Source of the DNA: a virus
Length of the DNA stretch: 40,524 nucleotides
Direction: 5' to 3' (one strand)
IMG/VR virus record: IMGVR_UViG_3300008106_000016
Location: 1 to 40,524 of that record
The notes under the pieces were generated by a model. That model was not told where the DNA came from, made no database searches, and was given only the letters and a program-made list of their open reading frames with translations. The first letter of the stretch is position 1. The number at the start of each line of letters is the position of its first letter. A program made the translations under genes and the position numbers. Below are positions 1-40,524 of this stretch, piece after piece.

Positions 1-96
1 TTCTACGCTTGCAAACCTCAAGAAAAACGTTTAGAAGGCGTTATCGTGGAGGCAAGAGATATTGACTACGAAATACCACAAGATTTAAGTTATTAG
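1..96 (+). CDS. 3' end of an unidentified protein (partial)
   Basis: Reading frame 1 is open from the window edge to a TAG at 94-96 and gives 31 residues ending EIPQDLSY. The stretch is charged and soluble, and visibly richer in G+C than the genes that follow. The start lies outside the window, so the family cannot be named. The next gene begins 16 nt after the stop on the same strand, which suggests co-transcription with the rightward group at 113-2245. Confidence 0.6.
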   Translation, partial: FYACKPQEKRLEGVIVEARDIDYEIPQDLSY

Positions 97-112
97 TTTG
101 TTATTAGTTTTT

Positions 113-682
113 ATGTCTATGTTGCAGTTTTTCTTACATTCATTTATTGGTTTGGGAATAGGGTATTTGTTGTTCGTAGGATGGGATCATATTGATTTTA
201 AAGAATATAGGTACGGGTACTCTGGTGCTATAGAAATCACGGTATGGCATTTACCAGGTGCAGTTTTGTTTATTTGGATGTGGTGTCCCGTATTATCAAT
301 AGTATTCCCTATAATAATAACGACTCTTTTAGTTGTAGGGATATATCGAGAAAGTTTTTTTAGTAATAGAAAAATACTTTTTTATCAAAATGGCTCTATG
401 TCTTATAATATAAATGACATAACATTTAATAAACCTGCTCGTTTATTAAAAATAATAAAAAAACTTCGATCTATTGAAATATACAATCAATGGTTTTATA
501 ATGATCAGCTTGATATAGTATATATATACGGGGATGTTTCAGAATACCATTATCAGGATACTAATAAAGATAAATGTAGTTTAAATTTACTTGGAACTAA
601 AGATTACAAGCTATTTCTAAGATTTGTCACTATAGCTTACAAAAAACAGATAAAGTATATTATATTGGATAAATTGGTATAA
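113..682 (+). CDS. Integral membrane protein, unknown function
   Basis: The 189-residue product has a hydrophobic N-terminal half: one segment at about residues 4-24 and a longer hydrophobic region at about 44-80 that can hold two passes. A basic, aromatic-rich C-terminal half (about 85-189) is probably cytoplasmic. An in-frame TTG at 98 exists, but the ATG at 113 is preferred because it is preceded by TTAGTTTTT, the AT-rich context seen before many starts here. No family is recognised. It opens a rightward run of small genes, several of them membrane proteins. Confidence 0.7.
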   Translation: MSMLQFFLHSFIGLGIGYLLFVGWDHIDFKEYRYGYSGAIEITVWHLPGAVLFIWMWCPVLSIVFPIIITTLLVVGIYRESFFSNRKILFYQNGSMSYNINDITFNKPARLLKIIKKLRSIEIYNQWFYNDQLDIVYIYGDVSEYHYQDTNKDKCSLNLLGTKDYKLFLRFVTIAYKKQIKYIILDKLV

Positions 683-687
683 CTACA

Positions 688-810
688 ATGTTATTATCTT
701 ATTGTTTATGTTTATTTATGCTAGCAAAATTATGGAATTCAATTATCGAGCTTAATGAAATAGCAATGGATTACGTTGGTGAACTTTATAACGAATATTT
801 TGATAATTAA
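688..810 (+). CDS. Small hypothetical protein (40 aa, or 30 aa from ATG 718)
   Basis: An ORF starting ATG at 688 and ending TAA at 810 encodes 40 residues: a short hydrophobic, Cys-containing start (MLLSYCLCLFMLAKLW) followed by an acidic amphipathic tail ending NEYFDN. A second in-frame ATG at 718 sits in a TTTATTTATG context and would give 30 residues without the hydrophobic segment. It fills the gap between the genes at 113 and 816 with tight spacing on both sides, which supports a real gene. Function unknown. Confidence 0.45.
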   Translation: MLLSYCLCLFMLAKLWNSIIELNEIAMDYVGELYNEYFDN

Positions 811-815
811 TTTAT

Positions 816-1115
816 ATGCAAAACACAAAACATATTGCAAAATCTATCTTTAACACACCGAAAGTTAAAAGTAATTGCCAAAAAGCTATTGCAGATTTAT
901 TAACAAACTTAATTTATGAATCTAAGCAATATGGCGGTTTTACAAAAGAAATTGAGTATTTTGATTTTAATGAAAATATTGAATTTCAAGAACATTTTTA
1001 TAAAGAATTGCAAACTTTATTAACAAAACAATTGAAAGAGCAAATTGTCTTTTGTAAAATAAAAGACAGACAGGATTGTGAATTATTAGGTAAAAAATTT
1101 AAAGTAGTATTGTAG
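816..1115 (+). CDS. Hypothetical protein, 99 aa
   Basis: A soluble 99-residue protein with a basic N terminus, mixed helical character and two Cys residues. Not recognised. The start is marked by TTAATTTATATG directly upstream, a close match to the recurrent start-context motif, with no Shine-Dalgarno. It begins 5 nt after the preceding small ORF and 15 nt before the next gene, so it belongs to the same rightward transcription unit. Confidence 0.6.
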   Translation: MQNTKHIAKSIFNTPKVKSNCQKAIADLLTNLIYESKQYGGFTKEIEYFDFNENIEFQEHFYKELQTLLTKQLKEQIVFCKIKDRQDCELLGKKFKVVL

Positions 1116-1130
1116 TTGATTGTTTGATAT

Positions 1131-1463
1131 ATGACTGAAGGTGAAAAAGCGGGACTAATAATTGGGTGTATATACGGAGTATCTTTTTTAGGATATGGTA
1201 TTTATAAATTAGTAGAATGTGTAAAACGTAGAAATAGACAATTAGATGTGCGACAAGAGCAGGAAGTACCCAATCACATTGACGTTAGTATTAACTTACA
1301 TAACAATATACCAGTTGAACCTCGTATAGAATTAAACACATTTGAGCGAAATAATAAACTTGTAGAAAATAAAGAAAATATACTACCGAAAGAATCAAGA
1401 TTAAAAATAACTAAAAGACAAGAAATCAATTACGAGGCAGGAAGTATTTTGCAAATGAGATAA
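1131..1463 (+). CDS. Single-pass membrane protein, unknown
   Basis: A 110-residue protein with one N-terminal transmembrane segment (about residues 8-28, glycine-rich GLIIGCIYGVSFLGYGIY), a Cys and a basic stretch (KRRNR), then a hydrophilic tail. The basic residues after the segment predict a cytoplasmic tail. No family recognised. It lies within the rightward small-gene run, with 15-18 nt gaps to its neighbours. Confidence 0.6.
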   Translation: MTEGEKAGLIIGCIYGVSFLGYGIYKLVECVKRRNRQLDVRQEQEVPNHIDVSINLHNNIPVEPRIELNTFERNNKLVENKENILPKESRLKITKRQEINYEAGSILQMR

Positions 1464-1481
1464 TATTCATTAGAAATCGAT

Positions 1482-1667
1482 ATGCTTAAAATTATAGCTT
1501 ATATTCAATATATTTGTTGTTCTCTCGTGCTGCCAATTCTTTTAATTCCTTGTTATTCGATATTTTTTGAAAAAGGCGGTGTCGCAAGTTTTTTATTTAT
1601 AGCAATGTGTCTAACGCAAGTTGTAACGATGGTTTTCTCTAGTATAATATTAGATCACATGGATTAA
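1482..1667 (+). CDS. Small two-pass membrane protein
   Basis: The 61-residue product is almost wholly hydrophobic, with two predicted transmembrane helices (about residues 5-26 and 35-56) joined by a short FEKGG turn and a C-terminal DHMD tail. Size and topology resemble small phage holins or toxins, but nothing specific proves this. A second holin-like gene lies at 2232-2678 beside the endolysin. Spacing of 14-18 nt to its neighbours suggests an operon. Confidence 0.55.
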   Translation: MLKIIAYIQYICCSLVLPILLIPCYSIFFEKGGVASFLFIAMCLTQVVTMVFSSIILDHMD

Positions 1668-1680
1668 TATAAATCTTTTT

Positions 1681-1881
1681 ATGTCTATTAAAAAATTAAA
1701 AAATTTAAGAAAGAAACACAATACTCAAAATGCTTTAGATGAGATACTGTTTGTAGATAGAGAACGTCCTTTTTGTGTTTATAAAGATTTACATAAAACC
1801 AAGGTTAGTATTACCAAGGTTACAATTTATATTGCAATCATGTTGATGGTTTCTATCAGTATTTTTGTTTATATTTTTTAA
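1681..1881 (+). CDS. Small tail-anchored membrane protein
   Basis: A 66-residue protein with a strongly basic N-terminal 50 residues and one hydrophobic segment at the extreme C terminus (about 47-66, IYIAIMLMVSISIFVYIF), giving tail-anchored topology. Unknown family. The next gene's ATG is 4 nt after the stop, so the two are probably translationally linked. Confidence 0.5.
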   Translation: MSIKKLKNLRKKHNTQNALDEILFVDRERPFCVYKDLHKTKVSITKVTIYIAIMLMVSISIFVYIF

Positions 1882-1885
1882 AAAT

Positions 1886-2245
1886 ATGTCAAATAATGAT
1901 CGGCACAAGCCAATGGAATTTGCAAAAAAAGCTGAGTTATATAGATTAGAATATGAAAGTGGTCGCATGACATTTGCTGACATTGCTAAATGTATGAAAT
2001 GTGCATCGATAAAATTACCTTTACACGCAGAAACTCATAACTGGGATATTGAAGGTAGACGAGCAACAAAAAAAGCCTTAAGAGACATTAATAAAATAGA
2101 AATAACAAAAGAAATTTTGGCTACGTTACTTAAGGATATAGAATCAAATAAGGAAATACGACAAAAAAGACGATATAATGTTGTACGTCAAATTAAAACC
2201 ATTAAAGTATCTGATATATTAAATGGGGGATTTATGGAGCAGTAG
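1886..2245 (+). CDS. Small HTH protein resembling the N terminus of a small terminase
   Basis: The chosen ATG at 1886 gives 119 residues and avoids the overlap produced by the in-frame ATG at 1865. Residues about 15-50 (RLEYESGRMTFADIAKCM, then a WDIEG end) resemble the DNA-binding helix-turn-helix of the small terminase at 34501-35235 (ADYESGAYTIKQLCEKY, then GKWKQG). The remainder is basic and helical. It may be a terminase-small-like protein or a regulator. It is the last rightward gene of the left block and overlaps the 3' end of the leftward gene at 2232 by 14 nt. Confidence 0.55.
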   Translation: MSNNDRHKPMEFAKKAELYRLEYESGRMTFADIAKCMKCASIKLPLHAETHNWDIEGRRATKKALRDINKIEITKEILATLLKDIESNKEIRQKRRYNVVRQIKTIKVSDILNGGFMEQ

Positions 2246-2678
2246 AGTCGGCTTTAGATACTGTTTTATCTTGACTTGCTTCTAAGGTAGCTCCCTCCTT
2301 GGATATATGTAGTTTGATCTTATCCATTGCCTTACTTGGTACAACCCATCCTACTATAATCAATAAGGAGTTAATGATAAATAACAATATAATATATCCC
2401 AGAATAAAATATAAATAAAATTTATATACTATTATAAAATTCTCTTCTGTACGTATTTTAAACGTTGCTATTATAAAAATGATAAAAGACAATCCAAATG
2501 TTGGTGGAGCGGATCTTAAAATGCAGTACAGACAACGCATAGCCATATTTCTACGATAAAACATATTTTTATCACCTGGACATAATGTAAAAAGTTTAAG
2601 AAAAGACTCGTCATCTGTGGAAGTTAGCCACGCCATAATATTTTTAACCTTAGTTGCAAACGCTGACAATATTTTCAT
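2232..2678 (-). CDS. Holin-like membrane protein
   Basis: A 148-residue protein with a soluble N-terminal part (about 1-45), two hydrophobic regions (about 52-74 and 82-113) and a polar C-terminal tail of about 35 residues. The topology and its place at the downstream end of the late operon, three genes after the putative endolysin, suggest a holin or other lysis membrane protein. No family motif supports this beyond topology. The ATG is preceded by an AT-rich TTATAACATAAT context, 6 nt after the GNAT-like gene. Confidence 0.45.
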   Translation of the reverse strand: MKILSAFATKVKNIMAWLTSTDDESFLKLFTLCPGDKNMFYRRNMAMRCLYCILRSAPPTFGLSFIIFIIATFKIRTEENFIIVYKFYLYFILGYIILLFIINSLLIIVGWVVPSKAMDKIKLHISKEGATLEASQDKTVSKADSTAP

Positions 2679-2684
2679 ATTATG

Positions 2685-3332
2685 TTATAATTTAGGACTA
2701 TTCATCTTATTAATAAAAGATTTTGCAGACTCGATAAACCCAGTGATTTGACCTTTTGCAACGGAAAGATCTTTGTCTATAGATTCAATCTTTGTTACTT
2801 TATCTAAACCTAAACTTTTTTGAAAAGCAAGTGAATAAGGATTTTTTTTCATAAATTGCACTTCAAAAGTAGCCTTAGGATTAAATTCTTGAGTATTTGT
2901 AAGTAAAACATCTTTATAATATATTTTGGTAGCTTCCGACCCCACTCCTCTCATAAGTAGTTTTTCTTGGTAACTATTTGCAGGTAATATAAAAGAACTA
3001 AGAGAGCAATGAGATATTTTACCATTTTCAACTTTATCAATTTTTAAACCAAATATACCAACAACTTTATCATTTGCAATTAATGTATATAAACCATTTT
3101 TAAACTGGCTATTATTGTCTACAACCTCTTTTATTTTTTCAGCTTCAGATTGGATCATTCCTAGCGTGGCATATTTGATTAATAAATTTGTTGCAGTACT
3201 TGATAACTGTTTTTTAAGTTGATCAATACTAGGGGCTTTGTCTTGATTCGCAAGCATTACAACTCCAACGTCAATTAAGTCTTTTGTGGAATTAAAATCT
3301 AGTTTTTGTAATTTAAGAGCAGTTTTTTGCAT
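2685..3332 (-). CDS. GNAT-like acetyltransferase fold protein
   Basis: The 215-residue product has a GNAT-like pattern: a beta hairpin LIANDKVVGIFGLKI (about 84-98), then the strand ISHCSLSSFIL, then MRGVGSEATKIYY (about 129-141) at the place of the acetyl-CoA loop and helix, and NPYSLAFQKSLGL (about 166-178), which matches the typical N-terminal-to-LGF motif near the GNAT C terminus. The canonical Q/RxxGxG/A loop is only partly kept. The substrate is unknown. It sits among the distal tail and lysis genes and could modify a virion or host protein. Confidence 0.5.
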   Translation of the reverse strand: MQKTALKLQKLDFNSTKDLIDVGVVMLANQDKAPSIDQLKKQLSSTATNLLIKYATLGMIQSEAEKIKEVVDNNSQFKNGLYTLIANDKVVGIFGLKIDKVENGKISHCSLSSFILPANSYQEKLLMRGVGSEATKIYYKDVLLTNTQEFNPKATFEVQFMKKNPYSLAFQKSLGLDKVTKIESIDKDLSVAKGQITGFIESAKSFINKMNSPKL

Positions 3333-3379
3333 GTGTAAACATTGATGAATAAAAATTTAAAAATAACTAATGTTATTAT

Positions 3380-4114
3380 TTAAAGAATATTTATAATGTC
3401 AAGTTGTTGTTTAATATTCATACCTATGTTTTCTAAATTATGATAATAGGATATCGGTTTATCAAACAATTCACGATCAACAGCCAAACCAATATAATAT
3501 AGTGGTTGATTATCAAAATATATAGGGTATATGATATATCCGTATATCCCCTGTTTTTCCAGCGATTGCACTGCGCGAAAACTATCCTTCCCCATTATCT
3601 CCCGTAGTGTAATGGGGGTCAAAGTGTTATTTGGCACTCTATTACGCAACCATGTGTAATCTTGCTCGAACAATTGCAATTGATCACAATTAACTTTTTC
3701 ACAATGTAGCTTAGTAAGTTTAGTAACGTCTATTTGCTCTAATACTTGTCTATTATTTAATGTTACTTGTGTATAAAATAGAGCGTTATTTACAATAATA
3801 GTTTTGTGATAAACAATACTAATTAAAATTGTATAGCAATGTTTTTGTCCCATACAAAATTCTTGATTAATTTTATTTAAATGTTCTTGATTATAAGACC
3901 TAGCTTGTATAAAAGCGTCAATAATACGTCTTTTATAGTCTTGTTGCATTATCAAATATTTTTGATACGTTAGCAGATAGAAGATACCTAAGCTAATCAC
4001 TCCTAGCAAAATTACAATAGGATTTTTTTGCAGAAACTTATTTAACCCATAACAATTTTTCAGGATTTTGTAAACATTGCTAAACCCTAACAGTAAATTA
4101 GAAATTGAGAACAT
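3380..4114 (-). CDS. Membrane-anchored protein with Cys-rich soluble domain
   Basis: A 244-residue protein with a basic N terminus, one transmembrane helix (about 32-50, PIVILLGVISLGIFYLLTY) and a soluble domain of about 190 residues, probably periplasmic. The domain holds two Cys pairs (C-x5-C at EFCMGQKHC and C-x4-C at HCEKVNC) that could form disulfides, and a C-terminal part (GIYGYIIYPIYFDNQPLYYI) with a sensor-like alternating strand pattern. Placed just after the endolysin, it may act in lysis (anchored spanin or regulator) or superinfection exclusion. No firm homology. Confidence 0.5.
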   Translation of the reverse strand: MFSISNLLLGFSNVYKILKNCYGLNKFLQKNPIVILLGVISLGIFYLLTYQKYLIMQQDYKRRIIDAFIQARSYNQEHLNKINQEFCMGQKHCYTILISIVYHKTIIVNNALFYTQVTLNNRQVLEQIDVTKLTKLHCEKVNCDQLQLFEQDYTWLRNRVPNNTLTPITLREIMGKDSFRAVQSLEKQGIYGYIIYPIYFDNQPLYYIGLAVDRELFDKPISYYHNLENIGMNIKQQLDIINIL

Positions 4115-4132
4115 ATGGTAATTGGTAATACA

Positions 4133-4801
4133 TTATTTTAATTGCACTTGATACATTATCGTTTGACCATCCCGATTTTTAAAACATGAATATTCCAAAA
4201 GTTGCGAAGGACTAGGCAGTGGATTTTTATTAAACTCTTCGTCTGTAATAATTTCGCTATTTTTTAAAATCTTTGCGATAAATAAACTACAAAACCTACC
4301 ACGTGAATGTAACACATACTTTTTAAACTTTGTTTGTAGTAAAGACTTAGGTACAATTTCACTTAAAATTGCTAAAATAATTGAATATTTATAATTTTTC
4401 TTTTTAGCATTATTGATATCTTGTACTGATTTCTTAATTTGTACTGTTGTTAATGGTTTGGCTTGTTTTATTAAATATAAAATTCTTTGTGTGTTGGTAC
4501 AAAATGTAAAGATACTATTAATATCATATTCATACAATTGATATTTTCTATCTTGAATACCTCCTAGCCTTTTGAAAGTTGAATACCATTTTTGGTTTTG
4601 AGTAAATAACACACTTTCACTTATAATCATAATATTGTTATCAATATTTGTAACCCAAGCAACGTGGTCTAAACGCAATTTATTTTTTGCAAATAAACGA
4701 ATCAATTTACTGTATACCGCAAATACACTATTGTTATAAAACCCAACAATATCCCCGATTTCTATCAAGGAGGCAAATTGTTTTTTAGTAATAATAATCA
4801 T
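4133..4801 (-). CDS. Permuted papain-fold (YiiX/NlpC-P60-like) hydrolase, likely endolysin
   Basis: A 222-residue protein with the order of a circularly permuted NlpC/P60 (YiiX/YaeF-type) enzyme. A GDIVGFY strand (16-22) is followed by His46 in LDHVAWV, Glu62 in ISESV, and then late Cys171 in GRFCSLFIAKIL, followed by PSPSQLLEY. His, Glu and Cys are the expected catalytic set for this fold. No signal peptide. Phage members often cut peptidoglycan peptides or act on lipids. Its position after the fibre genes and before membrane proteins favours a lysis role, but activity is inferred from motifs only. Confidence 0.6.
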   Translation of the reverse strand: MIIITKKQFASLIEIGDIVGFYNNSVFAVYSKLIRLFAKNKLRLDHVAWVTNIDNNIMIISESVLFTQNQKWYSTFKRLGGIQDRKYQLYEYDINSIFTFCTNTQRILYLIKQAKPLTTVQIKKSVQDINNAKKKNYKYSIILAILSEIVPKSLLQTKFKKYVLHSRGRFCSLFIAKILKNSEIITDEEFNKNPLPSPSQLLEYSCFKNRDGQTIMYQVQLK

Positions 4802-4829
4802 AATTTTGTTTTAATTCTACATAATATTA

Positions 4830-7800
4830 CTAAGCCTTAGGCAAATTCCATTCAAACCTCATTGGGGTAAGTATATTGATATCGGACCCTGTACTACCAT
4901 TATCAAGGAAATAGAAATCAATATTATCATCAAGAAGATAGTAATTTTCGCCCCATGTCCATAAATAACCGTTTGAATCAACCCAGATTGGGTTTACGGC
5001 CTCTCCATAGGATATAGTAATCCAAGAAAAAATATTAAATGTGGTTCCCGAAGGAATATTCATTCTAGTGAATAACTTTGTATTTGTACGATTGCCGTTA
5101 CCAAGCAAGCCAGTAAAATTATAACCACTTGCATAGTAATTACCGTCAGTTCCTTTTACAAAAGTTGTTCCAGCTTTCCATCCATTACTAGATGACATTA
5201 TACCTCCATAAGCATCACCATATATTATACTATCGACCATAAGATTGCTAACACTTGATCCATTTTGATATTTTGCTTGAGTCGGTTTAAAAACCGATGT
5301 ACCAGCGTCAATATTAACGCCATTTTGTCCAACATCATTTGTTCCCCAGTTCCATAATGTGCCATCGTTTAACAAAACACTAGCTACGCCAATATTAGCC
5401 CCAAGTAAAGCAAATTGTTTTATTGAAAGATTGACACTTCCATTGACTGAAACCGTCTGAGGAGTTAATGCATTGAAAACATTACTTGTGTTTGTGTTGT
5501 TTATACCAAGTAATCCACGTGTATTAGATCCTGCGGTTTTAATTTGATCTGGTGTTGCTGTTGGATTATTTGTTTCTCTTAACCACATTAATATTGTAGA
5601 ATCAGCTCCGGTGCTGGTGGTGCCGTTAGCGACGTTTTCCCAACCACCGTTGTGACCAATTGCCATTATTCTTTTTGTTGTCGTTGCTGAACCTGTCCAA
5701 GTTAACGTTATATCTGCAGCAGCATTTGCAACATACTGAGTACCATCACCTAATTGACCATAAAAATTATAACCACCGCCAATTATTTTTGTGATCTTAA
5801 CTCCGTTAACTGTACTGCCTGTATCAAATTCAGCTATTATGTTTCCGTAAGTACTACCAAGATTCCAAACGTTTACAGGGTTTGTTCCAATCCACGTTAG
5901 TTCGATAAACGAACTAATTATATCGGTCGTATTGCCATATAAACCAAGCTGAGCATAATTGTTTCGTCCTGCTCCATAAACTTTTCCATCCGTTTTTTGA
6001 AATACAACCCTAGCACTATTATTGCCGTTAAGATCACCATTATTGGATGAATGGCTGAATATTTTTGATACCCCAGTTGCAATTAATTTAGGTTGTGAAT
6101 AGCTTGTTGTATTGCCAAGACCCAAAGCTCCATAATCATTTTTGCCCCAACCCCAGAGGTTACCGTTATCAAATAAAACTAATCCAACGTTACCAACTAA
6201 TGCTACGTCAGTAGCTTTACCTGTTTCCGTGTATAAAGATCCTGCTGTAATTCCTGTGACTCCTTTTCCATTTGGGTTTACAATTACTGATGTATCGTTA
6301 AAAATTACTGACTGTGGTGCTTCATAAAAGGCCTGTCTTTGATTAAAAATACCAAATGAGCTAGTACGACCAGACCCAGGGTAAATTTTGTCCAGTGCAT
6401 CTTTTGCTGAGGTTCTAATTGTATAAACCCTACCACCGTTTGTTAAAACAAGAGTAGTTCCAGAAGTTCCACCAATCATTTTTCTGATTGTGTCGTTATT
6501 AAACGTTGCCAATCCATCACTTAGAGCCTTTTCAGTAACAGCAACATCTTGAGCTATTCCAGAATAAGAATTAGATAATTTAACAATACCTGCTACACTT
6601 GTACTAGCTAAACCTAGCAAAGCAGTAAAAGTTGCTTTTGAAATATTTTTAATTTTTTTTCCAGTTGTATTAGATAAAACTATAAAATCATTAAGAACTC
6701 CATTTGTGATATCACTAGTAACATCGCCACTTAAACCAGCTCCACTGACGATTGGAGCGACTGAGGATTTATAAGTTAATTGACTAGTTGTATTTCCGCT
6801 TGTACCAGCTTTTATTAAATATGTTACTGTTCTACCATCGCTTATTGTACCTGACAGTGCAGGCAATCCATTAGCATTAGTTACAGTAACATATTTACCA
6901 ACATAGCTAGTGGTATTACCAAAACCTATTAAATAGGTTGTTTCAAGATTTGTTTTTGTAGCAACTGCTTGCAATTGAGTATCTGATGTTTTCCAATCAG
7001 CTACACCAACCGCATTTGAATAACAAATATATTTAGTTCCATTAGTAAGAGTCCATTCTCCACCAACGTCCCATCCTTTTGTAATATCGTCATTTACAGT
7101 TGGTATTGTTGATTGATTCAATAAATTTAATTTAGGAAATACAAATGAATCGCCCGTTAAGGAAAATGGTTTAGATAAATTTGTAGTAGCTTGAATTTGA
7201 ACTAAATCAATACCAATGTTATTTTTAAGATAGTGGGGGCAATTACCTGTTTTATAAAGCATTCCAACTTGATTTAAACCAGTAATTAAGTCAACATAGT
7301 TAAAATTTGAATTAGTAATATCTAATTGATTATATTCTATTCCTGATATAGTCTGTTGTGGAGCGGTAGAAATGACGCTCATTATTTCAGAGCAAGCATT
7401 AATTCTTAGTTTTCCGTTAGCGTGAGATAGAATATTAATATATCTTGAGTTTGTAATATCAATAAATGTCCCTATGTTTGCTATTGAATCAATAATAACT
7501 GTGTTATTATTACTGATTGCATAAGTGCCTTTTGGTTTAACAATGTTAGAGTATAAAGTATTTCTTAATAAGAACGTTGTTGTAACTCCAACTGTTAATG
7601 CAGGATCGGATTCAACATTAACATACCCATCGTCACATAATAGTTGCCCATTAAAAGCAGTTTTTAAATATATATTTAAGTCTCCACCATAGGCAAATTG
7701 ATGCACTCCAACACCAGCGGATGGTATATTTTCTATAGTTACCGCTCTTTTACCCCTTATTGTAACTCCTTGAACCTGACATCTTAAAGTCCCATTAAAC

Positions 7801-8606
7801 CTTATAAGAGGTACTGTTGTGTTTTCAGTAAAAAAAGCTTTCTCAGTGCTATTCCAAGTTGGTCCTGTCATTCTGGCCGTTGTACTTATCCAACTTCTAG
7901 CCGTTAGATTAGTAATAGTGTTGCTACTTGCTACATCCTCTGGATCACCCATTATATCACCATCCAAAACGTATGTAAGAGGTGCCCAAGGTCTCCATCT
8001 CAATTGTACCTTTGCTCCATTTTTGAAATCAGCTTCGTTGACCAAGGAAATATTAGATTTTGTGCAATCTAACAGAGTTGTTTGTCTAGGGGTTTGATTC
8101 CAAGTATTTTGATAAGTTCCTTCGGCAAGAATAATAACGCCACTTGCATTTAATGCATCGTGAGCCGCTTGAAGTGTCATTGGTCTTTCGGGTGAGTAAC
8201 CATCATTTGTTTTTAAACCACTAAATGAGACGTATCTTTTTAATGCATTTGCAACTCTAGGAGTTATAATACATTCCCAACTAGTACCATTTGATTTAAA
8301 TGTATTGTTAGTGTCAGTTGCATAAGCTGTTTTATTGGTATATGCAGAAGGAACCAGTGCTAAAATATTAGTTTGTGTATCGGTAATATTAACAATATTA
8401 GCTAGTTTTGTTTTTTCAGTATTAGAATATTGCTTATATGTGTTTCCATCCCCTATATGATCCTGAGTCAATACAACAACACCTGTTTGTGTATTTACAC
8501 TTTCAACCTTACCTCCCCCTCCAGTTTCTACAATTCTTTCATCAACTATACTTTGTAACTGGCCACTAGTAAGGTTAGAGAGTTTTGAAAAAAATGATTT
8601 AAACAT
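4830..8606 (-). CDS. Long tail fibre with beta-helix-like region and RCC1-type propeller
   Basis: 1258 residues. A short N-terminal attachment region (GGGGKVESVNTQTGVVVLTQ) is followed at about 127 by SFSGLKTNDGYSPERPMTL, the usual entry of pectate-lyase-type right-handed beta-helix proteins. Around 670-700 lies a fibre repeat (SVAGIVKLSNSYSG, then TEKALSDGL). From about 800 to the end there are at least six RCC1-like repeats of the form G-x-L-W-x-W-G-x-N-x-x-G-x-L-G (for example NGNLWGWGKNDYGALGLGN near 807, GTLWNWGTNDVGQNG near 1087, YLWTWGENY near 1215). This is probably the receptor-binding fibre. The ATG is 1 nt after the upstream stop. Confidence 0.75.
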   Translation of the reverse strand: MFKSFFSKLSNLTSGQLQSIVDERIVETGGGGKVESVNTQTGVVVLTQDHIGDGNTYKQYSNTEKTKLANIVNITDTQTNILALVPSAYTNKTAYATDTNNTFKSNGTSWECIITPRVANALKRYVSFSGLKTNDGYSPERPMTLQAAHDALNASGVIILAEGTYQNTWNQTPRQTTLLDCTKSNISLVNEADFKNGAKVQLRWRPWAPLTYVLDGDIMGDPEDVASSNTITNLTARSWISTTARMTGPTWNSTEKAFFTENTTVPLIRFNGTLRCQVQGVTIRGKRAVTIENIPSAGVGVHQFAYGGDLNIYLKTAFNGQLLCDDGYVNVESDPALTVGVTTTFLLRNTLYSNIVKPKGTYAISNNNTVIIDSIANIGTFIDITNSRYINILSHANGKLRINACSEIMSVISTAPQQTISGIEYNQLDITNSNFNYVDLITGLNQVGMLYKTGNCPHYLKNNIGIDLVQIQATTNLSKPFSLTGDSFVFPKLNLLNQSTIPTVNDDITKGWDVGGEWTLTNGTKYICYSNAVGVADWKTSDTQLQAVATKTNLETTYLIGFGNTTSYVGKYVTVTNANGLPALSGTISDGRTVTYLIKAGTSGNTTSQLTYKSSVAPIVSGAGLSGDVTSDITNGVLNDFIVLSNTTGKKIKNISKATFTALLGLASTSVAGIVKLSNSYSGIAQDVAVTEKALSDGLATFNNDTIRKMIGGTSGTTLVLTNGGRVYTIRTSAKDALDKIYPGSGRTSSFGIFNQRQAFYEAPQSVIFNDTSVIVNPNGKGVTGITAGSLYTETGKATDVALVGNVGLVLFDNGNLWGWGKNDYGALGLGNTTSYSQPKLIATGVSKIFSHSSNNGDLNGNNSARVVFQKTDGKVYGAGRNNYAQLGLYGNTTDIISSFIELTWIGTNPVNVWNLGSTYGNIIAEFDTGSTVNGVKITKIIGGGYNFYGQLGDGTQYVANAAADITLTWTGSATTTKRIMAIGHNGGWENVANGTTSTGADSTILMWLRETNNPTATPDQIKTAGSNTRGLLGINNTNTSNVFNALTPQTVSVNGSVNLSIKQFALLGANIGVASVLLNDGTLWNWGTNDVGQNGVNIDAGTSVFKPTQAKYQNGSSVSNLMVDSIIYGDAYGGIMSSSNGWKAGTTFVKGTDGNYYASGYNFTGLLGNGNRTNTKLFTRMNIPSGTTFNIFSWITISYGEAVNPIWVDSNGYLWTWGENYYLLDDNIDFYFLDNGSTGSDINILTPMRFEWNLPKA

Positions 8607-8607
8607 A

Positions 8608-9282
8608 TTACAAAGTACGATACATTATAATAATTCTGGTTGCATTCGTTTCGTTACCCAAGATAAATCTTACGTTCTTTGTTATAGATGTATAATACTG
8701 AAGATTCAACAAGTCAGACCAATCAACTATAGCTCCGCCTTTACTTAATTGACATGCTAACAATTCTATATTAGTGTTGTTATCTTTTATAAAATCTCCA
8801 ATTTTTAAAGTACATTGCGTATGAGCTCCATTGCCTACTGGGTTTGTATAACCACCATTATCAACAGTATCCGCATAGCAATAAGATATTGTAGATATAT
8901 TTTCAAGTGATAATATTTTATTGTTTACCACCGCAACAATTGCAGTACCATTGTTAGGTAGATCAATAAAGTTATATGTCTTAATAAACTGAGTAGATTG
9001 TAAAAAACTTGCTTCCGACCATAAAATTTGTGCCTCTAAAATTGTCGTTGTTATATGCTTAAATTTTATAATTTGAGTATTTAGATAGTTTGCAACACCA
9101 TTTATATTTACATTAAATACGTTAGATAGATTAAGATTTACAGAGGAATTTTTTGTAAAAATGCCATGGGGGGCTGTTGTCGTAATTCTAATGGTTAATT
9201 TATCATTTTCATAGATATATTTAACACTACTGATTGTTAGAGTGCTATAAGCTAAAGTTGTAATTGAAAGTTCGGAAAGCAT
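8608..9282 (-). CDS. Putative tail/fibre structural protein
   Basis: A 224-residue, beta-rich, Thr/Asn-rich protein (IRITTTAPHGIF, VVNNKILSLENIS) typical of virion surface proteins in composition. No named family. It lies between two fibre-region genes and ends 1 nt before the start of the long RCC1 fibre, so it may be the fibre connector or base. The AT-rich start has no Shine-Dalgarno. Confidence 0.5.
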   Translation of the reverse strand: MLSELSITTLAYSTLTISSVKYIYENDKLTIRITTTAPHGIFTKNSSVNLNLSNVFNVNINGVANYLNTQIIKFKHITTTILEAQILWSEASFLQSTQFIKTYNFIDLPNNGTAIVAVVNNKILSLENISTISYCYADTVDNGGYTNPVGNGAHTQCTLKIGDFIKDNNTNIELLACQLSKGGAIVDWSDLLNLQYYTSITKNVRFILGNETNATRIIIMYRTL

Positions 9283-9297
9283 ATCAAAAAAAGTATA

Positions 9298-9936
9298 TTA
9301 ATCAATACGAATAATTTTATTTATTTCATTAAATCTATTTTTAAAATATTGTTCAGTATATTGTGCTAAGTCGTTTATGGTGTGTACTTGATTAATTTCG
9401 TTTTGTAAGTTTCTTAATAACTGGGACAACTCAAAACCCTTACTATTCACCAAATCTTTTATCTCAAAAACCTCGCCTACTGTTATTGTTTTGTTCAGCA
9501 ATGCCCCAGTGTCATCATGTAAGATAATAAGGGTCGATATTTTGTATAAAAACCAGTCTTGTTGTTGAGTTTTATAATAATTCCCATCTCGAAGAGTAAA
9601 AAACCAATTATCACTTGAATTATAAAGCTTAAGTAAGGTAGACTGTATTTTGTTTTTAATCTGTTGTATTGTTAGTTTAGGATTTAAACGGAAGTATTCT
9701 TTATTTTTATATATTTCTACATTGTCAATATAGCTTTTAATTTCGTTTTCTAACTCAATAGAAATGTCTACTTGAGTATTATCAGTTATTGTAGTACTAA
9801 TGTCATTAATACCACCATACCAAATATTGTCGTAATCTTGAATGGTATTATTAGGTTCGTATTGATTAAAAAATTCCAAAGGAATGGTTAAATCATTGTT
9901 TATTGTAACTGTGATTTTGTCGGCTCTAAATAACAT
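9298..9936 (-). CDS. Putative tail-region protein, 212 aa
   Basis: A soluble 212-residue protein: a beta-rich N-terminal half and a C-terminal helical, possibly coiled segment (LSQLLRNLQNEINQ, then YFKNRFNEINKI) that could trimerise. Unrecognised. The start is marked by the exact TAATTTATG context. It is co-oriented with the fibre genes, with a 40-nt gap upstream that holds only AT-rich sequence. Confidence 0.5.
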   Translation of the reverse strand: MLFRADKITVTINNDLTIPLEFFNQYEPNNTIQDYDNIWYGGINDISTTITDNTQVDISIELENEIKSYIDNVEIYKNKEYFRLNPKLTIQQIKNKIQSTLLKLYNSSDNWFFTLRDGNYYKTQQQDWFLYKISTLIILHDDTGALLNKTITVGEVFEIKDLVNSKGFELSQLLRNLQNEINQVHTINDLAQYTEQYFKNRFNEINKIIRID

Positions 9937-9976
9937 AAATTAAATTTTAATAAACAATGTTGTTATTAAGAATATT

Positions 9977-10522
9977 TTATAATGTAATCGAAATATCATT
10001 TAATACAAGTTTAATTTTTGTAAGTGCAGTTTGAGTTTTTGCATCTTGTATTAAAGTTTTTAAATCTTGTGCTTGATTATATAAATTAGCAACTGCAAAC
10101 CACAAACTATCACTAATAAGCTGTGCTTGTTGCTCATTAACAATTTTTAAAACCGTATTTTGTGCAATAAATTTCCTAGGAAATAGAATTTGTTTCTCTT
10201 GTGGTAAAGTATTTTCTTTGATAAACTTGTCTATTAAATCCTTGGCGTCGTTTGCATTGTACAATAACAAGACCCCATTCAAAGTAAAACTGGCTCTTTT
10301 TTTTAAATACAAATTGTCAACCTCTAAAATTTTTTGTTGTTTATTGGTTGATAATATAAAAGGTTGTAAATCACTTTCTGTAGGTTGGACTCCTAATTTA
10401 TTTTCATCCCATTTTGCGATAAACACACCATAACCATCATTTTGCAAAACATAGTCTATTAATGGCACTCCACTTAATTGTTTACTTTGTAAATAAATTT
10501 GTATTAAATCATTTGTAATCAT
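9977..10522 (-). CDS. Putative tail-fibre accessory protein (DUF4376-like)
   Basis: A 181-residue protein with a two-domain look. The N-terminal half contains DGYGVFIAKWDENKLGVQPTE (about 29-49), and the C-terminal helical half contains FTLNG, then IVNEQQAQLISDSLWFAVANL (about 130-150). This resembles small accessory or chaperone proteins that follow fibre genes (DUF4376-type), a resemblance by eye only. The start has the exact TAATTTATG context, 3 nt after the upstream fibre gene's stop. Confidence 0.4.
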   Translation of the reverse strand: MITNDLIQIYLQSKQLSGVPLIDYVLQNDGYGVFIAKWDENKLGVQPTESDLQPFILSTNKQQKILEVDNLYLKKRASFTLNGVLLLYNANDAKDLIDKFIKENTLPQEKQILFPRKFIAQNTVLKIVNEQQAQLISDSLWFAVANLYNQAQDLKTLIQDAKTQTALTKIKLVLNDISITL

Positions 10523-10525
10523 AAA

Positions 10526-11509
10526 TTAATTTGATAAACGAATTCCATATAAAAAGGTATTATTAACTCCACCCGCAATTATTGTCGCATTTGCACCATT
10601 TAATAGTGCGTATAATTCAAAATAATCTGTTGTGCCATTTGCATATGCGATTGTTGTATTGCCAAATTTAAGACTACCACCAGAATTAACCATGGTTGCT
10701 TCAGTAATACTTAGTCCATTTTTAACTAAATAAGCTGACGCTGTCAATCCCGTCGGATTACCATTAGGAACTTGTATCCCATAACCAAATAAATACCAAC
10801 CAGCAACTAAAGGTGTAAAACGAGAGGTAGTTGTATTAAAATAATTTAAAACATTTTGTGAAGTATTTGGTAAATTAATTTTAGACAAAACGAGATTGCC
10901 AATTGTTTGATCAATTACATTATTTGCATAAAAATTAATTTTTGAATTTTGCAAAGTTTGGGGTGTTATAGCTTTTGTTGCATCACTACCTACATTAACC
11001 TCCGTTTGTGTTGCCAATGTTACTATACCAGAATTTGCTGTTGTGGCTTGTTTGTTAATATCTCCCAATATTGATAAATCTACAACAAAATGCCACACTT
11101 TCTTCCATTTTGTTGTGTCTGTTAATGGATTATTTAAATTACTTGCAACTAAAGATTTATAAATATGACCACTTGTACTTTTTACAAAAATATCAATATT
11201 GTAAGATAATGTATTATTGTATAAATTTGCATTTAAGTCAGCCCCTGTATTGTAATCAATAACACTTTGATATAAAAAACTGCTTTGATGTAGTTTAACA
11301 AACGTATTCAATCTATACGTTTGGTTTTGTACATAATCTAATGGATTTTGTTGTAAAGAACGCTGTAAGGCTGTGATGGTATAAAACAATCCAGAGAATT
11401 CTTCAACAATAGGTATTTTTACAATAACTGTTGTACCATCAGTTTTTTGCAACTGTGCTTCTATAAGATTCGCTACAAATCCATTGTCGAAATTTTCTTG
11501 TAACTGCAC
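10526..11509 (-). CDS. Tail fibre with C1q-like C-terminal domain; non-ATG start
   Basis: The frame from GTG at 11509 gives 327 residues. It contains the fibre repeat NSGIVTLATQTEVNVGSDA followed by ITPQTLQ (about 155-185). The C terminus is C1q/TNF-like: FTPLVAGWYLFGYGIQV (about 235-251) and TTDYFELYALLNG. The frame stays open 23 codons upstream of the GTG, to a TGA at 11579-11581, with natural-looking residues (ALAKVQKFGGQFCGNPAQ) but no ATG, GTG or TTG. The true start is therefore uncertain: GTG, a rare start codon, or a sequence change that removed an ATG. Confidence 0.65.
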   Translation of the reverse strand: MQLQENFDNGFVANLIEAQLQKTDGTTVIVKIPIVEEFSGLFYTITALQRSLQQNPLDYVQNQTYRLNTFVKLHQSSFLYQSVIDYNTGADLNANLYNNTLSYNIDIFVKSTSGHIYKSLVASNLNNPLTDTTKWKKVWHFVVDLSILGDINKQATTANSGIVTLATQTEVNVGSDATKAITPQTLQNSKINFYANNVIDQTIGNLVLSKINLPNTSQNVLNYFNTTTSRFTPLVAGWYLFGYGIQVPNGNPTGLTASAYLVKNGLSITEATMVNSGGSLKFGNTTIAYANGTTDYFELYALLNGANATIIAGGVNNTFLYGIRLSN

Positions 11510-11574
11510 TAGGTTTGTTGTTTGGGCTGGATTTCCACAAAATTGACCACCAAATTTTTGAACTTTTGCTAAGG

Positions 11575-12342
11575 CTAGTCAGATTCTAAAAAACAACTTA
11601 CTGGCTCACCCGAGCCTAAACCTGAAAAACCCTCATCTTGTTTAAGTATAAAATCTTCAAAAGAGGAATCACTACTAAACATGCTAAACAAAGGTATCTC
11701 GGTAGTAAAAATAATCATCGTACTAACAATATTTTGCGGTATAGGAAGTAATTTTTGTTGTATTACATATTGCATAGTTTTTTGTAATTTAAAATTCACT
11801 AAAAAAAGCATGTCTTCATTATAAGTTGTTTTTATTTTGATATCATTGCCAAATTGATTAAAAATCGCTTCCTCAATAAACTTACCAAAGAATTGAGTAT
11901 TATTTAATATTATTTTAAATTTAATAAGACTTTTAAAGTCTTCATTTGAAATCGCAAAACCACCACTTTGACTACTAAGAGTGGATGTACTAAAAAAAGG
12001 GGGTTGGTATTGTTCTAAATCATTTTTATCTTGAATAAAGAATCCGTTATTTTCAATTGTAATAGGTTCTTGACCAAAAACAAAATACCCAGTATAATCT
12101 ACTGGTGGACTATAACTTAATTCTCGTTTTATACCTACAATATCACCTATTAGATCAAGTTGCCAATCATATTCAACATCATCAATATTTAATAAATTTT
12201 CAAAAAATTGCAACTGTGGTAAAAGTTCTAACACTTGAGTGATAAACAACTCTACGGTTGCTCTTGCATTAGGTTTTTGATTATATTGATAAATTAATTT
12301 ATCTACATAATACTTGATGGATTCCAACACAACATCACTCAT
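11575..12342 (-). CDS. Baseplate-proximal tail protein, gpI/DUF2612-like
   Basis: A 255-residue protein. The segment LDLIGDIVGIKRELSY (about 67-82) matches the LD-x-x-G-x-IVG-x-R signature of DUF2612/P2 gpI-like proteins, which link baseplate J to the fibres. Gene order (baseplate J, this gene, fibre) agrees. The C terminus is acidic and serine-rich (GLGSGEPVSCFLESD). The start context is TTAATTTTATAAATG, with 8 nt between it and the J gene's stop. Confidence 0.6.
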   Translation of the reverse strand: MSDVVLESIKYYVDKLIYQYNQKPNARATVELFITQVLELLPQLQFFENLLNIDDVEYDWQLDLIGDIVGIKRELSYSPPVDYTGYFVFGQEPITIENNGFFIQDKNDLEQYQPPFFSTSTLSSQSGGFAISNEDFKSLIKFKIILNNTQFFGKFIEEAIFNQFGNDIKIKTTYNEDMLFLVNFKLQKTMQYVIQQKLLPIPQNIVSTMIIFTTEIPLFSMFSSDSSFEDFILKQDEGFSGLGSGEPVSCFLESD

Positions 12343-12350
12343 TTATAAAA

Positions 12351-13595
12351 TTAATAATTTAATTCATTTACAATAATATCATCAATTGACAATGAAAATT
12401 TATTGTCAAAATTAGTGGGGGTTAAAAAAGGAAACCAAGTTAAACCATTGTCTTTTGACATTAAAACAGTTGATGGAGTACTTCCGCCACCATTTAAAAC
12501 AATTGCAGTTTGTATAAGATCCATAACTGTTGCCTGATCTACTATAGACCCAATTTGTACCTTAAAATTTTTCACAACATATTCTTTAATACTTAAACTA
12601 GGAAAGGTGTAGTTGGAACGAAGAGGCTTAATATCAAATTTGATCTTAATTGATTCAGCTGTTGGACGGCTAAACTTAATATTTATAGCTTCTTCTGGTT
12701 TAATAATTGTATTACTATTTTTAATAATAATAATTTCTGGTCTAACAATCGTTACTGATATATTTCCATATAATGGATTGTAAGCCCTATATCGATCAAG
12801 AACATTTGCTACTTCATTATTTGTTCCGCCTTCTACAATAGCCCAAATATGTCTTGGCGGTACACCGTTTACAGTTAAAGATAAATCTCGATTTATAAAA
12901 ATTCTTGCATCGCTAACACTATCAACATCGTTTAACAATGCACTGTAAATAGCCTCCTCTATATTATAAGCGTTTTTAAACAAAGATCGCTCCCTTCTTA
13001 ATCTCAATTCAAGATCACTTTCTTCAACAGATCCTATTGATGATTGCACTTGTGTATTTGTAACCGATACAATACCATCAACAACTTGTATAGGCTGAGT
13101 AATAGTACCGACTTGTGTTGTAATTGATCCGTATGTAGAAGCCCTAAAAAGTAAGTCATTATTACCAATTTGTAGTGTTGAATTATTTATAAGATAAAAA
13201 ACATTACCAAACGAGTCTTTAACACCAAAAGCAGTAGCATCAGGATTCAAATAATTATCTTCCAAACCACTTAATGTCAAAATTTTATTTGTTATAACTC
13301 TAACAATTTGCGTTGTAAAAAAACCATTTTTTCTTTGAACATTACTAATATTTGCTAAATTTTCTAAAGCAATTCCTGTAGCGGTGTTAGGATTAAAAAT
13401 ATTCTGCAATGTTACAAATTTTTCCTCTATATCATCAGTTGCTAAACTAAAAATTTCCACAAGATTTCTCAGGGGGGTATTAGGATCTAGATTAATATTA
13501 GAACCGTATATCTCTCTCAGTCTATTTGCAATATTAGTATTTTTGACAGTTAAACTATCTTTTGTAAAACCTTGATCTGTAATTTGTATTGTCAT
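12351..13595 (-). CDS. Baseplate J-like protein
   Basis: 414 residues with the layout of baseplate J (P2 gpJ/Mu gp47) proteins: LREIYGSNINLDPNTPLRNL (about 27-46), the family's entry motif, then NTATGIALENLANISNVQRK (about 71-90), and ESDLELRLRRERSL (about 198-211), where the family has a conserved ELR-R segment. It forms the outer wedge of the contractile-tail baseplate. The ATG overlaps the TGA of the upstream gp46-like gene (ATGA), implying translational coupling. Confidence 0.85.
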   Translation of the reverse strand: MTIQITDQGFTKDSLTVKNTNIANRLREIYGSNINLDPNTPLRNLVEIFSLATDDIEEKFVTLQNIFNPNTATGIALENLANISNVQRKNGFFTTQIVRVITNKILTLSGLEDNYLNPDATAFGVKDSFGNVFYLINNSTLQIGNNDLLFRASTYGSITTQVGTITQPIQVVDGIVSVTNTQVQSSIGSVEESDLELRLRRERSLFKNAYNIEEAIYSALLNDVDSVSDARIFINRDLSLTVNGVPPRHIWAIVEGGTNNEVANVLDRYRAYNPLYGNISVTIVRPEIIIIKNSNTIIKPEEAINIKFSRPTAESIKIKFDIKPLRSNYTFPSLSIKEYVVKNFKVQIGSIVDQATVMDLIQTAIVLNGGGSTPSTVLMSKDNGLTWFPFLTPTNFDNKFSLSIDDIIVNELNY

Positions 13596-13936
13596 AAAGT
13601 AAAATCAATAACGATGTCTTTGTTGATCAAAATTTGTATTATCACAGAACGTCCTAACCGATTATACTTTGCGTTAGTAATTTCTACGTTAGATACATTG
13701 GGAACTTGGTAACATACATCTAATATCTCAGCCTTTAAATTGTCAAAATCATTTTCATTTAATTTATTTGACAAATAAAAATCCCAATTAAGACCAGAGT
13801 TTAAATCAAAAAAACAATTTCCTTTGTGTTCTAAAAGTTTTGTTTTAACATCGGTTTGAATTTGTTCATTCGATCCATCTACTAGTATAATAGGTATAAA
13901 CCAGTCGCCATCTGTAGTAATGCTTGTTGTAGACAT
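13592..13936 (-). CDS. Baseplate wedge protein, gp46/gp25-like
   Basis: A 114-residue protein with KTKLLEHKGNCFFDLNSGLNW (split here as HKGNCFFDLNSGLNW, about 36-50), matching the h-x-GEWFFD-x-x-x-GldW motif of GP46/gp25-like baseplate wedge proteins. A C-terminal pair of strands (SVIIQILINKDIVIDF) follows. The size is typical. Its position directly before baseplate J is the normal order in Mu-like and related myoviruses. It ends in an ATGA overlap with the J gene. Confidence 0.7.
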   Translation of the reverse strand: MSTTSITTDGDWFIPIILVDGSNEQIQTDVKTKLLEHKGNCFFDLNSGLNWDFYLSNKLNENDFDNLKAEILDVCYQVPNVSNVEITNAKYNRLGRSVIIQILINKDIVIDFTL

Positions 13937-13939
13937 AAG

Positions 13940-14683
13940 TTATTTATATAATCCATTTACTTGAACTTGTACCGTTTCAATCAACGGGTTGCCAATAAAA
14001 ATACCGCTTTTCATTATTGTTAATATTGCAGTTAAAATTTCTTTTTGTCCATATAAGTTATTTTTAATTGCTATTAAATTGTCATCTACTTCAACTTTAG
14101 CAAGAGCTGTTTTTAAAGTCGCTTTTGTTTCTTCAATTGCCAAACCGCTTGTAGTATTTTTTAAATCTATCTTAGAACCATCTATTGTTAAACCTACAAG
14201 AGCTGTTTTTAATGTTAATTTATTTTCTTCTAACTGTAAATAGGTATTTTTATACCAAGTTTTTACTGCATTAACCACATACTCATCTAAAGTTTGCGTT
14301 TCTGGTTTAGGTGATAAAATAGAAAAATAACAATCATTTATATGATGCTTTCTAGTGTTAGCGGGTTTTCTTGTATTCCCAGTTTTAAAATAATCATCCT
14401 TATTTCTATCGTCAAAAGACACTACACAAACATCACCGACTTTAATAGGAAATGTCTGACCAGCATCTTGTGTTGCATTGGTTTGTAATGGAACATCGCA
14501 TAAAAATATCTCTTCAAAAGTTTTCTCACCCTTAAAAGGTAGATCGACTAAAGTAATGTTAGCGGTTTGTTTTACAGGATTAAAACTTTTAATAATCCCT
14601 ATTCTATGGCAGTAAAATTCTGCAAAAATTTTATCTTGTATTAATTTATATATATCACTGTCTCGTTCTTGATTATTTATCAT
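13940..14683 (-). CDS. Baseplate spike protein, Gp138/gpV-like OB fold
   Basis: 247 residues. The N-terminal part (about 25-105) has the OB-fold spike pattern of Gp138/gpV proteins: RIGIIKSFNPVKQTANITLV, CDVPLQTNA, PIKVGDVCVVSFDDRNKDDYF. The C-terminal part has alternating short strands (KLTLKTALVGLTIDGSKI) typical of a triple-stranded beta spike. It is encoded by a DNA-level duplication: CAAGAGCTGTTTTTAA occurs at 14101 and again at 14197, 96 nt (32 codons) apart. The protein pierces the outer membrane at the tail tip. The start overlaps the hub gene stop (ATGA). Confidence 0.7.
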   Translation of the reverse strand: MINNQERDSDIYKLIQDKIFAEFYCHRIGIIKSFNPVKQTANITLVDLPFKGEKTFEEIFLCDVPLQTNATQDAGQTFPIKVGDVCVVSFDDRNKDDYFKTGNTRKPANTRKHHINDCYFSILSPKPETQTLDEYVVNAVKTWYKNTYLQLEENKLTLKTALVGLTIDGSKIDLKNTTSGLAIEETKATLKTALAKVEVDDNLIAIKNNLYGQKEILTAILTIMKSGIFIGNPLIETVQVQVNGLYK

Positions 14684-15573
14684 AACAAAGTTCCATCAAA
14701 TTTTTGTAATTTCAAACTTGTTTTACAGCCTTGCGTAGAGCCTGTTTTTGTTATAGTGCCCTGTTCTACAATTTGCAAGACTTTATAGTAGCCATTAAAA
14801 TTAGTGGCATATTTTGAAAATAAATATACTACATCGTATAAATTAATCCTAGGTTCTAAAATTAGATCAATGTCAAGTAAATTCTCAAAACCAACTGGCG
14901 TTGTAATTAATCCATGTGAATCATCAATTGTAAAAACTTTATTTTTATATACAACCATTCCCTTACTTGTTTCTTTAGAAGCAATATTGCTTTTAACTGT
15001 CAATCTTTGCAAATCTGTAGATACATTATTACCTAAAAAGTCCTTAAGTAATTGCAATGTTCTACCTGTAAATGTTGTAGAACGTTTTAATCTTTCTTCA
15101 GCTAATAACTGTATGTCTATATCGCCTTTTTCAAAATCTGTTTTATTTGCCAGATCATTGAAAATAGTAAGGTGGTTAGTACCTTCACTAAAAACTGAGT
15201 TATAACTATTGTTATTAAGGTCGTAACCTTCAACAACACAATGAATAGTAGTTTTAATGTCTGCCTCAGTTTTTATAGTAAAAGCTTCTAAAACATTACC
15301 TCTAAAACGAATATGACTCTCATCATTATACCCACATTCAAAAATAACCCTACGCCAACTACTAAAGTTTGCGCGACTTTTACGCATTAGTTCAATACTA
15401 TCATCGTTTAAACCGTATATTGTAAAAGTTGCTGTGTTGTCACCAATCCCCCTTTGTACTAAAAAATCAACAGTAAATGGATACCTGATGGTTATAACAT
15501 TAGTGAAGTTATTTTTGTTATATTGATATATAAACTTATATCTCAAATTAAACTTTTTACCACTATATTCCAT
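14680..15573 (-). CDS. Baseplate hub protein (gpD/gp27-like)
   Basis: 297 residues from ATG 15573. A GTG at 15612 would add 13 residues but overlap the upstream gene by 50 nt. Features are FLVQRGIGDNTATFTIYGL (about 37-55) and RVIFECGYNDESHIRFRGNV (about 75-94), which is the hub pattern where a conserved GY precedes a RG-x-V strand. The C-terminal LYDVVYLFSKYATNFNGYYKV is usual for hub proteins. It forms the trimeric baseplate hub holding the spike, encoded immediately downstream. Confidence 0.65.
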   Translation of the reverse strand: MEYSGKKFNLRYKFIYQYNKNNFTNVITIRYPFTVDFLVQRGIGDNTATFTIYGLNDDSIELMRKSRANFSSWRRVIFECGYNDESHIRFRGNVLEAFTIKTEADIKTTIHCVVEGYDLNNNSYNSVFSEGTNHLTIFNDLANKTDFEKGDIDIQLLAEERLKRSTTFTGRTLQLLKDFLGNNVSTDLQRLTVKSNIASKETSKGMVVYKNKVFTIDDSHGLITTPVGFENLLDIDLILEPRINLYDVVYLFSKYATNFNGYYKVLQIVEQGTITKTGSTQGCKTSLKLQKFDGTLL

Positions 15574-15949
15574 ATTGATTATATAATTGAGTCTTGAGAG
15601 CCTCCTCTTCACCTATAGAGTAAATATATAACCTCACTCTATCAAGAGTAAAATCGTTAATTTCTTGATCTAAATTACATAAAAAAGGCTCTACTGTATC
15701 TTTTGGATCCGATGGTAAACACAGTAAACCAAAAGGCAATATATTATTATAAGCTCCCAGTAAATTTGTTGCAAAAGATAGTGTTAAACCTTTTCTTATA
15801 AACGATTGATAAGTAATATCAAATATCCATTGTTGTACACTAGAAAAATACTCTAGTGCAATTTCAATTTGTTTGCCATTAAAATCAATTTTCAATATTT
15901 GTTTTGTTTCTAAACCTACTGTATCTATTTGTCTAAATATTGTTTGCAT
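15563..15949 (-). CDS. Putative baseplate plug protein (DUF6983-like)
   Basis: A 128-residue beta-rich protein with the pattern IALEYFSSVQQWIFDITYQ (about 30-48) and TNLLGAYNNILPFGLLCLPSD. This resembles phage baseplate plug proteins in which a W-x-x-DI strand is followed by a LL-G-L turn. It lies between the Dit-like protein and the hub, as expected. It overlaps the hub gene start by 11 nt and is spaced 2 nt from the previous stop. Confidence 0.5.
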   Translation of the reverse strand: MQTIFRQIDTVGLETKQILKIDFNGKQIEIALEYFSSVQQWIFDITYQSFIRKGLTLSFATNLLGAYNNILPFGLLCLPSDPKDTVEPFLCNLDQEINDFTLDRVRLYIYSIGEEEALKTQLYNQYGI

Positions 15950-15951
15950 GT

Positions 15952-16821
15952 TTATTTACCATGTAATAAATAATAAGCAGTTGAACCTTGTTTTTGTACT
16001 GGTTTTCCTTCGGTATTTTGTTGTGTTTTTACACTGCTAGCCTTGCCTTTTGCTCTACCAGCATAATTATTACTAGCACTAATATCAATTTGAGAATATG
16101 CAAAATCAATTTGTCTAAATACCAAGGTAGCCTCAATCATATTTGTTGCTTCCTGAATATTCGTTGCAACAATTGATTTTAACACAATATTGCGAAGATT
16201 TCCACTAGTAAGAGTGTATATATTTAATAAAATACTTTGATTGCGTATAAATGTCAGAAAACTCATTATTTGTTGAGTTCTGGTTTCAAAATCTTTACGA
16301 GGGTTAATTGCATTATAGACATTAAGTAACGTTAAACCTCCATCTATAACACCCTTTACTTTTGAATATAATTTTTCTAGTTTACTTTTGATTGCTAATA
16401 ATTTATTTACTTGAGATTGTGACTTTTTAGGCAAAAAGGTATTTATCATACCAACTGTTGCTGTAATTAAATTAATCATATCTCTGATCTTACTTCCTGA
16501 AACAAAAATATCTCCAAACCTAACATGTAATGTAATTTCCAAAGGTTTATCGTACGAAGCATCAGATACATTTCGACCACTTTCTAAAACATGTTCAGTA
16601 AACATTTTCTCCGCCCTTATTTCTTCGGATATTACTTGATCAAATCTTAAGCCATCAATCTCTGCGGTGTATTTAGAGTTATCAAATACAAGATAACCTT
16701 TTGCTTGTTTTTCAATTGTTGTTAATGTTAAAAAATCTGCCCATTGACCTGTTGCGTCTGGGGTATTATAGTTTTTAATTTTTTTAACAAACGGATTTGA
16801 AGTAATTGAACTAATATTCAT
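15952..16821 (-). CDS. Dit-like baseplate/distal tail protein
   Basis: 289 residues. About 70-100 reads FTEHVLESGRNVSDASYDKP followed by EITLHVRF, matching the conserved E-x-G-x-x-SDH-x-x-x-P-x-x-I segment of Dit-like N-terminal domains. The remainder includes a helical region (VNKLLAIKSKLEKLYSKV) and a C-terminal low-complexity tail. It lies just downstream of the tape measure gene, where it would cap the tail tube and seat the baseplate. The ATG is 2 nt after the tape measure stop. Confidence 0.6.
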   Translation of the reverse strand: MNISSITSNPFVKKIKNYNTPDATGQWADFLTLTTIEKQAKGYLVFDNSKYTAEIDGLRFDQVISEEIRAEKMFTEHVLESGRNVSDASYDKPLEITLHVRFGDIFVSGSKIRDMINLITATVGMINTFLPKKSQSQVNKLLAIKSKLEKLYSKVKGVIDGGLTLLNVYNAINPRKDFETRTQQIMSFLTFIRNQSILLNIYTLTSGNLRNIVLKSIVATNIQEATNMIEATLVFRQIDFAYSQIDISASNNYAGRAKGKASSVKTQQNTEGKPVQKQGSTAYYLLHGK

Positions 16822-16823
16822 AA

Positions 16824-18455
16824 TTAATCTAAATAACTTTGATTATTTTCCGCCCAACCCATTTTATCAAGATCACTTATAGCTTGTATAGTTGCATCTG
16901 CAACATCGTTTGCATCAGCATTTCCCGTAATATTTTGCGTGATGTTATTGGTTGTGTTTCTAGTATTATTAATATTAACCTCTTTTTGTTCCTTTAGATA
17001 TTTTTGAAATCCTTCCCATCCTGCCCCACCTATTCCACCGATAACCCCACCAGCAACATTACCAACACCAGGTACAACACTACCTACCGCACTTCCTATT
17101 GCGGCACCTTTTATAGCTCCTCCACCAAGAGCTTTTAGCCAGTTGCTTGTATCATTTTTGCCTTCTATGCCAGAGTTAGCAATTTCATTTCCAATTTCCC
17201 AACCAAGAAAGCTATAAAATAATTTTGATGCAAGTCCCATTCCTTTTGTTGCTAATGGTTTTTGGTTAGGTTTTGTTATAGGTTGTGTTTTATTATTTCC
17301 AAACATAGTTTCTGCATTTTGAGCCTTTTGATAATACTGTTGATCTCTTCGTTTATCATAGAGATCTAATATTTTTTGACCCACTGCAGTTTTTGCAATT
17401 GATTTCCAAAGCCCATATATAACAGATAATACGCCTACAACCAATCCTAAGCCTTTTAAAAGCTTTTCAAGATCGAATGCATCAATAAAATCACCTATTA
17501 CAGATGGAGCTCCCTCTAAATAAGCTAAAATATCGTCAATAACTAAAAATAACAACAATAAACCTTTATGAAGTGGAGATAGTCTGGCTGCAAAATATAC
17601 AAGTAAACCAAGTAATATTAACAACCCTTTTCTTGAGCCAGATAAAAAATTTATTAATCTTGCCCCCGCCGATGCGACTCTCATTATCGAACCAGCAAAG
17701 ACCATCATAGCCTGCAATGTACTTTGAATAACGTCAATAACCTCGTCGCCATGTTTATTTAACCATATAAAAAACCGCTCCATTAATAAAGTCAATGGAG
17801 GCATAATTTTTGCAACTGCTTGATCTTTTAACTCTGTTAAATTAATTTTAACTTTTTTGATTGCAAAAGCACCTTTTATAATGTCTTCTCTTTGTTTTGT
17901 ATTTAGAAATCTTCCATTTCCTAATTCATCAAATTGAGTTTTTGTTGTTTTTAAAACATTATACAAATCGCCCACCCCTAAATCTTCAAGTAAAGTTCGA
18001 GCAGTACCTCTATCCATTGTTTTGACAATACCTCGTAACTGCTCTAAAACCGCAATAGCATCTTTCCCTTGTGTACTAATACCAAGCATTGCAAAAGGCG
18101 TAATGTTACCACGTCCCATTCTTATTTCATCTAGTTTTGATTGCAATGCATCAATATTCGATAATATTTGATCGCTTGAAAGCTTCAAATCAATTTGTTG
18201 CCCTGCCTTTGTCCATTTTTGCAATTTTTCTATTGCAATACCAGTTTTTGAAGCCGTATCTTGAAACGAGGACAGGGATCTTGTTGTTGTATTAACAAAT
18301 CTCTCTACTGCAAAAACCGCCGCCCCGAGAGCTAAGGCATAACCTTTTATAGCTTGTGCAGTTTTAGTCGCCGCCGTATCTGTTTGTTTTAATTTGTTAA
18401 TAGAGTTGTTTTTATCATTAAAAGTCAATGATATAACATAGTCAACTAAGTTCAT
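16824..18455 (-). CDS. Tail tape measure protein
   Basis: 543 residues: a helical N-terminal part (KQTDTAATKTAQAIKGYALA), a hydrophobic stretch near 280-315 (KGLLILLGLLVYFAARLSP and HKGLLLLFLVIDDILAYL), and a glycine-zipper region near 445-485 (ALGGGAIKGAAIGSAVGSVV). These are hallmarks of tape measure proteins that span the tail tube and form a channel during DNA injection. At about 0.15 nm per residue it predicts a tail of roughly 80 nm, which is inference. It overlaps the chaperone frame by ATGA. Confidence 0.75.
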   Translation of the reverse strand: MNLVDYVISLTFNDKNNSINKLKQTDTAATKTAQAIKGYALALGAAVFAVERFVNTTTRSLSSFQDTASKTGIAIEKLQKWTKAGQQIDLKLSSDQILSNIDALQSKLDEIRMGRGNITPFAMLGISTQGKDAIAVLEQLRGIVKTMDRGTARTLLEDLGVGDLYNVLKTTKTQFDELGNGRFLNTKQREDIIKGAFAIKKVKINLTELKDQAVAKIMPPLTLLMERFFIWLNKHGDEVIDVIQSTLQAMMVFAGSIMRVASAGARLINFLSGSRKGLLILLGLLVYFAARLSPLHKGLLLLFLVIDDILAYLEGAPSVIGDFIDAFDLEKLLKGLGLVVGVLSVIYGLWKSIAKTAVGQKILDLYDKRRDQQYYQKAQNAETMFGNNKTQPITKPNQKPLATKGMGLASKLFYSFLGWEIGNEIANSGIEGKNDTSNWLKALGGGAIKGAAIGSAVGSVVPGVGNVAGGVIGGIGGAGWEGFQKYLKEQKEVNINNTRNTTNNITQNITGNADANDVADATIQAISDLDKMGWAENNQSYLD

Positions 18456-18772
18456 TTTGTGTGATTAAATATCATCGTTATAAACTCCCTATATTGCTCG
18501 GCAATGACATTGTAATACAACTTAAAAACATAATCAAGCTCAGATTGTAAAATTTGTTCTTTAGTAAAATTATATTTTTTAGCTATTAAAATAATAATAT
18601 CATCCTCTAGAGTGTTTTTGACTTCAATTTTAGGTATGTATATTTTATTATCTCTTATATATTTTTTTTCGCAGTATGCTACAACTTCTCTATCTTCTTT
18701 ATTTACAAAATAATCTTCTGAGTAGTTTTGAAAAAAAAACCCTTGATCACTATAATAGTTAAGGCAATACAA
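18452..18772 (-). CDS. Tail assembly chaperone, T frame (expressed by -1 frameshift)
   Basis: This 106-codon frame overlaps the 3' end of the preceding gene by 70 nt and is in its -1 frame. It would be reached through the slippery site at 18742-18736, producing a fused product of about 281 residues. The ATG at 18772 lies inside the upstream gene and is probably incidental. The T-specific part is helical and charged (NKEDREVVAYCEKKYIRDNK, DYVFKLYYNVIAEQYREF). Location between tail tube and tape measure is the classical position of the lambda G/T or P2 E/E' chaperones. Confidence 0.75.
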   Translation of the reverse strand: MYCLNYYSDQGFFFQNYSEDYFVNKEDREVVAYCEKKYIRDNKIYIPKIEVKNTLEDDIIILIAKKYNFTKEQILQSELDYVFKLYYNVIAEQYREFITMIFNHTK

Positions 18773-19296
18773 ATCCTAGTATATATACTTAAATCATCTA
18801 ACAGCAAATCATCCATTGTCAACCCTTGCTTTCCTTCTGCACTCAACACAAGTAATTCGTTATTCTCATTTTTTTGTATAATTTTATTTTTGATAATAAA
18901 TGCAAAAAATATTTCTTGCATTTTTTCGTCCGCAAGTAAACCAGATATGATGGGAACTAAAGACAATCCACTTTGTATCAACGCAATGATATTTTCTTTA
19001 GCTTGTAAATTGTGAGAATTTATATTAACTGTTTGTAATATATTAGCTACTTCTTTTGCAAGATCTTTTAAATGTGGGTTTAATTTATTTAATATCTTTA
19101 AAACATCACCAGTTACAATTTTTGTAACAAATTTATATTTATCAGTTTCAAAAATAAGCTCATCTTTTAACTTATGCGTTACATATTGATTAAAATCACT
19201 ATATGAAATGGCAAAATTATCTAAAAAATTTTGCATTTCTTGATTTAGTATCGTATCTAATGACTGCGAGTATTCTTGAGTGCTTTTTTCTTGCAT
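18703..19296 (-). CDS. Tail assembly chaperone, G frame
   Basis: 197 residues from ATG 19296 (GTG 19302 is 6 nt further upstream and less likely). A mostly helical, acidic soluble protein (LDNFAISYSDFNQYVTHKL, LNKLNPHLKDLAKEVANIL). No domain name is assignable from sequence alone, but position between tail tube and tape measure, the overlapping -1 frame and the slippery site at its 3' end identify the role. The shorter product would be made by most ribosomes and the fused form by a minority, both coating the tape measure during tail assembly. Confidence 0.7.
   Translation of the reverse strand: MQEKSTQEYSQSLDTILNQEMQNFLDNFAISYSDFNQYVTHKLKDELIFETDKYKFVTKIVTGDVLKILNKLNPHLKDLAKEVANILQTVNINSHNLQAKENIIALIQSGLSLVPIISGLLADEKMQEIFFAFIIKNKIIQKNENNELLVLSAEGKQGLTMDDLLLDDLSIYTRICIALTIIVIKGFFFKTTQKIIL
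18736..18742 (-). promoter_or_regulatory. -1 programmed ribosomal frameshift site
   Basis: On the minus strand the G-frame codons AAG GGT TTT TTT TTC contain GGGTTTT in the exact X XXY YYZ register (G GGT TTT). It is followed by further T, so T TTT TTT and T TTT TTC are also in register: nine T in all at 18739-18731. A -1 slip leaves the G frame and enters the T frame at the next codon. The signal lies within the 70-nt overlap of the two chaperone frames. Such G-T or E-E' sites are well known in tailed phages; this instance is read directly from sequence. Confidence 0.85.
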
Positions 19297-19354
19297 ATAC
19301 ACTAAATTAATATTAATTAAATTCTAATAAACTAAAGTAGTGTATAAGTCAAGA

Positions 19355-19780
19355 TTAATTACTTGGGAAATCTGATATAATTACAGCCTGCACATTATAT
19401 TCAGTTGCAGAGCCATCTTGGTTCTCAACGTTATTTACGTTCATATTTAACTTTGCATAACCTTTAATTAATAAGTCCACTGTATATTCACGACCACTTG
19501 CCTTAATAAACACTCTGTATGTTGTTGGATCAACGGATGATGTGTATGTTGCAACTATACTATGAAACAATTTTTGCGTTTCACTTCCAGTTTGTAGTAC
19601 CGCCATTCCTTCTGAAACTGGCGTTGTGGTATTTTTTACAATGTTATAATTACCTCTATTACCAGATGCAATACTAGCATAGTCACCAGTAGAAACAGTA
19701 AATTCCATTGCTTTTACAGCAAAATCAGCAATTCTATCCTTACCTAAAAAAGTGAAGGATTCAAAAGATATAACAGCCAT
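19355..19780 (-). CDS. Major tail tube protein (DUF3277-like)
   Basis: A 141-residue beta-rich protein: GKDRIADFAVKAMEFTVSTGDY near the start and VNNVENQDGSATEYNVQAVI near the end, a layout like DUF3277 tail tube proteins (about 140-150 residues). It directly follows the sheath gene and precedes the chaperones, the expected tube position. A 52-nt gap downstream precedes the chaperone start. The upstream start context is TTTTAATGTTTTATG. Confidence 0.65.
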   Translation of the reverse strand: MAVISFESFTFLGKDRIADFAVKAMEFTVSTGDYASIASGNRGNYNIVKNTTTPVSEGMAVLQTGSETQKLFHSIVATYTSSVDPTTYRVFIKASGREYTVDLLIKGYAKLNMNVNNVENQDGSATEYNVQAVIISDFPSN

Positions 19781-19809
19781 AAAACATTAAAATAATAATA
19801 CAACATTTA

Positions 19810-21345
19810 TTAAATACTTAAAGTAACATCAACAGATAAACTATGTATCGCTCCTGATTTTTGTCCAAAAAGAGTTACCTTTAAAGTTCTGTTAGCTCTA
19901 TCTGTGATTGGTTGATTTTGAATATCCTCCATAAGTACATAAAAACCACTAGCACGAATTCGAGCTAAAAAATCAGTATCTAACTTTAAGGTATATATTT
20001 GAGTTGGTATTTCACCCTGCCAATTTAAGTCAATTGCAAAAATACCATTTTGTCTTATTCTAATTGCTATTTCCTCAGCCGCACTCTTTACAACTGAAAC
20101 ACCCTGAGGGGTTTGAGATATCTTAGTTGTTGTATTCAAAACATTTTGTAAAGTGGTAAATTCACTCTCAATAACGATCTTCTCGTATGGATCAGTTATA
20201 AATTGATGTTTACCAAAACTCACGTATTCAACAAAACCACCGTTGTAAGTAAAATAATCAATACCTTTGTTACGCAACAAAGTACGTTTTTCATTAGTTA
20301 AAGTTGGATCTGCAGTAATACCAATGAATCTTTTTTTATTTAATGTAATAGATTGACCAGGTTGTAAATTATTTGAAAATAAACCTCCAGCAAGTACAGA
20401 CACAGCATTATTACCTTGGTTTAAATCAATAGATGGGAATCTAAAATTTGTTTGTTTAGCTATAATAATATTTTCATATTCAGGAATGTCATTAATGCTA
20501 GTCAAAGGATAAATAAACATTCTCTCTGCAGTCATAGTATAATCTGCGATAGTTTTTAATATACCATTGCTTGTATACTTTGCCTCTATCTTTTGAGTTG
20601 TTAATATACAATTAAAATAAATGCGATCAATATCGGTTAAACCCGCTTCAAAAGCGTTAAATGCGTTTACAATCGTTTCTCCACTTGAATTAGCACCTGC
20701 AACAACAGTCCCACCAGCGATATTCAGTAATGTCGAACCTGTCAAATCCGTTCCACCAGCTAAAACACTAAAATTTATTGCACTTTGTTGTCCGTAACTT
20801 GTGGATGAAAATTTAATTGTCAACTCATCATCACTTACAAAAGACACTTCAGAAACAAAATTTGATAAATGTAATGATGATAATTTTTTTAATCCATTTG
20901 TTATTACGTTTGCAATATCTTTTCCTGCTTGTAAGGGTTGTGTAGAAATTTTGTTAAAACTCAATCCTGTTAGTGAGTAATCATCACCATCAATATTTAT
21001 TTTAATAGATCCATTTGTCACAGCTCTAATTGCAGTTAATTTTGTAAAAAGATTTGCGGTTGTAAAAGATCCATTAACCGCATCAACTCCATTATATGGT
21101 ATTAAATATATTAAGGCATTTGTTGCAGTGACAGGGTTTGGAGTTTGACTTAACAAAGATTGTACTATTTGATAAGTTCTACTTTCAACACTAAAATATT
21201 GTTCCAAATCCTGTATTTTGTTGACCGCCAAATAAGATTCGGATGAGTTCCAAGTTTCGTTTACCCCAATAGCAATATTATTAACGTTAGGAAGGTTATT
21301 AGGAAGTGGTAAAGTTTGTGTTGTAGCATTAATAAATTCGTTCAT
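19810..21345 (-). CDS. Contractile tail sheath protein (DUF3383-like)
   Basis: 511 residues. The N terminus (NIAIGVNETWNSSESYLAVN) and the C-terminal sequence (RANRTLKVTLFGQKSGAIHS followed by LSVDVTLSI) resemble the DUF3383 sheath family. A central strand-rich domain (residues about 90-210, KINIDGDDYSLTGLSF) is the variable insertion. It polymerises around the tube and contracts on infection; with baseplate J it defines the particle as a myovirus type. It ends 30 nt before the tube gene. Confidence 0.7.
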   Translation of the reverse strand: MNEFINATTQTLPLPNNLPNVNNIAIGVNETWNSSESYLAVNKIQDLEQYFSVESRTYQIVQSLLSQTPNPVTATNALIYLIPYNGVDAVNGSFTTANLFTKLTAIRAVTNGSIKINIDGDDYSLTGLSFNKISTQPLQAGKDIANVITNGLKKLSSLHLSNFVSEVSFVSDDELTIKFSSTSYGQQSAINFSVLAGGTDLTGSTLLNIAGGTVVAGANSSGETIVNAFNAFEAGLTDIDRIYFNCILTTQKIEAKYTSNGILKTIADYTMTAERMFIYPLTSINDIPEYENIIIAKQTNFRFPSIDLNQGNNAVSVLAGGLFSNNLQPGQSITLNKKRFIGITADPTLTNEKRTLLRNKGIDYFTYNGGFVEYVSFGKHQFITDPYEKIVIESEFTTLQNVLNTTTKISQTPQGVSVVKSAAEEIAIRIRQNGIFAIDLNWQGEIPTQIYTLKLDTDFLARIRASGFYVLMEDIQNQPITDRANRTLKVTLFGQKSGAIHSLSVDVTLSI

Positions 21346-21362
21346 ATATTTTTAAAAAATAT

Positions 21363-21947
21363 TTATTTATTACTTAGTATTAATCCCTGAGTGGAAATTG
21401 AATCATAATTAACCAGTTCAAAGGATTCTTTGTACACAACTCTTAATTTAATTGTTGTACGATATCTTTTTACATTTTGCTCGTTTTCAGCAGTAGATCT
21501 ATCATAGATATTAAATCTATTATTAATGTCTATTATATTTTGATAAAAATCATTTTTTATAAAAGATGTAATCTGAGAATCAAATATTGCATTAAATTTA
21601 CAATATAACTCAGTTGCCAGATTTCTTGTAATTTTTTGCTCAACTCCATTTATGATAACTAACTCATCTTTATTATAAGCAAGCCAATTCACATCCCAAC
21701 TTTCAGCAATATGAGATGATCGCAACTCTTGTTGCGTACCATCATCTTTTGTAATAATTTTTTGAGTAATCGACTCTACTCTTGAACTGTCCATTTTACA
21801 AATAAAGTTTAGTTTTCCTGTTTGATCCAATTGTATTTTATCCCCTAAATGTAATAATTTTTCTACTTCATTTGCGTCATTAGGTAACATATTATGTTTT
21901 ATCATAACGTCCCTAAAAAACCCAGTAAAAGTAGGATAAGTTATCAT
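21363..21947 (-). CDS. Neck/tail completion protein, unassigned
   Basis: A soluble 194-residue protein with an N-terminal helical region (FFRDVMIKHNMLPNDANEVE) and a strand-rich C-terminal half (RYRTTIKLRVVYKESFELVN). No named family. It lies between neck genes and the sheath, where tail terminator or LIC_12616-type completion proteins occur. It overlaps the preceding stop by 4 nt (ATGA). Confidence 0.5.
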   Translation of the reverse strand: MITYPTFTGFFRDVMIKHNMLPNDANEVEKLLHLGDKIQLDQTGKLNFICKMDSSRVESITQKIITKDDGTQQELRSSHIAESWDVNWLAYNKDELVIINGVEQKITRNLATELYCKFNAIFDSQITSFIKNDFYQNIIDINNRFNIYDRSTAENEQNVKRYRTTIKLRVVYKESFELVNYDSISTQGLILSNK

Positions 21948-22300
21948 ATATTTTTTTGTTCACAACAATGATAAATATAAAAATTACCTGCAGTAAATTC
22001 GTTAATAATGTTAAATTTTCTATTGTTATATTCTACATATTGATTTAATTCGAGTGGTTCAGTGGTCATAACACTAATCCAATACGATTCTCTTAGTTCT
22101 AATGGTTTTAATTGTAATTCCTTAATGCTTAACTCTAATATCGTCCCATGTTTTAAAATTCTTTGCGTATTTACTGTTTTACTGACTATAGGGCTTCCTT
22201 CGGTTATTGTAGAATTATAACGTTTAGTAATGTAATAAAAGCCGTTCAGAGCATTATATGCAGTTAATGTTTCACTAGTTATTCTTGGTATACCTGCCAT
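21944..22300 (-). CDS. Small neck/tail-end protein, unassigned
   Basis: The preferred start is ATG 22300, placed in a TAAATTTATG context right after the upstream gene's TAA, giving 118 residues. An in-frame ATG at 22321 lies inside the upstream gene. A beta-rich protein (TILELSIKELQLKPLELRE, then NRKFNIINEFTAGNFYIYH). By position it is a head-tail joining or tail terminator component. No family is recognised. Confidence 0.5.
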   Translation of the reverse strand: MAGIPRITSETLTAYNALNGFYYITKRYNSTITEGSPIVSKTVNTQRILKHGTILELSIKELQLKPLELRESYWISVMTTEPLELNQYVEYNNRKFNIINEFTAGNFYIYHCCEQKNI

Positions 22301-22304
22301 AAAT

Positions 22305-22781
22305 TTACTGTATAACATCAAAAGTAATAGCCCTTCTCATTTCGCCAGTATCAATTAAAATAGCGTCCGAGCCTTTGTTTTTTATTGTTTGTGGTTTTAA
22401 CTCAGCCCACCTTCCAAATCCTTTTGTTTCAAAGGATAAAAGAGCGTATGATAAAGCCACGGCCCCTATTTGCCTTAATGTCATTAAAACATCAATTTGA
22501 TTTATCGCTAATTTTTTCATAACTTTAGCAGTATCACTTGCAAATTCCTCTTGTTTAACTTCTATCGCATCTAAAACTGGGCGACTAGGTATATTATTGA
22601 CATAAGAGCCTACTGTGTGTAAAAACAATAAATAAGCATTAGTTAAACCATTTTCCCTTGCGGAGCTTCCTATAATACCAAGTCTTACTGTACTTCTTTT
22701 TAGAGCATTCCATTTTTCCATCTCTTTTTTAATGTTATTAGTAATCTTAATAGAGTAAGACTTTGTATTAAAAGATGACAT
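22305..22781 (-). CDS. Head-tail joining/completion protein (HK97 gp10 / virion morphogenesis-like)
   Basis: 158 residues. VGSYVNNIPSRPVLDAIEV (about 63-81) matches the nEfG-x-x-x-IPaRPFl motif and WAELKPQTIKNKGSDAILID followed by TGEMRRAITFDV (about 125-155) matches the W-x-L-x-x-x-T-x-x-x-KG and DTG-x-mr-a-I segments of HK97 gp10 or Mu gpG-like proteins. The protein closes the capsid-to-tail interface. The gene overlaps its upstream neighbour by 14 nt. Confidence 0.65.
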   Translation of the reverse strand: MSSFNTKSYSIKITNNIKKEMEKWNALKRSTVRLGIIGSSARENGLTNAYLLFLHTVGSYVNNIPSRPVLDAIEVKQEEFASDTAKVMKKLAINQIDVLMTLRQIGAVALSYALLSFETKGFGRWAELKPQTIKNKGSDAILIDTGEMRRAITFDVIQ

Positions 22782-23391
22782 AATTAATTTTTTGAGTTTG
22801 TGCTAATTCATATATAAAATCATAGTATTGCTGTCCGTAACTATTTTGATAATACCAACCTTGACTTTGTTGTGAGTTGCTTAAAGCACCGCCTCTTGGA
22901 CCAGTGAAAACACCTTCAAAACTTTCACTAACAGATCCCACGCCTACTGAACGAGAACTAACAAATCTATTTATACCTGCTGCAATACCGTTGTTTACTC
23001 TTTTTTTATCGGCAACAATTAAAAACGCCACTAATAAATAAAAGTATTGCAAAACTGTATCAGGATTAAAAGTGTAAAATAATCTGTCAGGAAAAAGCTC
23101 TTTTGCAATTGCAAGTTGTTTTTCAATATCACTTTGTAAAACATAATTTGCGTTTGCTTCAAGTCCTAAAAAATCCCAGTCGCTTTCATTAAGCAACGGT
23201 TCTTTATTTATGTTATTTGTTTTTGCATTGAATATCTTATGTTTATAATTTTTGGTATCAAGTTGTGAACTTTTATCACCAATGAGATAGTTGACCGTAC
23301 TTTGCCAGTTAAATACATAATTAAAATCATTTGTATAGTAACTAGCAAAATCTGTATATTGCAAGTTAGAATAGATATCTTTTACTTGCAT
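22768..23391 (-). CDS. Head-tail connector/adaptor (DUF4054-like)
   Basis: The preferred start is ATG 23391, in ATAGATTTATG right after the preceding stop, giving 207 residues (ATG 23424 would lie inside the previous gene). AIAKELFPDRLFY (about 98-110), YFYLLVAFLIVADKKRVNNG (about 120-139) and SSRSVGVGSVSESFE follow the order seen in DUF4054 adaptors: membrane-like helix, then SRS-x-GSVS, then an aromatic YGQ-x-Y end. A wedge between portal and neck is the likely role. Confidence 0.55.
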   Translation of the reverse strand: MQVKDIYSNLQYTDFASYYTNDFNYVFNWQSTVNYLIGDKSSQLDTKNYKHKIFNAKTNNINKEPLLNESDWDFLGLEANANYVLQSDIEKQLAIAKELFPDRLFYTFNPDTVLQYFYLLVAFLIVADKKRVNNGIAAGINRFVSSRSVGVGSVSESFEGVFTGPRGGALSNSQQSQGWYYQNSYGQQYYDFIYELAQTQKINYVIF

Positions 23392-23395
23392 AAAT

Positions 23396-23674
23396 CTATT
23401 GTACTGCAATAAATTTTTCAACAACGCCCACTTGTGTGTAGTGTTTAAAGTTAGGGTTTTGCTCTAAAATATCAAGTTGTTCTTGTGATATTTTACAAGA
23501 AACATTTGGTTGCAAAACAACTTCATTAAAAACAAGATTTGCTCCATAGTTATGGATTAAACGAAGTGTAATGCGTTGTTGTTGTACTGAAGCAACGTTT
23601 ACTACATTTTGAGTATCAACAACCGCAATATTTTCTACGTTTTGCACCTCAGCATTTGTAGGATTTCTAGCCAT
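23396..23674 (-). CDS. Small protein next to the major capsid gene
   Basis: A 92-residue protein: Asn/Val/Gln-rich at the start (NVENIAVVDTQNVVNVASVQ), then a strand-helix segment (RITLRLIHNYGANLVFNEVV, LEQNPNFKHYTQVGV). Family unknown. It resembles in place the small proteins between capsid and connector genes. The start has the exact TAATTTATG context. It ends 4 nt before the connector gene's ATG. Confidence 0.5.
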   Translation of the reverse strand: MARNPTNAEVQNVENIAVVDTQNVVNVASVQQQRITLRLIHNYGANLVFNEVVLQPNVSCKISQEQLDILEQNPNFKHYTQVGVVEKFIAVQ

Positions 23675-23700
23675 AAATTAATAAAATAATAATAAAAGAA

Positions 23701-25068
23701 CTAAGCTACTGGTTTGTAAACTCTGTGGAAAGAGCCTCTCGGTGCAAATACTTGACCTAATTGTGCCATTACAATATCATTTCTTATAATGCCGAATTGG
23801 TTGTTATACGGCACAATAGAGTTTAGTAAAGTAGGAGGAATTGGTAAGTCAAAGAACAGACCATCTTGCAAAGCAGGGTTTGTACGTTTACGAGTAAAAA
23901 TATAAAGGTTTTTGTTGCCTTCGTTTGTTTTTCTATTTACAAAATCACCTCTTAAATATTGACTACCGATAATGGTTACTGTTTCGCCTCTTTCAGCTAA
24001 AACATCATTATAAGCTTTTACCAACACATCATATTGATATTGCACTGCAATTGAACCATTACTACCATCCAAATAAGTTGCAGGAGTTTGTTTTAATGAT
24101 TTAAGTACGGTGTCAGGCATTACAATAACGTTTGATATCATATTTGCATTTAAGCCTGTACCAACAGCGTCTGAGTCAGTTTTTGCTTTTACAAATGCAA
24201 TTAATTCAGCAGTTGTCATTGCACTCAAATCCTTTGACATGCTTGAGCTATCAATAGAAGTTGCATCATTTATCGCAGTTATTGGTTTTATAAGAGAACC
24301 TATATTGCCACTTGCTTTACTACCAAATAAAACATATGAAACCATTTCTTGGTTAAATGACTGCATAGCAGTTGCAAGACGAGTTTGGTGAGCAAAATAT
24401 TTTTCTAATTGAGCCCCAGCAAGATAATTTCTAGAGCGAGCCTCTGACTCAGCCTCTTGAATCAAGTTTGTTTCAATACTAAAGGCAAGATATCTTCTTG
24501 AAACTGAAACAGAGTCTGTTTTTTGTTGCAAAGTTTTTGTTGCTCTTAATTCGTCGCCCGAGTTAAAATACATATCCTCTGTAATACCATTATAACCAAA
24601 ATCATCTGGTGCATAACGTAGAAGAGTTCTTGTTGGTAGAAAAGCATCCCGCCCTACGTCCACACTTGATAATCTTGCAAAATCTTCATCTGGTCGCATT
24701 TGCACTATAACATTTGGGTCGATTGCTTGTGCTGTACTAAAAGTTCCAATAGGTCCTGTTGAGTTAAGAACATCGTTAGAGTGTTCCTTTCTTACAAGAA
24801 GATTTTTTGAATTCAAGCACTCTAAATCAAATGATGTTTTTGAAAATACATTTACACCACCTTCTTGTAGTACATTTGACTTATTTTCCGAAACAACATA
24901 TGGTTTTGCATCATCAAAATTTCTTTGTACCGCAGTAGTATTTTCAAGTTGTCTTGCAAACGCCAATTTCGCCGTAGTTTCTAAGTCCATTCCATTTATC
25001 ATAGAACCTTGGAATGCGTTTTGCTCCATAAAAATAGGCTTGTCAGATTTAAAATTATTAGTGATCAT
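23701..25068 (-). CDS. Major capsid protein
   Basis: 455 residues. A shell-protein layout: an N-terminal arm, an RDAFLPTRTLLRYAPDDFGY region (about 142-161), a long helix (ESEARSRNYLAGAQLEKYFA near 207-226) followed by SFNQEMVSYVLFG, then the P-domain-like SNVIVMPDTVLKSLKQTPATY (shown here for position near 310-330) and the C-terminal GIIRNDIVMAQLGQVFAPRG. Size and place after the decoration protein agree with an HK97-type fold capsid. The start is in the exact TAATTTATG context, as expected for a highly expressed gene. Confidence 0.75.
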   Translation of the reverse strand: MITNNFKSDKPIFMEQNAFQGSMINGMDLETTAKLAFARQLENTTAVQRNFDDAKPYVVSENKSNVLQEGGVNVFSKTSFDLECLNSKNLLVRKEHSNDVLNSTGPIGTFSTAQAIDPNVIVQMRPDEDFARLSSVDVGRDAFLPTRTLLRYAPDDFGYNGITEDMYFNSGDELRATKTLQQKTDSVSVSRRYLAFSIETNLIQEAESEARSRNYLAGAQLEKYFAHQTRLATAMQSFNQEMVSYVLFGSKASGNIGSLIKPITAINDATSIDSSSMSKDLSAMTTAELIAFVKAKTDSDAVGTGLNANMISNVIVMPDTVLKSLKQTPATYLDGSNGSIAVQYQYDVLVKAYNDVLAERGETVTIIGSQYLRGDFVNRKTNEGNKNLYIFTRKRTNPALQDGLFFDLPIPPTLLNSIVPYNNQFGIIRNDIVMAQLGQVFAPRGSFHRVYKPVA

Positions 25069-25109
25069 AAATTAAATGAAAAAATATTAAATATAAAGAA
25101 CGTAATAAA

Positions 25110-25649
25110 CTATACTAAAGTAGTAATTGCATCCGCAATCCCCATTCCAGCGGTTTTAATATTGACTTTTACAACCTCGCCAGTTCCTGCGGATTGGATA
25201 AATTTACCAATAACAATATCGGTAGCTCCAGCAGGTTTTACAGTATTGGTAGCCTGTTCGTAAGTTGCATTACTAAGTGTTGTAACACTTACACCTGTTT
25301 TCACTGTATATAAAAAGTCGTGTGCCTTATCGCCAAGAGATTGAAATACTGTCACAAATTGACCTTTGACAAATTGAGCTGGTACAACGCCATTTACTGC
25401 GATTTGTCCGCCATTTTGAACGGGCATCAGGAAATATTGAGCTTGACTATCATTTTGAGCCGAAGCATCAAGTATAAGATTGTCGTTTAAGTAACTCACA
25501 ACTTTTAAAGGCATTCCCGCAGTCCACACGCCAGCATAGGTTGATGCAGGGTTTAATTGTGCTTGACGTGTATACTCTGGTATGAATGAGCCGTTAGCAA
25601 ATCTGTTAGCAGATTCGCCTTGTCTAGTAATAGTAGAAGCAAAAGACAT
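25110..25649 (-). CDS. Capsid decoration/stabilising protein
   Basis: A 179-residue beta-rich, Ala/Val/Thr-rich protein without membrane segments (GMPLKVVSYLNDNLILDASA, QNGGQIAVNGVVPAQFVKGQ). It sits between the prohead protease and the major capsid gene, the usual place of gpD-like or DUF2190-type decoration proteins. Family assignment is by position and composition only. Exact TAATTTATG start context. Confidence 0.55.
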   Translation of the reverse strand: MSFASTITRQGESANRFANGSFIPEYTRQAQLNPASTYAGVWTAGMPLKVVSYLNDNLILDASAQNDSQAQYFLMPVQNGGQIAVNGVVPAQFVKGQFVTVFQSLGDKAHDFLYTVKTGVSVTTLSNATYEQATNTVKPAGATDIVIGKFIQSAGTGEVVKVNIKTAGMGIADAITTLV

Positions 25650-25674
25650 AAATTAAAAATATAAATTAAAAAGA

Positions 25675-26832
25675 TTAAACAAAGCTTGCACCACCATAAG
25701 TCATTGTTTTATTATCTCTTTGGTGGTTTTGTGATTGCGTAACCGCTTCTTTTACTGGGTTATGAAAAGATGCGAACGATATAGTTTGGTTACTTAATGG
25801 GTTGCTATTTTTTACCTCGTTACCCATTTTTTCGTTTGTTGCATCGGTTTCATTGTTAGTTTCGGAGGCATTTTTAATTTCACCTTCTTTTTTTGCAAGA
25901 TCCATATATTTTTTTATTCCTTCCTCAATCATTTTTGCAATCTCTTCTTTTGAAACTGCATCTTGGTTTTGTACCTCCTCTGCTTTTTTTGGATCTTGAA
26001 CGACCACTCCCTCTTTTACAGACTCATCTTGTTTCTCTGCGATGTTTTTAGGGGCACCTTCCACTTCTTGTAGAGCTGGCTCTCCATTAACAACATTTTC
26101 AGCTTGCTCTTCACCTTGCTCTGCATCACAATATGATAAAACCTTATCCATCTTTGCATTTAACATTGCGATTTGCTCCATCATTCCGTCGGAGTTTTTA
26201 ACATTTTTCTTAAACATACATTTTGAATTAATACAATTATTAAATTGAACATTATTAACAACTTGCGAACGAAAAAGCGGGTTTATAATACCTCGATCTC
26301 CATCCGTTAAATTGTCTTGTGAAAGTCTTACCTGTGTATCAAATCTAGGGTTTGGTACAAAGGCGATATTGTGAACTTTGAAATTCAATAATTTGTATAC
26401 ACTGCCATCGTTAAAAACAACGTGATCAATATCATTGCTGGGTTTATCAATTTTAACTTGATCTCTATAAAAATGTATAGAAGGACGATAACCTTGTTTC
26501 TCAATTTTGTTAATTGTTTCAATGTCGTCTATGATAACCTCACAAGCCGAATAGTCCTCATATCTATATTGTTTATCATCAATTGCAAAAGGCTCATTGA
26601 TATTGTAGGATTTTACACAAACACCGACTATTTGACTTTGCCCTTGTTTTGTATAAATTTTATCTCCTCTTTCAATATGATCCAACAATGGCTTTAGCCC
26701 CTCTAAACCTTGTGTTAATTTGTTGACAGTTGCTTCGGTTAAATATTGTTTATAACCCATATCTGGGTAGTTCATTAAGCCCGCTTGTAGCACTGAAACT
26801 ATATAAGTTTTTGAACCTTCGGCTTTTCTCAT
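25675..26832 (-). CDS. Prohead protease fused to a scaffold-like domain
   Basis: 385 residues. About 1-175 resembles DUF2213-type prohead proteases (TYIVSVLQAGLMNYPDMGYK, DHIERGDKI, then VHNIAFVPNPRFDTQVRLSQ). About 205-385 is an acidic, Glu/Lys/Gln-rich coiled region (EQIAMLNAKMDKVLSY, then KKAEEVQNQDAVSKEEIAKM), typical of scaffolds. An in-frame internal ATG at 26217 would give a scaffold-only product of 180 residues, as in lambda C/Nu3. It is the first gene after a divergent control region, so likely starts the leftward transcript for capsid and tail. Confidence 0.65.
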   Translation of the reverse strand: MRKAEGSKTYIVSVLQAGLMNYPDMGYKQYLTEATVNKLTQGLEGLKPLLDHIERGDKIYTKQGQSQIVGVCVKSYNINEPFAIDDKQYRYEDYSACEVIIDDIETINKIEKQGYRPSIHFYRDQVKIDKPSNDIDHVVFNDGSVYKLLNFKVHNIAFVPNPRFDTQVRLSQDNLTDGDRGIINPLFRSQVVNNVQFNNCINSKCMFKKNVKNSDGMMEQIAMLNAKMDKVLSYCDAEQGEEQAENVVNGEPALQEVEGAPKNIAEKQDESVKEGVVVQDPKKAEEVQNQDAVSKEEIAKMIEEGIKKYMDLAKKEGEIKNASETNNETDATNEKMGNEVKNSNPLSNQTISFASFHNPVKEAVTQSQNHQRDNKTMTYGGASFV

Positions 26833-26977
26833 TACAATGTTTTACTAAATTATATTCAGTAATTGTATAGAAACGCAGTGTTGTCAATATAGAAACGGTA
26901 ACAGCCTAATGTTTTATTGAAAATATCTTGCAATTAAGAAATATATATTTTACATAAGATGTATTTATGTAAAGCAA
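26833..26977. promoter_or_regulatory. Divergent control region between head operon and rightward cassette
   Basis: 145 nt separate the leftward protease/scaffold start from the rightward gene at 26978. It holds two direct copies of TATAGAAACG at 26866-26875 and 26888-26897, spaced 22 nt (about two helical turns). It also holds a 9-bp inverted repeat TTTACATAA / TTATGTAAA at 26949-26957 and 26965-26973. For the right side TTGAAA-N17-AATATA or TTGCAA-N17-TACATA are possible weak promoters. For the left side TATAAT occurs near the protease start without a good -35 element. Regulator binding is inferred from the repeats. Confidence 0.5.
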
Positions 26978-27283
26978 ATGCAAAATTTCTTATATCCTAC
27001 GAGTTTATTACATATACAAACTAGGTCAGTGTTTGAAGGGGGCGTTTTAAGCTACATTGCATATTCAAGATTCAATTATAAAATTAGTGCCTTAGAAAAT
27101 ACACAACCGTTTAAAGTGTTGCAGAGAAGACATTTTAATTATTGCAGTAATAAATCATCACAAATATTAAAAAAAGACACAACAAATTTTTTTACAAAGG
27201 CTGAGATACAAGAATTACAAACGTTGTATTTACAATATACACAAGATATTGATCAACAAAGTAAACAGATTTTAAGAGATTAG
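26978..27283 (+). CDS. Hypothetical protein, 101 aa
   Basis: First gene of the rightward cassette. A soluble, basic protein with an aromatic, Ser-rich N-terminal half and a helical, Gln-rich C-terminal half (KAEIQELQTLYLQYTQDIDQ). No family recognised. The inverted repeat TTTACATAA / TTATGTAAA ends 4 nt before the ATG, so expression may be controlled there. Confidence 0.5.
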   Translation: MQNFLYPTSLLHIQTRSVFEGGVLSYIAYSRFNYKISALENTQPFKVLQRRHFNYCSNKSSQILKKDTTNFFTKAEIQELQTLYLQYTQDIDQQSKQILRD

Positions 27284-27317
27284 TTATTTCAGGCAATATA
27301 GTATTAATGTATATCTT

Positions 27318-27713
27318 ATGAACAATGAAAAAATAAAACTAGTCGATACTAAAAAAGCTCAAAATAAGCTTATGGCAATATGTAAATTACATAAGTTGTA
27401 TTTACATGATATTACACGTCGATTAGATTGTGTAGAATTAGAAATACAATCGATACCTAAACTACTAACAAAAATACTGCCACAAAGCGGAATTCATATT
27501 AAGATTACTATTTATCAAAATCACACTTATGAAATGCAATATAACAGTTATGTTACTTATCACTTAGGTTATGTGAGAAAAAAGTGTGGTGAAACCGAGC
27601 CAACACGTTTATTATTTAAAGATCACAGTCTAAAAACTAAAAAGATAATATCTAATATAGATAATATTACCAAAGATATTGTACAACAAACAATAACCGA
27701 ATTTTATATATGA
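27318..27713 (+). CDS. Hypothetical protein, 131 aa
   Basis: A basic soluble protein with an N-terminal helical part (KKAQNKLMAICKLHKLYLHD) and a central strand pair (GIHIKITIYQNHTYEMQYNS) followed by a Lys-rich helical end. Not recognised. Part of the rightward cassette; 34 nt after the previous gene and 57 nt before the next. Confidence 0.5.
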   Translation: MNNEKIKLVDTKKAQNKLMAICKLHKLYLHDITRRLDCVELEIQSIPKLLTKILPQSGIHIKITIYQNHTYEMQYNSYVTYHLGYVRKKCGETEPTRLLFKDHSLKTKKIISNIDNITKDIVQQTITEFYI

Positions 27714-27770
27714 TCTAAAAAAATAAGTGTATACGGAAATTGAATTGATGTTGATTATTATTAAGTTATT

Positions 27771-28046
27771 ATGAGTGAAAAGAGTTTAGATGAGATGACA
27801 ACCGTAGAGATGGTGGATTTTGTAACAAAACACACATACGAATATCGCAAAATATATGAGGCATCATTTAAGAGTAAAGAAGAGCAAAAAATCCATGAAT
27901 TAGAACTGCAGATTAGCTTTTTTACCAACGTCATAGACTACCCAGAACTTACTAAAACTGAGAGAAAGAAAATAATCAAAAACATAAAGCAAGAAATACA
28001 AATTATTAAACAAGGATTGGCTTTGAAAGAAGCTTTGAAAAATTAA
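27771..28046 (+). CDS. Hypothetical coiled-coil-like protein, 91 aa
   Basis: A highly charged, helical protein (MSEKSLDEMTTVEMVDFVTK; ERKKIIKNIKQEIQIIKQGL) that could form a coiled coil. Family unknown. Its last codons and TAA lie in the 5' end of the 29-nt repeat at 28040-28068, so the repeated segment begins at the gene's 3' end. Confidence 0.5.
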   Translation: MSEKSLDEMTTVEMVDFVTKHTYEYRKIYEASFKSKEEQKIHELELQISFFTNVIDYPELTKTERKKIIKNIKQEIQIIKQGLALKEALKN

Positions 28047-28068
28047 AGTGTTTTGCTAGGGTCAAAAC
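28040..28068 (+). repeat. 29-nt direct repeat, copy 1 (with hairpin)
   Basis: Identical over 29 nt to 32487-32515, and 35 of 36 positions match if extended to the following TCATTT. The core GTTTTGCTAGGGTCAAAAC has a short internal inverted repeat (GTTTTG / CAAAAC). Here the core also pairs with downstream sequence (TAGGGT with ACCCTA at about 28078-28083), giving a larger hairpin without a T-tract. Both copies lie on the strand of the rightward genes, about 180-200 nt upstream of the next start (28246 and 32716), which suggests shared leader or control DNA, or a recombination seam. Confidence 0.75.
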
Positions 28069-28147
28069 ATCATTTGAACCCTATAAAATCTATATATTAC
28101 ATTCTATCGCAAAAAGCATAATAAAATCACTATTCCTGTTTTATTAT

Positions 28148-28175
28148 TTGACAAAGTCAGTTATTATTATATTAT
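28148..28175 (+). promoter_or_regulatory. Upstream sigma70-type promoter (tandem, distal)
   Basis: TTGACA at 28148-28153, a 16-nt spacer, then TATTAT at 28170-28175. It is one base off the consensus -10. It lies just upstream of the perfect promoter at 28180-28208 and points to the gene at 28246. Confidence 0.6.
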
Positions 28176-28179
28176 TTAC

Positions 28180-28208
28180 TTGACAAACACAAATCATTAG
28201 TGTATAAT
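28180..28208 (+). promoter_or_regulatory. Perfect-consensus sigma70 promoter
   Basis: TTGACA at 28180-28185, exactly 17 nt, then TATAAT at 28203-28208, both matching consensus at all six positions. Transcription should begin near 28215, giving a leader of about 30 nt to the ATG at 28246. Host polymerase would read it without phage factors, so the cassette at 28246-29771 is probably expressed in the lysogen or very early. Confidence 0.85.
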
Positions 28209-28245
28209 TAAAATGTAGTTAAAATTATTATATTGTTATATTTGT

Positions 28246-28731
28246 ATGAACACAACTTCTAAAAACGATTGTACTAGATTAAAGGAAATATTAGAGTTTG
28301 CAAAAACCGATCTTGAAATTACTCTTTCCGATCCCAATAATCCTTCTTATATTGATCCGATTGATAGATTTTATCATTTTAAAAACAACAACGATGAGGA
28401 CGCTAAAAGACTGAAAAAGAAAATAGGTGAAAAAAATTGGGAGACAGTGAGTCACCACTATTTTGATGATAATGTAAAGATCAATGCTGGCGATTGTGCG
28501 AAAAAAGGTTACTGGGAAATAAAAGAACTTAGAGGATTATTAGTATGTTATGTCACCTCTGAAATAACGGATCAAAAACTTTTAGATTATTATAATCAAG
28601 CTAAGACTCAACTTACTTCTACAGGATTATATTGGGGAGTGATTGCGATTGGAATTATAGAAGACCTTCTCTTCAACGATTCCGTTACTAAAAGACACTA
28701 TTATTTTATTATAGATAACACCAAAAACTAA
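28246..28731 (+). CDS. Hypothetical accessory protein behind a strong promoter
   Basis: 161 residues: an acidic and Asn-rich N-terminal half (LSDPNNPSYIDPIDRFYHF, a KKKIGEKNWETVSHHYF segment), then a beta/alpha C-terminal half with LRGLLVCYVTSEI and LYWGVIAIGIIEDLLF. The late hydrophobic segment is short and more like a buried strand-helix than a membrane pass. No family recognised. Placement behind tandem sigma70 promoters marks it as a moron-type gene, perhaps for host fitness, immunity or defence. Confidence 0.55.
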   Translation: MNTTSKNDCTRLKEILEFAKTDLEITLSDPNNPSYIDPIDRFYHFKNNNDEDAKRLKKKIGEKNWETVSHHYFDDNVKINAGDCAKKGYWEIKELRGLLVCYVTSEITDQKLLDYYNQAKTQLTSTGLYWGVIAIGIIEDLLFNDSVTKRHYYFIIDNTKN

Positions 28732-28753
28732 ATTTTCCGTTATATTATCATAT

Positions 28754-29044
28754 ATGTCAAACATTAAACCATTACAAATTCGCAATAAGAAAAATGAACT
28801 ATACTTGGACTCATATTCGCAATGGAACATTAGGTATACACACTTAAGGCGACATAGTGATGTATATCGAGACGCACAACGAGATTGTTACAGTGCATCT
28901 CAGTTCAGACTGACGAACAAGGGCATAGAGAGTCGTGTCGATGGAGAAAATTATTATGTTATCGGAAACATCTTTGAAGAATATTCTAAGAAGTTAAGAC
29001 AGCAAGAGAATAGATTTGATGAGTTTTATAGTTTATTTAGTTAA
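28754..29044 (+). CDS. Hypothetical protein, 96 aa
   Basis: A strongly charged, Arg- and Tyr-rich soluble protein (RYTHLRRHSDVYRDAQRDCY; FEEYSKKLRQQENRFDEFYS). Not recognised. It lies 22 nt after the previous gene in the cassette driven from 28180. Its 3' end is 7 nt before the next ATG. Confidence 0.5.
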   Translation: MSNIKPLQIRNKKNELYLDSYSQWNIRYTHLRRHSDVYRDAQRDCYSASQFRLTNKGIESRVDGENYYVIGNIFEEYSKKLRQQENRFDEFYSLFS

Positions 29045-29051
29045 TTTATAT

Positions 29052-29666
29052 ATGAAAGAAGTATTACATATGAAAGAAAAATTATTTAAGATAGATAATG
29101 ACAATCTTACTAATTTGGTAGAGGCTCTAAAAAATTGGCATTTTCGACATATTTGGACAACCATTATTATTACTCGCCACTTTCCAAGTTTTTTAGTAAA
29201 GAAAGAGGTAAGTATTACAATAGAAACAAAACTTCAAGAAGCAATGGCTCTAGAGAGTTTCTATCCCGATACTCCATCTATTTGCCTTGATGGTCATGGT
29301 CATGGGTGTTGTAATATTCATCAGATACAACAATGCCTTGAGAATAGTACGAATTTTTCATTCAAATTTGCGCTGAGACAGATATCACGTATTGCAAATG
29401 AACTAATTGAAAATAAACCAGAGCATATGACACGTATATTTTTCGGTCGTCCCATTACTCTTGAGGATATTTTATCTAATCTTGGCACTGGTCGCTTAAA
29501 GGTGACTATGGACAACACAAAGCTTTGTGTTGAAAATCTAGACAAAGATAATACCGTGTTTATAATATTTTTTTGGGAATTAGGCAAACCACTTCATTGT
29601 CAAAGTCGATCCACTTGGGAAAATATAGCACGCATAATTTATACTAATTTAGAAGAACGAGATTAA
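29052..29666 (+). CDS. Hypothetical protein with His/Cys cluster
   Basis: The start at 29052 follows TTAATTTATAT and avoids overlap; the alternative ATG 29016 lies inside the previous gene. 204 residues. The notable feature is ICLDGHGHGCCNIHQIQQC (about 80-98), with three His and four Cys in a short stretch that could bind metal. The rest is mixed alpha/beta (FRHIWTTIIITRHFPSFL). Family unknown. It is the last intact gene of the rightward cassette. Confidence 0.5.
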   Translation: MKEVLHMKEKLFKIDNDNLTNLVEALKNWHFRHIWTTIIITRHFPSFLVKKEVSITIETKLQEAMALESFYPDTPSICLDGHGHGCCNIHQIQQCLENSTNFSFKFALRQISRIANELIENKPEHMTRIFFGRPITLEDILSNLGTGRLKVTMDNTKLCVENLDKDNTVFIIFFWELGKPLHCQSRSTWENIARIIYTNLEERD

Positions 29667-29670
29667 TTTA

Positions 29671-29771
29671 TGTCAAATTTAATAGAAAAATACGGTTTAG
29701 AAAGATGCTCAAAAGTGTATGATTGGTATGTTAAAAAACAGAACGATAAAATAATGGATACGACTAACTAA
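29671..29771 (+). pseudogene. Frameshifted small gene at the cassette end
   Basis: An ATG at 29671 sits in the exact GATTAATTTATG context, but the frame ends after nine codons (MSNLIENTV). A one-base change in the A run at 29687-29690 would restore a 33-residue product reading MSNLIEKYGLERCSKVYDWY and on to a TAA at 29769-29771. Either the gene is broken or the base count in the run is wrong. Its end overlaps the 3' end of the leftward MuF-like gene by 8 nt. Confidence 0.45.
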
Positions 29772-30861
29772 TAAACTTATAATAAGTATAACCATTTTCA
29801 TAAAATGGGCGGAGATTTTCAATATCTACAATCACTGGGCGAGCTACACAACGACAACCAAAATCCTCCCCAGGATTAGCTCTCCTACCAGTTTTTAAAT
29901 CCACAATAGGCGGATTATCAGAACGAAAAATCTTGCCGTTTAGTTCTTGGTGTTGAGGTCTAACCTTGTTATCCCTTGCACTATCCCACATGTAATACTC
30001 AATACCAGATCTTAACATGTTTTGCTCTTGTATAGTCGAAGTTGCGAGCTGTGTTTCTTGTGATGCTAAAAATTGTGCCTTGGACTTTGAAACATTAAAT
30101 TTACTTTGGATTTGCTCTACCAATGCCTCACTTCTTAAACCAAGATTTACATTGTTCATTACAATTTCTCTTAAGTCAGTGATCTGTTGCGTTGTAAAAT
30201 TTTTAATAGGTAATTCAAGATTGTTTGTGTATTTGGTTGCAATTTGATCTAATTCTAAATCATTAAATTTTAAATTAATTTTGATATCTTGTTCAGTAAA
30301 ATTTTGATTACTTTGCTTGATCGTATCCTTCACAATATCCTTATAGGATTCTTTAATTTTTGTTTTTAATTCAGAGAACATTAAATCTTTTGTGATGTTT
30401 ATTTCTTGAAAGTAGTTTGCTAATTCAAAAGATAAGTTATTTTGTAGTGCCGAGACAGTTGTAATTGCATTTTGTATATTGCTTGGTAACGCATTTGAGT
30501 TTATGTACCATTTTTTTTGACTAGAGTTAAAAACCCCTCCTAGTTTTTGCAATTCTTTTGTTATCAAAGTATTTGCTCTATATTCCTTACTATAAACAAA
30601 ACCAGTCCCATCGTAGATAATTTTATTTGATTTAATAAGTATCAACAAGTCTTCAACACTATTTAAAACATCTTTTTGCTTGTCTATAATAGAGTTGTCT
30701 ACTAAAATTTTTGCGATCGGTTTATAAATGCTTTTAAAGTATTGGTTTAATAAATCATTTAAATTATTTTTTAGTACAGTGTTAGGCTCTACTCCATTTA
30801 AAATTAAATATTTTTTTGTTTTCAGTATTTTTTTAACTGGGTTGTTAAATAGTCTTATCAT
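29764..30861 (-). CDS. Phage Mu F-like minor head protein
   Basis: 365 residues from ATG 30861, overlapping the portal 3' end by 17 nt. The conserved SPP1 gp7/Mu F domain is near the C terminus: FLASQETQLATSTIQEQN, then YYMWDSARDNKVRPQHQELN, GKIF, and the closing NPGEDFGCRCVARPV with its two Cys. The N-terminal part is helical. The protein acts at the portal in head assembly and may be ejected with DNA. It is separated from the next head gene (26832) by the rightward cassette. Confidence 0.8.
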   Translation of the reverse strand: MIRLFNNPVKKILKTKKYLILNGVEPNTVLKNNLNDLLNQYFKSIYKPIAKILVDNSIIDKQKDVLNSVEDLLILIKSNKIIYDGTGFVYSKEYRANTLITKELQKLGGVFNSSQKKWYINSNALPSNIQNAITTVSALQNNLSFELANYFQEINITKDLMFSELKTKIKESYKDIVKDTIKQSNQNFTEQDIKINLKFNDLELDQIATKYTNNLELPIKNFTTQQITDLREIVMNNVNLGLRSEALVEQIQSKFNVSKSKAQFLASQETQLATSTIQEQNMLRSGIEYYMWDSARDNKVRPQHQELNGKIFRSDNPPIVDLKTGRRANPGEDFGCRCVARPVIVDIENLRPFYENGYTYYKFIS

Positions 30862-32404
30862 TTGCAAGATTTAAAAAATTTGCTTGGTCATTTGTTTGGT
30901 TAGCCCCCTCTTCTATATTATCAACTTCAATATCCTCTCCAAAAATATTTGCATTATTGACAATTTGTACTATTTTTTTTGTAGATAATTTCCCCTGTAC
31001 TATCGTTTGAAGATCACCAAGATTCTTAATAATTGCGTCTTTTTTTGCTTGTTTTGTTTGCTCGGTTTCGTTATAGTTATTGTTATATTCCATTTTAAGG
31101 TCTGTTAATTCAATACCAAAAATTGCTTTTGCTAAAAGAACCGCAATTTTATGTAAAATAACTTTACTTTTATTTTGCTCTATTACAAGTTTTTCAGTCC
31201 ATTGTCTATCAACATCTTCACCAGTTGCATTCAGTCCACTTGCTCCTTCTCCATTCCAAATATTAAGCGGAATACCAATTTTTTCAATAAAAGCATTTTT
31301 TAAAAATTGTATAATTTCAATAAGTCCAGCAAAAGAAGTCTGTATTTGATTAATAGCAACATCTTTATCCGTGGGCATAAAACCATGTTGCGTTATTGCG
31401 TTGCTTACTTTTTTAATAGCTTCCTCAACTTTTGATGCAGAAGCATTATTCATCATCATGGAAGCTAGATCTGGTATTTGTATTTGTCTTATTAACGGCA
31501 CTTTTTGAATTTCAGTCATTACACGCAACGCCTCTTCGTATCGCCTTAAGTCTTCGTCAACACTTTCAAGAATACTAAAACCAGACCATCTATTTATTAG
31601 TCTGATACCAGTATAGTAAGGAGTAAATGCATCATTTGTCATTATCATTATCAGGCTTTGATCTATATCACCACTCAACGCACCCGCAAAAGAGGTAAAA
31701 GAATAGCGAGTTTTACCAAGACTAATAACATTGTTATCTTCTTGTTCTTTAATATTCTTGGCAACTCGTTTTGCATTCTTTTTTTGTGTTTGTACAAAAT
31801 CAATAAAAGCACTGTGTTGTTTGTCAATATTTGCAATATTGACTTGATTAACATATCCTACATTGTATTGTTTAATATCTAAGATTTGCCAAGGATTAAA
31901 TGCATTCACTTGTATTGTATCCCCCTCTTGTAATTCGCTCAATTTTTTATTAAAATTCAACAACTCTTCTGGTGTTTTACCAAAGCTTAAAACTAAAAAA
32001 ACTCCCCCGTATAACAAAGTTTGTTTGCTTGCATTTTTGTATTCATTAAAAAATTCGTTAAAAATGTTTTGTAATTTTTGACAGTCCTCTTCGTTTATCA
32101 TTGTAGTACTAAGTTTAGGGGGCATTTTAAACGCACTTTCAACCCTAATGTCTATTGCTTTTTTTACCATTCCATTTTGAGTCTGTAAATAATCTAATGC
32201 AACTGGATTATTAGTTAATAAATCTATCGGCGTATTAAATGGAGACAGAACATTTTTATTAAAACTACCATTTTGATAGTTTAATAAACCATTCATATTA
32301 CCAAGACTATTTTTTACTTCGTTTGTAGCTTTAGCATTAATCAATACATCAACAAGAGTATTTAACGTTTCAAGTTGCGTATTTAAGTTAGGATTTTCAG
32401 CCAT
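30845..32404 (-). CDS. Portal protein (DUF1073-type)
   Basis: 519 residues. Matching features: ALDYLQTQNGMVKKAIDIRV near 70-90, TLLYGGVFLVLSFG (stem/clip start), INRWSGFSILESVDEDLRRY (about 265-285) and, diagnostic, GIPLNIWNGEGASGLNATGE (about 378-397) followed by DVDRQW, the G-x-GLNATGE motif of DUF1073 portals. It forms the dodecameric DNA gate at one capsid vertex. It is encoded upstream of the MuF-like protein as usual. Confidence 0.8.
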   Translation of the reverse strand: MAENPNLNTQLETLNTLVDVLINAKATNEVKNSLGNMNGLLNYQNGSFNKNVLSPFNTPIDLLTNNPVALDYLQTQNGMVKKAIDIRVESAFKMPPKLSTTMINEEDCQKLQNIFNEFFNEYKNASKQTLLYGGVFLVLSFGKTPEELLNFNKKLSELQEGDTIQVNAFNPWQILDIKQYNVGYVNQVNIANIDKQHSAFIDFVQTQKKNAKRVAKNIKEQEDNNVISLGKTRYSFTSFAGALSGDIDQSLIMIMTNDAFTPYYTGIRLINRWSGFSILESVDEDLRRYEEALRVMTEIQKVPLIRQIQIPDLASMMMNNASASKVEEAIKKVSNAITQHGFMPTDKDVAINQIQTSFAGLIEIIQFLKNAFIEKIGIPLNIWNGEGASGLNATGEDVDRQWTEKLVIEQNKSKVILHKIAVLLAKAIFGIELTDLKMEYNNNYNETEQTKQAKKDAIIKNLGDLQTIVQGKLSTKKIVQIVNNANIFGEDIEVDNIEEGANQTNDQANFLNLANDKTI

Positions 32405-32486
32405 ATCATTGTTGTAATATTAATGTAATTGATAATACACACATTTTATAAAAACACAAGGTATTTTATTAAATTCATTTTTATAG

Positions 32487-32515
32487 AAATTAAAGTGTTT
32501 TGCTAGGGTCAAAAC
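32487..32515 (+). repeat. 29-nt direct repeat, copy 2
   Basis: Identical over 29 nt to 28040-28068. The core GTTTTGCTAGGGTCAAAAC also has an imperfect inverted partner about 100 nt downstream (ACCCTAGGCAAAC, 11 of 13 positions complementary), so this copy could bound a small element of about 116 nt. It lies 229 nt upstream of the BRO-N remnant on the same strand. Confidence 0.75.
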
Positions 32516-32634
32516 CTCATTTTACGCTTATTTTACAGGGGTTCATTTTTTTGAGTATTTTCAAACAATACTTGACTTTTGTAATTTGTTAATTTAAAAA
32601 AACCCTAGGCAAACAAAAAAGGTTTACAAAATTA

Positions 32635-32698
32635 CTTTCACTAGGACTTTAAGTGCCGTCCTAAACTTACGGTGCCTCATTTAAGGTTCTAGTGAAAG
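32635..32698 (+). ncRNA. Long hairpin, RNA-like (64 nt)
   Basis: The arm at 32635-32653 (CTTTCACTAGGACTTTAAG) pairs with 32680-32698 (TTTAAGGTTCTAGTGAAAG) at all 19 positions: 16 Watson-Crick and 3 G-U. Two further pairs follow, then an inner GTGCCGT / ACGGTGC stem with a 9-nt loop and a small asymmetric bulge. Tolerated G-U pairs favour selection on RNA rather than on a DNA palindrome. There is no T-tract after it, so it is not an ordinary terminator. It lies 17 nt upstream of the BRO-N remnant. It could be a small RNA, a leader structure or a MITE-like relic. Confidence 0.55.
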
Positions 32699-32715
32699 AA
32701 TTTATCAATTCTATT

Positions 32716-32910
32716 ATGTAAATCGAAGTTTTTAAATTTCAAAACAACCCAGTAAGAACTAAAATCATTAACTGTAAAGAATGGTTTTGTGCGGGTGATG
32801 TTTGTAAGATTTTAGATATACAAAACGGCCGAGACGTTGTTGCTAAATTAGAAATTTATGATGTAGAAAAGTCCGACATCATAGATAGACTTAATAGAAA
32901 GCAACAATAA
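32716..32910 (+). pseudogene. BRO-N antirepressor remnant (nonsense codon 2, truncated)
   Basis: The frame reads ATG TAA ATC and then 62 open codons to TAA at 32908-32910. The product after the stop, IEVFKFQNNPVRTKIINC then KEWFCAGDVCKILDIQN, matches the N-terminal half of the BRO-N domain (R-x-x-x-x-x-x-x-WF-x-x-DVc-x-iL). It ends at DIIDRLNRKQQ, just before the usual NESGLY segment, so the domain is truncated. One C-to-T change (CAA to TAA) would explain the codon-2 stop. It lies on the strand opposite the head operon. Confidence 0.7.
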
Positions 32911-32939
32911 AAAATAATTGATAAAACAGTTGGTTATTA

Positions 32940-34511
32940 TCATTTATACCTAAATAATGACCCTCTCACATCTCCCCAAACTATTTGACAAGCATACAGT
33001 AGGCAATCTGTAATGTCATCGTGGGCATGAGAGTTATCATGAGTAAATGTCGTGACTTCCTGTAAAAAAGGTGTTGTTATGTTCAAAGATACATTACTAT
33101 AATAATGATGTTGAACATCTGCACTGGGAAGTTTTACTCTTTGATTTTGTATTCTACCACCTATACCACTAAATCTTTCATATTTTCCCTTATGAAGTAG
33201 GGGCGTAGGTTTTATATTGTAATATCTATCCCCCGTATTGCGGGCTTTCAGCAATGTAATGACTCCAGTACCACTACTTGCGTCCTCAATATAACAACAA
33301 CTCAAATAACCGTTTACCTTATCAGCTCCAAACCCTTTTGTTTGTAAATCATAAGAATTACGATTATAAAACTGTAAAATATTTTTGTCTAAGGCGATCA
33401 TATCCCACTTACTAAACTGCAAATCAAGTAAATATAAAAAAGCCTCGTTTTCATTATTTACGGCAACTCCCCAACAGGATAAAACAGAGTTGTCGTGACC
33501 CTCACCTGTTCTTGATGCAGTATCACACACAATAAAAACCTCACTAAAAGAGGTATTTAGCAACTCATCATTTGAATAAAATAAGAAATGTTCTTGTTTT
33601 ATGAGATCCCCAGTGAGTTCCTGAGGGTTTTGCATAAATTCAGCATTAAATCGATCAATACCGATTAAACCTACAATATTTTGTTTTGTTTTTTCATTAA
33701 ATCTATCAATAATATATTCATTTTCTTGGAATGTGATTGCTTTGTTATACCCCTTTAATGTATAAGTTGTTTTTTGGTCAAATTGATAAGGTAACGTGAT
33801 TCTTAAATATTTTTTATCAACTTGATCTGCATTATGAGCGACATATTGATTAAAATCTTGTGTTGATTGCCTTTGTGCATCAATTATAATTTTTGTAAAT
33901 TGGTTAATTTTAATATTATCCTCCGTTCTGGTAAAAAACCCTTCACTTTGTCTGAAAGCATTATTTTTTCTTGCTTCACTTCTTATTATGCTATAAGATA
34001 AATAATCACAACAATAAATATAATGAAAACCCGTTCCTGTGGGAACCATGGAATTTGTTGTAATAAACAATACTGAACATCCATTACTTAGTTTAATGAT
34101 ACTTTCATTGCAAACAACAAAATTTATTTTACCAAAAATTTTAATAAAAAACTCACTCCGCAAAACCCTTTCAATTTTACTGCGTAACTCCCTTTTTAAA
34201 TCTCTATTACCAGCAATAAATAAAAACTTTTTATTACACTCACTCCCAAGCAAATAGGAGAAAACAATATTGACCAAGAACTCAGTTTTACCAGTTCGAG
34301 GGCTGGCTTCAAGTAAAGCAAGATGTGTATCTTCACTTTTTAAAAAGTGATCAAATTCACAATTCAATAATGTAAAAAGCTTATCGTGATATGTATACTT
34401 TGGTTCGACATCCTTTGTAAATTGTATTGCATAATAGAATAGATTATATCTCGCAAGAAGATAGGGGTCTGTTTTTAATTCAGTATTCTTAATATTAATA
34501 TCAATTTTCAT
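32940..34511 (-). CDS. Terminase large subunit
   Basis: 523 residues from ATG 34511 (34538 would extend into the small terminase gene). The ATPase has Walker A LEASPRTGKTEFLV (about 68-81), a candidate Walker B in HYIYCCDYL (about 164-172) and a coupling-type SNGCSVLFITTNSM segment. The nuclease part has EVFIVCDTASRTGEGHDNSV (about 325-344) with a metal-binding Asp, and the C-terminal HDNSHAHDDITDCLLYA with conserved HDD. It packages DNA. It overlaps the small terminase gene by 11 nt. Confidence 0.85.
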   Translation of the reverse strand: MKIDINIKNTELKTDPYLLARYNLFYYAIQFTKDVEPKYTYHDKLFTLLNCEFDHFLKSEDTHLALLEASPRTGKTEFLVNIVFSYLLGSECNKKFLFIAGNRDLKRELRSKIERVLRSEFFIKIFGKINFVVCNESIIKLSNGCSVLFITTNSMVPTGTGFHYIYCCDYLSYSIIRSEARKNNAFRQSEGFFTRTEDNIKINQFTKIIIDAQRQSTQDFNQYVAHNADQVDKKYLRITLPYQFDQKTTYTLKGYNKAITFQENEYIIDRFNEKTKQNIVGLIGIDRFNAEFMQNPQELTGDLIKQEHFLFYSNDELLNTSFSEVFIVCDTASRTGEGHDNSVLSCWGVAVNNENEAFLYLLDLQFSKWDMIALDKNILQFYNRNSYDLQTKGFGADKVNGYLSCCYIEDASSGTGVITLLKARNTGDRYYNIKPTPLLHKGKYERFSGIGGRIQNQRVKLPSADVQHHYYSNVSLNITTPFLQEVTTFTHDNSHAHDDITDCLLYACQIVWGDVRGSLFRYK

Positions 34512-35235
34512 TAGTAATATCGTCAATATTAGCCTCAATTAGCTTTGTGTTTAAAGTATGCAAATCTTGTTTTACTGCTTCACTGACCTGCATCTGTTGG
34601 TTATTGTTGTTAATTGTGATTTCTGGTTTAGGTTCGCTTTGCACAACCCCCATTGATTTCATTAACTCTACATCTTGTTTTGTCATTACAGCTAAACTAT
34701 TTATTAAACTACTAGCTTCATGATGGTCTCGATCCCTTGTTTCAACAATTTTTTTCCCTCCGTTTTCCATTTTAGTAATTTGCGTTGTCTTATTCATTCT
34801 ATTTTTATTGATCATATCGAAACCTTTATCCAACATTTGATTTCTAAGTTTTGCACCAGATAAGGCATTTTTGATAGTTTCGGTTTTTAACTCAAGTAAT
34901 ATTTTGTCATGTTCAATTTGTTTTAATACTTTCGCTAAAGCTGCTTCTTTGACTGCATCAAGAGCTTGTTGTTGCATAGGGTTATTTAACGCCTTAATAT
35001 CCTGTTCAATAATGAGTTCTTGAGCCTGTTGATATTCGGGATAATTACCTTGTTTCCACTTTCCTTTTAACGCATAATTTCTAATAGTGGGAAATGATTT
35101 TTTATACTTCTCACACAATTGTTTTATTGTATAAGCTCCCGACTCATAATCTGCCTGCAATTCAAGTTTCTCTTGCTCTTTTTGTTTACGTTTTTTTTCA
35201 CTTTTTTTAATCAATTTTAATTGAGATTTATACAT
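34501..35235 (-). CDS. Terminase small subunit
   Basis: 244 residues. A basic N terminus (KLIKKSEKKRKQKEQEK) is followed by the DNA-binding helix-turn-helix of small terminases, LQADYESGAYTIKQLCEKYK, then PTIRNYALKGKWKQG (about 25-62). A helical oligomerisation region (AAALAKVLKQIEHDKILLE-like) and an Asn/Gln-rich end (EITINNNNQQMQVSEAVKQD) follow. It recognises packaging sites and recruits the large subunit encoded directly downstream. The HTH resembles that of the small protein at 1886-2245. Confidence 0.75.
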   Translation of the reverse strand: MYKSQLKLIKKSEKKRKQKEQEKLELQADYESGAYTIKQLCEKYKKSFPTIRNYALKGKWKQGNYPEYQQAQELIIEQDIKALNNPMQQQALDAVKEAALAKVLKQIEHDKILLELKTETIKNALSGAKLRNQMLDKGFDMINKNRMNKTTQITKMENGGKKIVETRDRDHHEASSLINSLAVMTKQDVELMKSMGVVQSEPKPEITINNNNQQMQVSEAVKQDLHTLNTKLIEANIDDITNEN

Positions 35236-35252
35236 ATGGTTGTATTTTACAT

Positions 35253-35372
35253 ATGAAATTAGAAAAAGTTAAAGTTTTTATAAAAACAGGTATTAAAGTT
35301 TTCACAAAATTTTATAGTTTATCTATAACAATTATTGACTCAATGTCAATATATTTTGCAAGACTTCGTTAA
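35253..35372 (+). CDS. Small rightward ORF, 39 aa
   Basis: ATG at 35253 to TAA at 35372. The product is basic with a hydrophobic middle (KLEKVKVFIKTGIKVFTKFY and on). Its start CATATG is 17 nt from the diverging terminase start, also CATATG. No homology; it may be a real small gene, or chance in AT-rich DNA. It and the ORF at 35443 fill the 530-nt gap between the terminase and ParB-like genes. Confidence 0.3.
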   Translation: MKLEKVKVFIKTGIKVFTKFYSLSITIIDSMSIYFARLR

Positions 35373-35442
35373 TACTATTCTTTATACAAATTTTAATTCT
35401 TTTTGAAGTGAAAGTTTTTAATCAGAAAATAAATTGAGATGA

Positions 35443-35751
35443 TACGTTAATAAAAAAGAAGAGATTTTACAAACTTTCAATACAAAAGATGAGTGTCAAC
35501 AATTTTGTCAAAGACAAGATGCAAGACTCGAAAAAATCCATAATAAACAACAAAGATCTGTAAGAAATAATAACAAATATATTTTTTTTAATGTTTATGC
35601 TGGTAAAGATCAATACGGTAGAGATAATGGATTTTTTGACGAAGATAACAAAGTAATAAATTGGTATGCAATATATCACAAAGAAGACAGATGGGATTGT
35701 ATAATGTACTCGATTAAACAATATAAGGATTTAAAAAAAGAAGTTAATTAA
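35443..35751 (+). pseudogene. Startless rightward ORF (broken gene)
   Basis: A long, coherent rightward frame between TGA 35440-35442 and TAA 35749-35751, encoding 102 residues (EEILQTFNTKDECQQFCQRQ; YIFFNVYAGKDQYGRDNGFF; INWYAIYHKEDRWDCIMYS). It has no ATG, GTG or TTG near its beginning. An ATG at 35439 lies in another frame and stops after three codons, so one indel would join it. Composition is clearly protein-like. No family recognised. The opposite-strand ORF at 35467-35721 is only its shadow. Confidence 0.55.
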
Positions 35752-35765
35752 GAGGGGATACCATA

Positions 35766-36377
35766 CTATTTAATAGTAATATTACAAAATCCCCGTTCTT
35801 TTATAGCAACCGTTATAAACTCTTTTAAACTTGATAAATCATCAACTCTACATGTAATAGTTATTTTACCAGTTTTTTTATCATCGTGTTCATACTCATC
35901 AATATTATCATACTTATCTTTGAGATTGCTTTGCCAATCTTCAACGTCCTCAATATGCAATTCTTCAAGTTTTAGCTCCTCAAGAGGTAACTCTTCAAGT
36001 TTTAACCATGTATCAAGATTATCTTTATTAATTGGATTTGTCTTTAAATTAAAAACTTCTAAAAGTGTTTTAATCGCTTGTTTTCTTGTTTTAATTTTAG
36101 TATTGTCAATAAACGTACACGGAAGTTTATCTGGTATTTTATAACCTTCATTATATAACTCCATTAAAACATCATGTCTACAATGTCCATCCACAATAAG
36201 AATATCATTTGTTTCAGGGTCTTGCCACACATATATCGCAGAGGCAAAACCATTCTTAATAATAGATTGCTTTACTTTTTCGCCATGATAATGATTTTTA
36301 AGATCAACTGGTTGCAAATCTTTTAATTCCCGCCAATTTATAAGTTCAGTTTTTGTTATAAGGTTTTGTATTTGCAT
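35766..36377 (-). CDS. ParB-like N-terminal (ParB/Srx) domain protein
   Basis: 203 residues. INWRELKDLQPVDLKNHYHG (about 13-32), then VKQSIIKNGFASAIYVWQD and ILIVDGHCRHDVLMELYNEG (about 60-79): the ParB/Srx core with DGHCR replacing the usual GERR. The middle is Glu/Leu-rich (LPLEELKLEELHIEDVEDW) and the C terminus a small strand-rich part. Phages often encode such a protein with a DNA methyltransferase, as here (next gene upstream). Start context TTAATTTTTATAAATATG. Confidence 0.7.
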   Translation of the reverse strand: MQIQNLITKTELINWRELKDLQPVDLKNHYHGEKVKQSIIKNGFASAIYVWQDPETNDILIVDGHCRHDVLMELYNEGYKIPDKLPCTFIDNTKIKTRKQAIKTLLEVFNLKTNPINKDNLDTWLKLEELPLEELKLEELHIEDVEDWQSNLKDKYDNIDEYEHDDKKTGKITITCRVDDLSSLKEFITVAIKERGFCNITIK

Positions 36378-36412
36378 ATTTATAAAAATTAAAAGGTAGT
36401 GAGTTAAATATA

Positions 36413-37966
36413 CTAATCAAATAAAAAGTCAATATTGTCATCCGCAAGTTTATTTTTACATTTTGATTGCTTTGATACTTCAGACCAATATTTTACTCTT
36501 TCCTCTGCGATTTTTACATATTCAGATTTTAATTCTAAACCTATATACTTTCTATTCGTTAAAACAGCAGAAATGCACGTAGTTCCACTTCCACAGTAAG
36601 GATCTAGTATAATGTCATTTTCAGCACTAAACATTGTTATAAGGTAATTAAACAGGGCAATTGGTTTAACAGTGCAGTGGGTATTACTGACTGCAAAATT
36701 TGGGTTTTTATTATCAGTAAACTGACCATTTGTGGATTTTTGCATTTGTTTACTTAGAACACTCTCTAATCCAATATTTTTTTCATTAGTGCTAGGCTTA
36801 CTTGTAAATAAAAACGGACTTGTTTTTTCAGCGTCTTGTTGTAATTCTAGTGTTTTTTTTGATAGTTTGTAAAGTTCGGGGTGGTGTTTTTTAGTCCAAG
36901 AATCTAGTGAAAAATAACGTGAGAAGTCGGCTTGATCTTGATAGTGAAAACCACTGTTAATATTTGTAGTAATTTTAGTTGCGTTAGTGTTATTTGAAGT
37001 TTTAAAATTATGTTCGTTAGGTCCAACGCTTTTAATATTTTTACCAACATCTACACAATCATCACTAACCAATAAATTTGGAGGAAAGCGACCTTGACTT
37101 GAAAAATTTCCCTTATCGGGTAAATTAAAATTATTACCCCCTATACCTATTATACTAGTCTTACCTTGATTTGTTTTGTATAATGCCATATTTGGTCTGT
37201 AATTTGGTTCATTTTCTAAATTTTCAATTGGTATTCTTACCTTATCTATGTCAATTCCACCACTGGCATTCTTGGTATAAAAACATAAATCTTCCTCTTT
37301 TATACCATTATCAAGTAATGCTTTGCATTCATTATACCACGTTAGGGCTTGTTGGTACTTAGCTCCTTGAAATGGTTTTTGAGCCACAACAATTACTTCT
37401 ACGGCTGGTTTAAGTGAATTTGAGTACAGACCGTCGCAGTATATTGCTTCTTTTGTTAAAGGTTCTGTAATATCAAAATTATTACCAAAGTTACCAACAC
37501 TTGTAAAATTAGCATTATCTCTATTTCTTTTATTAACATTAATTCCAGTAATATTACGTACAACATTAAAATACTTATCAATGCTTTTACTATATGAACT
37601 TGCCTTTGGAAAACCACTAGTATACGCCCAGTAGATAGGGCTAAAATTAATATCAAAACCCGCTTTTAACAGCCTATAATACAAAACCGCTTGTAAATCC
37701 TGTCTTGGTGTAAATGTGGTTATAAAATAAGATCCTGTTTTTAATACTCTATGACACTCTTTTAAAAAATCAACAGTGGGAAGAATCCATTTTTTATTTA
37801 AAAAATCACCTTTATTATTCAGGCCTTCCTGTATCATTTTTAGAGCGTCTACGTCATTAAGAGCGTAAGGTATGTCTGTAAGTGTAAGTGATATTGAATT
37901 ATCTGGTAATGTCTTTAAAAAGTCAATATTATCTATATTATAAATTTTATTTACTTTCTCTTGCAT
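36413..37966 (-). CDS. DNA N6-adenine/N4-cytosine methyltransferase (beta class order)
   Basis: 517 residues. The catalytic motif comes first (LTDIPYALND, about 28-37, a DIPY version of D/N-PP-Y), and the AdoMet motif last: IILDPYCGSGTTCISAVLTN (about 460-480), followed by YIGLEL. This order is the beta class. The long middle, with NVNKRNRDNANFTSVGNFGN and RFPPNLLVSDDC, holds the target recognition region and is larger than usual. The first nine codons recur behind dnaN at 38922-38981. Probably protects phage DNA or alters regulation; no partner nuclease in the window. Confidence 0.8.
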   Translation of the reverse strand: MQEKVNKIYNIDNIDFLKTLPDNSISLTLTDIPYALNDVDALKMIQEGLNNKGDFLNKKWILPTVDFLKECHRVLKTGSYFITTFTPRQDLQAVLYYRLLKAGFDINFSPIYWAYTSGFPKASSYSKSIDKYFNVVRNITGINVNKRNRDNANFTSVGNFGNNFDITEPLTKEAIYCDGLYSNSLKPAVEVIVVAQKPFQGAKYQQALTWYNECKALLDNGIKEEDLCFYTKNASGGIDIDKVRIPIENLENEPNYRPNMALYKTNQGKTSIIGIGGNNFNLPDKGNFSSQGRFPPNLLVSDDCVDVGKNIKSVGPNEHNFKTSNNTNATKITTNINSGFHYQDQADFSRYFSLDSWTKKHHPELYKLSKKTLELQQDAEKTSPFLFTSKPSTNEKNIGLESVLSKQMQKSTNGQFTDNKNPNFAVSNTHCTVKPIALFNYLITMFSAENDIILDPYCGSGTTCISAVLTNRKYIGLELKSEYVKIAEERVKYWSEVSKQSKCKNKLADDNIDFLFD

Positions 37967-37967
37967 A
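37940..37967. repeat. 28-nt direct repeat, copy at methyltransferase start
   Basis: ATAAATTTTATTTACTTT followed by a variable base and TCTTGCATA. It matches 38955-38982 at 27 of 28 positions. On the coding strand it holds the ATG and first nine codons of the methyltransferase (MQEKVNKIY; the other copy reads MQDKVNKIY). The two copies flank the membrane-protein cassette of about 1 kb. Confidence 0.85.
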
Positions 37968-38150
37968 TTTTTTAAAATAAACTATCTTGTTTTTCATCTT
38001 AATTTTTTCAAAAAACTTCATTATATCCTCGTGCTTGGCAACTATCTTTTTCATTGCTTCTTTATCCTTAAGCAGTGGTGGTTTTTTAGGTTGTGAGTTA
38101 GGTTGTTTAGGTTGGAATATTTGTTTATTTTTTAATGGTTTGGATATCAT
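37947..38150 (-). CDS. Small basic protein, 67 aa
   Basis: A Lys- and Pro-rich N-terminal part (KPLKNKQIFQPKQPNSQPKK) followed by a helical part (KKIVAKHEDIMKFFEKIKMK). It overlaps the upstream membrane-protein gene by 26 nt and the methyltransferase start by 20 nt, so it is translationally coupled to both. Unknown family. Its C terminus is encoded by the repeat at the methyltransferase start, so it was probably shaped by the insertion. Confidence 0.5.
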   Translation of the reverse strand: MISKPLKNKQIFQPKQPNSQPKKPPLLKDKEAMKKIVAKHEDIMKFFEKIKMKNKIVYFKKYARESK

Positions 38151-38763
38151 ATATTGTTGCTTCGTTAATAATATCTTTTATTTTAGTGCCATTTATTTGT
38201 AATTGATAATGTTTTTCTTCTTTATGAGCTTTAAAAACGATATCGTCTTTTTTAAAAATATCATTATATAGATAAGCATAAAATTTTTCTCCAGTTTGTA
38301 GTCCATTTACATTTACAACCTCTAAATCAAATCTTGTATATTCGTCTTCATAATCTAATCCATTAATTTTATATAATCCGTCCAATCTTACTGGTATTGT
38401 TCTATCTCTTGTTGATTTTGCTTTTTCTTTAATAACATCTTGCGAGATATATTTATCTTGATATGTTATACCGTCAGTGAAATTCGTAGAATTTTTTATC
38501 ACTTTATCTTTTAAATTATCACTATCCTCTTTAATATATCTAGCTTCTGGAATTTTATTGGCAATTTTATCAATAATTTCTATCCATTTTTTATCTTGCT
38601 CTTTATCTATATAGTGATTGATGGTTTTAGAACCAAAATAACATAGAGCTACAAAACACCCTAAAATTAACAAATGTTTACCTTCCATACGATTAATAAT
38701 AGTTTGCAAAACTTTGACAATCTGGGCTTCTATTTTTGATGACCCCTTAGAAACGCTAACCAC
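38125..38763 (-). CDS. Single-pass membrane protein of the operator-controlled cassette
   Basis: 212 residues from GTG 38763. One transmembrane helix at about 29-48 (HLLILGCFVALCYFGS), then a long hydrophilic domain (about 50-212) with strand-rich segments (VNGLQTGEKFYAYLYNDIF). Topology suggests a C-terminal domain outside the membrane. An in-frame upstream ATG is followed by TAA after two codons (ATG TCA TAA), with GAGG before it, so that start is not usable for this frame. Strong own promoter and operator suggest a lysogeny-expressed protein, for example superinfection exclusion; function not shown. Confidence 0.6.
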   Translation of the reverse strand: MVSVSKGSSKIEAQIVKVLQTIINRMEGKHLLILGCFVALCYFGSKTINHYIDKEQDKKWIEIIDKIANKIPEARYIKEDSDNLKDKVIKNSTNFTDGITYQDKYISQDVIKEKAKSTRDRTIPVRLDGLYKINGLDYEDEYTRFDLEVVNVNGLQTGEKFYAYLYNDIFKKDDIVFKAHKEEKHYQLQINGTKIKDIINEATIYDIQTIKK

Positions 38764-38849
38764 AATTATTTATGACATTTTTCCTCTGTATTGAAAAATA
38801 ACATAAAATCCAAAAGGTTTTTAAAAATTTTCATAACTTTTCTTAGCAC

Positions 38850-38886
38850 TTTAATTTATAACTTACTATGTAAGTTATAAATTAAA
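38850..38886. promoter_or_regulatory. 37-nt perfect palindrome, putative operator
   Basis: TTTAATTTATAACTTAC at 38850-38866 is perfectly complementary to GTAAGTTATAAATTAAA at 38870-38886, with the 3-nt centre TAT. It covers the -10 element and expected transcription start of the promoter at 38874-38902, so a dimeric repressor here would block it. As RNA it would form a 17-bp stem, so a terminator or attenuator is an alternative, but no T-tract follows on the cassette side. Confidence 0.75.
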
Positions 38887-38902
38887 AATTCTACTTTGTC
38901 AA
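38874..38902 (-). promoter_or_regulatory. Strong sigma70-type promoter for the membrane-protein cassette
   Basis: On the minus strand TTGACA (38902-38897), a 17-nt spacer and TATAAC (38879-38874): a perfect -35 and 5 of 6 in the -10. The start would be near 38867, inside the palindrome, giving a leader of about 100 nt before GTG 38763. The leader contains the GAGG and the two-codon ATG TCA TAA minigene at 38778-38770. Confidence 0.75.
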
Positions 38903-38921
38903 GATATTTTTTTATTTTTTT

Positions 38922-38981
38922 TCAAAAATTGGGGGGAATAAGTATATAATTACCATAAATTTTATTTACTTTATCTTGCAT
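38922..38981 (-). pseudogene. 5' remnant of the methyltransferase gene behind dnaN
   Basis: An ATG 4 nt after the dnaN stop opens MQDKVNKIYGNYILIPPNF and ends at TGA. The first nine residues match the methyltransferase start (MQEKVNKIY) with one conservative change, and the DNA is 27/28 identical. After residue nine similarity stops. The ancestral order was probably dnaN directly followed by the methyltransferase, later split by the cassette. Confidence 0.65.
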
Positions 38982-38982
38982 A
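38955..38982. repeat. 28-nt direct repeat, copy downstream of dnaN
   Basis: The partner of 37940-37967 with 27/28 identity. Together the two copies bracket 38.0-38.95 kb, which holds the 67-residue and 212-residue genes, their promoter and the palindrome. Such a bounded unit points to a single insertion or duplication event. Confidence 0.85.
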
Positions 38983-38985
38983 CGA

Positions 38986-40170
38986 TTAAGATATAGACCT
39001 TATCGGCATTACAATTATTTTATAATCTTGTTTTGTGTCTTTACTATCATAAACTGGCAAAAACATAGATGGTCGAGTTGACTCAGTAAACAAAATCCTA
39101 CATTTTTCGGAGTCGATAGCATTTAAAGTATCCACTAAATAACGATAATTATAAGATGTAGTAAATAAATCTTGTGAACTGGACTCACACTGCATATTGT
39201 ACTTTGCCATGCCAATATCGGAACCAAGATTTTTTACACTTCTATTGGCTTCAATTTCAAGAGTATTCTGTAAAAAATTTAATTTAACAATATTATATGC
39301 AGAACCAGAAAAAATAGCCGATACATTGTTGATAGCTTTTTGTAGTTCGGATTTGTAGAGAGTAACTTCAAAGTTTGAATTTTGAGGAATAACTCTTTGA
39401 TAGTTAGGAAACTCACCCTCTATTAAATTAGAAACAACGCTGCAACCACCAAAACTAAACTTTATTTTTGTTTTGTTAATTTCAACTAAAATCTTTTCAT
39501 CCTTAGCCATGGTAAGAATATCTACAACTTTTTGAATCGACCTTCTTGGTAAAATAATTTGCTGAATATCACCGCTTGAATCAAAGTCAAGAGATTGAAT
39601 TGATAGTCTATGGGAATCAGTACTTACAATATTAAAAGATTTTTTATCTTGGGCGTTTTTTCCGTCAAGATCAAATAGAATTCCGTTAATATAAAACCTT
39701 GCCTCATCAGTGCAAACCGAAAACTCGACTCTCTTTATTGCACCAAGAATAATGGAGGCCTTAATTGAAAAACTTGTTAGGTATTCAAGATTTCGTGGAG
39801 ATGGATAGGAGCTTGCCGGTATACAATCAAGCAAAAACTTGGATTTTGATGCCTTAACAACAAAAACCTCTTTATCCTTTGTCTTTAAAAATTTACACGA
39901 AAGACTCTCCTGCGATGTTTTTTTCAATATCTCGTTTAATTTTATAGCAGGAACAGTTGTTGTAAATGGAGCTGATTTTGATTGAATCAAACTTGCATCT
40001 ATAGTTTGAAGACAAAAAATATCAGTATTTGTTGTCTCAAGCTTAAGACCAGAGCTGTCAAAAGTAAGTTTTATATTTTGTAAAACAGGAGATGCTGATT
40101 GAGTTTTTGAAACTATTCCCGAAACAAAAGCAACGGCCTTATTTAAAACGTGACCTTCAATTTTAAACAT
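38986..40170 (-). CDS. dnaN: DNA polymerase III beta sliding clamp
   Basis: 394 residues, near the family length, with all three clamp domains and no gap. Recognisable segments: NKAVAFVSGIVSKTQSASPV followed by LQNI at the start, VSTDSHRLSIQSL (about 191-203, the TDgHRL motif), FPNYQRVIPQN (about 262-272, usual EFPdYrrViP), and the C-terminal IIVMPIRSIS (usual vMPMRl). It is encoded in line with head genes, so it belongs to the phage or a phage-host hybrid. It could support replication or, as T4 gp45 does, late transcription; the latter is inference. Confidence 0.85.
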   Translation of the reverse strand: MFKIEGHVLNKAVAFVSGIVSKTQSASPVLQNIKLTFDSSGLKLETTNTDIFCLQTIDASLIQSKSAPFTTTVPAIKLNEILKKTSQESLSCKFLKTKDKEVFVVKASKSKFLLDCIPASSYPSPRNLEYLTSFSIKASIILGAIKRVEFSVCTDEARFYINGILFDLDGKNAQDKKSFNIVSTDSHRLSIQSLDFDSSGDIQQIILPRRSIQKVVDILTMAKDEKILVEINKTKIKFSFGGCSVVSNLIEGEFPNYQRVIPQNSNFEVTLYKSELQKAINNVSAIFSGSAYNIVKLNFLQNTLEIEANRSVKNLGSDIGMAKYNMQCESSSQDLFTTSYNYRYLVDTLNAIDSEKCRILFTESTRPSMFLPVYDSKDTKQDYKIIVMPIRSIS

Positions 40171-40200
40171 ATAAACCCAAAATAAATTAAAATAATTAAA

Positions 40201-40485
40201 TCACCAATCTTTACCAAACAATTTTTTTGCATCTTTTGTCATTATTTTTGCCATAAGTGCATATTGCTCTTTTACAATTACAGTGTTGTTGCAATTTTGC
40301 GACTCACATTTGTTGTTTGTTATTGCATTTCTATAGTCATCCCCATATTTAGCTACATTCTTTTTCTCTTTAATAGCCATCTTAGTGAGATCTTTATAAA
40401 ACATCATCATTAGTTGCTGTTCTGTTTCTAAGTTACGGCATTTATAACACCAGTAAAGATGTTTTAAATTGCGAAATTTTTTCAT
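40201..40485 (-). CDS. Small zinc-ribbon-like protein
   Basis: 94 residues, basic. Cys13-x2-Cys16 (WCYKC) and Cys60-x4-Cys65 (KCESQNC) could bind one zinc. The middle is helical (LMMMFYKDLTKMAIKEKKNV). No named family. It is upstream of dnaN on the same strand with a gap of 30 nt, so likely co-transcribed. Possibly a nucleic-acid-binding or transcription factor, not shown. Confidence 0.5.
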   Translation of the reverse strand: MKKFRNLKHLYWCYKCRNLETEQQLMMMFYKDLTKMAIKEKKNVAKYGDDYRNAITNNKCESQNCNNTVIVKEQYALMAKIMTKDAKKLFGKDW

Positions 40486-40524
40486 TTTATAATAAAATAA
40501 ATAATACTACTATAGTATAAACAT

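What the first reader, a model, noticed from the sequence alone, without database searches (positions are those of the whole stretch)
37940..38985. About 1 kb cassette between dnaN and the methyltransferase, bounded by a 28-nt repeat that duplicates the methyltransferase start
37940-37967 and 38955-38982 match at 27 of 28 positions. Both hold an ATG and the codons for MQ(E/D)KVNKIY. The copy behind dnaN runs only 19 codons. Between them lie a membrane protein, a small basic protein, a strong promoter and a perfect palindrome. This looks like a self-contained regulated unit inserted at a start codon, keeping the methyltransferase intact. Such a unit could be a mobile moron for exclusion or immunity.
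Basis: partly seen in the sequence, partly recalled or inferred. Interest (0 to 1): 0.72.

Follow-up and report, generated by a model that had tools for sequence, protein, structure and literature searches.

The report
Truncated prophage accessory gene spliced in
A 1-kb block holding a short relative of a poorly known prophage membrane protein, often encoded beside phage repressor genes, sits between two genes of an uncultured phage, and a scrap of the interrupted gene's start was left behind, which suggests it was spliced in by recombination.

Summary
The 28-nt repeat (27/28) occurs only twice in the window and never in shuffles; promoter, 17-bp-arm palindrome, one-helix membrane protein and small basic ORF are all present. 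The membrane protein is a member of phrog_6191, a family with no Pfam, NCBIfam or PADLOC model. Relatives behave as prophage accessory genes ('morons'): in 11 distinct phages the gene lies directly behind, and co-directional with, a CI- or Cro/C1-type regulator gene, the position of rexAB in lambda and bstA in BTP1; in others it sits in tail-gene moron slots, and in Proteus prophages a 2-kb block 99% identical is found in unrelated flanks. The window copy lacks the family's first ~91 residues. A distant phage has dnaN and the methyltransferase directly adjacent. Best reading: modular recombination put the unit in the dnaN-methyltransferase junction and left the first nine codons of the resident methyltransferase behind dnaN. 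Exclusion/immunity is the likeliest function, inferred from position only. The unit is not self-contained (no terminator; it overlaps the methyltransferase start). No close relative was found in the collections, so the empty-site test could not be done.

The parts
38986..40170 (-). dnaN, sliding clamp (beta subunit) of DNA polymerase III; left neighbour
   Evidence: phrog_947 E 4.8e-63, three Pfam DNA_pol3_beta domains
38955..38982 (-). repeat copy 1, directly behind dnaN; reads T + codons 1-9 of the methyltransferase (D at codon 3)
38922..38981 (-). 19-codon remnant ORF MQDKVNKIYGNYILIPPNF*
38874..38902 (-). sigma-70-like promoter TTGACA-N17-TATAAC with an A-tract just upstream
38850..38886 (-). 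perfect palindrome, 17-nt arms, 3-nt centre, covering the -10 box: likely repressor operator; centre TTAC-N3-GTAA
38770..38786 (-). Shine-Dalgarno GAGGA and mini-ORF ATG TCA TAA, in frame with the membrane protein
   Evidence: the other 36 starts examined in this phage have no SD of 4 nt or more
38125..38763 (-). membrane protein (212 aa from GTG), short member of phrog_6191: one hydrophobic helix plus C-terminal beta domain, family N-terminal ~91 aa absent
37947..38150 (-). 67-aa basic ORF (20 K/R, 6 D/E), overlaps the membrane gene by 26 nt and the methyltransferase start by 20 nt; no homologue found
37940..37967 (-). repeat copy 2 = T + codons 1-9 of the intact methyltransferase
36413..37966 (-). 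intact N4/N6 DNA methyltransferase, right neighbour
   Evidence: Pfam N6_N4_Mtase 1.5e-26, phrog_67 1.3e-46

Best explanation
The block is a moron-type accessory module: a strong promoter with a palindromic operator over its -10 box, a short membrane-anchored phrog_6191 protein and a small basic ORF. Recombination placed it in the dnaN-methyltransferase junction. The resident methyltransferase was cut after codon 9; that stub is the left repeat. The intact methyltransferase start came in with, or was restored by, the right side of the exchange. So the repeat is homology between two allelic gene starts, not a transposon target duplication. The promoter drives membrane protein, basic ORF and then methyltransferase, and is probably shut by a dimeric repressor. 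The likely role of the protein is to protect the infected or lysogenic cell from other phages (superinfection exclusion or immunity), as its position in relatives suggests. Shown: repeat, promoter and palindrome sequence, family membership, family context, missing N-terminus. Inferred: insertion direction and mechanism, repression, exclusion role.
For: Unique 27/28 repeat, none in shuffles. Left copy starts 4 nt after the dnaN stop, an operon-like junction; a distant phage, L032, has dnaN and methyltransferase 2 nt apart with nothing between. phrog_6191 hits at 9e-24 over model 97-336; all nine residues invariant in the 19-sequence alignment are kept in the part present. Family directly 3' of and co-directional with a CI/S24 or Cro/C1-type regulator gene in 11 distinct loci: L096, L097, L098, L100, L102, L106, L108, L120, Moraxella Mcat17, Escherichia phi458 and L118. 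Same family between tail genes I and J (L094, L095) and before a tape measure (Proteus); a 2.0-kb block at about 99% identity in unrelated Proteus flanks ends just past an intrinsic terminator. The block is AT-rich for this window (25% G+C against 30%), and its only clear SD contrasts with none at 36 other starts. rexAB and bstA occupy the position behind cI (PMC7067206, PMC8585504).
Against: No close relative with an empty or filled site; L032 is a single, distant phage. Codon preference of the membrane gene is like that of native genes, so it is not a recent foreign arrival. No terminator. The protein lacks the family N-terminus, and an in-frame TAA follows the SD-ATG. No repressor or integrase was recognised in the window, so a lysogenic role is not evident. 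No functional data on phrog_6191 were found.
Confidence: 0.5

Rival explanations
1. Deletion remnant: two tandem methyltransferase genes once lay behind dnaN, one before and one after the membrane gene; the first was deleted down to its first nine codons. Nothing was inserted.
For: The left copy is exactly a gene start (T-ATG, nine codons) in an operon-like place behind dnaN; orphan methyltransferases are common in phages, and one phrog_6191 gene lies next to a methyltransferase gene (L116).
Against: Needs two nearly identical genes (27/28) and then a precise loss; no phage with two such genes was seen; L032 has a single methyltransferase behind dnaN.
Confidence: 0.2
2. Decaying cassette: the membrane gene is a pseudogene fragment carried along, with its N-terminal domain lost and a nonsense codon after the start; the region has no present function.
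For: About 91 N-terminal residues missing and not found elsewhere in the window; homology starts immediately after an in-frame TAA two codons behind an SD-ATG.
Against: The remaining 212 codons are open in very AT-rich DNA, keep all family-invariant residues present and show native-like codon preference; promoter and operator look intact.
Confidence: 0.2
3. The repeat is a functional element, such as a binding site through which the methyltransferase or another protein controls both promoters or starts.
For: Near-identity of 28 nt; DNA methyltransferases often control their own synthesis (general knowledge).
Against: The match follows the coding frame and begins 1 nt before the ATG; it is not palindromic and occurs nowhere else in the window.
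Confidence: 0.08
4. A transposon- or homing-like element inserted with a 28-bp target-site duplication.
For: A direct repeat flanks the unit on both sides.
Against: No transposase, recombinase or nuclease recognised in the unit; 28 bp is unusual for a target duplication; the repeat edge falls on the start codon.
Confidence: 0.04

Closest known systems
phrog_6191 (uncharacterised phage protein family; full-length members in Syntrophotalea, Geobacter, Pseudomonas, Proteus, Moraxella and Escherichia elements)
   Same: Sequence family (E 9e-24), GSS motif, hydrophobic helix, charged linker, C-terminal beta domain that resembles an OB fold weakly in the model of a full-length member
   Different: Window copy lacks the N-terminal ~91 residues, is not beside a recognised repressor and lies between dnaN and a methyltransferase
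lambda rexAB and BTP1 bstA (exclusion/defence genes behind cI)
   Same: Relatives of the window protein occupy the same place behind cI in lambdoid phi458 and other prophages
   Different: No relation by family search (no PADLOC match for the window protein); the window copy itself is not behind a repressor and its action is untested
Phage morons in the sense of Juhala et al. 2000 (for example lom, bor, HK97 gp15)
   Same: Accessory gene with its own promoter between two core genes
   Different: No terminator; end overlaps the next gene; flanked by a duplicated gene start

Membership tests
phrog_6191 | Profile match over the conserved part | tested here: met
   hmmscan 9.4e-24; six-frame search hits model 97-164 and 181-336
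phrog_6191 | Full-length architecture with N-terminal domain (about 330 aa) | tested here: not met
   Homology starts at family position ~92; the N-terminal domain is nowhere in the six frames of the window
Phage moron | Lies between two genes that are adjacent in relatives | tested here: inconclusive
   dnaN-methyltransferase adjacency seen only in one distant phage, L032; no close relatives
Phage moron | Own promoter | tested here: met
   TTGACA-N17-TATAAC, one of two such sites in 40.5 kb; consensus match only, not an expression test
Phage moron | Own terminator | tested here: not met
   No terminator-like site in 37500-40524; by contrast the Proteus relatives end in one
Phage moron | Deviant base composition | tested here: met
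   25% G+C against 30%, modest; codon preference is native-like
Phage moron | Same gene found at different places in other phages | tested here: met
   (for the family, not for this exact cassette)
Superinfection exclusion or immunity gene | Blocks or reduces infection by other phages | not testable with these tools
   Needs a plating experiment
Superinfection exclusion or immunity gene | Linked to the lysogeny repressor | tested here: not met
   Met by many relatives, but no repressor recognised in this window

The most novel reading that the evidence does not exclude
phrog_6191 is a widespread, undescribed membrane-anchored exclusion family that occupies the rex position of many prophages, and the window shows a stripped-down, operator-controlled form captured by a phage in which no lysogeny genes were recognised, spliced exactly at a gene start so that the interrupted gene was rebuilt.
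Probability: 0.25. Interest if true: 0.62.

Novelty: new variant of a known kind. Interest (0 to 1): 0.42.

Why it matters
It points to an unnamed prophage protein family, absent from Pfam, NCBIfam and PADLOC, that repeatedly sits directly behind phage repressor genes in several genera, where known exclusion genes such as rexAB and bstA lie. That makes a direct test easy in laboratory strains. It also gives a clear case of phage gene mosaicism in which the scar suggests how the module was joined.

Tried and rejected
Single-protein searches of the viral collection with methyltransferase, DnaN, membrane protein and terminase found no relatives; blastn of the junction found nothing; the capsid protein had no match. 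50 phage records holding the best methyltransferase relatives hold no phrog_6191 gene and only two a DnaN; the 80 best DnaN loci have no methyltransferase next to DnaN and no membrane-family gene. The idea that the 27-codon ORF 38766-38849 is a frame-shifted piece of the missing N-terminal domain had no profile support. The palindrome as terminator was rejected (no U-run, none called). Its centre TTAC-N3-GTAA resembles, from memory, a LexA box of Bdellovibrio; no paper in the library confirmed it and four such cores against 1.5 expected are near chance, so it is only a lead. An 18/20 likeness between the dnaN/methyltransferase start and codon 26 of the membrane gene (D5) was judged chance because that stretch codes conserved residues. 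Structure comparison gave only weak OB-fold-like hits for the C-terminal domain. The Fc02 exclusion genes are reported as a 7.9-kDa protein and a reverse-strand gene 10; I judged them a different system without a sequence comparison. Host not determined.

Full report
What is there. The window is a 40.5-kb IMG/VR virus record, 30% G+C, of a contractile-tailed phage: tail sheath, terminase, portal, a ParB-like gene, DNA methyltransferase and DnaN are recognised. The finding lies on the minus strand in the order dnaN, repeat copy 1, promoter/palindrome, membrane protein, basic ORF, repeat copy 2 = methyltransferase start. The repeat is 27/28, the only pair within 3 mismatches in the window, with none in 100 shuffles. 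The left copy begins 4 nt after the dnaN stop; the right copy is the methyltransferase start. The match begins 1 nt before the ATG and ends after codon 9.

Control region. TTGACA-N17-TATAAC with an upstream A-tract is one of only two TTGACA-N15..19-TATAA sites in the window. The other (28180-28207, plus strand) precedes a second group of genes of unknown function that run against the structural genes. The -10 box lies in one arm of a perfect 17-bp-arm palindrome, so a dimeric repressor bound there would block the promoter; this is inference. No terminator was found.

The membrane protein. Pfam has nothing above threshold, but PHROGs gives phrog_6191 at 9e-24. tblastn against plasmids found a Syntrophotalea and a Proteus relative; an alignment seeded from them found 25 viral and 4 genome loci. 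Full-length members have about 330 residues. The window copy starts at family position ~92, one codon after an in-frame TAA that follows GAGGA-AAA-ATG-TCA. None of 36 other starts examined in this phage has a Shine-Dalgarno of 4 nt or more. So the copy is a short form: one hydrophobic helix and the C-terminal domain. All family-invariant residues in the retained part are kept and codon preference matches native genes, so it has probably been under selection since truncation, though decay cannot be excluded.

What the family does. In eight distinct viral or Pseudomonas loci, in Moraxella phage Mcat17 and in lambdoid Escherichia phage phi458, the gene lies directly 3' of a CI/S24 repressor in the same direction; in L118 it overlaps a Cro/C1-type HTH gene; in L107, L119 and the Syntrophotalea plasmid a repressor-type gene lies a few genes upstream. 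In two loci it lies between tail genes I and J; in Proteus it lies before the tape measure or in other contexts. There a 2.0-kb block (4999-7037) is about 99% identical between L110, L109 and L113 with unrelated flanks, and the shared sequence ends just past an intrinsic terminator. The region behind cI is a known site of accessory genes, with rexAB of lambda and bstA of BTP1 as examples (PMC7067206, PMC8585504). Position therefore suggests an exclusion or immunity function; no experiment on this family was found. PADLOC gave only two weak matches (E 0.008 and 0.02) on relatives and none on the window protein; Pfam and NCBIfam gave nothing above cut-off. A sample of 398 proteobacterial genomes holds the family in four (one only weakly, one being the query's own centre), so it is a sparse accessory gene. 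A model of a full-length relative (mean pLDDT 74) has a C-terminal beta domain with weak OB-fold-like matches; the model of the window protein is poor (pLDDT 65).

How the scar arose. If the unit came in by exchange with a donor that carried the methyltransferase behind it, the left copy is the stub of the resident gene and the right copy the donor's gene start; the left edge of the homology then falls at the start codon because upstream sequences differ, as observed, and one mismatch is ordinary allelic divergence. A target-site duplication would make that edge a coincidence. A distant phage (L032) has dnaN and methyltransferase 2 nt apart, which supports an ancestral direct junction, but it is one example and not a close relative. 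The same data also fit loss of a first methyltransferase copy. The decisive comparison with near relatives was not possible.

Verdict. Observation confirmed; moron reading supported at family level; insertion likely but not proven; exclusion role inferred; 'self-contained' not supported.

Noticed in passing
26978-29666, promoter 28180-28207 (+): A second group of plus-strand genes of unknown function between the portal/MuF-type genes and the next structural gene, with a consensus promoter (TTGACA-N17-TATAAT) and another TTGACA site 32 nt upstream; possibly another accessory island.
   Followed up: partly
28040-28084 and 32487-32531: A 45-nt direct repeat (89%) in two non-coding gaps, one upstream of the promoter at 28180, the other between portal and terminase genes.
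   Followed up: no
whole window: None of 36 gene starts has a Shine-Dalgarno match of 4 nt or more; starts lie behind AT-rich stretches. Suggests a host that does not rely on SD; host not identified.
   Followed up: partly
L093, L109-L115: In Proteus prophages the phrog_6191 gene travels with a 123-aa protein with an HECAH motif (phrog_1365, unknown function) as a 2-kb block.
   Followed up: partly
38850-38886: Centre of the palindrome reads TTAC-N3-GTAA, which from memory resembles a LexA box of Bdellovibrio; could mean DNA-damage control. Not confirmed.
   Followed up: partly
L126 3884-4930 (Escherichia phage phi458 Orf11): A phrog_6191 member directly behind cI in a lambdoid coliphage, a convenient laboratory model for the family.
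   Followed up: yes
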